Below, piece by piece: positions 1-64,000 of a stretch of DNA of 64,000 nucleotides. A program made the translations under genes and the position numbers. Position 1 is the first letter of the stretch, and every line of letters starts with the position of its first letter. Location: the NCBI RefSeq assembly GCF_009467795.1, contig NZ_WIAX01000001.1, positions 1-64,000 on the forward strand, written 5' to 3'. Origin of the DNA: Nesterenkonia halophila (lineage in GTDB: Bacteria; Actinomycetota; Actinomycetes; Actinomycetales; Micrococcaceae). A model generated the notes under the pieces. It did no database searches and had not been told where the DNA came from. It saw only the letters and a list, made by a program, of their open reading frames with translations.

Positions 1-163
1 CGGTTGTCTTTCAACAAACCCCGTTCCTCACTGTTCGTGGGGTGTGGGTGGTGTGTTGGATAATGGTATAGAGCGATGATTTTTGGCAGCCACTGTGTGT
101 GGTGGTTGTTCGTGTGACTCGCCCTGCCCCCCTTTTTTTTGGTGGGGGTGTGTGGTGGTTAGA
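1..163 (+). other. Spacer upstream of 5S rRNA (probable 23S-5S intergenic region)
   Basis: No coding signal. It immediately precedes the 5S gene, so it is probably the 23S-5S spacer of an rRNA operon whose 16S and 23S genes lie left of the window. A C-run, T-run, G-run block near 125-150 can fold into a small hairpin and may be part of a processing stem. The absence of 23S sequence means the operon assignment is inferred. Confidence 0.5.
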
Positions 164-282
164 GTTACGGCGGTCATAGCGTGGGGGAAACGCCCGGTCC
201 CATACCGAACCCGGAAGCTAAGACCCATTGCGCCGATGGTACTGCATGCGGAAGCGTGTGGGAGAGTAGGTCACCGCCGGAC
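164..282 (+). rRNA. rrf: 5S ribosomal RNA
   Basis: About 119 nt with the typical high-G+C Gram-positive 5S layout: conserved internal stretches such as CCCATACCGAACCCGGAAGC and GGGAGAGTAGG. The 5' end GTTACGGCGGT pairs with the 3' end ACCGCCGGAC (one bulged A), closing helix I and fixing both ends. It is the large-subunit 5S RNA and the last gene of the rRNA operon here. Confidence 0.93.
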
Positions 283-349
283 ACCCTTTGAAGGGTGACG
301 CCCGTGCTCCTCCGGAGCTGGGTGGGTGGTGCAGCGAGGATGCTGCACC
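282..349 (+). terminator. Tandem hairpins after 5S rRNA
   Basis: Two perfect short stems follow the 5S gene: CACCCTT/AAGGGTG (282-288 with 291-297) and GGTGCAGC/GCTGCACC (328-335 with 342-349). They probably take part in 3' processing or attenuation of the rRNA transcript. Neither has a T-run, so termination is more likely at the stronger hairpin near 396. Confidence 0.45.
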
Positions 350-395
350 GACGAGCCCACTTCAGTTCGGAGTCGAGCGCGGGCGTCATCTGCAT

Positions 396-423
396 CAGGC
401 CCGATCGTCGGGCCTGCCGTTTT
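396..423 (+). terminator. Rho-independent terminator of the rRNA operon
   Basis: Perfect 9-bp stem CAGGCCCGA/TCGGGCCTG (396-404 with 408-416), 3-nt loop, followed by CCGTTTT. It is the only hairpin downstream of 5S with a T-run, so it is the likely operon end. Confidence 0.75.
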
Positions 424-451
424 GGCGACAGCGTCGGCGAACCGGTAATAT
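422..451 (+). promoter_or_regulatory. Probable sigma-A promoter of tRNA-Pro
   Basis: TTGGCG (422-427), 18-bp spacer, TAATAT (446-451). The start would fall near 458, leaving a leader of about 37 nt before the tRNA. The -35 box overlaps the T-run of the rRNA terminator. Sequence match only. Confidence 0.5.
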
Positions 452-494
452 GAGTTCTCGCGTGAGGGCCGAGGTCCGGAGCGCGGAGCACCTC

Positions 495-569
<75 letters not shown>

Positions 570-574
570 AGAGA

Positions 575-606
575 GAAGGGGCTCGGTCTGTGGACCGAGC
601 CCCTTC
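575..606 (+). terminator. Terminator of tRNA-Pro
   Basis: Perfect 14-bp stem (575-588 with 593-606, core GGGGCTCGGTC) with loop TGTG, starting 7 nt after the tRNA. There is no T-run, as is common for actinobacterial terminators. Confidence 0.8.
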
Positions 607-845
607 GTCGTGTCCGGGCCCGTGTCGCTGCGCTCGACGCCGGCCGGGTCCGAGTCGGGGGCGTCGAGCCGTCCGACGCCCGGGCTCGAGCCGGGTGAGC
701 GTGTCGCTCGCCGACAGATATCCTGGAGGCCTGCAGGCTTCACCCCCCCCCGAATCGAGGAGACGTCATCAGCTCCGATCTGAGCAGATCCCAGGACTCC
801 GGTCCTGAGCAGCGGCGCCCGCGGCGAGTCCAGATCCTGACGGCC

Positions 846-1430
846 GTGGGTGTCTTCCTGGTGCTGGGCACGCTGCTCACCGTGCTGATGCTGCCCGATC
901 CGTGGGCCTGGGCCGCAGGAGCCGTCTTCGGTCTGGCCGGCGGCGCGGCCGCCTTCGGGATCCTGAGCACCGTCGAACATTCCGATCGTCGTCGGGCGCT
1001 GCGCCGCCGCAGCGAGCAGCAGCGGCTGCGCGACGGTCTGGCAGAGGTGGACGAGATGCTGCGCACCCGGTCGGGACGACTGCCGCCCTCGACTCAGGGC
1101 CAGCTGCGCATGATGACCGTCGGCCTGGATGAGATCGTCGAACGTTGGGAGGATCTGGAGCGTCTGCCTGAGCAGCAGGAGGGGGTGCGCCGAACGGTGG
1201 AGTCCCATCTGCCGCGGACCATCGAGCTCTTCCTCGCGCTGCCGGACGAGGACAAGCCGCGCCACGCGCAGGAGTTCAAGGCACAGGTCGGCCTGCTCGC
1301 CGAAGCGGTCGCGAAGACGCGCGACACCGTCGTCGCGAAGAACCTCCAGGCGCTGCAGACCAATCGGTGGCTGCTCGAGGAGTCGCTGGGCGACCCCGAC
1401 GAGACCCTCTTCCGCGAGAACGGGCTCTGA
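846..1430 (+). CDS. Hypothetical membrane-anchored coiled-coil-like protein
   Basis: Unrecognised protein. From the GTG at 846 it begins directly with two hydrophobic segments (about residues 1-18 and 22-42), followed by a charged, probably helical cytoplasmic domain of about 150 residues rich in Arg, Glu and Leu. The reading frame is open further upstream and encodes a hydrophilic, Ser/Arg-rich stretch back to about 768. The best Shine-Dalgarno (GAGGAG, 757-762) lies in front of an ATC codon at 768, so the true start may be noncanonical and the protein about 26 residues longer. It lies 11 bp before a TetR-type regulator on the same strand, probably an operon. Function unknown. Confidence 0.75.
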   Translation: MGVFLVLGTLLTVLMLPDPWAWAAGAVFGLAGGAAAFGILSTVEHSDRRRALRRRSEQQRLRDGLAEVDEMLRTRSGRLPPSTQGQLRMMTVGLDEIVERWEDLERLPEQQEGVRRTVESHLPRTIELFLALPDEDKPRHAQEFKAQVGLLAEAVAKTRDTVVAKNLQALQTNRWLLEESLGDPDETLFRENGL

Positions 1431-1441
1431 GGCGAGTCCGC

Positions 1442-1984
1442 GTGGCGCTGACTGAAGAGCGTATCGTCGCGACCGCGCATGCCCTGCTGGTCGACCGCGG
1501 GCTGCCGGATCTGACCATGCGGCGCATCGCCGCCGAGCTCGACGTCCGGCCCGGGGCGCTCTACTACCACGTCGACAGCAAGCAGCAGCTGCTCGCCCGG
1601 ATCGCCGCCCGCGTGCTGCGCCCGCTCCAGACGCCGGCGCCGGATGAGGACCCGCGTGAGCTGATGGAGCGATTCCGCCGTCTGGTGCTGCCGCTGCGCG
1701 ACGGTGGGGACCTCATGCTGGTCGCCTTCGGACTCGACCCGCGGCTGCCGCCCATCCCCGGCCTTCTCGGACAGCTGACCACTCGCGGGTTCGGCGAGGA
1801 CGAGGCCGAGCGGCGGGCCGCGGCCGCCGTGCGGCTGAGCCTCGGGGCGGTGGCCGTGGAGCAGAACGCCGCGCTGCTGCGGGCCGCCGACCCGCAGTCG
1901 GCCGGCGACGCGGCCCGGGAGACCGCCCGCCGCGCCGCCGAGGACGGGCTGCACGTCCGCGGCATCGACCTGCTTCTGGGCTGA
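1442..1984 (+). CDS. TetR/AcrR family transcriptional regulator
   Basis: A 180-residue one-domain regulator from a GTG start. Residues about 3-50 form the TetR helix-turn-helix (TMRRIAAELDVRPGALYYHV is the recognition region, with the typical LYYHV end), followed by a helical ligand-binding domain resembling the tetracycline-repressor type C-terminus. It lies 11 bp after the membrane protein gene and probably controls that small operon or a neighbouring transporter. The ligand cannot be read from the sequence. The start is the first GTG after the upstream stop, with AGG 9 nt before it. Confidence 0.85.
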   Translation: MALTEERIVATAHALLVDRGLPDLTMRRIAAELDVRPGALYYHVDSKQQLLARIAARVLRPLQTPAPDEDPRELMERFRRLVLPLRDGGDLMLVAFGLDPRLPPIPGLLGQLTTRGFGEDEAERRAAAAVRLSLGAVAVEQNAALLRAADPQSAGDAARETARRAAEDGLHVRGIDLLLG

Positions 1985-2021
1985 CGCGGAGACGGCCTCC
2001 CGGGCACGCTGCCTCCGCGTC
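1983..2021. terminator. Hairpin between the converging tetR and aceB genes
   Basis: GACGCGGAG (1983-1991) pairs perfectly with CTCCGCGTC (2013-2021) across a 21-nt loop, in the short gap between convergent genes. It could act in both directions. There is no T-run. Confidence 0.4.
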
Positions 2022-2030
2022 TCGTCCGGC

Positions 2031-3635
2031 TCAGTCGAGGAGGTCGTAGGCCGGCAGCGTGAGGAACTCCGCGAACTGTTCGGCGTCCAGCACCAGCTGC
2101 CGGACGACGTCGGCGGCCGGCAGCACGTGCCGACGGAACGCCGCGGCGTCGTCGAGCTCCTCGCGCAGGCGTGCGACCTCCTCGTCGAGCAGCTCGGCGA
2201 CCAGCTCAGCGGTGATGGTCCGGCCGGTGTCGGCGGCGACGGTGCCGTTGTGGATCTGCTGCCACACCTGCGACCGGGAGATCTCGGCCGTGGCGGCGTC
2301 CTCCATCAGGTCATGGATGGCGACCGCTCCGTTGCCCGAGAGCCAGATGGCCGTGTAGTAGACGGCCACGTAGAGGTTGGTGCGCACCCCCTGCTCGGTG
2401 ACGTCTCCTTCGGCGGCACCGACGGCCAGCAGGTCGTCGGCGCCGACGGCGACGTCCTCACGCGTGCGGTCGATCTGATTCGGGCTGCCGTCGAGGACCG
2501 CGTCGAACTCGGCGAAGCAGTGCTCGACCAGATCGGGGTGGGCCAGCCAGGATCCGTCGAAGCCGTCGGCGGCCTCGCGCCGCTTGTCCTCGCGGACCTT
2601 CTCGATGGCCCGGGCGGTGACCTCGGGCTGTCGCCGATTCGGGATGACCGCGGCCATACCGCCCATCGCCATGGCCCCGCGCCGGTGGCAGGTGGCCACC
2701 AGCAGCTCGGTGTAGGCGCGCATGAACGGCTGGGTCATGCCGACCTGGGCGCGGTCCGGCAGCACGTACTGCTCACCGGCGGTGCGGAACTGTTTGATCA
2801 AGGAGAACAGGTAGTCCCATCGGCCGGCGTTGAGCCCCGACGCATGGTCGCGCAGCGCGTGGAGAATCTCGTCCATCTGGAACGCCGCGGGGATCGTCTC
2901 GATCAGCACTGTGGCGCGCACTGTGCCGTGCGGCAGCCCGAGCGTCTGCTCGGCGTGACTGAAGATCTCGTCCCAGAGGGCGGCCTCGCGGTGATGCTCG
3001 ATCTTCGGCAGGTAGTAGAAGGGCCCGACGCCCTGGTCATGCAGCCGCTGGGCGTTGTGGAAGAAATGCAGCCCGAAGTCCACCAGAGCTCCGACGGCGG
3101 GGCGGCCGTCGACCTCGATGTGCTTCTCCGGCAGATGCCAGCCGCGCGGGCGCATGATCACCGTGGGCGCGTCGACGTCGTCGCGGACTCGGTATTCCTT
3201 GCCCTCCGGCGAGACGTGCTCGAGGTCACCGCGAGTGGCGCGGTACAGGTTGTGCTGGGCCTCGACGAGGTTCTCCCACGTCGGGGAGAGCGCGTCCTCC
3301 AGGCAGGCCAGCCAGACGCGCGCGCCGGAGTTCAGCGCATTGATCGCCATCTTCGCCGGCGCGGCCGGCCCGGTGATCTCCGCCCGCCGATCCTGCAGCG
3401 CCGGAGGATGCTCGGCCACCTGCCAATCGCCCTCGCGGATGGCACGCGTCTCCGGCAGGAAGTCGAGCCGCCCGGTGCGTGCGGCCTCCTGCCGCAGCGG
3501 GACCCGGGCGTCCAGCAGCTCGTCGCGGGTGCCGGCGAAGCGGCGATGGAGGTCCTCGACGAAGGCCAGCGCCTCGTCCGTGAGGATCGCCGCCGCGGCG
3601 GCGTCGTTCTGGGGCTGTCGAGCGGTGATCGTCAT
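2031..3635 (-). CDS. aceB: Malate synthase A
   Basis: Condenses glyoxylate and acetyl-CoA to malate. Length (534 residues) fits the AceB family. The family signature is present as RDHASGLNAGRWDYLF near residues 262-277, and the substrate-arginine region reads MRPRGWHLPEKH near residue 160. No isocitrate lyase is nearby. The gene sits at the left edge of the urate/allantoin island, so its glyoxylate most likely comes from purine ureides rather than the glyoxylate shunt. A paired operator box lies in its upstream region (3730-3765), which suggests co-regulation with the uricase operon. The malic enzyme at 7299 would turn the malate into pyruvate. Confidence 0.95.
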   Translation of the reverse strand: MTITARQPQNDAAAAAILTDEALAFVEDLHRRFAGTRDELLDARVPLRQEAARTGRLDFLPETRAIREGDWQVAEHPPALQDRRAEITGPAAPAKMAINALNSGARVWLACLEDALSPTWENLVEAQHNLYRATRGDLEHVSPEGKEYRVRDDVDAPTVIMRPRGWHLPEKHIEVDGRPAVGALVDFGLHFFHNAQRLHDQGVGPFYYLPKIEHHREAALWDEIFSHAEQTLGLPHGTVRATVLIETIPAAFQMDEILHALRDHASGLNAGRWDYLFSLIKQFRTAGEQYVLPDRAQVGMTQPFMRAYTELLVATCHRRGAMAMGGMAAVIPNRRQPEVTARAIEKVREDKRREAADGFDGSWLAHPDLVEHCFAEFDAVLDGSPNQIDRTREDVAVGADDLLAVGAAEGDVTEQGVRTNLYVAVYYTAIWLSGNGAVAIHDLMEDAATAEISRSQVWQQIHNGTVAADTGRTITAELVAELLDEEVARLREELDDAAAFRRHVLPAADVVRQLVLDAEQFAEFLTLPAYDLLD

Positions 3636-3729
3636 GAGCTGTTCCTTCGTGTCTCGGGTCCTCGGGACGGGCGGGGCGGACGGTCCTGCCGGCGTCGCCG
3701 GCGACGCTCGACTCCACCCCGCGCCCAGT

Positions 3730-3765
3730 ATCCACTATGCGGAAGTTCGCGTCCAGATCACGGAT
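3730..3765 (-). promoter_or_regulatory. Paired operator A, upstream of aceB
   Basis: Two 15-bp boxes whose starts are 21 bp apart: 3730-3744 (on the minus strand TTCCGCATAGTGGAT, 14/15 to consensus TTCCGYATNRYGGAA) and 3751-3765 (GTCCAGATCACGGAT, 11/15). Same arrangement as at the other units of the island. No convincing -10/-35 pair was found next to this one, so the position of the aceB promoter is unclear. Confidence 0.6.
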
Positions 3766-3782
3766 TGCATGATGTGATGTGG

Positions 3783-3847
3783 TTGACATGGCCGGGTGGT
3801 CAGCGCCAAGGTTGCGTAAAATGAAAGTGATTGTCCGCGATTCGAAA
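3783..3847 (+). promoter_or_regulatory. Promoter and paired operator B of the uricase operon
   Basis: A perfect TTGACA (3783-3788) is followed after 18 bp by a weak -10 CAAGGT (3807-3812). Operator boxes TTGCGTAAAATGAAA (3812-3826) and GTCCGCGATTCGAAA (3833-3847) follow at once, 21 bp apart, covering the expected transcription start. This geometry suits a repressor. Confidence 0.6.
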
Positions 3848-3859
3848 GTCGAGGGGTCG

Positions 3860-4354
3860 ATGACACTCGAGGAGTTCAACCGACTCGAGGCCGAGGGGGC
3901 CGGCGCGATGATCCGCCCGTGCCTCGACGTCGACCGCTGGGTCCGGGCTGTGGTCGAGGCGCGTCCTTACCGCGACGTCGAGGCATGCACCGTCGCGGCG
4001 CGGCAGGCGGCGCATCCGCTGCGTCCCGAGGAGATCGAGGCCGCGCTGGCCCAGCATCCCAGGATCGGGGAGCGCCGGGAGGGCTCCTCGGCCGAGGCGC
4101 GCCACTCGCGTCGCGAGCAGGCCGGCCTCGGCGACGTCGACGCCGCCGTCGAGGAGCGCCTGGCCGTCGGCAACGACGCCTACGAAGAGCGCTTCGGCCG
4201 GGTCTTCCTCATCCGTGCGGCCGGCCGTGACCATCGCGAGATCCTCGCCGAGCTCGAACGGCGGCTGCGCCAGGACCCTGAGGACGAGCTCGCCGAAGTC
4301 GGCGAGCAGCTCGAGCAGATCGCCGCGCTGCGGCTGGAAGGACTTCTCCGATGA
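3860..4354 (+). CDS. uraD: 2-oxo-4-hydroxy-4-carboxy-5-ureidoimidazoline (OHCU) decarboxylase
   Basis: Third step of urate breakdown: decarboxylates OHCU to S-allantoin. 164 residues, normal for the family. The start MTLEEFNRL matches the family N-terminus, and the catalytic region QHPRIGE lies near residue 70. GAGGGG at 3851-3856 is a close ribosome binding site. In-frame starts further upstream (3779) were rejected because they would overlap operator B. Its last bases overlap the hydroxyisourate hydrolase start as ATGA, so the two are translationally coupled. Confidence 0.92.
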   Translation: MTLEEFNRLEAEGAGAMIRPCLDVDRWVRAVVEARPYRDVEACTVAARQAAHPLRPEEIEAALAQHPRIGERREGSSAEARHSRREQAGLGDVDAAVEERLAVGNDAYEERFGRVFLIRAAGRDHREILAELERRLRQDPEDELAEVGEQLEQIAALRLEGLLR

Positions 4355-4677
4355 GCTTCATCACCGCCCACGTGCTCGACTCCACCAGCGGCGCTCCCGC
4401 CGCAGGCGTCGACGTCGAGCTGCGCGCCGCCGACGGCGCGCTCCTGGCCGAGGCGCGGACGAATCAGGATGGTCGCGTCCCCGAGCTCGGCCCACAGACC
4501 CTGGAACCCGGCGACTACCGGATCATCTTCCGAACGGGAGCCTACTTCGCCGCACGGGGGCAGGAGCACTTCCACCCGTCGGTGACCGTGGACTTCACCG
4601 TGCAGCCGGGGGAGGAGCACTATCACATCCCGCTGCTGCTGAGTCCGTTCGCCTATTCCACCTATCGCGGCAGCTGA
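4351..4677 (+). CDS. uraH: 5-hydroxyisourate hydrolase (transthyretin-like)
   Basis: Second step of urate breakdown: hydrolyses 5-hydroxyisourate to OHCU. 108 residues, the normal size of a transthyretin-like subunit (tetramer expected). The N-terminal HVLDSTSGAPAAGV motif and the C-terminal YRGS tetrapeptide, both diagnostic for the enzyme rather than for thyroid-hormone transthyretins, are present. ATGA overlap with uraD and a 109-bp gap to uricase make one operon of uraD, uraH and uricase. Confidence 0.95.
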   Translation: MSFITAHVLDSTSGAPAAGVDVELRAADGALLAEARTNQDGRVPELGPQTLEPGDYRIIFRTGAYFAARGQEHFHPSVTVDFTVQPGEEHYHIPLLLSPFAYSTYRGS

Positions 4678-4786
4678 CCCAGGAGTCGACGGGTCGACGG
4701 CGCGCTCCGGGCGAGGACAGCCGCCCGGGCGTGCGTCGAGCCGACGGCGGCCGCCGCGCGGCCTTCTTCGAGAACAGGAGCAGACG

Positions 4787-5671
4787 ATGAGCGCAGTGAA
4801 GCTCATGAGCAACCAGTACGGCAAGGCGGAGAACCGCGTGGTCCGGGTGTACCGGGGCGCCGCACGTCACGAGCTGCGGGACCTGAACGTCTCCTCGCAG
4901 CTGCACGGGGACTTCCAGGCAGCGCACACCGACGGGGACAACGCGCATGTGGTGCCCACCGACACGCAGAAGAACACCGTCTTCGCCAAGGCGAAGGAGG
5001 AGGGGATCCGGTCTCCGGAGCAGTTCCTGCTGACGCTCGCCGACCACTTCACCTCCTCCTTCGGCTGGGTCACCGGCGGCCGCTGGTCCGCCGAGGAATA
5101 CGGCTGGTCGCGGATCGAGGGGCATGATCACTCCTTCTACCGCTCCGAGCCGGAGGTGCGCACGGCGGCTCTGGTGCGCGACGGCGCGGCCAGCGAGCTG
5201 GTCTCGGGCTTCTACGGGCTGACAGTGCTCAAGACCACCGAGTCCGGCTTCGTGGGCTATCCGAAGGATGCGTACACGACCCTGCCGGAGACCGAGGATC
5301 GGATCCTCGCCACCGACATCTCCACCCGGTGGCGCGTCAGCACCACCGACGTGGACTTCGACGCGGTCTACCGGAAGGTGCGCGGGATCATCCTCTCGAC
5401 CTTCACCGACCACTACTCCAAGGCGCTGCAGCACACGCTGTACCAGATGGGCGAGAACGTGATCGACGCCGTCGACGAGATCGACGAGATCCGCTTCTCC
5501 TGCCCCAATAAGCATCACTTCGCCTCGGACCTCTCGCCCTTCGGCCTGGAGAACCCGAACGAGGTCTTCCACGCCGCAGATCGGCCGTACGGGCTGATCG
5601 AGGCGAGCATCGCCCGCGAGGGGGTCGCGGAGCGTCCGGACGTCTGGGCCGGCGTGGCCGGGTTCTGCTGA
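4787..5671 (+). CDS. uox: Urate oxidase (uricase)
   Basis: Oxidises urate with O2 to 5-hydroxyisourate and H2O2, without cofactor or metal. 294 residues. The proposed proton-relay residues are visible: Lys in NQYGKAENRVV (N-terminus), Thr in DTQKNTVF (near 65) and His in CPNKHHF (near 241). The family block TFTDHYSKALQHTLYQM is also present. AGGAG precedes the ATG. It is last in the uraD-uraH-uox operon and is closed by a very strong hairpin. Xanthine dehydrogenase is not in the window, so urate must come from elsewhere or be imported by the NCS2 permease at 11645. Confidence 0.96.
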   Translation: MSAVKLMSNQYGKAENRVVRVYRGAARHELRDLNVSSQLHGDFQAAHTDGDNAHVVPTDTQKNTVFAKAKEEGIRSPEQFLLTLADHFTSSFGWVTGGRWSAEEYGWSRIEGHDHSFYRSEPEVRTAALVRDGAASELVSGFYGLTVLKTTESGFVGYPKDAYTTLPETEDRILATDISTRWRVSTTDVDFDAVYRKVRGIILSTFTDHYSKALQHTLYQMGENVIDAVDEIDEIRFSCPNKHHFASDLSPFGLENPNEVFHAADRPYGLIEASIAREGVAERPDVWAGVAGFC

Positions 5672-5718
5672 GTCGTCGCAGGTCGTCCGGCCGGCGCTCC
5701 GGCGCCGGCCGGACGTGA

Positions 5719-5770
5719 AAGCACAGAGGGCTCCGTCCCGAGAGTGGTCTCGGGACGGAGCCCTCTGTGC
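5719..5770. terminator. Strong bidirectional terminator after uricase
   Basis: Perfect 24-bp stem (5719-5742 with 5747-5770) with loop GTGG. It separates the plus-strand uricase operon from the small minus-strand gene that ends at 5815, and would stop both transcripts. Confidence 0.85.
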
Positions 5771-5814
5771 TGTGCGGTCGGCGGCGGGGCCCTGGGTCCA
5801 TCGGTCGCCCCTGG

Positions 5815-5997
5815 TCAGCGGCACTGCGGCAGGTGCGATCGCAGTCCCGGGATGCGGCAGATCAGCGGGGGTGCCGCGGGCGTCGGTGCGGCCGGCGTGA
5901 CGGCCGGATGCAGGAAGAAGTCCGGGTCGTCGCCGCCCTCGGCAGGGACCTCTCCGACGTCGTGCGGCTGCGGGTCGTGTGCTGGCGTGGGTGTCAT
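5815..5997 (-). CDS. Unrecognised 60-residue protein under the purine-island operator
   Basis: Small proline-rich protein with no family I recognise. It has an acidic middle (EGGDDPDFF), an Ala/Pro linker and a C-terminus with two cysteines and basic residues (ICRIPGLRSHLPQCR). No signal peptide or membrane helix. Evidence that it is real: GGAGG 7 nt before the ATG, third-position G+C of about 80% over its whole length, a sigma-A promoter (TTGACC, 17 bp, GATACT) 76-104 nt upstream on the minus strand, the island operator pair between promoter and gene, and a strong terminator after it. It is probably a small accessory or regulatory protein of urate use. This function is inferred only from context. 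Confidence 0.6.
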   Translation of the reverse strand: MTPTPAHDPQPHDVGEVPAEGGDDPDFFLHPAVTPAAPTPAAPPLICRIPGLRSHLPQCR

Positions 5998-6034
5998 GGA
6001 ACGTCCTCCGGCCCCGGCGGGACTGCCCGCCTAG

Positions 6035-6101
6035 TTTCGCAATACGGAATGATAATTCCGTATGGTGGTTCCAGTATCCGTCCCGCAGGGTCGGCGGTCA
6101 A
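6035..6101 (-). promoter_or_regulatory. Promoter and paired operator C of the 60-residue protein gene
   Basis: On the minus strand: TTGACC (6101-6096), 17-bp spacer, GATACT (6078-6073), then two operator boxes. These are 6056-6070 (TTCCGTATGGTGGTT on plus) and 6035-6049 (TTCCGTATTGCGAAA on minus), starts 21 bp apart. Together they form the perfect 9-4-9 palindrome ATACGGAAT-GATA-ATTCCGTAT (6042-6063). This is the most symmetrical copy of the island operator. Confidence 0.7.
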
Positions 6102-6162
6102 GGGGTCGTGGCGACTCGGGACGCCTCCCCGCGGGCAGGGCGGGATTGGGCAGGGCGGGGTC

Positions 6163-6212
6163 GGACGGAGGGGTTGGACGGAGGGGGCGGACGGAGGGGG
6201 CGGACGGAGGGG
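6163..6212 (+). repeat. Four tandem GGACGGAGGGG units, 13-bp period
   Basis: GGACGGAGGGG occurs at 6163, 6176, 6189 and 6202, exactly 13 bp apart, on one strand. The G-runs could form a G-quadruplex on the plus strand. The repeat lies just after the 3' end of iclR (minus strand), where the iclR transcript would carry the C-rich complement. Confidence 0.85.
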
Positions 6213-6255
6213 TGGGCCGGCGATGCCGGGCGCCGGCGGGGGCGGTGCCCGGAGG

Positions 6256-7060
6256 TCAGGCCTGGGCGAGCGCCTCGGAGATCTGCTCGGCGCAGCGCCG
6301 CAGCAGCGGGACGGCGCGGTGGGCGAAATCGTCGTCCACGCGGCTCGTCGGGCCGGAGACGGAGATCGCCAGCGGCGTCGGTGCATCCGGCACGGCGGTG
6401 GCGAAGCAGCGCACGCCGAGCTCCTGCTCCTGCTCGTCGACGGAATAGCCGCGCTCGCGGATGCGGGCGAGCTCGTCCTCCAGCGCCTCGAGCGACCGGA
6501 GGCTGTGCTCGGTGTGCGGCGGCATCCCGGCGGTGGAGACGATCTGACGGACCTGCTCGGCGGGGAGCTGGGCGAGGATCGCCTTGCCCACGCCGGTGTC
6601 GTGGGTGTGGGCGCGGCGGCCGACCTCGGTGAACATGCGCATCTGGTGCGGCGAGGGCGCCTGGTCCACGTAGACGACCATGTCGCCGTCGAGGGTGGCG
6701 ACGTTGGCACTCTCGCCGAGCTGCTCGACGAGCGTCCGCAGATGCGGGCGGGCGATGGCGCCGAGCTGGCGGCCGGCCAGCTCGCCCAGGCGCACGAGCT
6801 CAGGCCCCAGCGCATAGCCGCGGTCGGGCAGCTGGCGGACCACGCCGACGCCGAGCAGAGTCTTCAGCAGACGATGGATGGTCGGCATCGGCAGGTCGAC
6901 GACGGCGGCCAGCTCGCTGAGCGTGGTGCGGCCGCCCGAGGCGGCGATCACCGACAGCAGGTCGAAGGCGCGCTCGACGGACTGGACTCCGCCGCGCGCC
7001 GGCCGGTCGACGGAGCTGTTCGGCTCGGCGGGGACGGCGTCCGGGGTGCTGCTGGCCATG
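6256..7060 (-). CDS. IclR family transcriptional regulator (candidate regulator of the island)
   Basis: 268 residues: N-terminal winged helix-turn-helix (about residues 26-75, with TTLSELAAVVDLPMPTIHRL typical of IclR) and a C-terminal effector domain (about 90-255) including GVGKAILAQLP and ERGYSVDEQE. It is divergent from the malic enzyme gene, with operator pair D between them. AllR, the allantoin regulator of enterobacteria, belongs to this family and responds to glyoxylate. By analogy this protein may bind the paired boxes and release them with a purine-derived ligand such as glyoxylate or allantoate. The ATG at 7060 follows AGGAGG. A GTG at 7110 would add 16 residues. Confidence 0.88.
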
Positions 7061-7224
7061 GCGTCGGCGTCCTCCTGGTGTTCGGGGTGGAGGGGCGCGG
7101 CGTGCTGCACCGGCTCCCTGGTCGAGTCTCCGTGATCGAGTCTATCCGGTGTCCCGGAGCTGTCCCCGGCCGCATGCGGCGGGGCAGGCTGGACCTCGAG
7201 ATGTGGCTTGAGTCATGGGAATGC

Positions 7225-7266
7225 TAGAGTTTTCGTATTGCAGACAGTAGCATCCGTATCGTGGAA
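7225..7266 (+). promoter_or_regulatory. Paired operator D between iclR and the malic enzyme operon
   Basis: Boxes TTTCGTATTGCAGAC (7231-7245) and ATCCGTATCGTGGAA (7252-7266, 14/15 to consensus), starts 21 bp apart. A possible -10 TAGAGT (7225-7230) directly precedes the first box, as at promoters B and F, but no good -35 is present. The pair could control both the malic enzyme operon and the divergent iclR. Confidence 0.6.
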
Positions 7267-7298
7267 TCTAGATCATCGTCGATCGGAAGGCCCCTCTC

Positions 7299-8756
7299 AT
7301 GACACAGCCGAGCCCCGGACACTCCATCACGCTGCGGGTGTCCATACCCGCCGGACCGGCGTCGGCCACGGACCTGGTGGCGGCCGTCGCCGGCACCGGT
7401 GCGGCGCTGACCGCCTTCGACGTCGTCGAAGCCGCCCAGAACGAGCTGCTCGTCGACGTCACCTGCGACACCCTCGGCGCCGAGCACGCCGCCGAGGTCG
7501 CCTCCGCGCTCACCGCCCTGGAGGGGGTGACGGTGAAGAAGTCCTCGGACCGCACCTTCCTGGTCCACCTCGGCGGCAAGCTCGAGTCGACGCCGAAGGC
7601 GCCGATCCGCACCCGCGACGACCTCTCCCGCGCCTACACCCCCGGTGTCGCGCGCGTCTGCCGGGCGATCGCGGAGGACCCCGCCGACGCCCGCCGGCTG
7701 ACCATCAAGCGCAACACCGTCGCAGTGGTCACCGACGGCTCGGCGGTCCTCGGACTCGGCGACATCGGCCCCGAGGCGTCCATGCCCGTCATGGAGGGCA
7801 AAGCGGTGCTCTTCAAGGAGTTCGCCGGCGTCGACGCCTGGCCGGTCGCCCTGGACGCCCGCGACACCGAGGAGATCATCTCCATCTGCAAGGCGCTGGC
7901 CCCGGCCTACGGCGGGATCAACCTCGAGGACATCTCCGCGCCGCGCTGCTTCGAGATCGAGGCCCGGCTGCGCGAGGAGCTCGACATCCCGGTCTTCCAC
8001 GACGACCAGCACGGCACGGCGATCGTCACGCTGGCCGCGCTGACCAACGCGCTGACCGTCGTGGCCAAGCAGATCCAGGACGTGCGCATCGTCGTCTCCG
8101 GCGCCGGCGCGGCCGGCCACGCGGTGGTGCAGCTGCTGCAGGCCGCCGGGGCGCGGCACATCGTCGTCTGCGGCCGCCACGGCGTGCTGGACCCGGAGGC
8201 CGACCACGCGGACCCGCACCGTGCCTGGCTGGCCACGCACACCAATCCCGACGGCGTCACGGGCACGCTGAAGGAGGCCGTCGTCGGCGCCGACGTGTTC
8301 ATCGGCGTCTCCGCGCCGAACCTGCTCGACGGCGACGACGTCGCCGGCATGGCCGACGACGCGGTGGTCTTCGCGATGTCCAATCCGGACCCCGAGGTCG
8401 ACCCGGGCGTGGCCGGACGCACCGCCGCGGTCGTGGCCACCGGTCGCAGCGACTTCCCGAACCAGATCAACAACGTGCTCGCCTTCCCCGGCTTCTTCCG
8501 CGGCCTGCTCGACGCGGAGGCCTGCGACATCACCGACGACATGCTCGTCGCCGCCGCGGAGGCCATCGCCGGGTGCATCTCCGCCGAGGCGCTGAACCCG
8601 CATCACATCATCCCCTCGGTCTTCGAGCAGGGCGTCTCCGAGCACGTCGCCGCCGCCGTGGCGGAGGCCGCTCGCGGCGACGCCGTCCATCGCCGGGGCG
8701 CCGCGGCGGAGGCCGCCGACCCTGTCCCCGCCCTCGCCGAGGGAGTGATCGCATGA
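7299..8756 (+). CDS. Malic enzyme with N-terminal ACT-like domain
   Basis: Oxidatively decarboxylates malate to pyruvate, most likely NAD-dependent. 485 residues. Residues about 8-85 look like an ACT-type regulatory domain. The malic domain has YTPGVARVC (catalytic Tyr), [15 protein letters not shown], the metal/substrate region FHDDQHGTA, the Rossmann loop SGAGAAG, and MSNPDPE. It is preceded by operator pair D and overlaps the next gene by ATGA. With malate synthase from the same regulon it forms a route glyoxylate + acetyl-CoA to malate to pyruvate, so it most likely serves ureide growth here. GGAAGG at 7285 supports the ATG. Confidence 0.92.
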
Positions 8757-10111
8757 GCGCCGGCAGCCCCCGACGGGTGCTCGGGGAGGACCTCCTCGGG
8801 CGCCTCGACACCGAGCTGGCGGCGGTCGACGCCGAGCTGGCCGCCCAGCACGATGGCGTCGCCGCGCCGCAGCCGGTGCACACTGTCTATGTCCCCGCCG
8901 ACGCCTGGCACCCCGGACTCGCCGCCGAATGGGGCGAGCGCGCGCTGGCCGCCGTCGAGCGGCACGGCGGGATGCAGGCGCTGGCCGAACGCGTGCTCCG
9001 CGCCGCCGCGCAGGAGCCCGGAGCGGTGCGAGGAGTTCCGACGCCGCCGGCCGGCGAGGCCGCCCACGAGCAGGAGGCCGCCGGACTGGCCGACGCCGTG
9101 GTCGCCAAACTGCGCACTGAGCCGATCGAGGACCTCCGATTGGACTTCGAGGACGGCTTCGGCGAGCGGAGCGACGAGGAGGAGGACCACTGGGCCGCCG
9201 AGACCGGCCGCCAGGTGGGCCGGGCGCTGCTCGGCGATTCGGCCCCGCGCCGGATCGGCCTGCGGATGAAGTGCCTCGAGGTGCCGGTGAGGCGTCGCGC
9301 GCTGCGGACCCTGGACCTCTTCGTCGGCCATGTCCTCGAGACTGCGGCGGCCTGGCCGCGCGGTCTGGTCATCACCCTGCCCAAGGTCAGCACCGTAGAG
9401 CAGGTCTCCGCGATGGTGGAGGTCTGCCGCACGCTGGAGCAGGCCCACGGACTCGGCGACGGAGTGATCGGCTTCGAAGTGCAGGTCGAGACGCCGCGGC
9501 TGATCCTCGGCCCGACCGGCGAGGTCACCCTGGCTCCGGCGGTGCGCGCCGGAGAGGGGCGGATCACCGGACTGCACTACGGCACCTTCGACTACAGCGC
9601 GGCGCTGGGCGTCCCGGCCGAGCAGCAGGCGCCGGACCACCCAGTGGCCGACGTCGCCAAGCACCACATGCTGCTGGCCGCCGCCGGGACCGGCGTGGAG
9701 ATCTCCGACGGCGCGACGAACGTGCTGCCCGTCGGCGACGACGCCGCAGTGCAGGCCGCCTGGGATCTGCATGCCGGGCTGGTGCGACGTCAGCTGCAGC
9801 ACGGCATCCGGCAGGGTTGGGACATGCACCCCCATCACCTGCCCACTCGGCACCTGGCCACGTTCCACTTCTTCCGCCGCGGCTTCGGCCCGGCGGCCGC
9901 CCGGCTGCGCGCCTATGTGCGCCGGGAGCACGGCGCGGTGCTCGACGAGCCGGCGACGGCGAAGGCGCTCGCCGACCACATCCGCCGCGGGCTGGACTGC
10001 GGGGCGCTGGCCCTCGACGACCTCGAGCGCAGCGTCGGCGTCGACGTCGACGAGCTGGAGCGCCTCGTGCGCACCGGGCGGACGAGCCCGCACGCGGCGA
10101 CGCCGGTGTGA
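8753..10111 (+). CDS. DUF6986 / HpcH-HpaI aldolase-citrate lyase-like protein
   Basis: 452 residues with a CitE/HpcH-type TIM-barrel pattern: LDFEDGFGE (acidic metal ligands), VITLPKV, QVETPRLIL and HYGTFDYSAALG. The ATG overlaps the malic enzyme stop (ATGA), so the two are co-translated, and the ureidoglycine aminohydrolase gene follows. Enzymes of this fold make or break bonds to glyoxylate or pyruvate (malyl-CoA lyase, malate synthase). In this operon it may act on ureidoglycolate, malate or another glyoxylate adduct. The family has no firm function that I know of, so the reaction is a guess. The protein is longer than typical CitE because of an extended N-terminus (about 120 residues). 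Confidence 0.8.
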   Translation: MSAGSPRRVLGEDLLGRLDTELAAVDAELAAQHDGVAAPQPVHTVYVPADAWHPGLAAEWGERALAAVERHGGMQALAERVLRAAAQEPGAVRGVPTPPAGEAAHEQEAAGLADAVVAKLRTEPIEDLRLDFEDGFGERSDEEEDHWAAETGRQVGRALLGDSAPRRIGLRMKCLEVPVRRRALRTLDLFVGHVLETAAAWPRGLVITLPKVSTVEQVSAMVEVCRTLEQAHGLGDGVIGFEVQVETPRLILGPTGEVTLAPAVRAGEGRITGLHYGTFDYSAALGVPAEQQAPDHPVADVAKHHMLLAAAGTGVEISDGATNVLPVGDDAAVQAAWDLHAGLVRRQLQHGIRQGWDMHPHHLPTRHLATFHFFRRGFGPAAARLRAYVRREHGAVLDEPATAKALADHIRRGLDCGALALDDLERSVGVDVDELERLVRTGRTSPHAATPV

Positions 10112-10183
10112 GCTCCCCGCCGAGTCCGCCCCGTCACCCGCCGAGCCCTGAACTGCACCTCACCGGAGGAAGGAAGTCCCCTC

Positions 10184-11035
10184 GTGGCAGACCACCGAGA
10201 CGACCCCGAGGCGGCGACGGCCGCCGCGACCGGCTACTACGCCCCGCACGGCGGCCACCCGCCGCAGACCGACCTGCTCACCGATCGCGCCCGGGTCACC
10301 GAGGCCTACACGGTGATCCCGCGCGGAGTGCTCCGCGACATCGTGACCACAGTGCTGCCCGAATGGCGGGAGACCCGCGCCTGGGTGCTCCATCGGCCGG
10401 TGGCCGGAGGCGCGGTGACGTTCTCGCAGACGATCCTCGAGATCGCGCCCGGGGGCGGATCCGACGCGCCGGAGCCGCAGTCGGAGGTCGAGGGCATGCT
10501 CTTCGTCATGGAGGGGGAGCTGACGCTGACCCTCGACGGCGAGGAGCATCAGCTCGGCCCCGGCGGCTACGCCTTCGTGCCGCCGGCGGCGGCCTGGCGT
10601 CTGCAGGCGACCGGCGCGCAGCCGGCGCGGCTGCACTGGCTGCGCAAGCGGCACCAGCCGCTGGCCGACCGCCGGCCGCGCGCCGTCGTCGGCCACGAGC
10701 AGGACGTCGAGCCGAGTCCGATGCCGGGCACGGAGGGCCGCTGGCGCACCACGCGGCTGCTGGATCCCGCGGACCTGGCCTATGACATGCACGTCAACAT
10801 CGTCACCTTCGAACCGGGGGCGACGATCCCCTTCGCCGAGACCCATGAGATGGAGCACGGCCTCTACGTGCTGCAGGGCAAGGCCGTCTACCGGCTCAAC
10901 GAGGACTGGGTGGAGGTCCAGGAGGGCGACTACCTCTCGCTGCGGGCGTTCTGCCCGCAGGCCTGCTACGCCGGCGGGCCGGGTCCCTTCCGCTATCTGC
11001 TCTACAAGGACGTCAACCGCCAGGTGGTGCTCTGA
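10184..11035 (+). CDS. allE: (S)-ureidoglycine aminohydrolase (bicupin)
   Basis: Releases ammonia from S-ureidoglycine to give S-ureidoglycolate. 283 residues, two cupin domains. The second cupin carries the manganese ligands in FAETHEMEHGLYVLQG (Glu, His, His) and a Gln in CPQACYAGG. GTG start with GGAGGAAGGA before it. Third gene of the operon with malic enzyme and DUF6986. Its substrate is made by allantoate amidohydrolase, which is not in the window. Actinobacterial databases often call such proteins bifunctional allantoicase/ureidoglycine aminohydrolase, but I see only the bicupin. Its 3' end overlaps the converging DoxX-like gene by 34 bp. Confidence 0.92.
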   Translation: MADHRDDPEAATAAATGYYAPHGGHPPQTDLLTDRARVTEAYTVIPRGVLRDIVTTVLPEWRETRAWVLHRPVAGGAVTFSQTILEIAPGGGSDAPEPQSEVEGMLFVMEGELTLTLDGEEHQLGPGGYAFVPPAAAWRLQATGAQPARLHWLRKRHQPLADRRPRAVVGHEQDVEPSPMPGTEGRWRTTRLLDPADLAYDMHVNIVTFEPGATIPFAETHEMEHGLYVLQGKAVYRLNEDWVEVQEGDYLSLRAFCPQACYAGGPGPFRYLLYKDVNRQVVL

Positions 11036-11493
11036 GGCGCGCCCTGCCGTCGTCCTGCGGCAATCGCCGGCCGAGATGAGGTCCGGGTCGCCACGATCGG
11101 AGGCCCGGGCCTCGTCGCGTGTCCGGATGCGCTGGCGGAGTCCTCATCCACGAGGACCCACATGATCAGCGGAAATGGCAGCGGGAGCCGGGTCAGCGCG
11201 AGGGCGCGCCGGACGACCGCATGGTGGGCGTCGACGGCCATCTGCACGTTCGCCGGGAAGACGGCGACGAGGAGTGCAGCCGCGGCACGTTCCGCGAGGC
11301 GGCGCATCGCGGGGTTCAACATCCCGACCGCGCAGGCCAGCTCCGCGACCCCGGAGAGGTGCACCAGCGCTCGCCGGTGCGCGAGGCCGCGAGGGACGAT
11401 CGGCTCGACGATCTGCGGGCGCACGATGTGCAGCGTGCCGGAGAGGAGGAAGGCGGCCGCCACGGCTCGTCGTCCGCGTGAGAGGTGTGCCAT
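11002..11493 (-). CDS. DoxX-like small membrane protein
   Basis: 163 residues. About four hydrophobic helices lie in the first 115 residues (AVAAAFLLSGTLHIVRP, LVHLSGVAELACAVGML, AAALLVAVFPANVQMA, LPFPLIMWVLV), in the arrangement of small DoxX/DUF4267-like membrane proteins. The remaining 45 residues are low-complexity and antisense to the end of allE, so they may be unselected sequence gained by stop-codon loss. ATG with GGGAGA before it; a longer start at 11583 adds an unlikely Pro-rich stretch. Function unknown. It lies downstream of the permease on the same strand. Confidence 0.6.
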   Translation of the reverse strand: MAHLSRGRRAVAAAFLLSGTLHIVRPQIVEPIVPRGLAHRRALVHLSGVAELACAVGMLNPAMRRLAERAAAALLVAVFPANVQMAVDAHHAVVRRALALTRLPLPFPLIMWVLVDEDSASASGHATRPGPPIVATRTSSRPAIAAGRRQGAPQSTTWRLTSL

Positions 11494-11644
11494 GCCGCCG
11501 GTCTCCCAGAGCGCGGGCCCGCTCGGGCGTGGCCTCCGTCGGACGCTCCCGACGGGGGCGGAGGCCTCCTGAGGCGCCGGCATCGGGGAGGGCGGGAGAT
11601 CATCCGGCCCCCGACGTCGGACGGTGGTCCTGGGGCGGGGGCGA

Positions 11645-13333
11645 TCACCGTCGGCGGCGGAGACCTGCGACGTTCCCGCCCTCGGGCGCAGCGACGGTTT
11701 CGGGGCTCCCCGGCCGTTGCGGCGAGGCCGGGGTCTCCTGGTCCTGCTGATGCTGCTCGCCGTCGGCGAGCACCGTGGGGATCTGGCTGGTGTCGGTGAT
11801 CTCGCCGCACTCGATCTTCTCGCGGACCTCGTCGAGCTTGTCGTCGGGGATCAGCGGGATCTCCTCGCCGTCGCAGTCGACGAACCGTCCGTCGCGGAAC
11901 ACATCGCCCTCGCGCAGGTCCCGGAGATCGGTGGGCGAGAGCACGCGCACCGGCTTCGCGGCGAAGACCGAGGGGTCGCGGGAGTTCCCGGCGCTGAGCT
12001 CGTTGAACAGCAGGTTTAGCAGCACCGCCATGATCGCCGCCGAGGAGATCCCGGAGTGGAAGATGGTCTGGAACCAGGCGGGGAAGGCGTCGTAGAAGTC
12101 CTCCTTCACCACGGGGATCATCGCGAAGGCCAGCGAGGCGGAGACGATGATCAGGTTCATGTTCCCCTCGTAGGAGACGCTGCGCAGGTTGCGGATCCCG
12201 GAGCCGGTCACCGTGCCGAAGAGCACGATCCCGGCGCCGCCGAGCACCGGCATCGGGATCGCGGAGATCACCTGGCCCAGGATCGGCATCAGCCCCAGGG
12301 ACACCATGATGGCGCCGCTGCCGGCGACCACGAAGCGGGACTTCACCCCGGTCAGTGCGACCAGCCCGACGTTCTGGGCGAAGGCCGACTGGGTGAAGGA
12401 GCCGAACAGCGGGGCGGCGGCGGAGGAGAGCATGTCCGCCCGGAGTCCGTCGGCGATCCGCCGACGGTCTACCGGTGTGCCGATGATCTCGCCGACGGCG
12501 ATGATGTCCGCCGCGGTCTCGGTCTTGATCACCAGGATCACGATGGTCATCGAGACGATCGCGGCGACGTCGAAGGTCGGCACGCCGAAGGCCAGCACCT
12601 CCGGCATGGCGACGGGCGCGCCGCTGCCGATGTCGCCGAAGTCCGCCATCCCCAGCGCGGCTGCGACGGCCGTGCCTCCGATCAGGCCGAGCAGGATGGA
12701 CAGCCGGGACAGCGTGGCCGAGCCGACTTTGCTGAAGAGCAGGATGATCGCGAGCGTGCCGAAGGCCAGCGCGATGTTGGCCGGCGAGCCGTAGTCTCCG
12801 GCCTCGGCGTCGCCGCCCATGGCCCAGTCCGCCGCCACCGGCACCAGGGTCAGACCGATCGAGGTGATCACCACGCCGGTGACCACCGGCGGGAAGAAGC
12901 GGATGATCCGCGCGAAGAAGGGGGCCACCACGAAGCCGATGGCGCTGGCGGCGATGATCGAGCCGAACACCGTGGTCAGGTCGTTGCCGGGGCCGGCGAG
13001 GATCGCCAGCATCGTCGAGACCGCGGCGAAGGACACGCCCTGCACCAGCGGCAGCCGGGAGCCCAGGAAGGGCACGCCGATGCTCTGCAGCAGAGTGGCC
13101 AGGCCGCCGACGAACAGGCTGGCGGTGACCAGCAGTGCGGAACGTTCCGGGCTCAGTCCGGCGGCGCCGCCGATGATCAGCGGGACGGCGATCAGGCCGC
13201 CGTACATGGTCAGCACGTGCTGCAGGCCGAACGTCGCCAGGCGGCTCACCGGCAGCCATTCGTCCTCGGGGCGGTCCGAGGACCGGGGGATGGCCCGGCG
13301 TCCTCGGGCGGATCGGGGGGTCTTCTCACTCAT
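11645..13333 (-). CDS. NCS2 family nucleobase (urate/xanthine) permease
   Basis: 562-residue inner-membrane transporter of the xanthine/uracil/vitamin C permease family, with about 12-14 hydrophobic segments. Family motifs: FTQSAFAQNVGLVALTGVKS (the QNVGL block that contacts the purine) and PMPVLGGAGIVLFGTV. By motif and position it most likely imports urate or xanthine by proton symport for the uricase pathway. Operator pair E and a good promoter lie upstream. The last 110 or so residues form an unusual hydrophilic, acidic tail (GDVFRDGRFVDCDGEEIPL, then a Gln/Pro-rich end) that I do not know from other members. ATG with GGAAAGG before it. Confidence 0.9.
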   Translation of the reverse strand: MSEKTPRSARGRRAIPRSSDRPEDEWLPVSRLATFGLQHVLTMYGGLIAVPLIIGGAAGLSPERSALLVTASLFVGGLATLLQSIGVPFLGSRLPLVQGVSFAAVSTMLAILAGPGNDLTTVFGSIIAASAIGFVVAPFFARIIRFFPPVVTGVVITSIGLTLVPVAADWAMGGDAEAGDYGSPANIALAFGTLAIILLFSKVGSATLSRLSILLGLIGGTAVAAALGMADFGDIGSGAPVAMPEVLAFGVPTFDVAAIVSMTIVILVIKTETAADIIAVGEIIGTPVDRRRIADGLRADMLSSAAAPLFGSFTQSAFAQNVGLVALTGVKSRFVVAGSGAIMVSLGLMPILGQVISAIPMPVLGGAGIVLFGTVTGSGIRNLRSVSYEGNMNLIIVSASLAFAMIPVVKEDFYDAFPAWFQTIFHSGISSAAIMAVLLNLLFNELSAGNSRDPSVFAAKPVRVLSPTDLRDLREGDVFRDGRFVDCDGEEIPLIPDDKLDEVREKIECGEITDTSQIPTVLADGEQHQQDQETPASPQRPGSPETVAAPEGGNVAGLRRRR

Positions 13334-13476
13334 CGTCGAGCACCTTTCCGGGGTGTCTGCGGGGCGGGATCTCGCGTCGCGTCACCGGCCGGGGACGGTT
13401 CGGAGCGGGCGGCGGACTCGTCGTCGAGAGCGACGTCGTGGCGTGCGGGAGAGGTCTCCGCCGTCGAGACTGGAAA

Positions 13477-13544
13477 TTCCGCGATGCGATATTGAGGTTT
13501 CGTATAGTGACGAAGTGTATCCCAGGTCACATCCGGCGGGTCAA
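13477..13544 (-). promoter_or_regulatory. Promoter and paired operator E of the permease gene
   Basis: Minus strand: TTGACC (13544-13539), 17-bp spacer, GATACA (13521-13516; the overlapping TACACT also fits), then operator boxes TTTCGTATAGTGACG (13498-13512) and TTCCGCGATGCGATA (13477-13491), starts 21 bp apart. The permease leader is about 140 nt. Confidence 0.65.
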
Positions 13545-13578
13545 CAGGGCCGAGCGGCGCATGCGGCATCCGGGGTGG

Positions 13579-13645
13579 TTGACCTTGATCACGCCGCCCC
13601 GTAGCCTGTTCTCACGTTGCGGAGTTTAAGTTCCGCAAAGTGGAA
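13579..13645 (+). promoter_or_regulatory. Promoter and paired operator F of the glyoxylate carboligase operon
   Basis: TTGACC (13579-13584), 17 bp, TAGCCT (13602-13607). Boxes start 3 bp later at 13610 (weak: TCTCACGTTGCGGAG) and 13631 (TTCCGCAAAGTGGAA, 14/15), again 21 bp apart, so the first box covers the expected start site. Drives hyi and probably the genes to allB. Confidence 0.7.
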
Positions 13646-13671
13646 GTGTACGAATCGCCCCAGGAGGACTC

Positions 13672-14508
13672 ATGACGACGCGGATGGACTTCACCTCGCC
13701 CGACAGCTACCTCGTCAACTGCTCGACCCTGCTGACCGAGCACCCCGTCGTCGACCGGGCCGACGCCGCCGCCCGCGCGGGCTTCTCCCGCGTGGAGTTC
13801 TGGTGGCCCTTCGACGGCGAGCCCCGCCCGGCCGACGCCGACGTCGACGGCTTCATCGACTCGCTCGCGGCCGCCGGGGTCTCGCTGGAAGGGCTGAACT
13901 TCTGGGCCGGGGCCATGGCGCAGGGCGACCGCGGCATGGTCTCGGTCATCGGCCGCCGCAACGAGGTCGCCGACAACGCCGCGATCGTCGCCGAGATCGG
14001 CCGGCGCACTGGATGCACGGCCTTCAACGCGCTCTACGGCCTCCGGCAGGACGGCCAGGACCCGCAGGCCCAGGACGAGCTGGCCGTGGAGAACCTGGTC
14101 ACCGCCGCCGAGGCCGTCGCCCCCATCGGCGGCACTGTGCTCGTCGAGCCGGTCTCCGGCGCGGAGGACTACCCGCTGAAGACCGCCGCCGACGCGCTCG
14201 CCGTCGTCGAGAAGGTCCGCCGGGCCGGTGCGACCAACGTCGCGCTGCTGGCCGACTTCTTCCACATGGCGGTCAACGGCGACGACGTCGCCGCGGTCAT
14301 CGAGCAGCATGCCCAGGAGTTCGGCCACGTGCAGATTGCCGACGCCCCGGGCCGCGGCGCGCCGGGCACCGGCGAGCTGCCGCTGCAGGAATGGGTCGAG
14401 CTGGCCTATGCCCGCGGCTATGCCGGCCCGGTGGCCCTGGAGTACAAGCAGCAGCAGGAGACCGCCTTCGACTGGCTCCGCCAGCCGGCCGGCTCCCCGC
14501 AGGGCTGA
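13672..14508 (+). CDS. hyi: Hydroxypyruvate isomerase
   Basis: Interconverts hydroxypyruvate and tartronate semialdehyde, the product of glyoxylate carboligase. 278-residue TIM barrel of the AP-endonuclease-2/xylose-isomerase-like superfamily. Acidic metal ligands are plausible in RVEFWWPFDGE, VLVEPVSG, ADFFHMAVNGD and VALEYKQQQE. First gene of the hyi-garR-gcl-allB set, 27 bp after operator F, with AGGAGG before the ATG. The substrate is assigned from family plus gene order. Confidence 0.9.
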   Translation: MTTRMDFTSPDSYLVNCSTLLTEHPVVDRADAAARAGFSRVEFWWPFDGEPRPADADVDGFIDSLAAAGVSLEGLNFWAGAMAQGDRGMVSVIGRRNEVADNAAIVAEIGRRTGCTAFNALYGLRQDGQDPQAQDELAVENLVTAAEAVAPIGGTVLVEPVSGAEDYPLKTAADALAVVEKVRRAGATNVALLADFFHMAVNGDDVAAVIEQHAQEFGHVQIADAPGRGAPGTGELPLQEWVELAYARGYAGPVALEYKQQQETAFDWLRQPAGSPQG

Positions 14509-14629
14509 ACCCCGCCGACGGCGGCCGCCTCCCGCTCCCGCGCACCGCCTCCACGCGCTGCGCACCCCTGAACGCCCCGCCCGCCGCCGGCGACATCCGG
14601 CGCGGGACCCGTCGAGAGGACTCGAACTC

Positions 14630-15544
14630 ATGAGCAAGAACATCGCCGTCATCGGACTCGGCATCATGGGCCTGCCGATGGCCACCAACCTGGTCGGCGC
14701 CGGCTTCGCGGTCACCGGCTACAACCGCTCCCCGGAGAAGACCCGGGCCCTGGCCGAGGCCGGCGGCACCGCCGCGGACTCGATCGCCCAGGCCGTCGCC
14801 GGGGCCGACGTCATCATCACCATGGTCCCGGACTCCCCGGACGTGGAGGCCGTGCTCACCGGCGAGGACGGCATCCTCGCCCACGCCGAGGCCGGCGCGC
14901 ACTGGATCGACGCTTCGACCATCCGGCCCGACACCGCGATCGCCCTGGCCGCGCAGGCCCGCGAGGCCGGGCTCAAGCCGCTGGACGCCCCGGTCTCCGG
15001 TGGCGAGCAGGGCGCGATCGACGCTGCGCTGTCCATCATGGTCGGCGGCGAGCAGGCCGACGTCGACGCGGTGCAGGACGTCCTCGACGCGATCGGCAGG
15101 ACCATCGTGCGCGTGGGCCCCTCGGGCTCCGGCCAGACCGTCAAGGCCGCCAACCAGCTCATCGTCGCGGTGAACATCCAGGCGCTGGCCGAGGCGGTGG
15201 GCTTCCTCGAGGCCTACGGCGTGGACACCGACGCCGCCCTGCAGGTCCTCGGCGGCGGGCTGGCCGGCTCCAAGGTCCTCGACCAGAAGGGGCGGAAGAT
15301 GCTCGACCGCTCCTTCGACCCGGGCTTCCGCCTGCAGCTGCACCACAAGGACATGGGCATCGTCACCTCCGCGGCCCGCGAGGCCGGAGTCGCGACGCCG
15401 CTGGCCGCCTCGGTGGCCCAGCTGGTCGCGGCCACCGTGCAGCAGGGCAACGGGCACCTCGATCACTCGGGGCTGTTCACGCTCGTCGAGCAGCTCTCCG
15501 CCGTGCCCGCGGAGACCGCGGGGGACAGCGGGGCCGCGGCCTGA
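14630..15544 (+). CDS. garR: 2-hydroxy-3-oxopropionate (tartronate semialdehyde) reductase
   Basis: Reduces tartronate semialdehyde to D-glycerate with NAD(P)H. 304 residues. N-terminal Rossmann motif [17 protein letters not shown], substrate segment [11 protein letters not shown] near residue 122, and the catalytic-lysine motif [11 protein letters not shown] near 171, all typical of beta-hydroxyacid dehydrogenases. GAGAGGAC precedes the ATG. The 121-bp gap to hyi is G+C-rich and has no promoter that I can see. D-glycerate kinase is not in the window. Confidence 0.92.
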
Positions 15545-15723
15545 GCCGACGGCGGTTCCGGTCGCCCCGTCGGCGTCTCTGCGTCGGCGCCGGCGGGGGC
15601 CCGGCTCGCCGCTCGTCCACCATCCGGCGGAGCTCCCCGCGGCGTCGCAGCCGCGTTCCAGCCATGTCCGACTCACGTTCCACCCACGTCAGCACAGACG
15701 ACCCACACAGAAGGAGGCGCGCG

Positions 15724-17505
15724 ATGACACGGATGCGCGCAGTTGATGCGATCGCCCTCATCCTGGAGAAGGAGGGCTCCGTGGAGACCTTCGGCCTCCC
15801 CGGCGCGGCGATCAACCCGCTGTACTCGGCGATGAGGGCCCACGGCGGGATCCGGCACACCCTGGCTCGCCACGTGGAGGGCGCCTCGCACATGGCCGAC
15901 GGCTACACGCGGGCCGCCCCCGGAAACATCGGCGTCTGCATCGGCACCTCGGGCCCGGCCGGCACCGACATGATCACCGGCCTCTACGCCGCCCAGGCCG
16001 ACTCCCAGCCGATCCTGTGCCTCACCGGCCAGGCACCGGTCGCGGTGCTGGACAAGGAGGACTTCCAGGCGGTGGACATCGCCTCCATCGCCGAGCCGCT
16101 GACCAAGATGGCCACAACGGTGCTGGAGGCCGGCCAGGTCCCCGGCACCTTCCAGAAGGCCTTCCAGCTGATGCGCTCCTCGCGGCCGGGGCCGGTGCTC
16201 ATCGACCTGCCGCTCGACGTCCAGCAGACGGAGATCGACTTCGACATCGACACCTACGAGCCGCTGCCGGTGACCACGCCGCGGGCCACCGCGGCCCAGG
16301 CCGAGAAGGTCCTGGACATGCTCGCCGAGGCCGAGCACCCGCTGATCATCGCCGGCGGCGGCGTGCTCAACGCCGACGCGGCCGAGCAGCTCGTCGAGCT
16401 CGCCGAGCTGCTGGACGTCCCGGTCTCGCCGACGCTGATGGGCTGGGGCGCGATCCCCGACGACCACCGGCTGATGGCCGGCATGGTCGGCATCCAGACG
16501 CACACCCTCTATGGCAACGCCAGCTTCCTGGAGGCCGACGTCGTCCTGGGGCTGGGCAACCGGTGGGCCAACCGTCACACCGGCGACCTGGAGACCTATC
16601 GGACCGGCCGGCGCTTCATCCACGTCGACATCGAGCCCACCCAGATCGGCCGGGTCTTCGCCCCGGACTACTCGGTGGTCTCGGACGCCGGCGCGATGCT
16701 GGAGGCTCTGCTGACCGCCGCGCGACGGCGCCTCGAGGCCGGATCCGGAGTGTCGTTCGGCGACTGGGCCCGCCGCTGCGCCGAGCGCAAGGGCACCCTG
16801 CAGCGCAGGACGCACTTCGACGACATCCCGATCAAGCCGCAGCGTGTCTACCAGGAGATGAACGCGGCCTTCGGGCGCGAGGCCACGTATGTGACCACGA
16901 TCGGCCTCTCGCAGATCGCCGGCGCGCAGATGCTGCACGCCTACCGTCCGCGCTCCTGGATCAACGCCGGCCAGGCCGGCCCGCTCGGCTGGACGGGCCC
17001 GGCGGCCCTCGGCGTCGCGAAGGCGACGCCGGAACGGCAGGTCGTCGCGCTCTCGGGCGACTATGACTTCCAGTTCATGGTCGAGGAGCTCGCCGTCGGC
17101 GCTCAGCACCGGATCCCCTACGTCCACGTGGTCGTGAACAATTCGTACCTGGGGCTGATCCGTCAGGCCCAGCGCGGGTTCGAGATGGACTTCGAGGTCT
17201 CGCTGGCCTTCGAGAACATCAACGCCTCCGGTCCCGCGGCCGGATATGGTGTCGATCACGTCGCCGTCGCCGAAGGGCTGGGCTGCAAGGCGCTGCGCGT
17301 CGAGGAGCCGGGGCGCATCGGCCCGGCCTTCGCCGAGGCTCGCGAGCTGGCCGAGGAGCACCGGGTGCCGGTCGTCGTCGAGATCATCCTCGAGCGGATC
17401 ACCAACATCTCGATGGGCGCCTCGCTGGACGCGATCAACGAGTTCGAGCCCATGGCCGAGAGCCCCGAGGACGCGCCGACCGCGCTGGTCGCGCTGCAGT
17501 CATGA
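15724..17505 (+). CDS. gcl: Glyoxylate carboligase (tartronate-semialdehyde synthase)
   Basis: ThDP/FAD enzyme joining two glyoxylates to tartronate semialdehyde and CO2. 593 residues from the ATG at 15724 (AAGGAGG before it), the same length as E. coli Gcl. Position 51 is Val (RHVEGAS) where nearly all other ThDP enzymes have the catalytic Glu; this is the hallmark of Gcl and separates it from acetolactate synthase. The ThDP-binding region begins with [13 protein letters not shown] near 445 and includes [12 protein letters not shown]. It is the main glyoxylate-consuming enzyme of the island. Confidence 0.97.
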
Positions 17506-17603
17506 CCGTGCCCCCGCCGGGCCGTCGCGGCCGCTGCGCGGTGCGGGGGACGGGCGGCGGAGGTCCGGCGGGCGGAAGCACGGCGAGCACAGGAGGAATG
17601 ACC

Positions 17604-18983
17604 ATGACACAGAACATCCGAGGCACGGTCGACGGTGCCGTCTCCGGCGGGCGGGCCGTCCATGAGCTGGTGATCCGCGCCGAGCGGGCCCTGCTGCCCG
17701 AGGGCTGGGCCGCCGTGGAGATCGGCGTGTCCGAGGGCCGGATCGTCGCCGTCGCCGCCGCCGGCGCCCGGCTGGCGGGGGAGCGGCGGATCGAGCTCGC
17801 CGCGGACGAGGTGCTGCTGCCCGGACTCGTCGACAGCCATGTCCACGTCAACGATCCCGGCCGCAGCGAGTGGGAGGGCTTCGCGACCGCGACCCGCGCC
17901 GCGGCCGCCGGGGGCGTGACCACGCTGATCGACATGCCGCTGAACTGCCTGCCCCCGACGGTCGACGTCGACGCGCTGGAGACCAAGCGTGCCGTCGCCG
18001 CCCCGGCGGCGCACGTCGACGTCGGCTTCTGGGGCGGGGCGATCCCGGGGAGCACGGCGCAGCTGGCGCCGCTGCACGAGGCCGGAGTGTTCGGCTTCAA
18101 GTGCTTCCTGGAGCACTCCGGCGTGGACGAGTTCCCGCATCTGGAGCCTGAGGAGATGGAGCGGGACATGGCGGTGCTCGCCGAGCGGGACTCGCAGATG
18201 ATCGTCCACGCCGAGGACAGCCGCACGTTGGCCGACGCGCCGACCGCCTCCGGGCGGCGGTATCGCAGCTTCCTCGAGTCGCGGCCGGAGGAGGCCGAGC
18301 ATGTGGCGATCGCCGCGGTGATCGACGCCGCCCGACGCACCGGCTGCCGAGCGCACATCCTTCATCTCTCCGCGGCCGGAGCGCTGGAGCAGATCGCCGC
18401 GGCCCGCGCCGAGGGCGTGCGGCTGACCGTCGAGACCTGCCCGCACTATCTGGTGCTGGCCGCCGAGGAGATCGCCGACGGCGCGACCACCCACAAGTGC
18501 TGCCCGCCGGTCCGCGAGGGTGCCAACCGGGATGCGCTGTGGCAGGGCCTGCTCGACGGCACCATCGACTGCGTGGTCTCCGACCATTCGCCCTCCACTC
18601 CGGAGCTGAAGGAGGTGGACACCGGGGACTTCGGCACCGCCTGGGGCGGGATCTCCTCGCTGCAGCTGGGCCTGCCGCTGCTGTGGACGGCGGCCCGGCG
18701 GCGGGACATCGGCCTGGAGCAGGTGGTGCGCTGGATGTCCTCCGGCCCGGCCGCCGTCGCCGGCGTCTCCGGCAAAGGCTCGATCGTCGAGGGCGGCGAC
18801 GCCGACTTCGCGGTCTTCGCTCCAGAACGGGAGTGGACGGTGGAGGCCGCCGAGCTGCGGCATCGTCATCCCCTCACCGCCTACCAGGGGTGGCCGGTCC
18901 AGGGTGCGGTCACCCGCACGATCCTGCGCGGCGAGGAGGTGGACGGGGCACGGCCCCGCGGACGGCTCGTCGAGCGGTCCTGA
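17604..18983 (+). CDS. allB: Allantoinase
   Basis: Hydrolyses allantoin to allantoate in the cytoplasm. 459 residues, amidohydrolase superfamily. Metal-binding HVHVNDPG near residue 78, the carboxylated-lysine region FGFKCFLEHSG near 165, a His in HILHLSAAG, and the catalytic Asp in VVSDHSPS near 328. Two ATG codons are available. The one at 17604 lies 7 nt after AGGAGG, the one at 17598 only 1 nt, so the later start is preferred. Last gene of the hyi-garR-gcl-allB set. Confidence 0.95.
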   Translation: MTQNIRGTVDGAVSGGRAVHELVIRAERALLPEGWAAVEIGVSEGRIVAVAAAGARLAGERRIELAADEVLLPGLVDSHVHVNDPGRSEWEGFATATRAAAAGGVTTLIDMPLNCLPPTVDVDALETKRAVAAPAAHVDVGFWGGAIPGSTAQLAPLHEAGVFGFKCFLEHSGVDEFPHLEPEEMERDMAVLAERDSQMIVHAEDSRTLADAPTASGRRYRSFLESRPEEAEHVAIAAVIDAARRTGCRAHILHLSAAGALEQIAAARAEGVRLTVETCPHYLVLAAEEIADGATTHKCCPPVREGANRDALWQGLLDGTIDCVVSDHSPSTPELKEVDTGDFGTAWGGISSLQLGLPLLWTAARRRDIGLEQVVRWMSSGPAAVAGVSGKGSIVEGGDADFAVFAPEREWTVEAAELRHRHPLTAYQGWPVQGAVTRTILRGEEVDGARPRGRLVERS

Positions 18984-19102
18984 CAGCTCATCGACGCCGA
19001 GTGCGGGGCGTCGGGCCGGAGTGGCATGACGTGCCGGCGCGGCGTAATGTGCATGGGCGAACGATCCGCGATCGGCACCGCGGCCACGCGAGGAGAAGGG
19101 GG

Positions 19103-19753
19103 ATGATCATGGCTCAGCGCGCGGAGCGCCCGCAGGATCCGACGCCCCGGCAGACCGTGTCGAACGCGCGGCGTCCGCCGCGGGAGGGGAAGGCCACGTC
19201 ATCGGCGAGCACGCGACGCAGAGCGGCGGCGGCCGGGGCCGCGCTGCTGACGCTGCTCTCCGCCGGCTGCGCGACCGGCGAGTCGCCCGCCGCGGACGGC
19301 TCGGCCTCCGCGCAGACCGCGGCGGCCGAGTCCGGCGCTTCGGAGAGTCCGTCGGCGTACGGATCTGCCGAGGCGTCGTCCGAGGCTCCGGCAGGGGATG
19401 AACAGAGCACGCTGTCCGTCGAGCAGGTCGGCTCGGAGCCGTATGGGCTGACCACCGAGCAGCAGCCGTCGGGCACGATGGACGACGTCTCCGGGCGGCT
19501 GATCGTCGGACCGGGCGGCCATCTCGCGCTGGTCTCCGCGGATCAACCGCAGCTGCTGGTGTTCGGCGACGACGCCGAGTTCGCGCTGCGCGGCGACCGT
19601 CCCTCGGTGACGGCGCCCGGGCTCGGCACGCTGGAGGTCGGCCGGCAGGTCGAGCTCTCCGCCGTCGAAGTGCCCACGACCACGCTGGACGGCGTGCCGG
19701 CCGGGCGCCTGCAGGGGGCCGCCGGGACGGCGCTGGTCGTCGTCGCCGAGTGA
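19103..19753 (+). CDS. Hypothetical lipoprotein
   Basis: 216 residues, unrecognised. A long basic N-terminus (about 40 residues) leads into AAAGAALLTLLSAGC, a good lipobox with lipidated Cys near residue 56. An Ala/Ser/Glu linker of about 45 residues follows and then a compact domain of about 110 residues (DVSGRLIVGPGGHLALV and VGRQVELSAVEVP suggest a beta-rich fold). Expected on the outer face of the membrane. AGGAGAAGGGGG precedes the start. The weak hairpin at 18992-19013 separates it from allB, so it may not belong to the island. Confidence 0.75.
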   Translation: MIMAQRAERPQDPTPRQTVSNARRPPREGKATSSASTRRRAAAAGAALLTLLSAGCATGESPAADGSASAQTAAAESGASESPSAYGSAEASSEAPAGDEQSTLSVEQVGSEPYGLTTEQQPSGTMDDVSGRLIVGPGGHLALVSADQPQLLVFGDDAEFALRGDRPSVTAPGLGTLEVGRQVELSAVEVPTTTLDGVPAGRLQGAAGTALVVVAE

Positions 19754-19901
19754 CGGCGCCGCCTCGGTCGCGTCGGTGGTGATTCGTCCCCGGGGGCGGG
19801 TCTGGCTACGCTGGGCAGCAACAGGTGCCGTGGAGCCGGCCCCCTCGGGGCCGGGCCTCTCGGTGCCCGAGCGCCGGAGCTCACGATGCGAGGGACGGAG
19901 C

Positions 19902-20840
19902 ATGGAGCCTTTTCGGTTCACCCTGCGCCAGCTGCAGCACTTCATCGCTGCGGCGGAGGCGGGCACGGTGACCGCGGCCGCCGCGGATGCCAGCATCTCG
20001 CAGGCCGCGATGTCCCAGTCGTTGAGCGAGCTCGAGCGGGCGGTGGGGCAGCAGCTCATGGTCCGCACCCGCTCGCAGGGGATCCAGCTGACCTCCGCGG
20101 GGCGCCGGTTCCTCTCGAACGCGCGGGATATGGTCGGTCGCGCCGCCGACGTCCAGCAGGAGATGGCCGACCGGTCCGGACGGCTCATCGGTCCGCTCGA
20201 CCTCGGATGCTACACGGCGGTCGCCCCGTTCTGGGTCCCCTTCATCGCCCAGCGGTTCATCCAGCCCCATCCTGACGTCTCCGTGCGCATCGTCGAAGGG
20301 GACGGCAAGGAGCTGCAGCAGGAGATGCTCGACGGGCGCTTCGACGCCGTCATCACCCATACCGCGCACCTCGTGGAGGGGGTCGACCATGACGTGATCC
20401 GTCGCGGTCGCGGGTATGCGCTGGTGCCGCCCTCGCATCGCCTGGCGTCCCGCGAGACGGTCGCGGTCGCCGAGTTCGGCGACGATCCCTTCGTGCTGCT
20501 GGACGTCCCGGCGGTCCGTGAGACGCAGATCCCGAAGCTGCGGGCGGCGGGCCTGGAGCCGAACATCCAGTGGCGGTCGTCGAGCTTCGAGGCCGTCCGC
20601 GGACTCGTCGGGCGGGGCCTCGGCTGGAGCGTCCTGGTGCAGCGACCGCCGGTGGACGTCTCCTACGACGGGCTGCCGGTGGTCCCCGTGCCGCTGAGCG
20701 ACTTCGAGCCGAGCGACATCTGCCTCGCCCATGTGCGCGAGCGTCGCAGCCGGCGGCTGCAGGAGCTCATCGACCTCTGCCGCGCCGAGGGCGCGCGGCT
20801 CGACGAAGAATATCCGCCGAGCCGCGCGCCCGAGGGGTGA
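19902..20840 (+). CDS. LysR family transcriptional regulator
   Basis: 312 residues. N-terminal helix-turn-helix (TLRQLQHFIAAAEAGTVTAA, then SISQAAMSQSLSELERAVG) and a periplasmic-binding-protein-like effector domain (about 95-300). It converges on the MHS transporter gene and probably controls the minus-strand transporter/metallo-hydrolase pair, although it is at the far end of that pair. Start chosen at the ATG with GAGGGACGGAG before it. Confidence 0.9.
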   Translation: MEPFRFTLRQLQHFIAAAEAGTVTAAAADASISQAAMSQSLSELERAVGQQLMVRTRSQGIQLTSAGRRFLSNARDMVGRAADVQQEMADRSGRLIGPLDLGCYTAVAPFWVPFIAQRFIQPHPDVSVRIVEGDGKELQQEMLDGRFDAVITHTAHLVEGVDHDVIRRGRGYALVPPSHRLASRETVAVAEFGDDPFVLLDVPAVRETQIPKLRAAGLEPNIQWRSSSFEAVRGLVGRGLGWSVLVQRPPVDVSYDGLPVVPVPLSDFEPSDICLAHVRERRSRRLQELIDLCRAEGARLDEEYPPSRAPEG

Positions 20841-20867
20841 GGTGGTCTGCGCGGAGGGACTCCGCCC

Positions 20868-22208
20868 TCAGCGCATCTCGCCCTCCAGATCCAGCTCGCG
20901 TCCCTCCCGCGTGCCGAGGATGGCCGCGACGGCGATCAGGAACACCACGATCCAGGTGATGGCGAGCAGCCACAGGGAGCCGCCGGCCAGGGCGACGATC
21001 CCGGTCGCGAGCATGGGGGTGAAGCCCGCGCCCACCGTCGACGAGAGCTGGTAGACGAGCGAGGAGCCGGTGTACCGCACGCGGGTGGGGAAGAGCTCGG
21101 CGCAGAAGGCGCCGAACGGGCCGAAGATGGAGCCCTGCACGATGCCCTGGGTCAGGATCAGTGCGAGGGCGAAGGCCCAGAGCGCCCCGAGGTCGAGCAG
21201 GGTCATCACGGGGAAGGCCAGGGCCGCGCCGCAGAGCATGCCGGCGATCATGATGGGGCGGCGGCCGATCCGGTCGGAGAGCCGCGAGGCGAACCAGACG
21301 ACGACCACTGTGCAGGCGGCGCCGAGTGCCTTCACCCAGAGCGTGTGGGTGGAGTCGAGGCCCTGGTCGAGGACGTAGGACAGGCCCCAGACGGTCATCA
21401 GCCCCTGCACCGTGTAGGAGCTCATGCCGGCGATCACGCCGAGGACGAGGCCCTTCGGGTGGCGAGTGACGATCTCGAGGAGCGGGGCCTTGCGCTCCTC
21501 GGCCTTCTCCTCGAGACGGGCGAACAGCGGCGACTCGTGCACTTTGAGGCGCACGAGGAGCCCGATGAGCACCAGCACCGCGCTGAACAGGAACGGGATG
21601 CGCCAGCCCCAGGCGATGAACTGCTCGTCGGGGAGTATGGTGAACAGCGAGACCATGATGGTCGCGAAGATGGCCCCCGCCGGACCGCCCATGTTCGCGA
21701 AACTGGCGGCGAATCCGCGGCGCGACGAGGGGGCGTGCTCCAGGGCGATCAGCATCGCCCCGCCCCATTCGCCGCCGACGGCGAGTCCCTGGATCACGCG
21801 GAACACGGTCAGCAGGATGGGCGCGGCGATGCCGATGGCCGCCGTCGGCGGCAGCAGGCCGATCGCGAAGGTCGTCGCTCCCATCAGCAGCATCGTGGTG
21901 ACGAGCACGCCCTTGCGGCCGAGCCGATCGCCGAAGTGTCCGAAGACCGCTCCGCCGAGCGGGCGGGCGACGTACCCCGCCGCGAGGATGGTGAAGGAGA
22001 GGAAGGTCCCCAGCGTGGCCGGCAGATCGGTGAAGAAGACCTGGCTGAAGACGAAGGACGAGGCGGTGGCGAAGAGGATGAAATCGTAGAACTCGATCAT
22101 CGACCCCAGGAAGCTGGAGGCGAGGATGCGTCGCATCATCGTGGTGTTGAGCGACGTGGAGATCTCTCGAGTTCGGGGGTCATGCGCCTGGGCGGAATCG
22201 ACGGACAT
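20868..22208 (-). CDS. MHS-family MFS transporter (organic acid/H+ symporter type)
   Basis: 446 residues, 12 transmembrane segments. MFS motif GHFGDRLGRKGVLV lies between helices 2 and 3, and VIQGLAVGGEWGGAMLIALE is typical of the metabolite:H+ symporter branch (ShiA, ProP, KgtP, citrate carriers). Its ATG overlaps the stop of the upstream metallo-hydrolase by 1 nt (TGATG), so the two are coupled and the substrate may be what that hydrolase acts on. Substrate not readable from sequence. A 6-bp stem at 20850-20864 is the only terminator-like element after it. Confidence 0.88.
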   Translation of the reverse strand: MSVDSAQAHDPRTREISTSLNTTMMRRILASSFLGSMIEFYDFILFATASSFVFSQVFFTDLPATLGTFLSFTILAAGYVARPLGGAVFGHFGDRLGRKGVLVTTMLLMGATTFAIGLLPPTAAIGIAAPILLTVFRVIQGLAVGGEWGGAMLIALEHAPSSRRGFAASFANMGGPAGAIFATIMVSLFTILPDEQFIAWGWRIPFLFSAVLVLIGLLVRLKVHESPLFARLEEKAEERKAPLLEIVTRHPKGLVLGVIAGMSSYTVQGLMTVWGLSYVLDQGLDSTHTLWVKALGAACTVVVVWFASRLSDRIGRRPIMIAGMLCGAALAFPVMTLLDLGALWAFALALILTQGIVQGSIFGPFGAFCAELFPTRVRYTGSSLVYQLSSTVGAGFTPMLATGIVALAGGSLWLLAITWIVVFLIAVAAILGTREGRELDLEGEMR

Positions 22209-23302
22209 CAGCGAACACCTGCTTTCGGGGCCTCCGGAGCGTGGTCCGTCTGCTCGGAGGAGAGGGCGATCGTGGTCAGATCATCGGGCACCTGGAAGCG
22301 TCCGGAGAACGTCCGAGCCAGCTCGTGCCAGCGTTCGCGGAGAGTATGGCCCGGGACGAGGTGGTGCAGGGCGAGGTGCGCGGCGCCGGCGCGCTCGGCG
22401 ACGTCCACGGCCTGCTCGGGGCTGGTGTGGGACTTGCGGTGGTGGTCGATCGACGCGCGGGCGGTCTCGTCGGGGTGCGCCCCGTAGCGGGACTCCACCC
22501 AGTCGAAGTCGATCGCCTCGTGCAGCAGAAGATCGGTGCCCCGGGCGAGCGTGACCAGGTTGTCGGTGGCTGTGGTGTCCCCGGAGATCGTGACCGAGCC
22601 CTCCGCCGTGTCGAAGCGGAAGGCGAAGGCCGGGGCGATCGGCGGGTGCTCGACGAGGATCGCGGTCACCGTCACCAGCTCGTCGCGGTGGATCACGAAC
22701 GGGGCCATCCCGGCCGGGGTGGGATTCGTGTTCGGGTGGTACCCGCTCTCCTCGGGGATGGGGATGTCGGTGATCGAGAAGCAGTCCAGCGGGGAGGGGC
22801 GCAGCGCGTCGAGCACGCGGTCGTTGACGTCGGTCGCGTAGGCCTGCACGAGAGAGCGCACCATGCCGGTGATGCCCGGCGTGGGGTTCTCCGGGAACAC
22901 CGGGGCGGGCGGGACCTCGGCGCGGGGCGAGGCCGGCGGGAGGGCTCCGCGCTCGCCGGGGCCGAGGATCCGGATCGGATCCAGCATCGCCGGATCGCGC
23001 TCGTAGAGGCCCATCAGCAGCAGGCTCGGGAGGTCGACGGTGTGGTCGGAATGCAGATGGGTGATGAACAGCCCTCGCATGTCCTGGAGGGCGAGGCCCG
23101 CCTTCTCCAGCTGGCGGCCGACGCCGAGACCGGCGTCGACCAGGTAGAAGGCGTCTCCGACGACGACGGCGGTGGCGATCCCGTGGCGGTGGCCGGTGCG
23201 GCCTGCACGGCCGTCGGCGCCGGACGGCCACCAGCGCGGGCCGCCGGCGGTGCCGAGCGTGATGACGCGTGGCTGCAGGCTGGTGTGCGAGGAGGTGTGC
23301 AC
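22208..23302 (-). CDS. MBL-fold metallo-hydrolase (RNase Z/arylsulfatase-like)
   Basis: 364 residues. Metal-binding FITHLHSDHTVD near residue 80, ISGDT near 248 and a final His in TSPEQAVDVAERAGAAHLALHH. The layout is that of RNase Z/AtsA-like metallo-beta-lactamase hydrolases. The start is best set at GTG 23302 (VHTSSHTS), 5 nt after AAGGAG. An ATG at 23304 overlaps it in another frame and would give an unrelated peptide. First gene of a coupled pair with the MHS transporter, so it may hydrolyse an imported lactone or ester. A CGGATTTATCCG palindrome (23393-23404) lies in its upstream region. Confidence 0.85.
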   Translation of the reverse strand: MHTSSHTSLQPRVITLGTAGGPRWWPSGADGRAGRTGHRHGIATAVVVGDAFYLVDAGLGVGRQLEKAGLALQDMRGLFITHLHSDHTVDLPSLLLMGLYERDPAMLDPIRILGPGERGALPPASPRAEVPPAPVFPENPTPGITGMVRSLVQAYATDVNDRVLDALRPSPLDCFSITDIPIPEESGYHPNTNPTPAGMAPFVIHRDELVTVTAILVEHPPIAPAFAFRFDTAEGSVTISGDTTATDNLVTLARGTDLLLHEAIDFDWVESRYGAHPDETARASIDHHRKSHTSPEQAVDVAERAGAAHLALHHLVPGHTLRERWHELARTFSGRFQVPDDLTTIALSSEQTDHAPEAPKAGVR

Positions 23303-23504
23303 ATGAACTCCTTCGTCAGGTGGCGGGGGAGCGGCGCCGCGGAGCTGCGGCGTGATGCATACCACTGTGACGGGGCTCATAGCAGAAGTGAAACGGATTT
23401 ATCCGATGGTCATCATCGGCCATCCTTATAAAGCGGGTCCGCGGCGGTGCGGATCGCCGGAGACTGCGCCGACCCGCAGGCCGCGCGTCGGTCCTGACTC
23501 CGGG

Positions 23505-23978
23505 TCAGGCGCCCAGCGTCTCGCGCAGAGCGGCGACGTGGCCCTGGGCGTCGACGTCGTACTCCGCATGGGTCAGCGACCCCTGGTGGTCGACGACGAA
23601 CGTCGAGCGCCGGGTGATCGTGCGGGGCGTGCCTTCGATGGTCTTCTCCCCACGGGTGCCGTAGGCCTCGGCGACGGCGCCGTCGGCGTCGGAGAGCAGC
23701 GGGAAGGTCAGCGCCTGGTCCTCGGCGAAGGAGCGCAGCGCCTCCGGCTCGTCGGGGGAGACGCCGAGCACGCGGTAGCCGGCGGCCTGCAGCGAGCCGA
23801 GGGTGTCGCGGAAGTCGCAGGCCTCGGTGGTGCAGCCCGGCGTCGCGGCCTTCGGGTAGAAGTACACGATCACTCCGCGCTCGGCCTGCGCGGCCTCGTC
23901 GGCCAGCGAGACGGGGCGGCCGGAGGCGTCCGGCAGGGTGAAGGCGGGGGCCTGCTGGCCGGTCTGCAGCGTCGTCAT
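23505..23978 (-). CDS. bcp: Thioredoxin-dependent peroxiredoxin (BCP/PrxQ type)
   Basis: Reduces H2O2 and organic peroxides. 157 residues. Peroxidatic Cys49 and resolving Cys54 in PKAATPGCTTEACDFRD, the spacing of the atypical 2-Cys PrxQ group. Single gene. AGGAGAGATCC precedes the ATG. The upstream region (23979-24078) contains a small stem TCTCG/CGAGA and TTCCGCATGACGA on the minus strand, resembling the island operator (see findings). It could handle uricase-derived H2O2, but that is only an inference. Confidence 0.93.
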   Translation of the reverse strand: MTTLQTGQQAPAFTLPDASGRPVSLADEAAQAERGVIVYFYPKAATPGCTTEACDFRDTLGSLQAAGYRVLGVSPDEPEALRSFAEDQALTFPLLSDADGAVAEAYGTRGEKTIEGTPRTITRRSTFVVDHQGSLTHAEYDVDAQGHVAALRETLGA

Positions 23979-24078
23979 GGATCTCTCCTCGTCGTGGGGT
24001 GAGGGGCCATGTCAGTCTATCGTCATGCGGAAAAGTTATCTCGTTGTGCGAGATGCTATGACGCCGGAGCGGTCCGGC

Positions 24079-25389
24079 TCAGTACCAGGCGGAGTCGTCC
24101 TCGCCGACGACGTCGATCGGGCCCGACTCGGGGGCGCCGCGCTCCATCTGCTCGATCACGTCAGTCGGCGGGTCGATCATCAGCGTGGCCTCGTCGCGGT
24201 AGGTGCGCAGCACTTCGTCGATGAAGCTGGGCAGCGCATCGGTCAGCGCGACGTCGTGGCCCTGCTGCTCGGAGAGCTTCCACCGATGGTCGATCAGCTG
24301 GTGCATCAGCTCGGCCGGCTCCAGCTTGTCGCGCAGTTCGCGGGGGATCTGGGCGATGACCGGCTGGAAGACCTGCTGGGTCCACATATGCGCGGCGACC
24401 GCCTCGTCGCCGTGCGGGTCGTGCTGGGCCCGATAGGCGTCGATGGCGCCGAGCAGCCGGCGCGCCTGGTTCTCCTGCACATCCAGCCCGGTCAGGTTCA
24501 TCAGTCGGCGCTGGTGGTGGCCGGGGTCGACGACCTTCGGGCGCAGCAGCAGCTTTCCGTCGGCGCTGGCCGAGCGGATGTCGTACTCCTCGACGTCGAA
24601 GCCCAGTTCGTTGAGCCGCCGGATCCGCTCCTCCACCAGCCACTGCTGGTCCGGATCGAAGGCGGTGTCGCCGGTGAGCTCCTGCCAGAGCCCGCGGTAG
24701 GCGTCGATGAACTGATGCGAGGTCGCCACCGGATCGACGTCCTCGTCGATCATGCCGCCCTCCATCAGGTCCATCAGTTCGCCGGCGATGTTCACCTGGG
24801 CGACGTCGAGGTCGTACTCGCGCTGGCCGGTGGACAGCTCGGGGTGCAGCTCGCCGGTCTCGGCGTCGACCAGATAGGCGGCGAACTTGCCGGCGTCGCG
24901 GCGGAAGAGCGTGTTCGACAGCGAGACGTCGCCCCAGTAGAAGCCGATCAGGTGCAGCTCGACCATCAGCAGCGCCTGCGCGTCGATGAGCCGGTGCAGC
25001 GTCTCCTTGCGCATCATCTGGTTGAACACTGCGCGGTAGGGCAGAGAGAAGCGCAGATGCCGGGTCACCAGCGCCGGCGTCAGCTCCGTGCCGTCCTCGG
25101 CGGCGCGGCCGTTGACCTCGGCCACCGGCTTCACGCAGGGTGCGCCCAGCCGCCCCAGGCGGCGCAGCATCCGGTACTCGTGCCGCGCGGCCCGCTCGGA
25201 GGTCTCCTTGATCGCGATCACCGAGCCGCCCAGATAGGCGAAGCGGACGATGTGCCGCGAGATGCCGCGGGGCAGCGCGGCGAGGACATCTTCGGGCCAC
25301 TCCTGCAGCGGCAGCTGCCACGGCAGATCCAACAGCTCCTGGGGGATGGTGCCCGAGGCGGTCAGGCTCAGGCCGGGGACGGTGGTCAC
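24079..25389 (-). CDS. DUF4032 protein with a kinase-like fold
   Basis: 436 residues. The first 230 or so resemble a lipopolysaccharide/Kdo-kinase type protein-kinase fold: SVIAIKETSERAARHEYRML (beta-3 lysine and helix-C glutamate), FYWGDVSLSNTLFRRD (catalytic loop, Asp and Asn in place of HRDxxxxN) and YLVDAETGEL (the DFG-equivalent Asp). The C-terminal half is the DUF4032 domain proper. The GTG start follows TGAGGAGCACCCT, 10 nt after the otsB stop, so it belongs to the otsA-otsB operon. Possible roles include a sugar or lipid kinase tied to trehalose. The activity is inferred from motifs only. Confidence 0.85.
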   Translation of the reverse strand: MTTVPGLSLTASGTIPQELLDLPWQLPLQEWPEDVLAALPRGISRHIVRFAYLGGSVIAIKETSERAARHEYRMLRRLGRLGAPCVKPVAEVNGRAAEDGTELTPALVTRHLRFSLPYRAVFNQMMRKETLHRLIDAQALLMVELHLIGFYWGDVSLSNTLFRRDAGKFAAYLVDAETGELHPELSTGQREYDLDVAQVNIAGELMDLMEGGMIDEDVDPVATSHQFIDAYRGLWQELTGDTAFDPDQQWLVEERIRRLNELGFDVEEYDIRSASADGKLLLRPKVVDPGHHQRRLMNLTGLDVQENQARRLLGAIDAYRAQHDPHGDEAVAAHMWTQQVFQPVIAQIPRELRDKLEPAELMHQLIDHRWKLSEQQGHDVALTDALPSFIDEVLRTYRDEATLMIDPPTDVIEQMERGAPESGPIDVVGEDDSAWY

Positions 25390-25399
25390 AGGGTGCTCC

Positions 25400-26259
25400 T
25401 CATGCGTACGGCGCGGTGCCGGGGCGGGTCGGTGTCGAGCGGGGAGGGGCGTCCGCCCCGCGGGCCTCGGCCCGCGCGGCGATCGCGGCGAGCACGCCGG
25501 CCAGGTCGCTCGGGGCCGAGATCCGATGGCCGGCCCGGGTCTCGCCGGTGCCGACCTTGACGCCGACGTCGTCGTCGCCCAGCACGGCGAAGCCCTGCTC
25601 GTCGGTGACGTCGTCGCCGGCGAAGAACACCGCCGCGGCGCCGGTGCGCCGACGCAGCGTCCGGATGGCCTCGCCCTTGGTCGCGTGCACGACGGGGACC
25701 TCGACGACCATCTTGCCGTCCTTCGGATGGGCGCCGTCGACGGCGCCCGCGGCCTCGCGGGCCTCGGCGAGCAGCGCCTCGGCGGCCGCGGCGTCGGCGA
25801 CGGCGCGGACGTGCAGCGCCGCGCCGGCCGGCTTGCGCTCGACCAGCGCGCCGTCCACCCGGTTCGCCAGCTCCTCGAGCAGCTCGAGGACCTGCTCGCG
25901 GGTGCGCCGCTGCGCGACGGTGAGCTGCAGCGGCGCGGCGTCGGCGCCGAGATCCTGCTCGGCGCCGTGCGAGCCCACCAGCAGCACGCCGGTCGGCGGC
26001 TCGGCCAGCGCGCGCAGCTGCTCCAGCGGCCGCCCGGAGACATAGGCGACGACGACGTCATCGAGGGCGGCCAGCCGCTCGACGGCCGCGGCGTTGGCCG
26101 GCACCGGGGCCACGGCGGCGGGATCGTCGGCGAGCTCGGCCACGCAGCCGTCGAAGTCCAGGCAGACCAGCACCGGCCGGCGGGCGGCCAGCGCCTCGAC
26201 CGCGGCGCGGAGCGCCTCGGGCGGTTCGGCCGGCTCGAGCGGCGCGTCGGAGGCGGGGC

Positions 26260-26263
<4 letters not shown>
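25400..26263 (-). CDS. otsB: Trehalose-6-phosphate phosphatase
   Basis: Dephosphorylates trehalose 6-phosphate to trehalose. 287 residues, HAD superfamily. Motif I CLDFDGCVAEL gives Asp36 (nucleophile) and Asp38. Motif II is YVSGRP, the conserved ERKPAG and GDDVTDEQGF (motif IV) follow. Its ATG overlaps the otsA stop by 4 bp (ATGA). The Pro/Arg-rich C-terminal end (about 20 residues) looks disordered. Confidence 0.94.
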
Positions 26264-27798
<1,535 letters not shown>

Positions 27799-28099
27799 CG
27801 TTCCGATCCCCTTTCCTCGCAGGGCGACGCCGGCCGAGCCGGGCGCGCCACCACGGTGACGTCCGTCGCGGGCTCTGCGGCCCAGCCTACCCGGAGGAGC
27901 CCGTCGTGCCGCTCCGCGGCCCGGTCCGCGCCCAGACTCTCTCCGGGGGCTCGGCGGCGGCCATGCAGGTCGAGACGCTACCCTGGCCCCGTGTCCCGCC
28001 GGCGACCCCGGCGGCGTCGGCCGTCCCGACCCGGTCCGTGCCGGGACGGGCGTGCGATCCAGCACGACAGAGCATCGTCCCAGACCCATCGGAGAGAAC

Positions 28100-29005
28100 A
28101 TGGCTCGCAACCAGTCCTCGGGCGAGAATGCCCGCGAACAGGCCCGCAGGATCCAGCAGGAGCAACAGCGCCGCCAGCGCGGCGCCTCAGTGCTGCTGCG
28201 CGTCGGCGTCGTGGTGGTGGCGCTCGTCGTCGTCGCCGGGCTGGCCTTCTTCGTGCTCAACCGCCAGGGCGGCGGCGAGGAGTTCTCCGCCTCCGAGGGC
28301 GAGGCGCCGGCGTTCGCCAACGAGCAGGGCGGCATCACGCTGACCTCGGCCGCCGAGCTCGTCGACGGCGCCGACATGGGCAGCGTCGACGCCTCCGACG
28401 TCCCCGGCTCCGGCGACTCCGAGGCTCCGGTGCCCGGCGCCGAGCCGCGCGAGGAGGGCGAGAAGCCGCACCTGATCCTCTACGTCGACGCGAACTGCCC
28501 GCACTGCGCGAACTTCGAGTCCTCGCAGGGCCAGCAGATCAAGCAGTGGCTGGAGCAGGGCGACATCACCGTCGAGTACCGCATGCTGGGCATGCTGGAC
28601 GGCAACTCCACCACCAACTACTCCTCGCGGGCGGCCAACGCGATCACCGCCATGGCGGTCGAGTCGCCGGAGGACTACCTGGCCTACCTGGAGCAGGTGG
28701 TCACCCACCAGCCCTCCGGCGAGCTGTCGGACGATGAGCTGATCAGCATCGCGCAGGACGACTACGGCGTCGACCTCTCGGAGCCGGTGGAGAACAACAC
28801 CTACCGGGCCTTCGTCTCCTACACCACGAAGCAGGCCTCCGAGGTCGGAGTGCAGGGCACTCCGACGGTCTACATCGGCGACCAGAACTGGCAGGACTCC
28901 GAGCAGGCCTTCGGCGAGTGGGCCGGCGGCATCGTCGAGGAGTACCGTTCGGAGACCGGCGACGGCTCGGGCGACGGTTCGGGCGGAGACTCCTCCGAGG
29001 AGTGA
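28100..29005 (+). CDS. Membrane-anchored DsbA-family thiol-disulfide protein
   Basis: 301 residues. A basic Gln/Arg-rich N-terminus, one transmembrane helix (about residues 32-55), an acidic Ser/Gly linker, then a thioredoxin-fold DsbA domain with the active site DANCPHCANFE near residue 133 and the cis-Pro region GVQGTPTVYIG near 256. The C-terminus is a Gly/Ser/Asp tail. Expected to act outside the membrane in disulfide exchange. Divergent from otsA. GGAGAG precedes the ATG. The 300-bp region between otsA and this gene shows no clear promoter beyond a possible -10 TACCCT near 27980. Confidence 0.9.
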   Translation: MARNQSSGENAREQARRIQQEQQRRQRGASVLLRVGVVVVALVVVAGLAFFVLNRQGGGEEFSASEGEAPAFANEQGGITLTSAAELVDGADMGSVDASDVPGSGDSEAPVPGAEPREEGEKPHLILYVDANCPHCANFESSQGQQIKQWLEQGDITVEYRMLGMLDGNSTTNYSSRAANAITAMAVESPEDYLAYLEQVVTHQPSGELSDDELISIAQDDYGVDLSEPVENNTYRAFVSYTTKQASEVGVQGTPTVYIGDQNWQDSEQAFGEWAGGIVEEYRSETGDGSGDGSGGDSSEE

Positions 29006-29075
29006 GCAGCCTTGGGGGCCGGACTGGTCCCCGCGTGCGCGTCGCCGGTAGTATCGGACTCCGGCGATGCGCCGC

Positions 29076-29148
29076 GCCTCCTTAGCTCAGCAGGTAGAGC
29101 AGCTGTCTTGTAAACAGCAGGTCGTCGGTTCGAACCCGGCAGGGGGCT
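29076..29148 (+). tRNA. tRNA-Thr (anticodon TGT)
   Basis: 73-nt cloverleaf. Acceptor GCCTCCT pairs with AGGGGGC (one G-T pair), D arm AGCTCAGCAGGTAGAGC, anticodon loop CTTGTAA with anticodon TGT, T arm with GGTTCGAACC. No encoded CCA. A TAGTAT (29049-29054) in front of it is a likely -10 box. Confidence 0.95.
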
Positions 29149-29154
29149 CTCCAT

Positions 29155-29186
29155 CGGCCCGTCCGCGCTCGCGGACGGGCCGTTTC
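29155..29186 (+). terminator. Terminator of tRNA-Thr
   Basis: Perfect 12-bp stem CGGCCCGTCCGC/GCGGACGGGCCG (29155-29166 with 29171-29182), loop GCTC, followed by TTTC. Confidence 0.8.
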
Positions 29187-29221
29187 ACCGACGTCGACCG
29201 GCCCGGGAATAGGGAACGGCG

Positions 29222-29247
29222 CGTTCCAGTTGATACCGCGTGGAACG
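29222..29247. promoter_or_regulatory. Inverted repeat upstream of the DHA2 exporter
   Basis: CGTTCCA (29222-29228) and TGGAACG (29241-29247) are perfect arms around 12 bp, in the 200-bp region in front of the exporter. It resembles an operator for a TetR- or MarR-type repressor of drug exporters. No promoter boxes are clear. Confidence 0.4.
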
Positions 29248-29387
29248 GAGGCCGCCCGCGCGGCCGGACGCCGCCGCGTCCCGGGAGCGGGCCCCGTCGA
29301 CTCTTCCGACCGCATCGCCGCACCCCGGCTGCGCCCGCGTCCGGGCAGGACGCGCGCGGCCGGCGACCACTCTCGCCTGGAGGCCCA

Positions 29388-30962
29388 ATGAGCGCACAGA
29401 CCAGCCCCTCCGACCCGCCGCCGGCCGAGGCCGCGCCGGACCGGCTGTCCGCCGGGAACAAGCTGACCATCGGCGTGCTCCTGGTGTCGGCCTTCGTGAT
29501 GATCCTCAACGAGACCGTCATGAACGTCGCGCTGCAGCCGCTGATGGAGGAGTTCCAGGTGGCCGAGTCGACGGTGCAGTGGCTGACCACCGCGTTCATG
29601 CTGACGCTGTCGGTGGTCATCCCCACGACCGGCTGGCTGATGCAGCGGCTGAACCTGCGGGCGACATTCACCCTGGCGATGAGCCTCTTCGTCGTCGGCA
29701 CCGCCGTCGCCGGCGCCGCCGTCGGCTTCCCGATGCTGCTGGTCGGACGCGTGGTCCAGGCCGCCGGCACAGCGATCGTGCTGCCGCTGATGATGACCAC
29801 AGTGCTCACCCTGGTGCCGCTGCACCGCCGCGGCGTGGTGATGGGCAACATCGCCATCGTCATCTCCGTGGCTCCGGCCACCGGCCCGGCGCTGTCGGGC
29901 ACGATCCTGCACTTCGCCGACTGGCGCTTCCTCTTCCTGACCATCCTGCCGATCGCCGCGGCCGCGCTGCTGCTCGGCCGGCCGCGGCTGTCCGATGACG
30001 GCGGCGGCGGGTCCGAGAAGCTCTCGGTGCCCTCGCTGCTGCTGGCGGTGCCCGGCTTCGGCGGGCTGGTCTACGGCATCAGCCAGCTGGGCGGCGGCGG
30101 CCACGGCGCCGGCGCGGCCGACGGCGTCTCCGTCGACCCGGTGGCCGTCGTCGTGCTGATCCTCGGCGCGCTCTTCCTGGCGGCCTTCACGCTGCTGCAG
30201 ATCCGGCTGCAGTCGCAGGGCACCGCGCTGCTGAACCTCCAGCCCTTCCGCTACAGCATGTTCACCCGGTCGCTGCTGATGATGCTGCTGATGATGATCG
30301 CGCTCTTCGGCGCGCTGATCATGCTGCCGCTCTACCTGCAGACCGCCCGCGGGATGGACACGCTGCAGACCGGACTGCTGATGCTGCCGGGCGGCCTGCT
30401 GATGGCGCTGCTGGCGCCGACCGTCGGCCGGCTCTACGACCGCGTCGGTCCGAAGCCGCTGGTCGGCCCGGGCGCCGCGCTGCTGGTCATCGCGATGTTC
30501 CTGCTGAGCCTGCTCGGCGCGGACAGCAGCATCTGGCTGGTCCTCGGGCTGCATCTGATGCTCAGCCTCGGCCTGGCCTTCCTCTTCACCCCGGCCTTCA
30601 CCACGGCGATGAACCCGTTGCCGCAGCCGCTGTACTCGCACGGCTCGGCGCTGCTGAACACGCTGCAGCAGCTCGCCGGGGCCACCGGCACCGCCCTGCT
30701 GGTCGCAGTGATGGGGATCGGCGCGGCGGCCGCGGCCTCCGGCGGGGCCGGCGCGGACGAGGCGCAGATCGCCGGCTTCCAGACCGCGTTCCGCACGGCG
30801 TCGATCATGAGCATCGGCACGCTGCTGCTGGGGCTGACGCTGCGCGCGACCGAGGAGTCTCCTGAGGAGTCGACTGAGGAAGCGCCCGAGGAGGGCTGCG
30901 CGGACCAGGCCGTCGAGGGCGAGCCCGGCTCGGGAGGAGGCGTCGCCGAGCAGGTGCGCTGA
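29388..30962 (+). CDS. DHA2-family (EmrB/QacA-type) MFS exporter
   Basis: 524 residues, about 14 transmembrane segments. N-terminal ETVMNVALQPLMEEFQVAES (motif D1), TTGWLMQRLN, and the antiporter motif C region APATGPALSGTI typical of drug/H+ antiporters. A Glu/Pro-rich cytoplasmic tail of about 35 residues ends the protein. Proton-driven export of drugs or cationic compounds is expected; the substrate is unknown. No regulator is adjacent; the inverted repeat at 29222 may be its operator. Followed by a 19-bp terminator. Confidence 0.92.
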   Translation: MSAQTSPSDPPPAEAAPDRLSAGNKLTIGVLLVSAFVMILNETVMNVALQPLMEEFQVAESTVQWLTTAFMLTLSVVIPTTGWLMQRLNLRATFTLAMSLFVVGTAVAGAAVGFPMLLVGRVVQAAGTAIVLPLMMTTVLTLVPLHRRGVVMGNIAIVISVAPATGPALSGTILHFADWRFLFLTILPIAAAALLLGRPRLSDDGGGGSEKLSVPSLLLAVPGFGGLVYGISQLGGGGHGAGAADGVSVDPVAVVVLILGALFLAAFTLLQIRLQSQGTALLNLQPFRYSMFTRSLLMMLLMMIALFGALIMLPLYLQTARGMDTLQTGLLMLPGGLLMALLAPTVGRLYDRVGPKPLVGPGAALLVIAMFLLSLLGADSSIWLVLGLHLMLSLGLAFLFTPAFTTAMNPLPQPLYSHGSALLNTLQQLAGATGTALLVAVMGIGAAAAASGGAGADEAQIAGFQTAFRTASIMSIGTLLLGLTLRATEESPEESTEEAPEEGCADQAVEGEPGSGGGVAEQVR

Positions 30963-30994
30963 CCGGCCCGCGGGCCGAGGGGTGCCCGGGCAGA

Positions 30995-31039
30995 GACAGG
31001 GCCCGGCAGGATGTGCTGATCATCCTGCCGGGCCCTGTC
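30995..31039. terminator. Strong terminator after the DHA2 exporter
   Basis: Perfect 19-bp stem (30995-31013 with 31021-31039, core ACAGGGCCCGGCAGG), 7-nt loop. Confidence 0.8.
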
Positions 31040-31139
31040 CATGTCGTCGGCCCGGCTCCCGTCGGGGAGGCGGATCGACTGAGGAATGCGCGGAGGTCCG
31101 GCGTCTCCGTCGCTGAGGTCGAGCATCCCGGGTGGGAAT

Positions 31140-31166
31140 GGGGCCCGCCCGCACCGAGCGGGCCCC
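31140..31166. terminator. Second hairpin in the exporter-azlD gap
   Basis: GGGGCCCGC/GCGGGCCCC (31140-31148 with 31158-31166), probably terminating azlD (minus strand). The rest of the 290-bp gap holds no convincing gene. One isolated island-operator-like box (31209-31223, ATAGGTATTGCGTAA on the minus strand) lies in it. Confidence 0.55.
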
Positions 31167-31251
31167 GTCGCACCCAAGTGAGATCCACCTTAGCGGTGGG
31201 GGGTTCGATTACGCAATACCTATGTGTCGAAATCTCGGCGCGCGGCTGATC

Positions 31252-31563
31252 TCAGCTCAGGCCGAGCAGGCGCAGCCCGGCCGCCGCGGCCGCGCCGACG
31301 AGCACCACGACGATGAACGGCGCCCGCAGCAGCAGGGCGACGGCCGCGGCGGCCAGGGCGCCGAGCCGAGCGTCGAAGGCCAGGCCGTCGTCGCCGTCGA
31401 CAGTGTTCATCGTGACCAGCGCGGCGAGCAGGGCGACGGTCATCAGGCCCGAGATGCGGCCCACCAGCGGGTGGCGCAGCCAAGCGCCGGGGACCAGATG
31501 GCCGGCCAGTTTGGTCGCGTAGACGGCGGCGCTGGCGGCCAGCACCCACAGCCAGAGCGTCAT
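31252..31563 (-). CDS. azlD: AzlD-type branched-chain amino acid exporter subunit
   Basis: 103 residues with about four hydrophobic helices, matching the AzlD/YgaH family (VYATKLAGHLVP, VGRISGLMTVALLAALVTM, FIVVVLVGA). It is the small partner of AzlC, with which it forms a membrane exporter for branched-chain amino acids and azaleucine. Its ATG overlaps the azlC stop (ATGA). Confidence 0.9.
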   Translation of the reverse strand: MTLWLWVLAASAAVYATKLAGHLVPGAWLRHPLVGRISGLMTVALLAALVTMNTVDGDDGLAFDARLGALAAAAVALLLRAPFIVVVLVGAAAAAGLRLLGLS

Positions 31564-32342
31564 CGGCGGGCCTCCTCGGTCGCGGCGTCGTCCGGAGAGT
31601 CGTTCGACGTCTCCTCTCGTCCCGCGCCGCCGCGCCGCCGGGAGGCCAGTCCCCAGCCGATCGCGACGACGGCGGCCAGCAGCACCGGGGCGCCGGCGGG
31701 CAGCGTCGGCATGGTCAGCGCGGTGACCAGTGCGGCGGCCACGGCCAGCGCCCAGGGCTCGGCGCCGCGCAGCCGCGGCCAGAGCAGCGCGAGGAAGGCC
31801 GCGACCACGGCGCCGTCGAGCCCCAGAGCCTCCGGCTCGCCGACGACGTCGCCGAGCAGCGCCCCGGCCGCCGTCGCCAGGTTCCACCCGGTGTAGCAGG
31901 CGACGCCGGTGACCCAGAAGCCGCGGCGCCGCTCGGCGTCGGTCGACTGGCTCATCGCCGTCGCCGCGGTCTCGTCGATGGTCAGCTGGGCGGCGAGCAG
32001 CCGTCGTGCTCCGCGCGGATCCAGCAGCGCCTTCATCTGCACGCCGTAGAGCGTGTTGCGCGCGCTGAGCAGCGTCGAGGCCCCCAGGGCCGCCGCCGGG
32101 GCGCCGCCGCCGGAGAGGATCCCGATGAAGGCGAACTGCGAGCCTCCGGAGAACAGCAGCGCCGACAGCGCGACGGTCTGCCAGAAGGTCATGCCGGCCG
32201 CGGCGGAGAGTGCGCCGAAGGACAGTCCATAGAGCGAGACGGCCGCGGCGATGGACAGTCCGGTCCGGGTCGCCGGGGTCAGGCGGGCCCGCATCCGCCG
32301 GCCGGCGCGGGCGGCGTGCGCGGCGTCGGCCGGCGCGCTCAT
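31560..32342 (-). CDS. azlC: AzlC-type branched-chain amino acid exporter subunit
   Basis: 260 residues, AzlC/YgaZ family. Motifs FGALSAAAGMTFWQTVALS, SGGSQFAFIG and the conserved LLSARNTLYGVQMKALL, plus a DETAATAMSQ segment. About 6-8 transmembrane helices. The C-terminus is a hydrophilic tail of about 30 residues. Coupled to azlD downstream and overlapping the XRE gene stop upstream (4 bp), so three genes form one operon. Confidence 0.92.
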   Translation of the reverse strand: MSAPADAAHAARAGRRMRARLTPATRTGLSIAAAVSLYGLSFGALSAAAGMTFWQTVALSALLFSGGSQFAFIGILSGGGAPAAALGASTLLSARNTLYGVQMKALLDPRGARRLLAAQLTIDETAATAMSQSTDAERRRGFWVTGVACYTGWNLATAAGALLGDVVGEPEALGLDGAVVAAFLALLWPRLRGAEPWALAVAAALVTALTMPTLPAGAPVLLAAVVAIGWGLASRRRGGAGREETSNDSPDDAATEEARR

Positions 32343-32923
32343 GCCGGGTGCTCCATGACCAGCACGAACCAGGCTCCGGCGGTCAGCGCCTCGTAGCGAT
32401 GCGGAGCGTCGCCGGGGAACATCGCATAGTCGCCGGGCCCCAGCTCCACCGGCTCCTCGGTGCGGCCGAGGCGCACCCGGCCGGCGCCGACGACGACGTG
32501 CTCCAGCGCCCCGCGCGGATGCGGCTCGGCGTCGCGGAGCTCGCCGGGCTCGAGGGTGACCACGTAGAGGTCGCGGCGCGCCTCCGGCCGCCCGCCGCTG
32601 AGCAGGGAGGCGGCGAAGTCGGCATGCTCGGCGCGGACCTCCGGCCGTTCTCCGGCCCGGACGATCCGCGGCTCGGGGGCGGGGGCCTCGACGAGTCGGG
32701 CGAAGGGGATCTCCAGCGCCGCGGCGATGGCCCAGAGCGTCTCGACGCTCGGGTTGCCGGAAGCCGACTCCAGCAGCGACAGCGTCGACTTCGACCGCCC
32801 GACGCGCCGGGCCAGCTCGCTGAGCGACAGGCCGGCCCGTCGGCGTTCGGTCTGCACGGCCGCGGCGATGCGGGTCAGCGGCGCGCCGCCGTCGTCGCCC
32901 GGCTCCTCCGGCGTCTCGGTCAT
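32339..32923 (-). CDS. XRE-family regulator with C-terminal cupin
   Basis: 194 residues. Helix-turn-helix at about 24-78 (LSLSELARRVGRSKSTLSLL) and a cupin sensor at about 105-190 (HPRGALEHVVVGAGRVRLG, GPGDYAMFPGDAPHRYEAL). Such HTH-cupin proteins often control adjacent AzlCD exporters. It is the first gene of its own operon with azlC and azlD, and a perfect 16-bp palindrome lies 51 bp upstream (32974-32989). GGGAGGGG precedes the ATG. Confidence 0.92.
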   Translation of the reverse strand: MTETPEEPGDDGGAPLTRIAAAVQTERRRAGLSLSELARRVGRSKSTLSLLESASGNPSVETLWAIAAALEIPFARLVEAPAPEPRIVRAGERPEVRAEHADFAASLLSGGRPEARRDLYVVTLEPGELRDAEPHPRGALEHVVVGAGRVRLGRTEEPVELGPGDYAMFPGDAPHRYEALTAGAWFVLVMEHPA

Positions 32924-32973
32924 CGCCCCTCCCTCAGTTCCGCATGACGAATCGTTCGCTGATCCTGCCATAC

Positions 32974-32989
32974 GTTCGATGGATCGAAC
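32974..32989. promoter_or_regulatory. Palindromic operator between xre-azlCD and the SDR gene
   Basis: GTTCGAT-GG-ATCGAAC, perfect 7-bp arms. A second smaller palindrome CGAA-TCG-TTCG lies at 32948-32958 and shares the TTCG core. Probably the autoregulatory site of the XRE-cupin protein; it could also affect the divergent SDR gene. Confidence 0.55.
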
Positions 32990-33094
32990 AACAGGTCCTC
33001 GATCGGTCCGTGCCCGGAATAGTGGCGCCGTGCTGCTGTTGTGCCCGGTGCCGTCGTGGTCGCGACGGTGCAGCAGACTTCGCAGGAGGAGACG

Positions 33095-33784
33095 ATGGCT
33101 GACGAGACGCGTGTGGTGATCCTGGGCGGGCACGGGAAGATCGCCCTGCTGGCGGCCCCGAAGCTGGTCGAGGCCGGCTATGCGGTGGACTCGCTGATCC
33201 GCAATCCCGAGCACCGCGACGAGGTCGCCGCGACCGGCGCGAATCCGGTGCTGCTGGACATCGAGCAGGCCGACGTCGACGCGCTCGCCGAGGTCTTCGC
33301 CGGTGCGGCGGCCGTGGTCTTCTCCGCCGGCGCCGGCGGCGGGAACCCCGAGCGGACCCGTGCCGTCGACCACGACGCGGCGGTGCGATCGATGGACGCC
33401 GCCGAGCAGGCCGGCGTCCCCCGGTACGTGATGGTCTCCTACGCGCGCAGCGAGACCGACGTCGAGACCCTCGACCGCGAGTCCTCCTTCTTCCCCTACG
33501 CGCAGGCCAAGCACGACGCCGACGAGCACCTGCGCGGCACGGGGCTGGACTACACGATCCTCGGCCCCGGACGGCTGACCCTGGAGCCGGCGACGTCGGC
33601 GCTGTGGCCGCTGGACTCCGCCGGGCGTCCGCTGGACGGCTCCGAGCCGCCGGCCGAGCTGCCCGGCGCCTCCCGGGAGAACGTCGCCGAGGCGATCGTC
33701 CACGTGCTGCGCACGAGGGCGGCGCGGCGCGAGACGGTGAACTTCGTCGACGGCGAGACCCCGCTGGCCGACGCCTTGTCCTGA
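33095..33784 (+). CDS. Atypical SDR / NAD(P)-binding epimerase-like protein
   Basis: 229 residues. N-terminal Rossmann fold with VVILGGHGKIALLAAPKL (GxxGxxx nucleotide loop), SAGAGGG, VSYARSE and FPYAQAKHDADEHLRGTGLDYTILGPG. This is the atypical SDR group (HSCARG/YwnB/NAD(P)H-binding) that usually lacks a classical YxxxK site; here YAQAK is present. The substrate is unknown. AGGAGGAG precedes the ATG. Single gene divergent from xre. Confidence 0.88.
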   Translation: MADETRVVILGGHGKIALLAAPKLVEAGYAVDSLIRNPEHRDEVAATGANPVLLDIEQADVDALAEVFAGAAAVVFSAGAGGGNPERTRAVDHDAAVRSMDAAEQAGVPRYVMVSYARSETDVETLDRESSFFPYAQAKHDADEHLRGTGLDYTILGPGRLTLEPATSALWPLDSAGRPLDGSEPPAELPGASRENVAEAIVHVLRTRAARRETVNFVDGETPLADALS

Positions 33785-33907
33785 CCCGTCTCCGAGATCC
33801 TCGTCACGACCGGGGGCCTCCGCGGCCTCCGGTTTCCCCTCGCGGCCTCGACGGTGCTAGGCTTTTCTGGCAATCGTCCGCGGCTCGCGCCGCGACGAGC
33901 GGCGCAC

Positions 33908-33981
33908 GGATCCGTAGCTCAGTTGGTCAGAGCGCTCGCCTCACACGCGAGAGGTCGATGGTTCAAGTCCATTCGGATCCA
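33908..33981 (+). tRNA. tRNA-Val (anticodon CAC)
   Basis: 74-nt cloverleaf. Acceptor GGATCCG pairs with CGGATCC, D arm AGCTCAGTTGGTCAGAGC, anticodon stem CTCGC/GCGAG with loop CTCACAC (anticodon CAC), T arm GGTTCAAGTCC. CCA is not fully encoded (ACCC follows). Confidence 0.95.
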
Positions 33982-33989
33982 CCCCCTTC

Positions 33990-34020
33990 GAAGAGCCCGT
34001 CGGTCCCCGGCGGGCTCTTC
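33990..34020 (+). terminator. Terminator of tRNA-Val
   Basis: Stem of 14 pairs with one G-T (33990-34003 with 34007-34020, GAAGAGCCCGTCGG/CCGGCGGGCTCTTC) and a 3-nt loop, 9 nt after the tRNA. Confidence 0.75.
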
Positions 34021-34101
34021 GCGTCTCTCGACGCCTCGTGCCGCCCGCGCGTCGGTCGGTCCTGCTGGTCGCCTTCGGCGAGGAGGCGGCACACTGGGGC
34101 C

Positions 34102-34491
34102 ATGAGCACCGTGCCGGACGAGACGCCCCACGACCCCGCCGTCGCGCAGCAGCGCACTGTGCAGCAGAGCGCCGTGAAGCACGTCGTCGCCCAGACCACC
34201 GTCGACTCGGCCGCCCGGGCCGACGAGCTGGCCCGACGCGTCGTCGCAGCCGGGCTGGCCGCCTGCGTGCAGACCAGCGAGGTGCGCAGCGTCTTCGCCT
34301 GGGACGGCGCCGTGCAGCAGGAGCCTGAGCAGCTGCTGGCGATGAAGACCACCGCCGCCGCCGTCGACGGCCTGCGCACGCTGCTGGAGGCCGAGCACCC
34401 CTACGACGAGCCCGAGCTCGTCGTCCTGCCGATCGTCGACGGCTCGCCGTCGTATCTGGCCTGGGTGACGGAGAGCGTCGCCCCCGGCTGA
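34102..34491 (+). CDS. cutA: CutA1 divalent-cation tolerance protein
   Basis: 129 residues. Ferredoxin-like CutA1 with AARRVVAAGLAACVQ-type helix (ELARRVVAAGLAACVQTSEV), VFAWDGAVQQEPEQLL, and the C-terminal HPYDEPELVVLPIVDG...YLAWV signature. It forms trimers that bind copper. The N-terminal 25 residues are an extra hydrophilic segment. No good Shine-Dalgarno is visible. Standalone gene after tRNA-Val, followed by a hairpin at 34569. Confidence 0.92.
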   Translation: MSTVPDETPHDPAVAQQRTVQQSAVKHVVAQTTVDSAARADELARRVVAAGLAACVQTSEVRSVFAWDGAVQQEPEQLLAMKTTAAAVDGLRTLLEAEHPYDEPELVVLPIVDGSPSYLAWVTESVAPG

Positions 34492-34568
34492 GGCGTCGGC
34501 GGCCGGTTCATCGGGAGCGACGGCGTCGTGTCCGCCGCGGAGTCGCGCGGGGCAGTACATTGAACACC

Positions 34569-34592
34569 GGCGCCCGAGGAGGCTCGGGCGCC
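34569..34592. terminator. Hairpin between cutA and the ThrE-type exporter
   Basis: GGCGCCCGAG/CTCGGGCGCC (34569-34578 with 34583-34592), loop GAGG. Probably ends cutA transcription. It could instead lie in the leader of the exporter. Confidence 0.55.
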
Positions 34593-34675
34593 CCGTCGCG
34601 CGGAGGCGGCGGACGGGACCGTGTCGAGCGGCGCGCCGCCGGCGCGCCGCGACCAGCAGAGGAAAGGAGGGGCAG

Positions 34676-36793
34676 GTGGCCGCTGACGAGGAGCGTCGGG
34701 AGACGACGGAGGACCGGGAGCCGCGCACGACGGCCGAGGACTACGAGCCCGAGGCCATCGACCCCGTCATCAGCGGACCTGACCCGCACACCACGCTCAT
34801 CCCGGTGGTCCGTCCGGCCTCGGCGCCTGAGGACGACGAGGACGGCCCCGGGCTGGTGCGCGCGCTCACCGGCTCGATCGCCTCCTCCTGGCAGGCCTCC
34901 CGCGAGGCCGAGGCCGCCCTGGAGTGGGAGGAGTACGACGCCGAGGCCGCCGAGGAGCGGCTCCAGGAGCAGGACGGGGCCGAGGCGGCCCGCCACGAGT
35001 TCGCCCCGGATGCCTTCTACGAACAGCCCGGCGCCGACGGCGGCGAAGCCCCGGCCGCCGAGGCCTTCCCCACCGGCAGCTCCTCGCTGGTGCAGGGGTG
35101 GACCGACAGCCAGTCGGAGGCCCCGTCGGAGGCTCGGCACGAGGCTCGGGGCGGCGGCATGACCGGCGTCGCGCCCGGCGTCGTGCCCGGTCTCGACTCG
35201 GCGGGCGGCGAGCGTCCCGACGGCGGCGAGCCCGGCGACGGCGCAGGACCCGCCGCCGAGGTCCCCGCGGAGGCGCCGGCGACGCAGCCGATCCGGCGCG
35301 GCTCGGTGCTGCGCCCCTCGCGGCTGAAGCAGAAGCTGCCCGACCCGCTGAAGAAGGCGCCGCTGTTCGACCGCAGCGTCTTCGAGCAGAAGGTCTCGCC
35401 GCCGATGTTCTTCCGGCGGATCATGCGCCCGCAGGGCCCGCCGACGACGTCGGTGCCGCTGGTGGCGCATCTGGCCGGCACACCCTTCGAGAACGTCCGC
35501 CAGGCCGAGCAGCCGGTGGACTCCGACGAGCTGGCCACCATCTCCTTCGTCCTGGACCTGGGCGAGACGCTCTTCCGCTACGGCGCCGGCGCCCTGGAGG
35601 TGGAGACCTCGATCATCGCGGTCACCGCCGCGTTCGGCATGTCCAACACCGATGTCGACATCACCAACCAGTCGATCAGCCTGAACTGGGCCCCGGAGGG
35701 CAAGATCCCGTACTCGCGGGTGCGGGTGGTCCGATCCTGGTCGGGGAACTTCAAGTCGCTGGCGGCGGTGCACCGGCTGGTCAGCGACATCAGCGCCGGG
35801 CGCATGACGCGCGCCGAGGCCGCGACGCGGCTGCACGAGGCCACCCACGACCCCAAGCCGTATCCGCGGTGGATGGCCACGGTCTGCGGTGCGATCTTCG
35901 CCAGCTTCTTCGCCGCCTACCTCGGGGCCCCGGTGCTCGACGCCGCGCTGGGCTTCGCGGCGACGCTGCTGGTGCTGGGCACCACGCGGCGGCTGGCGGC
36001 CTGGCGCGTGCCGGAGTTCTACGGCCTGGCCGCCGGCGGGTTCGTCGCCACCTCCATCGCGATGGGGGCCTTCGGGCTCGGCGCGCCGGTGGCGCCGTCG
36101 ATCGTGGTCTCCGGCGGGCTGATGATCCTGCTGCCCTCGGCGCGGATCGTCTCGGCCATCCAGGACGGGATCAACGGCTTCCCGCTGACCGCCGCCGGAC
36201 GCCTGGTCTCGGCGATGATCGCCTTCGCCGGCATGACCGCGGGCATCATGGCCGCCGTCGTCGTCGCCGATCTGTTCGGCGCCCCGGAGATCGACGTCGC
36301 GGTGCCGATGCACCGGCTCTATCACCCGGCGGTGCTGGTGGGGCTGGTCTTCTGCGCGGCGGTGGCGGCCGCCGTCGTCGAGCAGACCCGCTGGACGATG
36401 CTGCTGCCCACCGGGGCGATCTCCGCGCTGGGCTTCCTGGCCTACTTCGCCGGCGAGCAGATCGGGCTGGGCGAACGCATCATCCCGGTCATCGGCGGCA
36501 CCGTCGTCGGGGCCCTGGGGCGCGTGGTCGCGCTGCGGATGGGGGCCCCGCAGCTGGTGATCGCCGTGCCGGCGATGATGTTCATGCTGCCCGGGCTGAT
36601 GATCTTCCGCGGCATGTACCAGATCGCGATGGGGTCGACGACGACGTTCATGATGGGCGGCCTGACTCAGCTGTTCAACGCCATGATCATCATCATGTCG
36701 ATCGCCGCGGGCATCGTGCTCGGCGATGTGATCATGCGCCGATTCACCACGGGGCTGCCGTCCAACGAGCGCGAACGGGCCCGACGGCGGTAG
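34676..36793 (+). CDS. ThrE-type threonine/serine exporter
   Basis: 705 residues. The N-terminal 215 or so are hydrophilic, acidic and low-complexity. Next comes the cytoplasmic ThrE/DUF1212 domain (about 275-400, LDLGETLFRYGAGALEVETS, DVDITNQSISLNW) and about ten transmembrane helices (about 403-690, DUF1212 plus DUF3815-like). Homologues export L-threonine and L-serine by proton antiport. The GTG start with AAGGAGGGG is well supported, so the long tail is real. Single gene. Confidence 0.88.
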   Translation: MAADEERRETTEDREPRTTAEDYEPEAIDPVISGPDPHTTLIPVVRPASAPEDDEDGPGLVRALTGSIASSWQASREAEAALEWEEYDAEAAEERLQEQDGAEAARHEFAPDAFYEQPGADGGEAPAAEAFPTGSSSLVQGWTDSQSEAPSEARHEARGGGMTGVAPGVVPGLDSAGGERPDGGEPGDGAGPAAEVPAEAPATQPIRRGSVLRPSRLKQKLPDPLKKAPLFDRSVFEQKVSPPMFFRRIMRPQGPPTTSVPLVAHLAGTPFENVRQAEQPVDSDELATISFVLDLGETLFRYGAGALEVETSIIAVTAAFGMSNTDVDITNQSISLNWAPEGKIPYSRVRVVRSWSGNFKSLAAVHRLVSDISAGRMTRAEAATRLHEATHDPKPYPRWMATVCGAIFASFFAAYLGAPVLDAALGFAATLLVLGTTRRLAAWRVPEFYGLAAGGFVATSIAMGAFGLGAPVAPSIVVSGGLMILLPSARIVSAIQDGINGFPLTAAGRLVSAMIAFAGMTAGIMAAVVVADLFGAPEIDVAVPMHRLYHPAVLVGLVFCAAVAAAVVEQTRWTMLLPTGAISALGFLAYFAGEQIGLGERIIPVIGGTVVGALGRVVALRMGAPQLVIAVPAMMFMLPGLMIFRGMYQIAMGSTTTFMMGGLTQLFNAMIIIMSIAAGIVLGDVIMRRFTTGLPSNERERARRR

Positions 36794-36845
36794 CGCGGCT
36801 CCGTCGCCCGGGCTTCGGGCGCGGGCGTCGGCGCCTGCGGCGTCG

Positions 36846-37532
36846 CTAGAGCGACCAGTCGACCGGTTCGGCGCCCATCGCCTGCAGCGCCGCGTTCGCC
36901 CGGGAGAACGGCCGCGAGCCGAAGAACCCGCGGCGGGCCGAGAGCGGCGAGGGGTGCGAGCTGGTGAGCACCGCCGTGTGCTCGCCGGCGTCGAGCAGCG
37001 GCTGCAACGACTTCGCCTGGGCTCCCCAGAGGATGGAGACCAGCGGCGTGCCCCGCGCGACCAGCGCGCGGACGGCGGCCTCGGTGATCTGCTCCCAGCC
37101 GATCCCGCGGTGCGAGGCCGACGAGCCGGCGGCGACGGTCAGCACCCGGTTGAGCATCAGCACGCCCTGGCCGGCCCAGGGACGCAGATCCCCGTGCTCG
37201 GCCGGCGGCAGGCCCAGGTCGGCCTGCCGCTCCGCGTAGATGTTCTGCAGGCTGCGCGGGACCGGGCGGACGTCGGGGGCGACGGCGAAGGACATCCCGA
37301 TCGGATGCCCGGGAGTGGGGTAGGGGTCCTGCCCGATGATCAGCACCCGGACCTGGTCGAAGGGCTGCCGGAAGGCGCGCAGCACGTCGGGCGGCTCGGG
37401 GAGCACGTGCTCGCCGGCGGCGCGCCGGCGCGCGACCTCGGCGCGCACGCGGTCGAAGGCCTCCTGCTGCGGAGCCAGGGCACGCTCCCAACCGGGATCG
37501 AGCGGGGCGATCAGATCGGTGTGCAGGTCCAT
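36846..37532 (-). CDS. ung: Uracil-DNA glycosylase
   Basis: Excises uracil from DNA in base-excision repair. 228 residues, family 1. Water-activating motif [16 protein letters not shown] near residue 68, and [20 protein letters not shown] near 190 with the catalytic His. Convergent with the ThrE-type gene. The start is ATG 37532. Confidence 0.96.
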
Positions 37533-37675
37533 CGCGCTCCACCCTAGGCCCCTCGAGGGCGCGGTCGCGAGGCCGCGGCGAGGCCGAGGGCGAACACAGA
37601 GCGCGGGGATGCCGCCCCCGTCGGCCGTCGCGCCGTAGGATGGGCGGTGCACCGACCAGTCAGGAGGAGGCCCCG

Positions 37676-38023
37676 ATGAGCGCACCCGGATCCGCGGACG
37701 CGATCCTGGAGACCTCGCCGGACGCCGGGCCGCCGCGCGCGGAGGCGGGAGAATCGCCGGCCGAGTCGACGGCCCCGCGGCGCGCCGACCAGCTCACGGA
37801 CCAGGAACGGCAGATCCTGGACCTGGAGCGCCAATGGTGGAAGTACGCCGGCGCGAAGGACCAGGCGATCAGCGACCGGCTGGGGATCTCGGCGGTGGCC
37901 TATCACCAGGTGCTGAACCGACTGATCGACGCGGAGGCCGCCCAGGCCCACGACCCGATGCTCGTCAAGCGGCTGCGCCGGCAGCGCGACGCGCGCCAGC
38001 GGGGCCGGGCCTCGCGACGATGA
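37676..38023 (+). CDS. DUF3263 protein
   Basis: 115 residues. An N-terminal disordered 40 residues, then the DUF3263 domain: [20 protein letters not shown], followed by an HTH-like [20 protein letters not shown] and a basic C-terminus. The helix-turn-helix character suggests DNA binding, but function is unknown. AGGAGGAGG precedes the ATG. 112 bp before the LytR_C gene on the same strand, a pairing common in Micrococcales. Confidence 0.88.
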
Positions 38024-38135
38024 GTGGGTGGACGAAGAGCCCGGCGGCGTCGCGGACGCCGCCGACGGCCGCCGGATCGCACCGGCGAGGAACCAGTGAC
38101 ACTGATGACGCGCACGTGGTGAGGACGCGACGACG

Positions 38136-38777
38136 ATGACCCAGCATCATCCGCAGGACCAGTTCGACGAGGTGCCGCCCTATGCGGACGGCCGGATCGG
38201 CAAACACCGGGCCGCAGCTCCGGGCGCGGAGCAGCGGCGCGGCGGCGCCGCGCTGCGCTGGGTGACGCTGCTGGCGGCCTTCGCGCTGCTGGTCGGAGCC
38301 TTCAGCTACTTCGTGCTGCCCCGCCTGCCCGAGGGCTGGGTGCCCATCGCCGGCGACGACGCCGCCGAGCAGCAGGCCGAGCCCGCCGGCGAGGCCTCGG
38401 GCGCCGCAGACGGCGAGTCCTCGGGCGGCGAGTCCGGAGAGGGCTCCTCCGGCGGCGAGGGATCCGAGGAAGGGTCCGCCGAGGAGACGCCCACCGCCGC
38501 CGACACCGAGACTCCGGTGCAGATCATCGACGCCGGCCTCCCCGAGGGCGGGCTCGACGACGTCGAGGCCCAGCTGGCCGAGATGCAGTACAACGTCACC
38601 AGCACCGCCTCCTGGGAGGACTCCTGGGGCGAGGTCGAGACTCCGGTGATCTACTACCCGAGCGGGCAGCAGGAGCACGCCCAGGACCTGGCGGAGGCGT
38701 ACGGCGTCGAGACCGTCGAGGAGAACACCAGCTGGAGTCACGTGGCGCTGGTGGTCGGCGACGAGCAGGCCGAGTGA
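38136..38777 (+). CDS. Membrane protein with LytR C-terminal (LytR_C) domain
   Basis: 213 residues. Cytoplasmic N-terminus, one transmembrane helix (about 41-62, WVTLLAAFALLVGAFSYFV), an acidic Gly/Ser/Glu linker, and a LytR_C domain at about 125-208 (VQIIDAGLPEGGLDDVEAQL, TPVIYYPSGQQEHAQDLA). It lacks the LCP catalytic domain, as is usual for free-standing LytR_C proteins. Probably envelope-associated. No Shine-Dalgarno better than GACGACG. Confidence 0.85.
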   Translation: MTQHHPQDQFDEVPPYADGRIGKHRAAAPGAEQRRGGAALRWVTLLAAFALLVGAFSYFVLPRLPEGWVPIAGDDAAEQQAEPAGEASGAADGESSGGESGEGSSGGEGSEEGSAEETPTAADTETPVQIIDAGLPEGGLDDVEAQLAEMQYNVTSTASWEDSWGEVETPVIYYPSGQQEHAQDLAEAYGVETVEENTSWSHVALVVGDEQAE

Positions 38778-38803
38778 GGAGCCGGGCCGCGGCCCGGCGA
38801 GAG

Positions 38804-38830
38804 CTTGCACTCTCCTGGGCAGAGTGCTAA
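38804..38830. promoter_or_regulatory. CIRCE operator and promoter of groL
   Basis: CTTGCACTC-N9-GAGTGCTAA (38804-38812 and 38822-38830) matches the CIRCE element TTAGCACTC-N9-GAGTGCTAA with two changes in the left arm. Those changes create a good -35 TTGCAC (38805-38810) set 17 bp before a -10-like TAAATA (38828-38833). HrcA binding here would block the promoter and be relieved on heat or misfolding stress. Confidence 0.9.
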
Positions 38831-38833
38831 ATA

Positions 38834-40730
<1,897 letters not shown>

Positions 40731-40784
40731 TCATCGGCGCCCGCCGCGCGGGCTGAGCCGGCCGCCGGCTGAGCCCGCACCGCA

Positions 40785-40820
40785 CAGAGGCCCCGCAGGA
40801 GCGATCCTGCGGGGCCTCTG
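40785..40820. terminator. Terminator between converging groL and the sensor kinase gene
   Basis: Perfect 16-bp stem (CAGAGGCCCCGCAGGA at 40785-40800 with 40805-40820), loop GCGA. Confidence 0.8.
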
Positions 40821-40870
40821 CTGTGTGGTCGGGGGCGCTTGGCGCGACGCGCGGTGCGACGGCCGTCAGG

Positions 40871-42412
40871 TCAGCTCAGCGAGCCGTCGTCCGCCTCGGA
40901 GTAGTCCGACTCGTGGTCGCTCTGGTCCTCGGGCTCGACCATCGGCAGTCGCAGCGTCATCGTCGCTCCGCCGCCCTCGGTCTCGCTGTGCCGGATCGTG
41001 CCGTCGTGCTGGGCGGCGATGGCCGCGACGATGGCCAGCCCCAGGCCGGTGCCGCCGGTGCCGCGGTCGCGGGAGGTGTCGACCCGGTAGAAGCGCTCGA
41101 AGATGCGTGCGGCGTCCTCGTCGGAGATGCCCTCGCCGTGGTCGCGGACCTGCAGCACCGAGTCGGTGCGCCCCCGGATCAGACTCTCGGTGCCCACGGC
41201 CAGCTCCAGCGGGGAGCCGTCCGGGGTGTAGCGCAGCGCATTGGTGATCAGGTTGGTCACGATCTGGCGGATCTTGCCCTCTTCGCCGAACACCGGCGCC
41301 GGACGCGGCGGTCCGCCGTCGAGGCCGACCACCCGGACCTCGCGGTCGGGACTGTTCACGCCGAGGTCGGTGGCGGCGTCGTGGGCGATGAGGTTCAGGT
41401 CCGCCGGGGTGGACTGCAGCGGACGCTGCTCGTCCAGACGGGCGAGGTGGAGCATGTCCTCGACCAGCTGCGACATCCGCTTGGCCTCGGACTCGATGCG
41501 TCCCATGGCCTCCTCGACCTTCTCCTCCTCGTCGAGCCCGCCGTGCCGGTAGAGCTCGGAGAAGCCGCTGATGGTCACCAGGGGAGTGCGCAGCTCGTGC
41601 GAGGCATCCTGGATGAAGCGGCGCATCTTCTCCTCGGAGTCGGACTTCGCCCGGAACGCCGCCTCGATATGCTCGAGCATCGCGTTCAGCGAGCGGGAGA
41701 GCCGGCCGATCTCGGTGTCCGGAGGCGCCGTGGTCCGCACGCGCTCGGAGAAGTCCCCGCCGGCGATGGCCGCGGCGGTCTTCTCCACCTGGATCAGCGG
41801 TCTGAAGGCGCGGGTCACCACGGCATAGGCGATCGTCGAGGCGCCGAGGGTGGCGAGCAGCCCGATGGTGGCCACCAGGAAGATGGCGCGCTCCACCGAG
41901 GTCTCGACAGTGTCGAGCTTCAGCGCGACCGCGATCGAGTTCTCGCCGGACTCCAGCCGGTAGAACTTCACGCGCCAGCCGCGCGAGTCGGGCTCGGTGC
42001 CGGGGACGTTGATCGACTCCCCGCCGAGCTCCAGGACCTCCTCGTCGGTCATCGTCGGCAGATCCGGCAGATCGCGCCCGGGCACCGCCGGATGCGTGGA
42101 CGCTCCGGGGACCTGTTCGCCGTCGTTGGTCAGCAGCACCCCGTAGAACCGCAGGATGGAGAGCTCCTCGGCCCGCTCCTCGGCGCTGTCGGCGTTGGAG
42201 ACCCGGGTGAGGTACATTGAGATGTTGTTGCGGTTGGCGTAGAGGTCCTCGTCCAGATTGCGCAGCAGCTCCTGCCGGAACAGCGAGGCCGAGACGAAGG
42301 TGGTCACCGCCAGGGTCAGCACCAGCAGCCCGGAGATGATGGCGACCAGCTGCGTGCGCAGGCTGGCGCGCCGCCAGGTCCGGGCGGCGGCGTGCCAGGG
42401 AGCGGCGATCAT
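40871..42412 (-). CDS. Sensor histidine kinase
   Basis: 513 residues. Two transmembrane helices (about 21-43 and 175-200) enclose an extracellular sensor of about 130 residues with no family I recognise; HAMP follows (about 200-255). The dimerisation box DASHELRTPLVTISGF carries the phospho-accepting His272. The ATPase domain has N box NLITNALRYTPDG, and boxes DHGEGISDEDAARIFERF and GTGGTGLGLAI. It follows its response regulator by 43 bp. The signal is unknown; the nearest described type is the TrcS/MprB-like group. Confidence 0.92.
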   Translation of the reverse strand: MIAAPWHAAARTWRRASLRTQLVAIISGLLVLTLAVTTFVSASLFRQELLRNLDEDLYANRNNISMYLTRVSNADSAEERAEELSILRFYGVLLTNDGEQVPGASTHPAVPGRDLPDLPTMTDEEVLELGGESINVPGTEPDSRGWRVKFYRLESGENSIAVALKLDTVETSVERAIFLVATIGLLATLGASTIAYAVVTRAFRPLIQVEKTAAAIAGGDFSERVRTTAPPDTEIGRLSRSLNAMLEHIEAAFRAKSDSEEKMRRFIQDASHELRTPLVTISGFSELYRHGGLDEEEKVEEAMGRIESEAKRMSQLVEDMLHLARLDEQRPLQSTPADLNLIAHDAATDLGVNSPDREVRVVGLDGGPPRPAPVFGEEGKIRQIVTNLITNALRYTPDGSPLELAVGTESLIRGRTDSVLQVRDHGEGISDEDAARIFERFYRVDTSRDRGTGGTGLGLAIVAAIAAQHDGTIRHSETEGGGATMTLRLPMVEPEDQSDHESDYSEADDGSLS

Positions 42413-42455
42413 GCCGCCGCGGCCTCGACGGCGGCGGCGTGGGCCGGTCTCGGCA

Positions 42456-43187
42456 TCAGGCCAGGCCCTGGGCCCGCTGGCGGCGCTCCCAGGTCTGGAG
42501 CACGTAGCCGACGCCGCGCTTGGTCTGGATCATCGGCGCGCCCTCGGCGCCCGAGTCGATCTTCCTCCGCAGGTAGGAGATGTAGGACTCGACGATCGAG
42601 GCGTCGCCGTTGAAGTTGTACTCCCAGACGTGGTCGAGGATCTGCTGCTTGGAGAGCACCCGGTTGGGGTTCATCATCAGGTAGCGCAGCAGCTTGAACT
42701 CCGTGGGGGAGAGGTCGATCATGTCGCCGGCGCGGCGGACCTCGTGCGCGTCGTCGTCGAGCTCGAGGTTGTCGATGGTCAGCACCGCGTCCTCGTCCTC
42801 GAAGGGGGCGGTGCGGCGCAGCACCGCGCGGATGCGGGCGACGACCTCGTCCAGCGAGAACGGCTTGGTCACGTAGTCGTCGCCGCCGACGGTCAGTCCG
42901 GTGATCTTGTCGTCGGTGTCGTCCCGGGCGGTCAGGAAGAGCACCGGGAAATGCTTGCCGACCGCGCGCAGCCGTCGGGTGACGGTGAACCCGTCCATGT
43001 CCGGCAGCATCACGTCGAGCACTGCGAGGTCCGGGTGGAACTGCTCCGCGGAGTCCAGGGCCTCGCGACCGGTGGACGCCGCCGCGACCTCGAACCCGGC
43101 GAAGCGCAGGGACGTGGCGAGGAGTTCACGGATGTTCGGCTCGTCGTCGACGACGAGCAGCTTGGCTTCAGGCGTCTTGTCACTCAC
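42456..43187 (-). CDS. OmpR/PhoB-family response regulator
   Basis: 243 residues. Receiver domain with phospho-acceptor Asp58 (AVLDVMLPDMDGF) and Lys108 (VTKPF), then a winged-helix DNA-binding domain (about 145-238, LSPTEFKLLRYLMMNPNRVLS, SYISYLRRKID, TKRGVGYVL). The GTG start (VSDKTPEAK) fits the family. A longer frame to 43262 adds an unlikely segment. First gene of the pair with the kinase. GAGGG lies about 11 nt before the start. Confidence 0.93.
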   Translation of the reverse strand: MSDKTPEAKLLVVDDEPNIRELLATSLRFAGFEVAAASTGREALDSAEQFHPDLAVLDVMLPDMDGFTVTRRLRAVGKHFPVLFLTARDDTDDKITGLTVGGDDYVTKPFSLDEVVARIRAVLRRTAPFEDEDAVLTIDNLELDDDAHEVRRAGDMIDLSPTEFKLLRYLMMNPNRVLSKQQILDHVWEYNFNGDASIVESYISYLRRKIDSGAEGAPMIQTKRGVGYVLQTWERRQRAQGLA

Positions 43188-43328
43188 GGGGCCCAGTGTC
43201 CCTCCGATTTCTGGACATTGTCTGTACGAGTACTGTATGTCCGGTATGGGCCGCGTGCCCACCCCCTGGTGCGTGCCGCGTCCCCTGTGATGACCCTGTG
43301 GAGCGTGGGGCGGGAGGGGAGGAGCGGG

Positions 43329-44975
43329 TCAGACGATGTCGTCGCCGTCGAGGATCGTGTAGCCGTAGCCCTGTTCGGAGAGGAAGCGCTGCCGCTTGGC
43401 CGCGTACTCCATGTCCACCGTGTCGCGGGCGACCAGCGTGTAGAAGTGGGCGCGCTTGTCCTCGTCGGCGGCGTCGGTGCGCAGCAGCCGGCCCAGCCGC
43501 TGGGCCTCCTCCTGCCGCGAGCCGAACGTCCCCGAGACCTGGATCGCCACTGAGGCCTGCGGCAGGTCCACCGAGAAGTTCGCGATCTTCGAGACCACCA
43601 GCACGTCCACCTCGCCCTCGCGGAACTGCTGGAAGGCCCGCTGCCGCCGGGCGGTCGACGTCGAGCCGGTCAGCACCGGCGCGTCCAGCCGCTCGCCGAG
43701 GGCCTGCAGCTGCTCGACGAACTGGCCGATCACCAGGATCTGCTCGCCCCGATGCCCGTGCCGTTTCACCAGCCGGGCGACGACGTCGTCCTTGGTCTCG
43801 GTCGCCGCGGCCAGCCGATGCTTCTCCCGGTCCGGAGCGGAGGCGTACTCCATCCGCACGGCCCGCGGCAGATCCACCCGGATCTCGGTGCAGTCGGCCG
43901 GGGCGATCCAGCCCTGGGCCTCCATCTGCTTCCACGGGGCGTCGTAGCGCTTCGGCCCGATCAGCGAGAATACCTCGCGCTCGCGGCCGTCCTCGCGGAT
44001 GAGCGTGGCGGTCAGCCCGAGCCGGCGGCGGGCCTGCAGATCCGCGGTGCGGCGGAAGATCGGCGCCGGCAGCAGGTGGACCTCGTCGTAGATGATCAGC
44101 CCCCAGTCATGCTGGTCGAGCAGCTCCAGATGCGGGTGCAGCTCGCCGCGCTTGACCGCCAGCACCTGGTACGTCGCGATGGTCACCGGTCGGACTTCCT
44201 TGCGGTCGCCGGAGTACTCGCCGATGTCGTCCTCGGTCAGCGAGGTCCGGCGCAGCAGCTCGTCCTTCCACTGCCGGGCCGAGACCGTGGAGTTGACCAG
44301 GATCAGCGTGATGGTCGAGGACACCGCCATCACTCCGGCGCCGACCAGCGTCTTGCCCGCCCCGCAGGGCAGCACCACGACCCCGGAGCCCGCGGCCCAG
44401 AAGTTGTCCATCGCCTCCTGCTGGTAGCCGCGCAGGTTCCAGCCGTCCTGCTCCAGGGTGATCGGATGCGCGGTGCCGTCGACGTACCCGGCCTCGTCCT
44501 CGGCCGGCCAGCCCAGCCGCACCAGCGCCTGCTTCAGGTCCCCGCGGGCCTGGCCGTGGACGGCGACGGTGGTCTCGTCGATCCGCGGGCCGAGCAGCGG
44601 GGCCACCGCCGTCGCGGAGGAGACCTCCTCGACGTCGGCGGCGTCGGCGCCGCGCATCACGAGCCCGTGGACCGGATCCTGCTCCAGCCGCAGCCGGCCG
44701 TAGCGGCTCATCGTCTCGGCGACGTCGACCAGTAGCGCGTGCGGGACTGGGAAGCGCGAGTGGTTCAGCAGCGTGTCGATGACGAACTCGGCGTCGATCC
44801 CCGCCGCCCGGGCGTTCCACAGGCCCAGCGGAGTGATCCGGTAGGTATGCATGTGCTCGGGCGCGCGCTCGAGGTCGGCGAAGGCCGAGACCGCCCGGCG
44901 GGCGGCGTCGGCATCGGCGTGGTCGACCTCCAGCAGGATGGTCTTGTCCGACTGGACGATCAGCGCTCCGCTCAT
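43329..44975 (-). CDS. XPB-type DNA repair helicase (SF2)
   Basis: 548 residues. N-terminal DNA-damage-recognition-like domain, then the motor: Walker A PCGAGKTLVG (near residue 195), DEVH box in IIYDEVHLLP, GLTATLIREDGRE, and the C-terminal RecA lobe with RQEEAQRLGRLLR (motif VI). Bacterial XPB is a 3'-5' helicase; its cellular role is less defined than that of UvrD. Its ATG overlaps the stop of the upstream helicase-associated gene by 4 bp, so the two are coupled and probably act together. Confidence 0.93.
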   Translation of the reverse strand: MSGALIVQSDKTILLEVDHADADAARRAVSAFADLERAPEHMHTYRITPLGLWNARAAGIDAEFVIDTLLNHSRFPVPHALLVDVAETMSRYGRLRLEQDPVHGLVMRGADAADVEEVSSATAVAPLLGPRIDETTVAVHGQARGDLKQALVRLGWPAEDEAGYVDGTAHPITLEQDGWNLRGYQQEAMDNFWAAGSGVVVLPCGAGKTLVGAGVMAVSSTITLILVNSTVSARQWKDELLRRTSLTEDDIGEYSGDRKEVRPVTIATYQVLAVKRGELHPHLELLDQHDWGLIIYDEVHLLPAPIFRRTADLQARRRLGLTATLIREDGREREVFSLIGPKRYDAPWKQMEAQGWIAPADCTEIRVDLPRAVRMEYASAPDREKHRLAAATETKDDVVARLVKRHGHRGEQILVIGQFVEQLQALGERLDAPVLTGSTSTARRQRAFQQFREGEVDVLVVSKIANFSVDLPQASVAIQVSGTFGSRQEEAQRLGRLLRTDAADEDKRAHFYTLVARDTVDMEYAAKRQRFLSEQGYGYTILDGDDIV

Positions 44976-47236
44976 CGCGCCTCCTGACGGTGGTGGGTCT
45001 CCGGCGTGCTCGCGGCGTCGTCGAGGGTGGCGGCGGTGATCCGATGCACCAGCAGCACCGCCTCCTCGCCGCCGGCGGTGCGCAGTCGCACGCGCCCGGC
45101 GTTCAGCGCCGTGGGCACGCCGCGGGCGGGGTGCTCGCGGCCCTGGGTGTCGACTCGGTGCAGGCGGACCGGCTGGCCGGAGCGGACCGCCGCGCGCAGC
45201 AGGGCGACGACGTCGGAATCCTCGGTCACCGCCGCCGCGCCGGAGGCTCCGCGGCCGGCGCGCAGATCGGCGACGGCGCGGCGGACCGCGGCCGGGTCGG
45301 CGTCGGCGGCGAGGGTGCGCACCGGGGTGCGCTGCCACGGCGAGGCGATCAGGCTCCACGCCGCGGCCGACTCCTCGGCCGGACGGGCCTCGGCGGCACC
45401 CGCGGCGGTTCCGCTCGGCGCCGCGGGCGCGTCGTCGTCGACGGCGGCCACGCCGACGCCCTTCAGCGCCCGGGAGAGCTCGGCGGGGGAGGCGTCGCAG
45501 ACCAGTACCTGCTCAGTCAGCGGGCGCAGGCCCAGCCGCCGCAGCTCCGGGTGGTCGAGCAGCGCCTGCCGGGCCTCGGGGTCGGACTCCAGCAGCCAGG
45601 CCGAGGCGCCGCCGATCCGCACACCGCGCCAGGTGCGGGCGGCGTCGTCGATCAGCGTGGCCAGCGACGACGGCGGCTCGGCCGTCGCATGGGCGGCGAG
45701 GAACGCGCGGATGCCGTCGGCCGTCCAACCGGCGGAGAGGCCGCGCTGCAGCGAGGCGGCGGTGAAGCGATACGTCGGAGCCCCTCCGCGGGTCTCCTTC
45801 TCCGCCAGCTGGTCCAGGCGCGCGGCGAGGTCCGGAGTCGGCGCGCCCAGCGGCACGGCGGTGAGGTCCGACTGCAGATGCACCTGCTCGACCAGCGGCG
45901 GCAGGCTCTCGGCCAGCCGGTCGGCCAGCGCGGCGGCGCCGCGGGCCAGCGACCCGGGATCGTCGGGCTCCTCCGCGGAGTCGGCGGCGAGGCCGTCGAG
46001 CAGCGTGCGGCCGAACGTGCTCAGCGTCCCGGCGGACAGCAGGCCCAGCCGCTCGGCCTCGCGGACCATCGGCGGCAGCACGCCGGACACCCGATCCGTC
46101 GGCACCGGCGCCTCCCACGCCAGCCGCTCGAGCAGCGGGCCGGTCAGCGCGTCCGCGGCGGGCTCGGCGTCGTCGGGCAGTCGCAGCGTGTAGAGCTGCG
46201 GCGGCTTCTCCGCGGCCTCGTCGGAGGCGGATGCGGAGGACGCCTCCTCGGTGAGCTGTCCGGCGGCTGCCAGCAGCCGCATCCGCAGCGTCGTCGCGTC
46301 GCCGCGCTGGCGCTCCGCCGTCAGCGTCGGAGCCGGGCGCGCGGTGGGATGCGGGCCGCGGACCAGCAGCGGGGAGCGCGGCGCGAGCAGCCAGGCCGAG
46401 ACCAGCAGCTGGTGGCGGCGATGGCGCGGCGCCTGCAGCCAGCGGCGGGCCAGACGGGAGGCCGCCCAGCGGTCGGAGTCGACGTCGAGGTCGATCAGCC
46501 CCGCCGCGGCGGTGAGCTCCAGCAGCCAGCCGGTCTCGCCGACGTCGGCGTCGACGGGTTTGGCCGCCGCGCCGCGGGCGACGGTGAGCCGGCGCAGCTC
46601 GCGCATGCCGACGCCGCCGGTGCGCAGCGTCGCCGCCGGGGTCTCGGCGAGCACGCCGAGCAGATCCTCGACGGCGCTGAGCAGCTCGGTGACGGCGGCC
46701 AGGGCCCCGTTGCGCACCAGCGACGGCGGCACCGTCGCCGCCGCGGCGGCGGTCGGCGGATCGAGCGGAGTCTCGGGGACGCGCCGCGGCCGCGGCAGGT
46801 CGGCCAGCACGCCGAGCAGGTTCGCCGCGACAGTCGGCCGCGCGGAGTCGGCCGCGGTCGCGGCATCGGCGGAGCCGGCGTCGGTGTCGGCGTCCGTGGC
46901 ACCGGCCTCGTCCTCGGCGCGGTCGAAGACCAGCCCGCGCGCTTGCAGCTCGGCGAGGATCCGCGCAGTGCGCGCGTCGGCGGGCAGCTCCGGGGCCGCG
47001 TCGCGCTCGACGGCCGCGGCGACTTCGCCGAGCACCGCCAGCTGCGCGGCGTCGAGATGCTGCAGGCAGCGGCGCAGGCTCATGTCCGACTGCACTCGCA
47101 CCGCCAGGCCGGTGAAGTCGGCGGGAGCGGGACGGAGCAGATCGGGGCGGGAGGTCAGCAGCGCGGCCAGCTCGTCGTCGTCGCGACGGGCGAGCAGTCG
47201 GGCCAGCGGGGCCATGCCGAGCGGGTGCGCGGACAT
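44972..47236 (-). CDS. Helicase-associated (Helicase_C_3/XPB partner) protein
   Basis: 754 residues, rich in Ala, Leu and Arg. The C-terminal portion corresponds to the helicase-associated domain found next to XPB in actinobacteria (ALLDHPELRRLGLRPLTEQVLVCDASPAELSRALKG region, shortened here to its character: HPELRRLGLRPLTEQVLV). The N-terminal 500 residues are winged-helix-like repeats with no motif known to me and there is no Walker motif. Probably a non-catalytic partner of XPB. The ATG at 47236 is 2 nt after the stop of the small membrane protein gene, so three genes form one operon. Confidence 0.82.
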   Translation of the reverse strand: MSAHPLGMAPLARLLARRDDDELAALLTSRPDLLRPAPADFTGLAVRVQSDMSLRRCLQHLDAAQLAVLGEVAAAVERDAAPELPADARTARILAELQARGLVFDRAEDEAGATDADTDAGSADAATAADSARPTVAANLLGVLADLPRPRRVPETPLDPPTAAAAATVPPSLVRNGALAAVTELLSAVEDLLGVLAETPAATLRTGGVGMRELRRLTVARGAAAKPVDADVGETGWLLELTAAAGLIDLDVDSDRWAASRLARRWLQAPRHRRHQLLVSAWLLAPRSPLLVRGPHPTARPAPTLTAERQRGDATTLRMRLLAAAGQLTEEASSASASDEAAEKPPQLYTLRLPDDAEPAADALTGPLLERLAWEAPVPTDRVSGVLPPMVREAERLGLLSAGTLSTFGRTLLDGLAADSAEEPDDPGSLARGAAALADRLAESLPPLVEQVHLQSDLTAVPLGAPTPDLAARLDQLAEKETRGGAPTYRFTAASLQRGLSAGWTADGIRAFLAAHATAEPPSSLATLIDDAARTWRGVRIGGASAWLLESDPEARQALLDHPELRRLGLRPLTEQVLVCDASPAELSRALKGVGVAAVDDDAPAAPSGTAAGAAEARPAEESAAAWSLIASPWQRTPVRTLAADADPAAVRRAVADLRAGRGASGAAAVTEDSDVVALLRAAVRSGQPVRLHRVDTQGREHPARGVPTALNAGRVRLRTAGGEEAVLLVHRITAATLDDAASTPETHHRQEAR

Positions 47237-47238
47237 CC

Positions 47239-47511
47239 TCAGACGTGCCGGCGCCGGCGGGCGCGCCGGCTCCACGCGGACAGGGACACCATGTGCGCGA
47301 CCATCAGCAGGAACCCGGCCGGGATGCCGACGAGGACGACGGCGTACAGCGCCGGGGCCGGCTCGCCGCCGGTGAAGTACACCCCGAGGATGACCACCAG
47401 GCAGACCGCCCCGACCACGGAGAGCGTCACGCCCAGGGCGAGCAGCAGGCGCAGGGTCAGGCGCAGCGGCGTCGGGGGAGCGCCGGTCGCGGAGGGCTGA
47501 GCGGAGGACAT
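47239..47511 (-). CDS. Small two-helix membrane protein
   Basis: 90 residues, unrecognised. Two transmembrane helices (about 19-44 and 55-76) with an Arg-rich cytoplasmic end (WSRRARRRRHV). It is the first gene of the operon with the helicase-associated protein and XPB. No clear function. The fixed position suggests it is co-expressed rather than functionally linked. Confidence 0.8.
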   Translation of the reverse strand: MSSAQPSATGAPPTPLRLTLRLLLALGVTLSVVGAVCLVVILGVYFTGGEPAPALYAVVLVGIPAGFLLMVAHMVSLSAWSRRARRRRHV

Positions 47512-47633
47512 GGGGCGATTCTATCTCTCCGCCGCGCATCGGTATCCTGGAGAGCGGGCGACGCCCGTCATGATCACCATCCGACGGCGTGCTCGACGAT
47601 GACCGCACGGGAACGACGACGAGGTGGAGGAAC

Positions 47634-48017
47634 GTGCCGACCGGGAAAGTGAAGTGGTTCGACGCCGAGAAGGGCTTCGGATTCGTGACCTCCGACGACG
47701 GTCAGGAGGTGTTCCTGCATTCCTCGGCCCTGCCCGCCGGCGTCTCCAACGTGAAGACCGGCACCCGGATGGAGTACGGCGTCGCCGACGGTCGCCGGGG
47801 CAAGCAGGCGCTGAGCGTGCGGATCCTCGACGACGGTCCGTCCGTCGCCCGCGCCTCCCGGAAGCCCGCCGAGGAGATGGCCTCAGTCGTCCAGGACCTG
47901 GTCAACGTGCTCGAGGGCACCACCCGCACGCTCCGGAGCGGCTCGTACCCGCAGCCGGCCCAGTCCAAGAAGATCGCCGCACTGCTGCGCCGTGTGGCCG
48001 ACGATTTCGAGGCATGA
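47634..48017 (+). CDS. Cold-shock protein with C-terminal extension
   Basis: 127 residues. Cold-shock domain in residues 1-65 (GKVKWFDAEKGFGFVTSDDG with RNP1 KGFGFV, RNP2 VFLHSS), then a 60-residue mainly helical extension. This long type is usual in actinobacteria next to DUF3027. GTG start after GTGGAGG. One nucleotide separates its stop from the DUF3027 start. Confidence 0.93.
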   Translation: MPTGKVKWFDAEKGFGFVTSDDGQEVFLHSSALPAGVSNVKTGTRMEYGVADGRRGKQALSVRILDDGPSVARASRKPAEEMASVVQDLVNVLEGTTRTLRSGSYPQPAQSKKIAALLRRVADDFEA

Positions 48018-48018
48018 C

Positions 48019-48414
48019 ATGGCCCGCAGAGACGCTGTGCTGACCGCGGCGACCGACCTCGCCCGCGAGGCGCTCGCCGAGATCGCCCCCGCCGAGCAGA
48101 TCGGCGACCATCTGACGGTGAAGGCCGAGGAGGACCGGCTGCACACCCATCGCTTCGCCGCGCACCGGACCGGCTACCGGGGATGGGAGTGGTACGTGAC
48201 CGTCGCCCGCGCCCCGCGGAGCAAGAAGGTCACCGTCTGCGAACTCGGTCTGCTCCCCGGAGACGACGCGCTGCTGTCGCCGAAGTGGATCCCCTGGGCC
48301 GAGCGCATGGACGCCGAGGAGAAGGCGCAGGCCCGCGAACAGGAGGCCGAGATCGCCGCGGAGAAGGCGGCGGAGCAGGCGGAGGCGGGCCAGGGCGCGG
48401 CGCCGCAGGGCTGA
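48019..48414 (+). CDS. DUF3027 protein (short form)
   Basis: 131 residues. Contains the DUF3027 core (HRFAAHRTGYRGWEWYVTVA, SPKWIPWAERM) and ends in a Glu/Ala-rich helical tail. Homologues I recall are often 250-300 residues with additional sequence; here only the N-terminal part remains, with no sign of a frameshift in the following bases. Coupled to the cold-shock gene. Function unknown. Confidence 0.85.
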   Translation: MARRDAVLTAATDLAREALAEIAPAEQIGDHLTVKAEEDRLHTHRFAAHRTGYRGWEWYVTVARAPRSKKVTVCELGLLPGDDALLSPKWIPWAERMDAEEKAQAREQEAEIAAEKAAEQAEAGQGAAPQG

Positions 48415-48509
48415 GGGCATGTCAGTGCGCCGCGGGAGGATGGACGCGACGGCGGCGCCGGTCGGCGCCGCAGCCGTCCCCGCCGACTGACCGCCAGGAG
48501 GTCCCCGCC

Positions 48510-49013
48510 ATGTCCGCCGAGCACCCCGCCGCTCCGCAGATCCCCGAGCCGACCGCCGTCGTCGGCCCCGCCTCGCGGCTGGCCGCCGAGATCGCCGTGC
48601 AGGCCCACTCCGGACAGGCGGACAAGGCCGGCGTCGACTACATCCAGCATCCCGCCCGCGTCGCCCGCCGGCTCGCGGCGGCGGGGGAGGACGACGCCGT
48701 CGTCGCCGCCGGCTGGCTCCACGACACGGTGGAGGACACCGGAGAGACGCCGGCGTCGCTGCGGGCCGCCGGCGTCGACGGGCGCACGGCGGCGATCGTC
48801 GAGCGGCTGACCCGCGGCGACGCCGACGGCTACGAGGACTATCTCCGCCGCGCCGCCGCCGATGCCGCCGCGCTCGCGGTCAAGCGTGCCGATCTGGCCG
48901 ACAACGCCGATCCCGAGCGGCTGGCGGCGCTGGATCCCGAGCTCGCCGCCCGGCTGCGCGAGAAGTACCGGCGCGCCGCCGAGGTGCTCGACGAGGTCGC
49001 CCGTCACGGATGA
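48510..49013 (+). CDS. HD-domain phosphohydrolase-like protein (RelA/SpoT HD type)
   Basis: 167 residues. HD motif pieces: QADKAGVDYIQHPARVA (first His), AAGWLHDTVEDTGET (HD) and VKRADLADNADPERL (final Asp). This is the HD fold of the ppGpp-hydrolase domain, without synthetase. It could be a small alarmone or nucleotide hydrolase. AGGAGG precedes the ATG. A large hairpin follows the gene. Confidence 0.88.
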   Translation: MSAEHPAAPQIPEPTAVVGPASRLAAEIAVQAHSGQADKAGVDYIQHPARVARRLAAAGEDDAVVAAGWLHDTVEDTGETPASLRAAGVDGRTAAIVERLTRGDADGYEDYLRRAAADAAALAVKRADLADNADPERLAALDPELAARLREKYRRAAEVLDEVARHG

Positions 49014-49037
49014 CGCCGCCCGATGATGCCTCCACAC

Positions 49038-49103
49038 GGCGATGACTCGGCGGAATGTGCGGGAATGTCGTCGTATTCCCACACATTCCGCCGAGTCATC
49101 GCC
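49038..49103. repeat. 22-bp perfect inverted repeat with a nested inner stem
   Basis: Arms 49038-49059 and 49082-49103 are perfect reverse complements (core GACTCGGCGGAATGTG). The loop itself contains GGGAAT/ATTCCC. It lies between converging genes, so it may be just a terminator, but the nested stem and the length are unlike the other terminators of this window and resemble a REP-like element. Confidence 0.7.
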
Positions 49104-49129
49104 AGGGGGGACGGGGCGCGTTCAGCCGC

Positions 49130-50332
<1,203 letters not shown>

Positions 50333-50492
50333 CTATGCTGTCAGTGGTGCAGGACGCCGTGCTTCACGGTATCAAGAGCCTTCGTGCCGCGAGCCTCCGG
50401 ACGGGCCGCCGTCGCCGGGCGACATCGCCGTCGTCGTCGACGCCCGGGGCTGGGGCGGGACGCGGGACCCGGCTGAGGAAAGTGATCCCCTT

Positions 50493-51239
50493 TTGACAGA
50501 TCTCATCGACACCACCGAGATGTACGTGCGCACGATCCTCGATCTCGAGGAGGAGGGCATCGTGCCGCTGCGCGCGCGCATCGCCGAACGCCTCGAGCAC
50601 TCGGGGCCCACGGTGTCCCAGACAGTGGCGCGGCTGGAGCGCGACGGGCTGCTCTCGCTGACTGCGGAGCGACATCTCGAGCTGACCGCGGACGGTCGCG
50701 AGCTGGCCGTGCGGGTGATGCGCAAGCACCGGCTCGCCGAGCGGCTGCTCTCCGACGTCATCGGCCTGGACTGGCCGCACATCCACGAGGAGGCCTGCCG
50801 CTGGGAGCACGTGATGAGCGAGCGGGTGGAGCGCCGGCTGGTCGAGCTGCTCGAGGATCCGGTGGTCTCGCCCTACGGCAATCCCATCCCGGGGCTGGAG
50901 AAGCTCGGCGTCTCGCGCGCTCAGCAGGTCGCCGAGCAGCTGGTCACGCTGCGTCGGGTCGCGGAGGAGGGCGGCGACGTCGACGGCGGTGCGGCCGCGT
51001 CCGCCGGCGGGGCCGGTCGCGCGTGGCGGGTGCAGCGGCTGGCCGAGTCCATCCAGGTCGAGCCGGAGGTGCTCGAGCAGCTCCTCGAAGCCGGCATCCG
51101 CCCCGGCGTGCGGGTCACGCCCGGGGAGGTGTCCGAGGCCTACGTCTCACTGGTCGTCGCGACCGAAGGGACGGGCGAGGAGGTCGAGGTGGAGCTCCCG
51201 CTCGAGGTCGCCCAGCACATCTTCGTCGACCGCGGCTGA
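50493..51239 (+). CDS. ideR: IdeR/DtxR-family metal-dependent regulator
   Basis: Fe2+-activated repressor of iron-uptake genes. 248 residues from a TTG start at 50493, which gives MTDLIDTTEMYVRTILDLEE and aligns with M. tuberculosis IdeR, placing Met10 correctly as metal ligand. The primary-site Cys and Glu/His are in EEACRWEHVMSERVERRL. A winged helix (TVSQTVARLERDGLL) and a C-terminal SH3-like domain follow. No ATG or GTG is available at this position. GAGGAAAG lies about 10 nt upstream. Divergent from serC. Confidence 0.92.
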   Translation: MTDLIDTTEMYVRTILDLEEEGIVPLRARIAERLEHSGPTVSQTVARLERDGLLSLTAERHLELTADGRELAVRVMRKHRLAERLLSDVIGLDWPHIHEEACRWEHVMSERVERRLVELLEDPVVSPYGNPIPGLEKLGVSRAQQVAEQLVTLRRVAEEGGDVDGGAAASAGGAGRAWRVQRLAESIQVEPEVLEQLLEAGIRPGVRVTPGEVSEAYVSLVVATEGTGEEVEVELPLEVAQHIFVDRG

Positions 51240-51447
51240 GAAGTCCGGCTTCTGGGGAGATCACGACATCATCACGACATCTGCGCCGGCGTGTCGTGCG
51301 GTCGGTCACGGGTCGCGACGTCGAAGGTGCCCCCGCAGAACATCCCGAATGCGCGCTGACCAGGATTGATGGCCTGGCTCACGCAATATTCCCTCGATAT
51401 TCGGTGAACGTTGACTGAATCGATGCGACGCCCGCCGTGATCTGAGC

Positions 51448-51476
51448 GTGACATCGGAGGTGCTCTGTTATAGCGT
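51448..51476 (+). promoter_or_regulatory. Promoter of the NlpC/P60 gene and its 190-nt leader
   Basis: GTGACA (51448-51453), 17 bp, TAGCGT (51471-51476). The 430-bp region from 51240 also contains an A+T-rich stretch near 51365-51420 and, in the leader, a CCGACGA/TCGTCGG stem. I found no conserved ydaO-type (c-di-AMP) riboswitch sequence. Confidence 0.55.
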
Positions 51477-51671
51477 CGTGTCCGGCACGCGGGGCGGTGA
51501 CGTTCGTGGTCCCGCGAGCCTCCGACGATGTACACCCTGCCGTCGTCGGGATATGGACTTTGCAACTACCGCATGGCAGGGGGCGGGGATGCACGGTCGG
51601 GCGTGAGCCGACGGCACGGCCCTCGGCGCGCTCCCCGGATGCCCGTCATACACAGGAGAGGTACCAACCCC

Positions 51672-53087
51672 GTGACTGAGAACACGACGAACAGCTCGCG
51701 TCGCGAGCGTCGCCGTCAGGCGCAGCCCCTGCTGGCTCGCGCCGTCGCCAACAACGCCGGCTCCTTCGGCCGGGGCGTGGCCATCGCCGCCGCCGCCTCG
51801 GGCATGCTGGCCTCCAGCGCCGTCGCCGCGAACGCCGTTCCCCAGGACGACCAGGATGCCCCCGCTCAGCGCACCGAGAGCGGCGCCATCCCGGGCCAGG
51901 AGCTCACCGATTACCTGCCGGGCACCCGCGGCGCGATCGAGCAGCTGGCCGCCCAGAAGGGCGTGGGCGAGTCCCTGCTGTTCCAGCAGCTCGTCTCCGA
52001 CCAGGACTTCGTCGCCGACAACGGCGAGCTCGACCACGGCGCCATCGCCGACCAGGTCGAGTCCCAGGATGCGGACGCCGAGGAGAACTCCGGCTCCGAC
52101 CAGACCCTGGATGACTATCTGCCGGGCACCCGCGGCGTCGTCGAGGAGCTCGCCGAGCTGGAGGGCCAGTCCCCCGAGGCCGAGTTCGAGGCGCTGATCT
52201 CGAACGACGCCTACGTGGCGGACAACGGCGAGCTGGACCACCAGGCCCTGGTGTCCCGCGTCGCCGAGCTCAGCGGCCAGAACGAGTCCGCCGAGCAGGA
52301 GAGCGAGCAGGAGGCTCCGGCCGAGCAGGAGCAGGCCCCGGCGCAGCCGGAGCAGGCCCCGGCCGAGGAGAACTCCTCCCAGCAGTCCAGCGCCTCGCTG
52401 GACGCCTACCTGCCGGGCACCCGCGGTCTGGTCGAGGAGCTGGCCCAGCTCGAGGGCACCAGCGCCTCGGCGCTGTTCCAGGAGCTCGTCAACGACTCCT
52501 CCTACACCGACGGCGGGGTCCTGGACCACGCGGCCCTGCAGAGCCGTGTGGCCGAGCTGAGCGGCTCGAACGACGACGCCGGCCAGCAGCAGGCCGAGGT
52601 CCAGGCCGAGGTCCAGGCCGAGACTGACGTCGAGGCCGAGGTCAACAACGACAGTGCGGGCGTCTCCGCGATCGCTTCCGTGGGCGGCGACTCCTCCGGC
52701 GACGACACCGACTCGGCGCCGAGCCCCTCAACCGGTTCCGCCAGCGGTGCCGTCGGCGCGGCCTACGAAGGCCTCGGCACGCCCTACGTCTACGGCGGCA
52801 AGGGCCCGGGCGGCTGGGACTGCTCCGGATTCGTCGCCTGGGCCTACGCCCAGGCCGGCCACGACATTCCGTCGAGCACCGGCGCGATCCAGGCCTCGGG
52901 CGACCTGCGCTGGACCGACAACCCGCAGCCGGGCGACATCGTCGTCCAGAACGGCGGCGGTCACGTGGCGATCTACGTGGGCAACGGCCAGTTCATCGGC
53001 GCCCAGAACTCCAGCACGGGCACGCTGCAGTACAGCTACGACTCCCGTCCGGGCAACACCCACGTCGGCTACCTGACCCTGCGCTGA
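51672..53087 (+). CDS. Secreted NlpC/P60 peptidoglycan hydrolase with three YLPGTRG modules
   Basis: 471 residues, GTG start. Tat-unlike signal region with an Ala-rich hydrophobic stretch (about 33-55, then AANA). Three copies of a 50-residue module follow at 80-129, 148-197 and 245-293, each opening YLPGTRG and closing LDHxAL. An acidic Gln/Glu linker separates them. The C-terminal NlpC/P60 domain (about 358-471) has catalytic Cys384 (WDCSGFVAWAYAQ), His431 (GGGHVAIYVG) and probably Asn446. It should cut peptide cross-bridges in the wall. The modules are unknown to me and may bind cell wall. AGGAGAGG precedes the start. Confidence 0.9.
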   Translation: MTENTTNSSRRERRRQAQPLLARAVANNAGSFGRGVAIAAAASGMLASSAVAANAVPQDDQDAPAQRTESGAIPGQELTDYLPGTRGAIEQLAAQKGVGESLLFQQLVSDQDFVADNGELDHGAIADQVESQDADAEENSGSDQTLDDYLPGTRGVVEELAELEGQSPEAEFEALISNDAYVADNGELDHQALVSRVAELSGQNESAEQESEQEAPAEQEQAPAQPEQAPAEENSSQQSSASLDAYLPGTRGLVEELAQLEGTSASALFQELVNDSSYTDGGVLDHAALQSRVAELSGSNDDAGQQQAEVQAEVQAETDVEAEVNNDSAGVSAIASVGGDSSGDDTDSAPSPSTGSASGAVGAAYEGLGTPYVYGGKGPGGWDCSGFVAWAYAQAGHDIPSSTGAIQASGDLRWTDNPQPGDIVVQNGGGHVAIYVGNGQFIGAQNSSTGTLQYSYDSRPGNTHVGYLTLR

Positions 53088-53139
53088 GCAGAGTCGGCTC
53101 CGCCGACGGACGTCGACCGGGATCGACGGCCACCACGAT

Positions 53140-53183
53140 GACGCCGCAGGCGCCGTCCCAGAAGGGGCGGCGCCTGCGGCGTC
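53140..53183. terminator. Terminator after the NlpC/P60 gene
   Basis: Stem of 20 pairs (53140-53159 with 53164-53183, one G-T pair; core GCCGCAGGCGCCG), loop AGAA, ending GTCTCTG. Confidence 0.75.
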
Positions 53184-53358
53184 TCTGCATCCGGCCGCGT
53201 CGTCGTCTTGAAGCCGCCTCCGAGCAGGCCCGGGCCGTGACCCACGTCATGGGATGTCGTTCTGTCCGCCGACCGTCTATATTGTGGGGAAGTGAGGCGC
53301 GGAACGGCGCCGTCGGCGCTGCTCCGTGCTCGATTCGACGAGGGACGGAGGGACCGCC

Positions 53359-53853
53359 ATGCGCACCCTGGTGCTCAACGCCGGCTATGAGCCGCTGAGC
53401 GTGGTGTCCTCCCGACGCGCCGCCGTGCTGGTGATGCGCGGCAAGGCCAGTGTGCTGGCCGAGGACGGCGGGCCGATCGTCTCGCCGACGACGCTGTGGC
53501 CGCGCCCGGCCGTCATCCTGCTCCACCAGTACGTCCGCGTGGTGCGACGCCGGCCCGGATCACCCTCCCGGCGCGGCATCCTGCGGCGTGACCAGCAGAG
53601 CTGCGCCTACTGCAGCCGCTCGGCCGACACGGTCGACCACGTCATCCCGCGCTCCCGCGGCGGCGATTCCAGCTGGGAGAACCTCGTCGCCTGCTGCGGG
53701 CCCTGCAATCTGCGCAAGGGCGACCGCACCCTCGGCGAACTCGGCTGGTCGCTGCGCGTGACGCCGCGGGCTCCGCGCCACCACGCCTGGCTGCCCCAGG
53801 AGCTCGACACTCCGCATGAGCTCTGGATGCCCTTCCTCGAGCATGCCCGCTGA
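53359..53853 (+). CDS. HNH endonuclease
   Basis: 164 residues. N-terminal domain LVLNAGYEPLSVVSSRRAAV, then the HNH site: CAYCSRSADTVDHVIPRSRG (Cys pair, DH) and WENLVACCGPCNLRKGDR (Asn and second Cys pair). This widely conserved actinobacterial HNH type has no established role. No phage or restriction genes are near. A TATATT (53278-53283) is a likely -10 box. GGAGGGACC precedes the ATG. Confidence 0.9.
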   Translation: MRTLVLNAGYEPLSVVSSRRAAVLVMRGKASVLAEDGGPIVSPTTLWPRPAVILLHQYVRVVRRRPGSPSRRGILRRDQQSCAYCSRSADTVDHVIPRSRGGDSSWENLVACCGPCNLRKGDRTLGELGWSLRVTPRAPRHHAWLPQELDTPHELWMPFLEHAR

Positions 53854-54538
53854 GCGCGGCCGCGCCGCCGCGGACGGCCCGCCGCGTGCGGCCGTGCTGC
53901 TGGCCGGCGGGACCGGATCCCGCCTCGGCGGGGCGGACAAGGCGCTGCTGCGGCGCGGCCGCTCCACGCTGCTGCAGGACTGGCTCGAGGCGCTCGTCGC
54001 ACGTCAGGTCGCCGTCGTCGTGGTCGGTCCGCCGCATCTGCGCCCGCAGCTCGACGCCACGGGGCGCTCCCGCCCGGCCGCCGGTTCTGCCCCGGAGGTG
54101 CTGCTGACCCGCGAGGACCCGCCGCTCTCCGGGCCCGCCGCCGGCGTCGCGGCAGGGGTCCGGGCGCTGGCCGCCGCCGATCTGCTGCCCCACGAGGGGC
54201 ATGTGCTGCTGCTCGCCGTCGACACCGTCGACCCGGGGGCGCTGCTCGATGCGCTGCACGGCGTCGCCCCGGGGCCCGGACGCGGGGCGATCCCCGTCGA
54301 CGCCGCGGGCCGGGAGCAGCGGCTGGCCAGCATGGTCGACGCCGCCGCCCTGCGTCGCACGGTGGACGCCCTGGCCCCCGGGGAGGAGGTCGGATGGCCG
54401 CTGCGTCGTCTGCTGGAAGGTCTCGCCGTCGACCATCCCCGACTGCCCGCAGGCCTCGGCCGGGACGTGGACACCGTCGCCGATGCGGCCGCCCTGGGGA
54501 TCGAGCTCCCCGAGGCGGAGGGCGACCCGCCGCTGTGA
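53843..54538 (+). CDS. mobA: Molybdenum cofactor guanylyltransferase-like protein (MobA)
   Basis: 231 residues of the NTP-transferase fold. The nucleotide-binding loop is AVLLAGGTGSRLGGADKALL near the N-terminus, and the acidic catalytic segment VLLLAVDTVDPGAL lies near 125. Attaches GMP to molybdopterin (MobA) or, less likely, CMP. It overlaps the HNH stop by 11 bp. Part of the mobA-DUF6457-moeA-fdhD-oxidoreductase block. An upstream ATG frame at 53816 exists but would extend the overlap. Confidence 0.87.
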   Translation: MPAERGRAAADGPPRAAVLLAGGTGSRLGGADKALLRRGRSTLLQDWLEALVARQVAVVVVGPPHLRPQLDATGRSRPAAGSAPEVLLTREDPPLSGPAAGVAAGVRALAAADLLPHEGHVLLLAVDTVDPGALLDALHGVAPGPGRGAIPVDAAGREQRLASMVDAAALRRTVDALAPGEEVGWPLRRLLEGLAVDHPRLPAGLGRDVDTVADAAALGIELPEAEGDPPL

Positions 54539-54583
54539 GAAGCTGAAGACCCGGAGCAGGAGCAGACAGGAGGCGCGCAGCAG

Positions 54584-54964
54584 ATGATCGATGGACGGAC
54601 CGAGGACGCCCCGGGCGCGCAGGCCGCGGGAGACGGCCAGGACCCCGCCCGCGCGGCGATCGAGGACTGGGTGCGCGACCTGGCCCACCACCTGGAGATC
54701 GACGATGTCGAGCTCGACGTCGACGCCGTGCTCCGCCTGGCCGGCCAGGCGGCGCACACTGTGGTGCGGCCGGCCGCCCCGGTGACCACCTACCTGATCG
54801 GCTATGTCTCGGGACTGGCCGAGGCCACCGGTCAGGCGGACCATCCCACGGCATCGCGGGCCGCCTCGCGAGTGGCCGCCGAGCTGCTCGCGCGCCGCCG
54901 CGACGCCCAGGATGCCGGCGATTCCGGCGATTCCGGCGGCTCCGCGGGCGCGCAGGACGCATGA
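54584..54964 (+). CDS. DUF6457 protein of the molybdenum-cofactor block
   Basis: 126 residues. Compact helical domain with WVRDLAHHLEIDDVELDVDA, LRLAGQAAHTVVRPAAPVTT and YLIGYVSGLAEATG; a Gly/Ser/Ala tail follows. DUF6457 is commonly encoded beside moeA and mob genes. Here it sits between mobA and moeA and overlaps moeA by ATGA. Probably a molybdopterin accessory protein, inferred from context. AGGAGGCGC precedes the ATG. Confidence 0.85.
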   Translation: MIDGRTEDAPGAQAAGDGQDPARAAIEDWVRDLAHHLEIDDVELDVDAVLRLAGQAAHTVVRPAAPVTTYLIGYVSGLAEATGQADHPTASRAASRVAAELLARRRDAQDAGDSGDSGGSAGAQDA

Positions 54965-56250
54965 CCGACCAGCACGCCGCGACGACGCTCGCCGACGCCC
55001 GACGCCGGGCGGCCGCCGCGGCCGTCGCGCTGCGCGGCCCGGCCGTCCCGACGCCGCCGCGGAGCGCGGCGGGGCGCGTGCTCGCCGAGCCGGTCCTGGC
55101 CCGCACACAGATTCCGCATGCGGCGACCTCGGCCATGGACGGCTGGGCGGTCGCCGGTCCTGGCCCCTGGCGGCTGCGGCCGGCCGGGGCGGCGCCGAGC
55201 CCGGCTCATCCGCCCGGCAGCCCGGCGCCCGGCGAGGCGGTCGCCGTGGTCACCGGCTCGCCGATCCCCGCCGGCGTCGACTCGGTGCTGCGGGCCGAGC
55301 ACGGGACGGTGCGCGCTGAGGACGGTGTGGACCGCCTGCACGCCGACCCGACCACCGGGGATCTGGCCGCCGGACGGCACATCCGCCCGGCCGGTGCGGA
55401 GGCCGCCGCCGGCGAGATGCTGCTCGCCGCCGGCAGCGTCGTGACCCCGGCCGCGGCCGCCGTCGCCGCCGTCGCCGGCCACGACCTGCTGTCCGTCCGC
55501 CCGGCGCCGCAGGTCACGCTGATCTGCACCGGCGAGGAGGTCATCACCGTCGGGCTGCCGGCTCCCGGCCAGGTCCGCGACGCCTTCGAGGTCTCGGTGC
55601 CCGCGGCCGTGGAGGCCATGGGCGGCCGCACTGCGGCGGTGCGGCGGGTCGGCGACGCCGTCGAGCCGCTGGTCGAGGAGCTGGCCGCCGCGGCGCATGG
55701 TGACGACGGGCCGGGGGAGGCGACGGATGCGGAGCGCGCGGCCCCGCGGCTGATCCTGACCACCGGCGGCACGGCCGGCTCCGCCGCCGACGCGCTGCAC
55801 CCGGCCCTGGAGCAGCTCGGCGCCGAGCTGCTCGTCGACGGGATCGCCATGCGGCCCGGCCATCCGACCCTCCTCGCCCGGCTCGGCGACAGCCTCGTGG
55901 TCGGGATGCCTGGGAACCCGCTGGCCGGCTTCGCCGCGCTGCTGAGTCTGGGCGGGGTGGTGCTCGACGGCCTCGCCGGCCACGAGCGCCCCGAGGACCG
56001 CCGCCTGGGGAGCGGGCGTGCGGCCGAGGAGCTGCCCGGCGCCCGGCGCGGTACCCGACTGCTGCCGGTGATCCTCGACCGTGCCGGCGTCGTGCCCGCC
56101 GGACGCGACGGATCGGCGATGCTGCGCGGGCTCGCCGCCGCCGACGCGCTGGCCGAGGTCCCCGCGGGAGGCGTCGCCGCCGGGTCGCCTGCGAGACTGC
56201 ATCTGCTGCCCTGGACCGCCGACCGAGGGGAGGTCGCATGGGACGCCTGA
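54961..56250 (+). CDS. moeA: Molybdopterin molybdenumtransferase
   Basis: Inserts molybdate into adenylylated molybdopterin. 429 residues. HAATSAMDGWAV (conserved AMDGYA-like), GSPIPAGVDSVLRAE, TGEEVITVG, LTTGGTAGSAADALHPAL and GMPGNPLAGFAALLS match MoeA subdomains. ATGA overlap with DUF6457 and a 13-bp overlap with fdhD make a tight operon. Confidence 0.94.
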   Translation: MTDQHAATTLADARRRAAAAAVALRGPAVPTPPRSAAGRVLAEPVLARTQIPHAATSAMDGWAVAGPGPWRLRPAGAAPSPAHPPGSPAPGEAVAVVTGSPIPAGVDSVLRAEHGTVRAEDGVDRLHADPTTGDLAAGRHIRPAGAEAAAGEMLLAAGSVVTPAAAAVAAVAGHDLLSVRPAPQVTLICTGEEVITVGLPAPGQVRDAFEVSVPAAVEAMGGRTAAVRRVGDAVEPLVEELAAAAHGDDGPGEATDAERAAPRLILTTGGTAGSAADALHPALEQLGAELLVDGIAMRPGHPTLLARLGDSLVVGMPGNPLAGFAALLSLGGVVLDGLAGHERPEDRRLGSGRAAEELPGARRGTRLLPVILDRAGVVPAGRDGSAMLRGLAAADALAEVPAGGVAAGSPARLHLLPWTADRGEVAWDA

Positions 56251-57140
56251 CCCAGCGCCACCGCGTGACCCGACTCAGCCGCGACGGCGCGGTGCGCACC
56301 CGCGCCGACGTCGTCGCCGTCGAGGAGCCCATGGAGCTGCGCCTGGCCGGCGAGTCCTTCGTCGTCACCATGCGCACCCCCGGCCATGACTTCGAGCTCT
56401 GCGCCGGCTTCCTGGTCTCCGAGGGGATCATCGGCGCGGCCGAGGAGCTGCGCGGGCTGCGCTACTGCGTCGGCACCGACGAGGACGGGCTGCAGACCTA
56501 CAACGTCATCGACGCCGCGCTGGCCCCGGGGCTGGAGCGTGTGCCGGTCGGCCGCCGACGCGAGGTGGTGACCACCTCGGCCTGCGGCATCTGCGGGACC
56601 ACCTCCATCGATGCAGTGGAGAAGACGCTGCCCGAGCGGCCGGCCGCGGGCCCGGCGCTGCGCATCGGCGCGCAGACGCTGATGGATCTGCCGGACACGC
56701 TGCGCGCGGCGCAGCCCATCTTCGACCGCACCGGGGGAGTCCACGCCGCCGGAATCTTCACCGGCGACGGCGAGCTGCTCTGCCTGCGCGAGGACGTCGG
56801 CCGGCACAACGCCGTGGACAAGGTCGTCGGCTGGGCGCTGATGGACCACCGCCTGCCGCTGACCGGCACCGCCCTGCAGGTCTCCGGGCGGGCCTCCTTC
56901 GAGCTGGTGCAGAAGGCCGCGCTCGCCGGCATGGAGCTGCTCTCCGCCGTCGGGGCGCCGTCGTCGACGGCGGTGGACCTCGCCGAGCGCGCCGGTCTGA
57001 CGCTGGTCGGCTTCTCGCGCGGCTCCGGGGCCAACGTCTATACCCATCCCGAGCGGATCATGGAGCTCGCGGAGGAACAGACCGACAGCGACTCGGAGGA
57101 CGGGGCGGCGGAGGCCGCGGCGGAGGCCGTCGACGGCTGA
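56238..57140 (+). CDS. fdhD: FdhD sulfur-carrier protein for formate dehydrogenase
   Basis: Transfers sulfur from cysteine desulfurase to the molybdenum centre of formate dehydrogenases. 300 residues. FELCAGFLVSEGII, the functional Cys pair in TTSACGICGTTSID (near residue 116) and EDVGRHNAVDKVVGWAL are intact. Acidic Glu/Ala tail of about 30 residues. Its presence supports an FdhF-type target gene, which follows immediately. Confidence 0.95.
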   Translation: MGRLTQRHRVTRLSRDGAVRTRADVVAVEEPMELRLAGESFVVTMRTPGHDFELCAGFLVSEGIIGAAEELRGLRYCVGTDEDGLQTYNVIDAALAPGLERVPVGRRREVVTTSACGICGTTSIDAVEKTLPERPAAGPALRIGAQTLMDLPDTLRAAQPIFDRTGGVHAAGIFTGDGELLCLREDVGRHNAVDKVVGWALMDHRLPLTGTALQVSGRASFELVQKAALAGMELLSAVGAPSSTAVDLAERAGLTLVGFSRGSGANVYTHPERIMELAEEQTDSDSEDGAAEAAAEAVDG

Positions 57141-57209
57141 CCTGGATCCGGCGCCGCGAATCTCCGGTGAGGTATGTCACCGGACGGGATCCTCTGGGAC
57201 AATGGAGGC

Positions 57210-59630
57210 ATGGGATTGATCCACGGACGTCACGGTGAAGCGACCTCCGACGAGCTCGAGGAGACCGGCGACGGCGTCCGCGGCCGTCGCGCCGAGGTCG
57301 AGGAGATCGACGAGGACGCGCTGAGCGTCACGAAGCCGAAGACCTCGGCGGCCGGGCTGACCGCCGTCGGCGTCTCCATGGCTCGCGGTCTGACGCAGGG
57401 CGGGGTGAGCCGTACTGTGCGCTCCCTCTACCGGGTGAACCAGCCCGACGGCATCGACTGTCCCGGCTGTGCCTGGCCGGAGTCGATCAAGGGCGCGCGC
57501 AAGCATGTGGAGTTCTGCGAGAACGGCGCCAAGGCGCTCGCCGAGGAGAACACCCAGCGGGTGGCGACTCCCGAGTGGTGGGCCGACCACTCGATCGCCG
57601 AGCTGGAGGAGGCCACCGACTACTGGCTCGGGCAGGCCGGCCGCATCACCCACCCGATGGTCCTGCGCGAGGGCGACACCCACTACCGACCGATCAGCTG
57701 GGACGAGGCCTTCGCCACGATCGGCGAGCACGTCCGGGCGACGACGCCGGACCGTTGCGTCTTCTACACCTCCGGCCGCACCGCCAACGAGACGGCCTTC
57801 ATGTATCAGCTGATGGCCCGGTCGCTGGGGACGAACAACCTGCCGGACTGCTCGAACATGTGCCACGAGTCCTCCGGCGCGGCGCTGACGCCGACGCTGG
57901 GCGTGGGCAAGGGCACCGTCACCCTGGAGGACGTCGAGCAGTCCGAGCTGGTGCTGGTCGTCGGGCAGAACCCCGGCTCCAACCACCCGCGCATGCTCGG
58001 TTCGCTGACCGAGGCGCGGAAGAACGGCGGCAAGGTCGTGGCCGTGAATCCGCTGCCCGAGGCCGGGCTGATGAACTTCAAGGATCCGCAGACTCCCAGC
58101 GGGCTGATCGGCGACGGCGACCGGGTCTCCGACGAGCATCTGCAGATCAAGGTCGGCGGCGACCAGGCGCTCTTCAAGGCGCTGGGGCACCTGCTGCTGG
58201 CCGCCGAGGAGGAGAACCCCGGCACAGTGCTCGACCACCAGTTCCTGGAGGAGAAGACCAGCGGCTTCGCCGAGTACCGGGCCGCCCACGCCGAGATCGA
58301 CTGGGACGAGATCGAGGCCGCCACCGGGCTGACACGCGCGGAGATCGAACGGGTCGGGCAGATGCTCCTCGAGTCGAAGGCCACAGTGGTCTGCTGGGCG
58401 CTGGGACTCACCCAGCAGCCCCACTCGGTGGACACCATCCGCGAGATCGTCAACATGCTGCTGCTGCAGGGCAACGTGGGCAAGCCCGGCGCCGGCGCCT
58501 GCCCCGTCCGCGGCCACTCCAACGTCCAGGGCGACCGCACCTTCGGCGTCTGGGAGCAGATGCCGGAGAGCTTCCACCGGCGTCTCGACGCGGAGTTCGG
58601 CCTCGAGACGCCGCGGGAGGTGGGGTACGACTCCACGGAGGCGATGCAGGCGATGGCCGACGGCGAGGTCGACGTCTTCGTCTCCATGGGCGGCAACCTG
58701 GCCCGGGCGAACTCCGACACCCGGATGATGGAGACCGGCATGCGCCGGACCGGGCTGACGGTGCAGGTCTCGACCAAGCCGAACCGTTCGCATGTGGTCC
58801 ACGGCGGCACGGCGCTGATCCTGCCGACGCTGGGCCGCTCCGACCGTGATGACAAGCACCCCGGCGGCCGGCAGTTCCTCTCGGTGGAGAACTCGATGTC
58901 GGTCATCAGCTCCACCCAGGGGCGGCTGGAGCCGGTCTCCGACCACCTGCTGGCCGAGCCGGTGATCATCTCCCGGATGGCGCAGGCGATGCTCGGCGAG
59001 GACCACATCGTCGACTGGCAGGCGATGGGCGAGGACTATGACGTCATCCGCGACCACGCCTCGCGAGTGATCCCCGGCACCGAGGACTTCAACCGCCGGA
59101 TCCGGCAGAAGTACGGCTTCGTGCTGCCCAACGCCCCGCGCGACAGCCGCTCCTTCGACACGTCGGACGGCCGCGCGGCGTTCACCGTCTCCGGCCTCGA
59201 GTACCTGGCCGCGCCCGAGGGGCATTTGGTGCTGCAGACGATGCGCTCGCACGACCAGTACAACACCACCATCTACGGCCTCGACGACCGCTATCGCGGC
59301 ATCTCCGACGCGCGCCGGGTGATCCTGATCCATCCCGACGACCTGGCCGCACTGGGCTACTCCGACCGGGACCTGGTCGACGTCGTCTCCGTCTTCCGCG
59401 GTCGCGAGCTGCGCGGCGAACGCTACCGGCTGGTGGGATATCCGACGGCGCGCGGCTGTGCGGCGGCCTACTACCCGGAGGCCAACGAGCTGGTCCACCG
59501 GGAATCGGTCGCCCGGGAGTCGAACACCCCCGGATTCAAGTCGATGATGGTCCGCTTCGAGCCGCATCATGGGGAATCGGAGCAATCTGCGCAGGCCGAG
59601 GCGGATATCCCGTCGACTCAGCCGGCGTGA
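57210..59630 (+). CDS. FdhF/YdeP-family molybdopterin oxidoreductase
   Basis: 806 residues. N-terminal 100 residues are partly charged; the molybdopterin domains include CPGCAWPE (near 88), WWADHSIAELEEATDYWLGQ, DCSNMCHESSGAALTP (near 214), VVGQNPGSNHPRML and QGNVGKPGAGACPVRGHSN. It belongs to the FdhF/YdeP group, whose substrate is not settled, rather than a classical NAD-linked formate dehydrogenase with four Cys. Preceded by moeA and fdhD, so maturation genes lie with the target. Start is uncertain: GGAGG is only 1 nt before ATG 57210, so TTG 57216 (7 nt spacing) or leaderless initiation are possible. Confidence 0.9.
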   Translation: MGLIHGRHGEATSDELEETGDGVRGRRAEVEEIDEDALSVTKPKTSAAGLTAVGVSMARGLTQGGVSRTVRSLYRVNQPDGIDCPGCAWPESIKGARKHVEFCENGAKALAEENTQRVATPEWWADHSIAELEEATDYWLGQAGRITHPMVLREGDTHYRPISWDEAFATIGEHVRATTPDRCVFYTSGRTANETAFMYQLMARSLGTNNLPDCSNMCHESSGAALTPTLGVGKGTVTLEDVEQSELVLVVGQNPGSNHPRMLGSLTEARKNGGKVVAVNPLPEAGLMNFKDPQTPSGLIGDGDRVSDEHLQIKVGGDQALFKALGHLLLAAEEENPGTVLDHQFLEEKTSGFAEYRAAHAEIDWDEIEAATGLTRAEIERVGQMLLESKATVVCWALGLTQQPHSVDTIREIVNMLLLQGNVGKPGAGACPVRGHSNVQGDRTFGVWEQMPESFHRRLDAEFGLETPREVGYDSTEAMQAMADGEVDVFVSMGGNLARANSDTRMMETGMRRTGLTVQVSTKPNRSHVVHGGTALILPTLGRSDRDDKHPGGRQFLSVENSMSVISSTQGRLEPVSDHLLAEPVIISRMAQAMLGEDHIVDWQAMGEDYDVIRDHASRVIPGTEDFNRRIRQKYGFVLPNAPRDSRSFDTSDGRAAFTVSGLEYLAAPEGHLVLQTMRSHDQYNTTIYGLDDRYRGISDARRVILIHPDDLAALGYSDRDLVDVVSVFRGRELRGERYRLVGYPTARGCAAAYYPEANELVHRESVARESNTPGFKSMMVRFEPHHGESEQSAQAEADIPSTQPA

Positions 59631-59865
59631 TGGCGTAGGCTGGAAGCAGCACATCACCTGCTGCGGCGGGGGATGTGCCGATGATTGACCACTCAAGACT
59701 TTTCGCGACGTCGCGCGCACACTGCGCGTACGCTGATCAGACGCACAGTCGACGTCGTTCCCCACAGTCCAGCGGCCTTCATGAACGCCGCGCCCGGCCC
59801 GGCCAGGGTGGGCGCGGGACAAGCATCGTGAGATCGGTGCATCGAAAGTAGAGTAAGGAAACACA
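59631..59865 (+). other. Region between oxidoreductase and cspA (long cspA leader)
   Basis: 235 bp with a short GCAGCA/TGCTGC stem (59646-59664) after the oxidoreductase, a TACGCT near 59729 as a possible -10 and AAGGAA before cspA. Any start near 59740 would leave a leader of about 125 nt, as is common for cold-shock mRNAs. No gene seen. Confidence 0.4.
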
Positions 59866-60069
59866 ATGGCCACTGGCACCGTGAAATGGTTCAACGCTGA
59901 GAAGGGCTACGGGTTCATCGCACCCGACGACAGCTCGGACGACGTCTTCGTGCACTTCAGCGCGATCCAGAGCTCCGGGTTCCGTACCCTCGAGGAGAAC
60001 CAGAAGGTGGAGTTCGAGACCGCCCGCGGCCCGAAGGGCCTGCAGGCGGAGGACGTCAACCCCCTCTGA
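59866..60069 (+). CDS. cspA: Major cold-shock protein (CspA family)
   Basis: 67 residues, single OB-fold binding single-stranded [26 protein letters not shown] carries RNP1 (KGYGFI); RNP2 is [20 protein letters not shown] before the ATG is the ribosome binding site. Monocistronic, with a strong terminator after it. The second cold-shock gene in the window is at 47634. Confidence 0.96.
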
Positions 60070-60135
60070 ATCCCAGCGGCGACTCCCGCCCGTGCCGCGT
60101 GATGCGTGCGCGACGGTGAGCTGAACCGCAGCAGG

Positions 60136-60176
60136 CCGGCCCCCGACGATCGCCCCGTGCGATCGTCGGGGGCCGG
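60136..60176. terminator. Terminator of cspA
   Basis: Perfect 18-bp stem (60136-60153 with 60159-60176, core CCCCCGACGATCG), loop CCCGT, followed by TTCTGTGT. Confidence 0.85.
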
Positions 60177-60251
60177 TTCTGTGTGTGCGGGGCGGGGTGC
60201 GCGGGTCCGGGGGCCACGGGCCTGCGACAGCCGGCGCAGGACGGGGAGGGA

Positions 60252-61781
60252 TCAGCGGCGGCGCAGCTGGGCGCCCACCAGCAGTGCGGCGGCGAGCACG
60301 AACACTGCGGCGATCGCGCTGGTCAGATGCACACCGTCGACGAAGGCCGCTCGGGCCGCAGCCAGCAGGGCGTCGCCGGCCGTGCCGCCCATCTGCTCGG
60401 CCGCCGAGACCGCCCCGCCCAGCGTCTGCGTCGCGGCCTCCGGCACTGAGCCGTCGAGCGCGGCGTCGTGGTCCAGGTGCGCGGTGTAGCCGGCCGAGAG
60501 CACGCTGCCCAGCACGGCGACGCCCAGCGCCCCGCCGAGCTCATAGGCGGTCTCGGAGATCGCCGAAGCCGCGCCCGCCCGATCCGGAGGGGCGGCGGTC
60601 AGGATGGCATCGTTGGTCATCGTCTCGGCCAGCCCGGAGCCCAGACCCAGCAGGGTGAAGGCGCAGAGCGCGACGACGGCGCCGTCGGCGGTCGGGACCG
60701 TCGCGAGCACGAGGAAGCCGGCGGCGTTGATCAGCATGCCGCCGACGATGGCGGTCCGCAGCGAGGTGCGCCGCGCGATCGGGATGACGATGAAGCTGGC
60801 GACCACGGAGATGATCAGCCCGGGCACCAGCACGAGCGAGGCGTGCAGCGGCCGCATCCCGTAGCCCAGCTGCAGCAGCTGGGAGAGGAAGAACAGCGAG
60901 CCGACCATCGCGAAGACCAGCAGGAAGTTGCCCATCACCCCGGCGCGGAACCGCGGCACGGCGAAGAGCTCGAGGTCGATCAGCGGGTCGGTCAGCCGCT
61001 TCTGCCGCCGGACGAAGAGCGTGACCAGCCCGACGCCGACCACCAGTGCGGCGATCGGCAGGGCGCCGACCTCGCCCTCGGCCAGCTTCTTCAGGCCGAA
61101 GACCGCAGTGATCATGCCGACCAGCGAGAGCAGCACGCTCAGCGGATCCAGCCGGCCCGGCGTCGGCGTGCGCGACTCGCCGACCAGCAGCGGCATGGTC
61201 ACCAGCAGGAGCACGACGACCGGGACGTTGATCAGGAAGACCGAGCCCCAGTAGAAGTGCTCGAGCAGCACCGCCCCGACGATCGGCCCCAGGGCCGCGC
61301 CGGCGGAGAACGCCGAGCCCCAGACGGCGATGGCGACAGTGCGCTGCCGCGCGTCGGGGAAGAGATGGCGGATCAGCGAGAGCGTCGAGGGCATCAGCGT
61401 CGCGCCGGCCAGTCCGAGCGCCGCGCGGGCGGCGATCAGCACCTCCGGGCTGGGGCTGAGCGCCGCGGCGGCCGAGGCGACGCCGAAGGCCGCCGCGCCG
61501 ATCAGCAGCAGCCGCCGTCGTCCGATGCGGTCGCCCAGGGATCCCATGGTGACCAGCAGGCCGGCGAGCATGAAGCCGTAGATGTCGACGATCCACAGCA
61601 GCTGCTCCCCGCTCGGGGCCAGCGCCTCGCTGAGGTGCGGCACGGCGAAGCTGAGCACCGTCATGTCGATGGAGATCAGCAGCACCGGCAGCACGAGGGT
61701 GGCCAGTCCCAGCCACTGGCGGACTCCGGCTCGGGGCGCCCGCGACGGCGCGTCGAGGTTCTGGTGGGGATGCGAGGACAT
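60252..61781 (-). CDS. QacA/EmrB-type MFS multidrug exporter
   Basis: 509 residues, 14 transmembrane helices. Motif D1 LISIDMTVLSFAVPHLSEAL (with membrane Asp), LGDRIGRRRLLLIGA (motif A) and GSAFSAGAALGPIVGAVLL (motif C, antiporter). The Asp-containing loop DAALDGSVPEA in the last extracellular loop resembles QacA/SmvA. Exports cationic drugs. A perfect 24-bp palindrome 145 bp upstream (61927-61950) suggests TetR-type control by a gene outside the window. Divergent from a merR pseudogene. Confidence 0.93.
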   Translation of the reverse strand: MSSHPHQNLDAPSRAPRAGVRQWLGLATLVLPVLLISIDMTVLSFAVPHLSEALAPSGEQLLWIVDIYGFMLAGLLVTMGSLGDRIGRRRLLLIGAAAFGVASAAAALSPSPEVLIAARAALGLAGATLMPSTLSLIRHLFPDARQRTVAIAVWGSAFSAGAALGPIVGAVLLEHFYWGSVFLINVPVVVLLLVTMPLLVGESRTPTPGRLDPLSVLLSLVGMITAVFGLKKLAEGEVGALPIAALVVGVGLVTLFVRRQKRLTDPLIDLELFAVPRFRAGVMGNFLLVFAMVGSLFFLSQLLQLGYGMRPLHASLVLVPGLIISVVASFIVIPIARRTSLRTAIVGGMLINAAGFLVLATVPTADGAVVALCAFTLLGLGSGLAETMTNDAILTAAPPDRAGAASAISETAYELGGALGVAVLGSVLSAGYTAHLDHDAALDGSVPEAATQTLGGAVSAAEQMGGTAGDALLAAARAAFVDGVHLTSAIAAVFVLAAALLVGAQLRRR

Positions 61782-61926
61782 CGTCCCTGGACCTTCCGCA
61801 TCGCTGCGCGGGACGGCGGGGCGCAGCGGGATCAGTTCGTCAGAGGGGCCGCCTGGGGCAGATCGGCGGCGGAGATGCTGACCGTCCTTCCGGGTCGCTC
61901 GCGGCCCGGCGAAGCCATCGTAGCAC

Positions 61927-61950
61927 CGAACATTACATCTGTAATGTTCG
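61927..61950. promoter_or_regulatory. Perfect TetR-type palindrome upstream of the exporter
   Basis: CGAACATTACA-TC-TGTAATGTTCG, 11-bp arms. TACA/TGTA-centred palindromes of this size are typical operators of TetR-family repressors of drug exporters. The nearest regulator gene, the merR remnant at 62052, is not TetR type. Confidence 0.75.
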
Positions 61951-61994
61951 CGTCTCCGGGGGATAGGTGACGGCGACGGCCGCGGTCCTTGCCG

Positions 61995-62019
61995 TTGACG
62001 CGGCGTCAGTCCATAGCGT
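61995..62019 (+). promoter_or_regulatory. Probable promoter/operator of the decayed merR gene
   Basis: TTGACGCGGCGTCA (61995-62008) contains the perfect palindrome TGACGC-G-GCGTCA and TAGCGT follows at 62014. TTGACGC/GCGTCAA sites are typical of TipA-like MerR autoregulation in actinobacteria. It remains although the gene is broken. Confidence 0.5.
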
Positions 62020-62051
62020 GTCGGCCATGGGCCTCAGCACAGACGCCGCCG

Positions 62052-62687
62052 GCACTTCGACGTCGACGCCGTCGCCCGCCTGCAGCAGATCCTGGTGCTG
62101 CGCGGGCGAGGGTTCTCGCTGGCCGAGATCGGCGAGCTGCTGGACGAGCCGGGCGCCGAGGCCGAGCATCTGACGCGGCTGGTCCAGCGGCTCACCGCCG
62201 AGCACGACCGGCTCGAAGTCCGCATCCGCGCCGTCCGGCACACGCTCGACTCGCGCCGGCACGGCGCCGAACCGTCGATGGAGAAGATGATGGACGGCTT
62301 CGAGGCAGAGCACGAGGACGAAGTGATCGAGCGCTGGGGCGAGGATGCCTGACGGTGCAGCGCCGCCTGGTGGGAGTCCACGTCCTTCGCCGAACAGGCC
62401 GAGTTCCGTCGGCGCGCCGACGACCTGGTCGCCCGCTGGAAGGGGGTCGCCGACGCCGGGGAGGACCCGCGCGGGGCGCGCGGCCGGGCCCTCGCCGCCG
62501 AGCAGATCGACTGGCTCGGCGGCATGCCCGGCACGCCGAGGAGTCCGGTGATCCGGCGACTCGGGCCGAGTACGTACGCTGCCTGGCGCACATGTACGTC
62601 GACGACGCGCGCTTCGCCGAGACCTATGGCGGCCGGCGGAGCGGGGAGTTCGACCGCGACGCGCTGCTGGCCCATCTGGAGGGCTGA
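62052..62687 (+). pseudogene. Decayed MerR/TipA-type regulator
   Basis: The central helix and TipAS-like domain are readable, but three lesions exist. (1) The N-terminal winged helix (about 40 residues) is missing: homology begins at RHFDVDAVARLQQILVLRGR. (2) In-frame TGA at 62350, where homologues continue EDA-x-RxSAAWW. (3) A frameshift near 62535: WLGGMPGTP is in the first frame and the continuation EESGDPATRAEYVRCLAHMY is in another, ending at 62687. It cannot bind DNA as a normal MerR. It is divergent from the exporter gene and may have been a drug-sensing activator of it. Confidence 0.82.
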
Positions 62688-62732
62688 GGCCGCGCCGCCT
62701 CCGGATGTGCGACCCGGAACGGCGCTGGACGC

Positions 62733-63860
62733 TCAGTTCTGCGCGGCCTCCGCCGTCGCCTCGAGCGTCGGGTAATCGGTGTAGCCGCGCTCGCCGCCGA
62801 CGTAGAACGTCTCCGGCACCGGGGCATTCTCCGCGGCGTCGAGCTCCCACCGGCGGGCCAGATCCGGGTTGGCGATCGCCGATCGCCCGACGCCGACCGC
62901 CTCGGCGACGTCGTCGGCGACCAGCGAGACGGCTTCCTCGCGGGTGGTCTGCACGCTGAAGCCGGTGTTGGCGATCAGCGGGGCGCCGGAGGCCCGCCGG
63001 ATGGTCTGGACCAGCTCGCCGGCCGGCTCGGCGTGCAGCACGTCGACGTGGGCCAGGCCCAGCGGGGCCAGCCCCTCGGCCAGCGCGCGGTAGGTGGTCA
63101 GCGCGTCGTCGGCGTCCTCCTCCAGCGCGCCCTGGATGTTGTGCTGCGGGGAGAGCCGGATGCCGGTGCGGTCGGCGCCGATCGCCTCGGCCACGGCCGC
63201 GGCGACCTCGACCGACAGCCGCGCCCGGTTCTCCGGGGAGCCGCCGTACTGGTCGGTGCGGGTGTTGGTGGAGGGCGCGGTGAACTCGTGCAGCAGATAG
63301 CCGTTGGCGCCGTGGACCTGCACTCCATCCATGCCGGCGGCGATCGCGCGGCGGGCGGCGGCGGCGAACTGTCCGACGGTCTCGGCGACTTCCTCCGTGG
63401 TCAGCGCATGGGGAACCGGGTGCTCGTCCTTGCCCTCGGGCGTGCGGATCTGGCCCGGTGCCGCGAGCGCCGAGGGAGCGGTGACCCGGCCGGTGGTGGA
63501 GACCAGGCGGTGGCCGATGCGGCCGCCGTGCATGATCTGCATGACGATCGTGCCGCCGGCGGCGTGGACGGCGTCGGCCACCCTCCGCCAGCCGGCCATC
63601 TGCTCGGTCGTCTCGATGCCGGGCTGGCCGACCCAGGTGCGTCCCTCGCCGATCGGGAAGGTGCCCTCGGTGACGATCATCCCCAGCGAGGCGCGCTGGG
63701 CGTAGTAGCGGACCATCGCCTCCGTGGGCACGCCGTCCTCGTCGGCGCGGATGCGGGTCAGCGGTGCCATCACCAGACGGTTGTCCAGCTCGACGGCGCC
63801 CAGGCGGGCGGGGGAGAAGAGCTTCTGCGCTGCGGTCTGCTCGTCGACGGAGTGCGTCAT
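62733..63860 (-). CDS. Old Yellow Enzyme-family NADH:flavin oxidoreductase (alkene reductase)
   Basis: 375 residues, FMN TIM barrel. NRLVMAPLTRIRAD, MQIMHGGRIG, the substrate-binding pair in GVQVHGANGYLLHEF (His and Asn), TRTDQYGGSPENRARL and the phosphate-binding segment VGVGRSAIANPDL. Classical OYE group, likely to reduce activated C=C bonds of enones or quinones with NADPH. The ATG at 63860 follows AAAGGA. A longer frame to 63962 adds a basic stretch without support. Nothing recognisable lies between it and the window end. Confidence 0.92.
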   Translation of the reverse strand: MTHSVDEQTAAQKLFSPARLGAVELDNRLVMAPLTRIRADEDGVPTEAMVRYYAQRASLGMIVTEGTFPIGEGRTWVGQPGIETTEQMAGWRRVADAVHAAGGTIVMQIMHGGRIGHRLVSTTGRVTAPSALAAPGQIRTPEGKDEHPVPHALTTEEVAETVGQFAAAARRAIAAGMDGVQVHGANGYLLHEFTAPSTNTRTDQYGGSPENRARLSVEVAAAVAEAIGADRTGIRLSPQHNIQGALEEDADDALTTYRALAEGLAPLGLAHVDVLHAEPAGELVQTIRRASGAPLIANTGFSVQTTREEAVSLVADDVAEAVGVGRSAIANPDLARRWELDAAENAPVPETFYVGGERGYTDYPTLEATAEAAQN

Positions 63861-64000
63861 CCGAAGGTCCTTTCGCGAGGGTCTGCCAGGCGCCTGCCTG
63901 GGCTCACGAGAAGGGCCAACGGGGCGACGGCGGCGCTGATTCCGCAGTGTGCGGGGGATCACCGGCTCATGCGGGGCCGATCACTCGTGGGGCTGCTCGT

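Follow-up and report, generated by a model that had tools for sequence, protein, structure and literature searches.

A conserved small protein of an IclR-type purine and glyoxylate regulon, with an ACT-like malic enzyme as candidate partner

SMP—the name used here for a small protein of 60 residues, a length at which genes are readily missed—is almost certainly the product of a real coding gene of an IclR-controlled regulon. Its gene lies on the minus strand at positions 5815–5997 of the window, that is, the whole 64,000-nucleotide stretch of DNA that was analysed. Genome comparison shows the gene to be protein-coding and under purifying selection, an operator at its promoter that is common to another gene group of the surrounding island places it in an IclR-type regulon, and among the genes of the island its association is most constant with a nearby malic enzyme. 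The whole reading—SMP as a small protein that is translated, is probably disordered, belongs to an IclR-controlled purine/glyoxylate regulon, and would bind and tune an ACT-domain malic enzyme—is one that we regard as possible, falling somewhat short of probable, and within it the malic enzyme as the partner is the uncertain part.

The SMP gene and its protein family

On the minus strand, the frame opens with an ATG at 5997 and runs over 60 codons to a TGA at 5815; the ribosome-binding site, GGAGG at 6005–6009, sits 7 nt ahead of the start codon. Direct checks of the sequence bore out both elements as the initial annotation had described them. The protein combines an acidic core, GGDDPDFF, with the C-terminal stretch PLICRIPGLRSHLPQCR. 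The G+C content of the three codon positions is 0.79/0.59/0.82; the high third-position value, which had been put forward in favor of a gene, is real but weak evidence alone, as the first position is high too. Past the stop codon, a perfect 24-bp hairpin with a 4-nt loop (5720–5771; arms 5720–5743 and 5748–5771) separates the convergent uricase and SMP genes. It had been taken for the terminator of SMP: the hairpin itself stands, but it has no T tract, the terminator scan gives it no score, and—lying between two convergent genes—it could serve both uricase and SMP.

The frame goes beyond chance because it is conserved in other species at the same place. Among 98 related genomes, 71 gave a match at E up to 1, of which the six at E <0.001—the window's own genome included—were kept, and in all five of the other genomes SMP follows iclR on the same strand. 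Comparing the frame between uricase and iclR in relatives, together with its dN/dS, had been proposed from the outset as a check, and it came out in favor of a gene: the frame is conserved, and dN/dS is below 1. By the Nei–Gojobori method, the ratio ranges from 0.04 to 0.30 in 50 of 52 pairs from nine groups of close relatives (0.0 and 0.58 in the other two) and from 0.40 to 0.61 in six divergent Nesterenkonia pairs. The shortness of SMP and the lack of a known family might speak for a regulatory RNA or a chance frame. However, the conservation of the frame and of its end, a dN/dS far below 1, and the absence of any Rfam match in 5600–6300 leave this explanation a practically negligible probability.

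Nesterenkonia and Yaniella belong to the Micrococcaceae. By genus, SMP is found in 5/30 Nesterenkonia, in 9/9 Yaniella, and credibly in 2/57 Brevibacterium, where one of three matches (G302) was set aside. The profile of the type found in these genera, the cysteine type, drew weak matches from other genera of the family, whose members have [FY]xxGGxDPDF as their common core, end in a basic tail, and mostly adjoin the urate operon. In total, 68 members of 53–83 aa from Nesterenkonia, Yaniella, Brevibacterium, and further genomes of the same family were aligned. They were selected for the DPD motif, and DPD[FL] in 68/68 thus holds by construction. In every one of the 68, the 12 residues plus DPDF are net negative and the tail is net positive. 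The two-cysteine basic tail that had been noted for the window protein is true of it but marks only one subfamily, with the C..P..C tail confined to 19 of the 68 aligned members, all from Nesterenkonia, Yaniella, or Brevibacterium, and lacking in the remaining 49. An hhalign comparison of the cysteine type (15 rows) with the other-genera type (10 rows) gives a probability of 97.4 and an E of 1.1e-11 over 37 columns round the core, and both types have the same genomic surroundings; on these profiles and surroundings, they form one family.

The extent of this family was followed with several profiles. A cysteine-type search matched in 8 of 396 genomes, of which G302, G086, and G418 were taken as noise, while G059 and G045 later proved to be members. 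A second one, over 395 genomes at E up to 0.05, matched 36, of which 29 were kept and G038, G237, G487, G524, G557, G594, and G686 were set aside. Across 396 genomes of the phylum, the cysteine-type profile matched three, the window's own plus G038 and G970 (both set aside), and nothing credible elsewhere. With the wider profile, 70 of the 265 family genomes gave a match (E up to 0.05). Here, 55 were kept—G609 by its match row alone and not by its sequence—and 15 were set aside (G009, G011, G035, G036, G537, G545, G562, G573, G587, G596, G607, G608, G614, G631, and G646). Some members escape the profile, as 4 of 40 profile-negative uricase loci hold a small DPDF frame by motif (G048, G039, G494, and G593). 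The wider profile was run within the family; SMP might also have spread beyond it, since only cysteine-type profiles and a strict DNA pattern (6 stretches) were used there.

No match was found in Pfam, NCBIfam, PHROGs, or the PDB sequences for the window protein and the members given, which agrees with the earlier view of an unrecognised protein of no known domain. A plasmid search with one protein of the other-genera type gave no match either, and no earlier description of SMP was found in the open-access papers searched. None of the libraries searched has a model for this small-protein family. The AlphaFold model is mostly coil, with a mean pLDDT of 63.4 and a pTM of 0.24, the last 20 residues reaching 79–85; it was built from a 6-sequence alignment, which the low pLDDT may reflect. 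From this model, SMP is probably a disordered small protein. A conserved core, a variable basic tail, and the C-x(11)-C of one subfamily might also be expected of a secreted or modified peptide, with the DPDF part as the leader and the basic tail—bearing two cysteines here—as the product. Against this, the islands showed no gene recognisable as that of a modifying enzyme, a protease, or an exporter, as judged from homology to window genes and from the reading frames of a few loci, and we consider such a peptide very improbable.

Promoter, operator, and presumed repressor

SMP is preceded by a sigma-70-type promoter on the minus strand (6073–6101), made up of TTGACC at 6101–6096, a 17-nt spacer, and GATACT ending at 6073. 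It is present just as claimed at the outset and is the sole promoter-like match in 5600–6300, where shuffles average 0.0. The operator site follows directly downstream of the −10 box, a position as one would expect for a repressor. It is a three-box operator of the IclR-family kind (6035–6063, minus strand; by pattern counts), consisting of a conserved pair, TTCCGTATTGCGAAA (6049–6035), and an upstream box. The site contains the perfect 9-4-9 palindrome (6042–6063; ATACGGAAT at 6042–6050 and ATTCCGTAT at 6055–6063) in which the initial annotation had seen an island operator pair. This palindrome is indeed there, but it is the other pairing within the three-box site, and it is the three-box site that is conserved.

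The conserved pattern, TTYC-N7-GRAA, occurs in 49 of 55 regions upstream of SMP as opposed to 1.4% of mononucleotide shuffles, these 55 regions omitting nine Yaniella form-b genes, four later-found members, and G581. It is absent upstream of SMP in G003, G028, G611, G733, G045, and G223. A loose three-box pattern is seen in 36/55 regions versus 0.3% of shuffles. TTGAC stands 49–57 nt before the operator in 45/55, and in 39 of these the distance is 50–52 nt. With a promoter whose operator is conserved upstream in relatives, the claim of a separately regulated unit holds. In the upstream regions of the nine Yaniella form-b genes, TTYC-N7-GRAA was found in 0/9. By eye, these loci (L092–L100) have two elements in common between SMP and maeB: a stretch with TTACAGT and a GCTCCGAYGATGCAGCAT-like block. 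Also by eye, G-rich short tandem repeats (GGACGGAGGGG units) are visible in the window at about 6145–6215, between iclR and SMP.

Within the 64-kb window, the operator pattern occurs in two places only: before SMP and, as a second copy, TTCCGCAAAGTGGAA (13631–13645), before hyi-glxR-gcl. The latter also has a TTGACC box upstream. For hyi, the nearest model is hydroxypyruvate isomerase with a score below the NCBIfam cut-off, and glxR (tartronate semialdehyde reductase) and gcl (glyoxylate carboligase) are named by NCBIfam. The island further encodes the urate operon on the plus strand (3779–5671; by Pfam, OHCU decarboxylase at 3779–4354, HIU hydrolase at 4351–4677, and uricase at 4787–5671) and, by database matches, malate synthase A, (S)-ureidoglycine aminohydrolase, and a xanthine-type permease.

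The presumed island repressor is the IclR-family regulator encoded upstream of SMP (6256–7110, minus strand; Pfam IclR_C and HTH_IclR), and we infer that this neighbouring IclR binds the SMP operator. PMC8222616 describes three-box IclR-family sites for 32 orthologous groups and gives the consensus GKTYCRYW3-4RYGRAMC for group 1 and TGRAACAN1-2TGTTYCA for group 2. The SMP site, TTCCGTATTGCGAAA plus an upstream GGAAT box, has a like layout, and TTYC-N7-GRAA fits the group 1 consensus. The main text of PMC8222616 bears neither "Micrococc" nor "Arthrobacter".

SMP might also act on the repressor itself, as a feedback element that modulates repression by binding the IclR protein. It adjoins iclR in the window, in three further Nesterenkonia, in Yaniella form a, and in two Brevibacterium, and it is under the presumed IclR operator. 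However, five SMP-bearing Yaniella have no IclR match at E 1e-40, and the nine Yaniella form-b genes have no such operator, which renders feedback through IclR quite improbable.

Candidate partners within the urate island

The best candidate partner of SMP is encoded on the far side of iclR by maeB (7299–8756, plus strand; Pfam malic and Malic_M), a malic enzyme whose N-terminal domain is ACT-like. Sequence comparisons favor this neighbouring enzyme over uricase. When a joined IclR/PbuX/AceB/MaeB query was run against 41 genomes, a full-length malic enzyme (67–77% identity) was present in 19/19 SMP carriers versus 0/22 non-carriers—a contrast of lineages and not of independent events, all 22 non-carriers being Nesterenkonia, and one in which absences are uncertain, as no more than 12 candidates were scored in each genome, with a threshold of E 1e-40. 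Seven of the 22 non-carriers have a shorter malic enzyme (51–53%), and the others have none at that threshold.

The five of nine Yaniella that carry SMP without an IclR match also lack a uricase match and an island-like aceB (theirs reaching only 53–57%), and four of the five lack a PbuX match. Nevertheless, all five—four genomes of 97–100% completeness and one of 71%—keep SMP divergent from maeB. Yaniella G049, G466, and G469 each bear two SMPs and two such malic enzymes, and these are paired. For these duplicates (L035/L100 in G049, L104/L098 in G466, and L103/L097 in G469), one pair is in the urate island and one stands alone. Yaniella G468 has a urate island, with aceB, iclR, and uricase within 4 kb, that holds neither SMP nor this malic enzyme; its only SMP and its only such malic enzyme adjoin each other elsewhere. 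SMP also lies beside maeB in G025, where the island is spread over several contigs.

In a maeB tree of 53 rows, the 19 enzymes of the carriers of cysteine-tail SMPs fall on one side of a starred split, and the Yaniella form-b enzymes make up a starred clade beside form a. The Brevibacterium malic enzymes (L034 and L075) group with that of Nesterenkonia G028 (L032) in this tree, which suggests horizontal transfer of the urate island. The N-terminal 96 aa of the window's malic enzyme were modelled from 4 sequences as β-α-β-β-α-β with a mean pLDDT of 80.5. Foldseek matches to this part include NikR, homoserine dehydrogenase, and aspartate-kinase regulatory domains (E from 8e-4 to 3e-3) among other ferredoxin-like folds, and Pfam gives no ACT match in it (7299–7586); on the strength of the model, we call the domain ACT-like. 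The association is not without gaps. Six 10-kb loci (L232, L234, L235, L256, L257, and L262) hold this malic enzyme and no recognised SMP, and hence an ACT-type malic enzyme can do without SMP nearby. Moreover, for most of the family's other genera, it is the uricase operon and not maeB that lies closest to SMP.

This proximity raises the question of the urate end of the pathway, where SMP would bind uricase, one of its companions, or PbuX, the permease, and thereby support or limit urate oxidation or uptake. Uricase lies in the same fetched locus in 28/31 later and 13/14 earlier neighbourhoods, and in G493, G570, and G634 it is found about 10, 20, and 26 kb from SMP on the same contig. Taking the 265 family genomes of the SMP and uricase searches as the same draw, uricase is present in 52/55 SMP carriers versus 111/210 others (Fisher p 9e-10, a value that ignores kinship). 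However, linkage within the island explains this statistic without any contact, SMP persists in the five Yaniella without a uricase match (four of them without a PbuX match), and SMP is missing from 16 of the 21 Nesterenkonia that have uricase. We hold a partner at the urate end to be of low probability. A role of SMP tied to uricase is weakened by the same two groups, Yaniella without uricase and Nesterenkonia with uricase but no SMP. Two kinds of urate island exist within Nesterenkonia. In sixteen Nesterenkonia (loci L058–L074), the uricase is a different one, at 53–60% identity, and occurs without SMP, and several of these have a different permease (34–36%).

The island pyruvate dehydrogenase E1, AceE, is a further candidate: SMP might act on AceE, or link the malic enzyme to it and so pass malate-derived pyruvate on to acetyl-CoA. 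In many loci, aceE is tail-to-tail with SMP or close to it (the copy in L135 being named aceE by NCBIfam); it lies between SMP and uricase in Nesterenkonia G003 and G008, and in G634 it is the sole query gene within 6 kb of SMP. However, aceE is absent from the window, does not stand beside SMP in G028, in two Brevibacterium, or in Yaniella loci, and is also found in SMP-negative urate islands (L231, L233, L236, L237, L239, L243, L248, L251, L256, and L263). AceE is thus an unlikely partner in our view. A role tied to aceE alone is weakened by the islands that have aceE and in which no SMP was found.

Two loci of other arrangement may be added. In L135 (G493), genes for aconitase and NADP-isocitrate dehydrogenase (by NCBIfam) are directly upstream of SMP, within the roughly 10 kb that separate it from the urate operon. 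In L201 (G570), aceE and SMP are followed by two frames—which we take to be permease-like and deaminase-like—and then by iclR, maeB, and aceB, with no uricase in 13 kb.

Proposed mechanism and comparison with known systems

With the malic enzyme as the preferred partner, the following mechanism might be envisaged. An inducer from purine breakdown would release the repressor, and SMP would be made along with the enzymes for urate, glyoxylate, and malate. Its conserved acidic core would then bind the island's own ACT-domain malic enzyme and tune the step from malate to pyruvate—the exit step once malate synthase has joined glyoxylate and acetyl-CoA. The basic tail might provide a second contact, either to the malic enzyme or to a neighbour, and in the cysteine subfamily its C-x(11)-C could close as a disulphide loop, which would make the effect redox-dependent. 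The acidic core could instead bind something encoded elsewhere.

A bolder version, which we think improbable and offer as speculation, sees SMP as a bivalent disordered linker, whose acidic DPDF core would dock on the ACT-domain malic enzyme while its basic tail holds another island enzyme such as AceE. Glyoxylate would then be burnt via malate and pyruvate in an assembled, inducible complex, redox-switchable in one subfamily, and this family of non-photosynthetic bacteria would be a purine-catabolism counterpart of CP12.

SMP adds a conserved small protein, for which the libraries searched hold no model, to a pathway with otherwise known enzymes. If the preferred reading of an SMP that tunes the malic enzyme is true, it bears on the balance between glyoxylate use via malate and the carboligase route. 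Apart from that, the paired duplication of SMP and maeB in Yaniella makes for a clean case of partner finding by genome comparison.

A similar outlet for purine-derived glyoxylate can be appreciated in the gcl cluster PA1498–PA1502 of Pseudomonas aeruginosa, where—according to the abstract of PMC12694930—the allantoin-inducible gcl, hyi, and glxR turn it into pyruvate. Unlike in the present system, that abstract mentions no small protein and no branch of malate synthase and malic enzyme. For the small protein itself, CP12 offers the closest likeness. As described in PMC9406205 and PMC3906501, CP12 is a disordered regulator of about 80 aa in photosynthetic organisms, rich in charged residues and with redox-active cysteines, that acts on central-carbon enzymes, namely GAPDH and PRK of the Calvin cycle. 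SMP is about as small and, going by its model, may be disordered too, and one subfamily has a cysteine pair. On the other hand, CP12 has four cysteines according to PMC8151241, whereas SMP members have two or are without the pair, and SMP comes from other organisms and another pathway. SMP may work like CP12 in the sense of a functional analogy, with no kinship claimed. If SMP does bind and tune the malic enzyme, this would suggest that central metabolism has small disordered regulators outside photosynthetic organisms as well.
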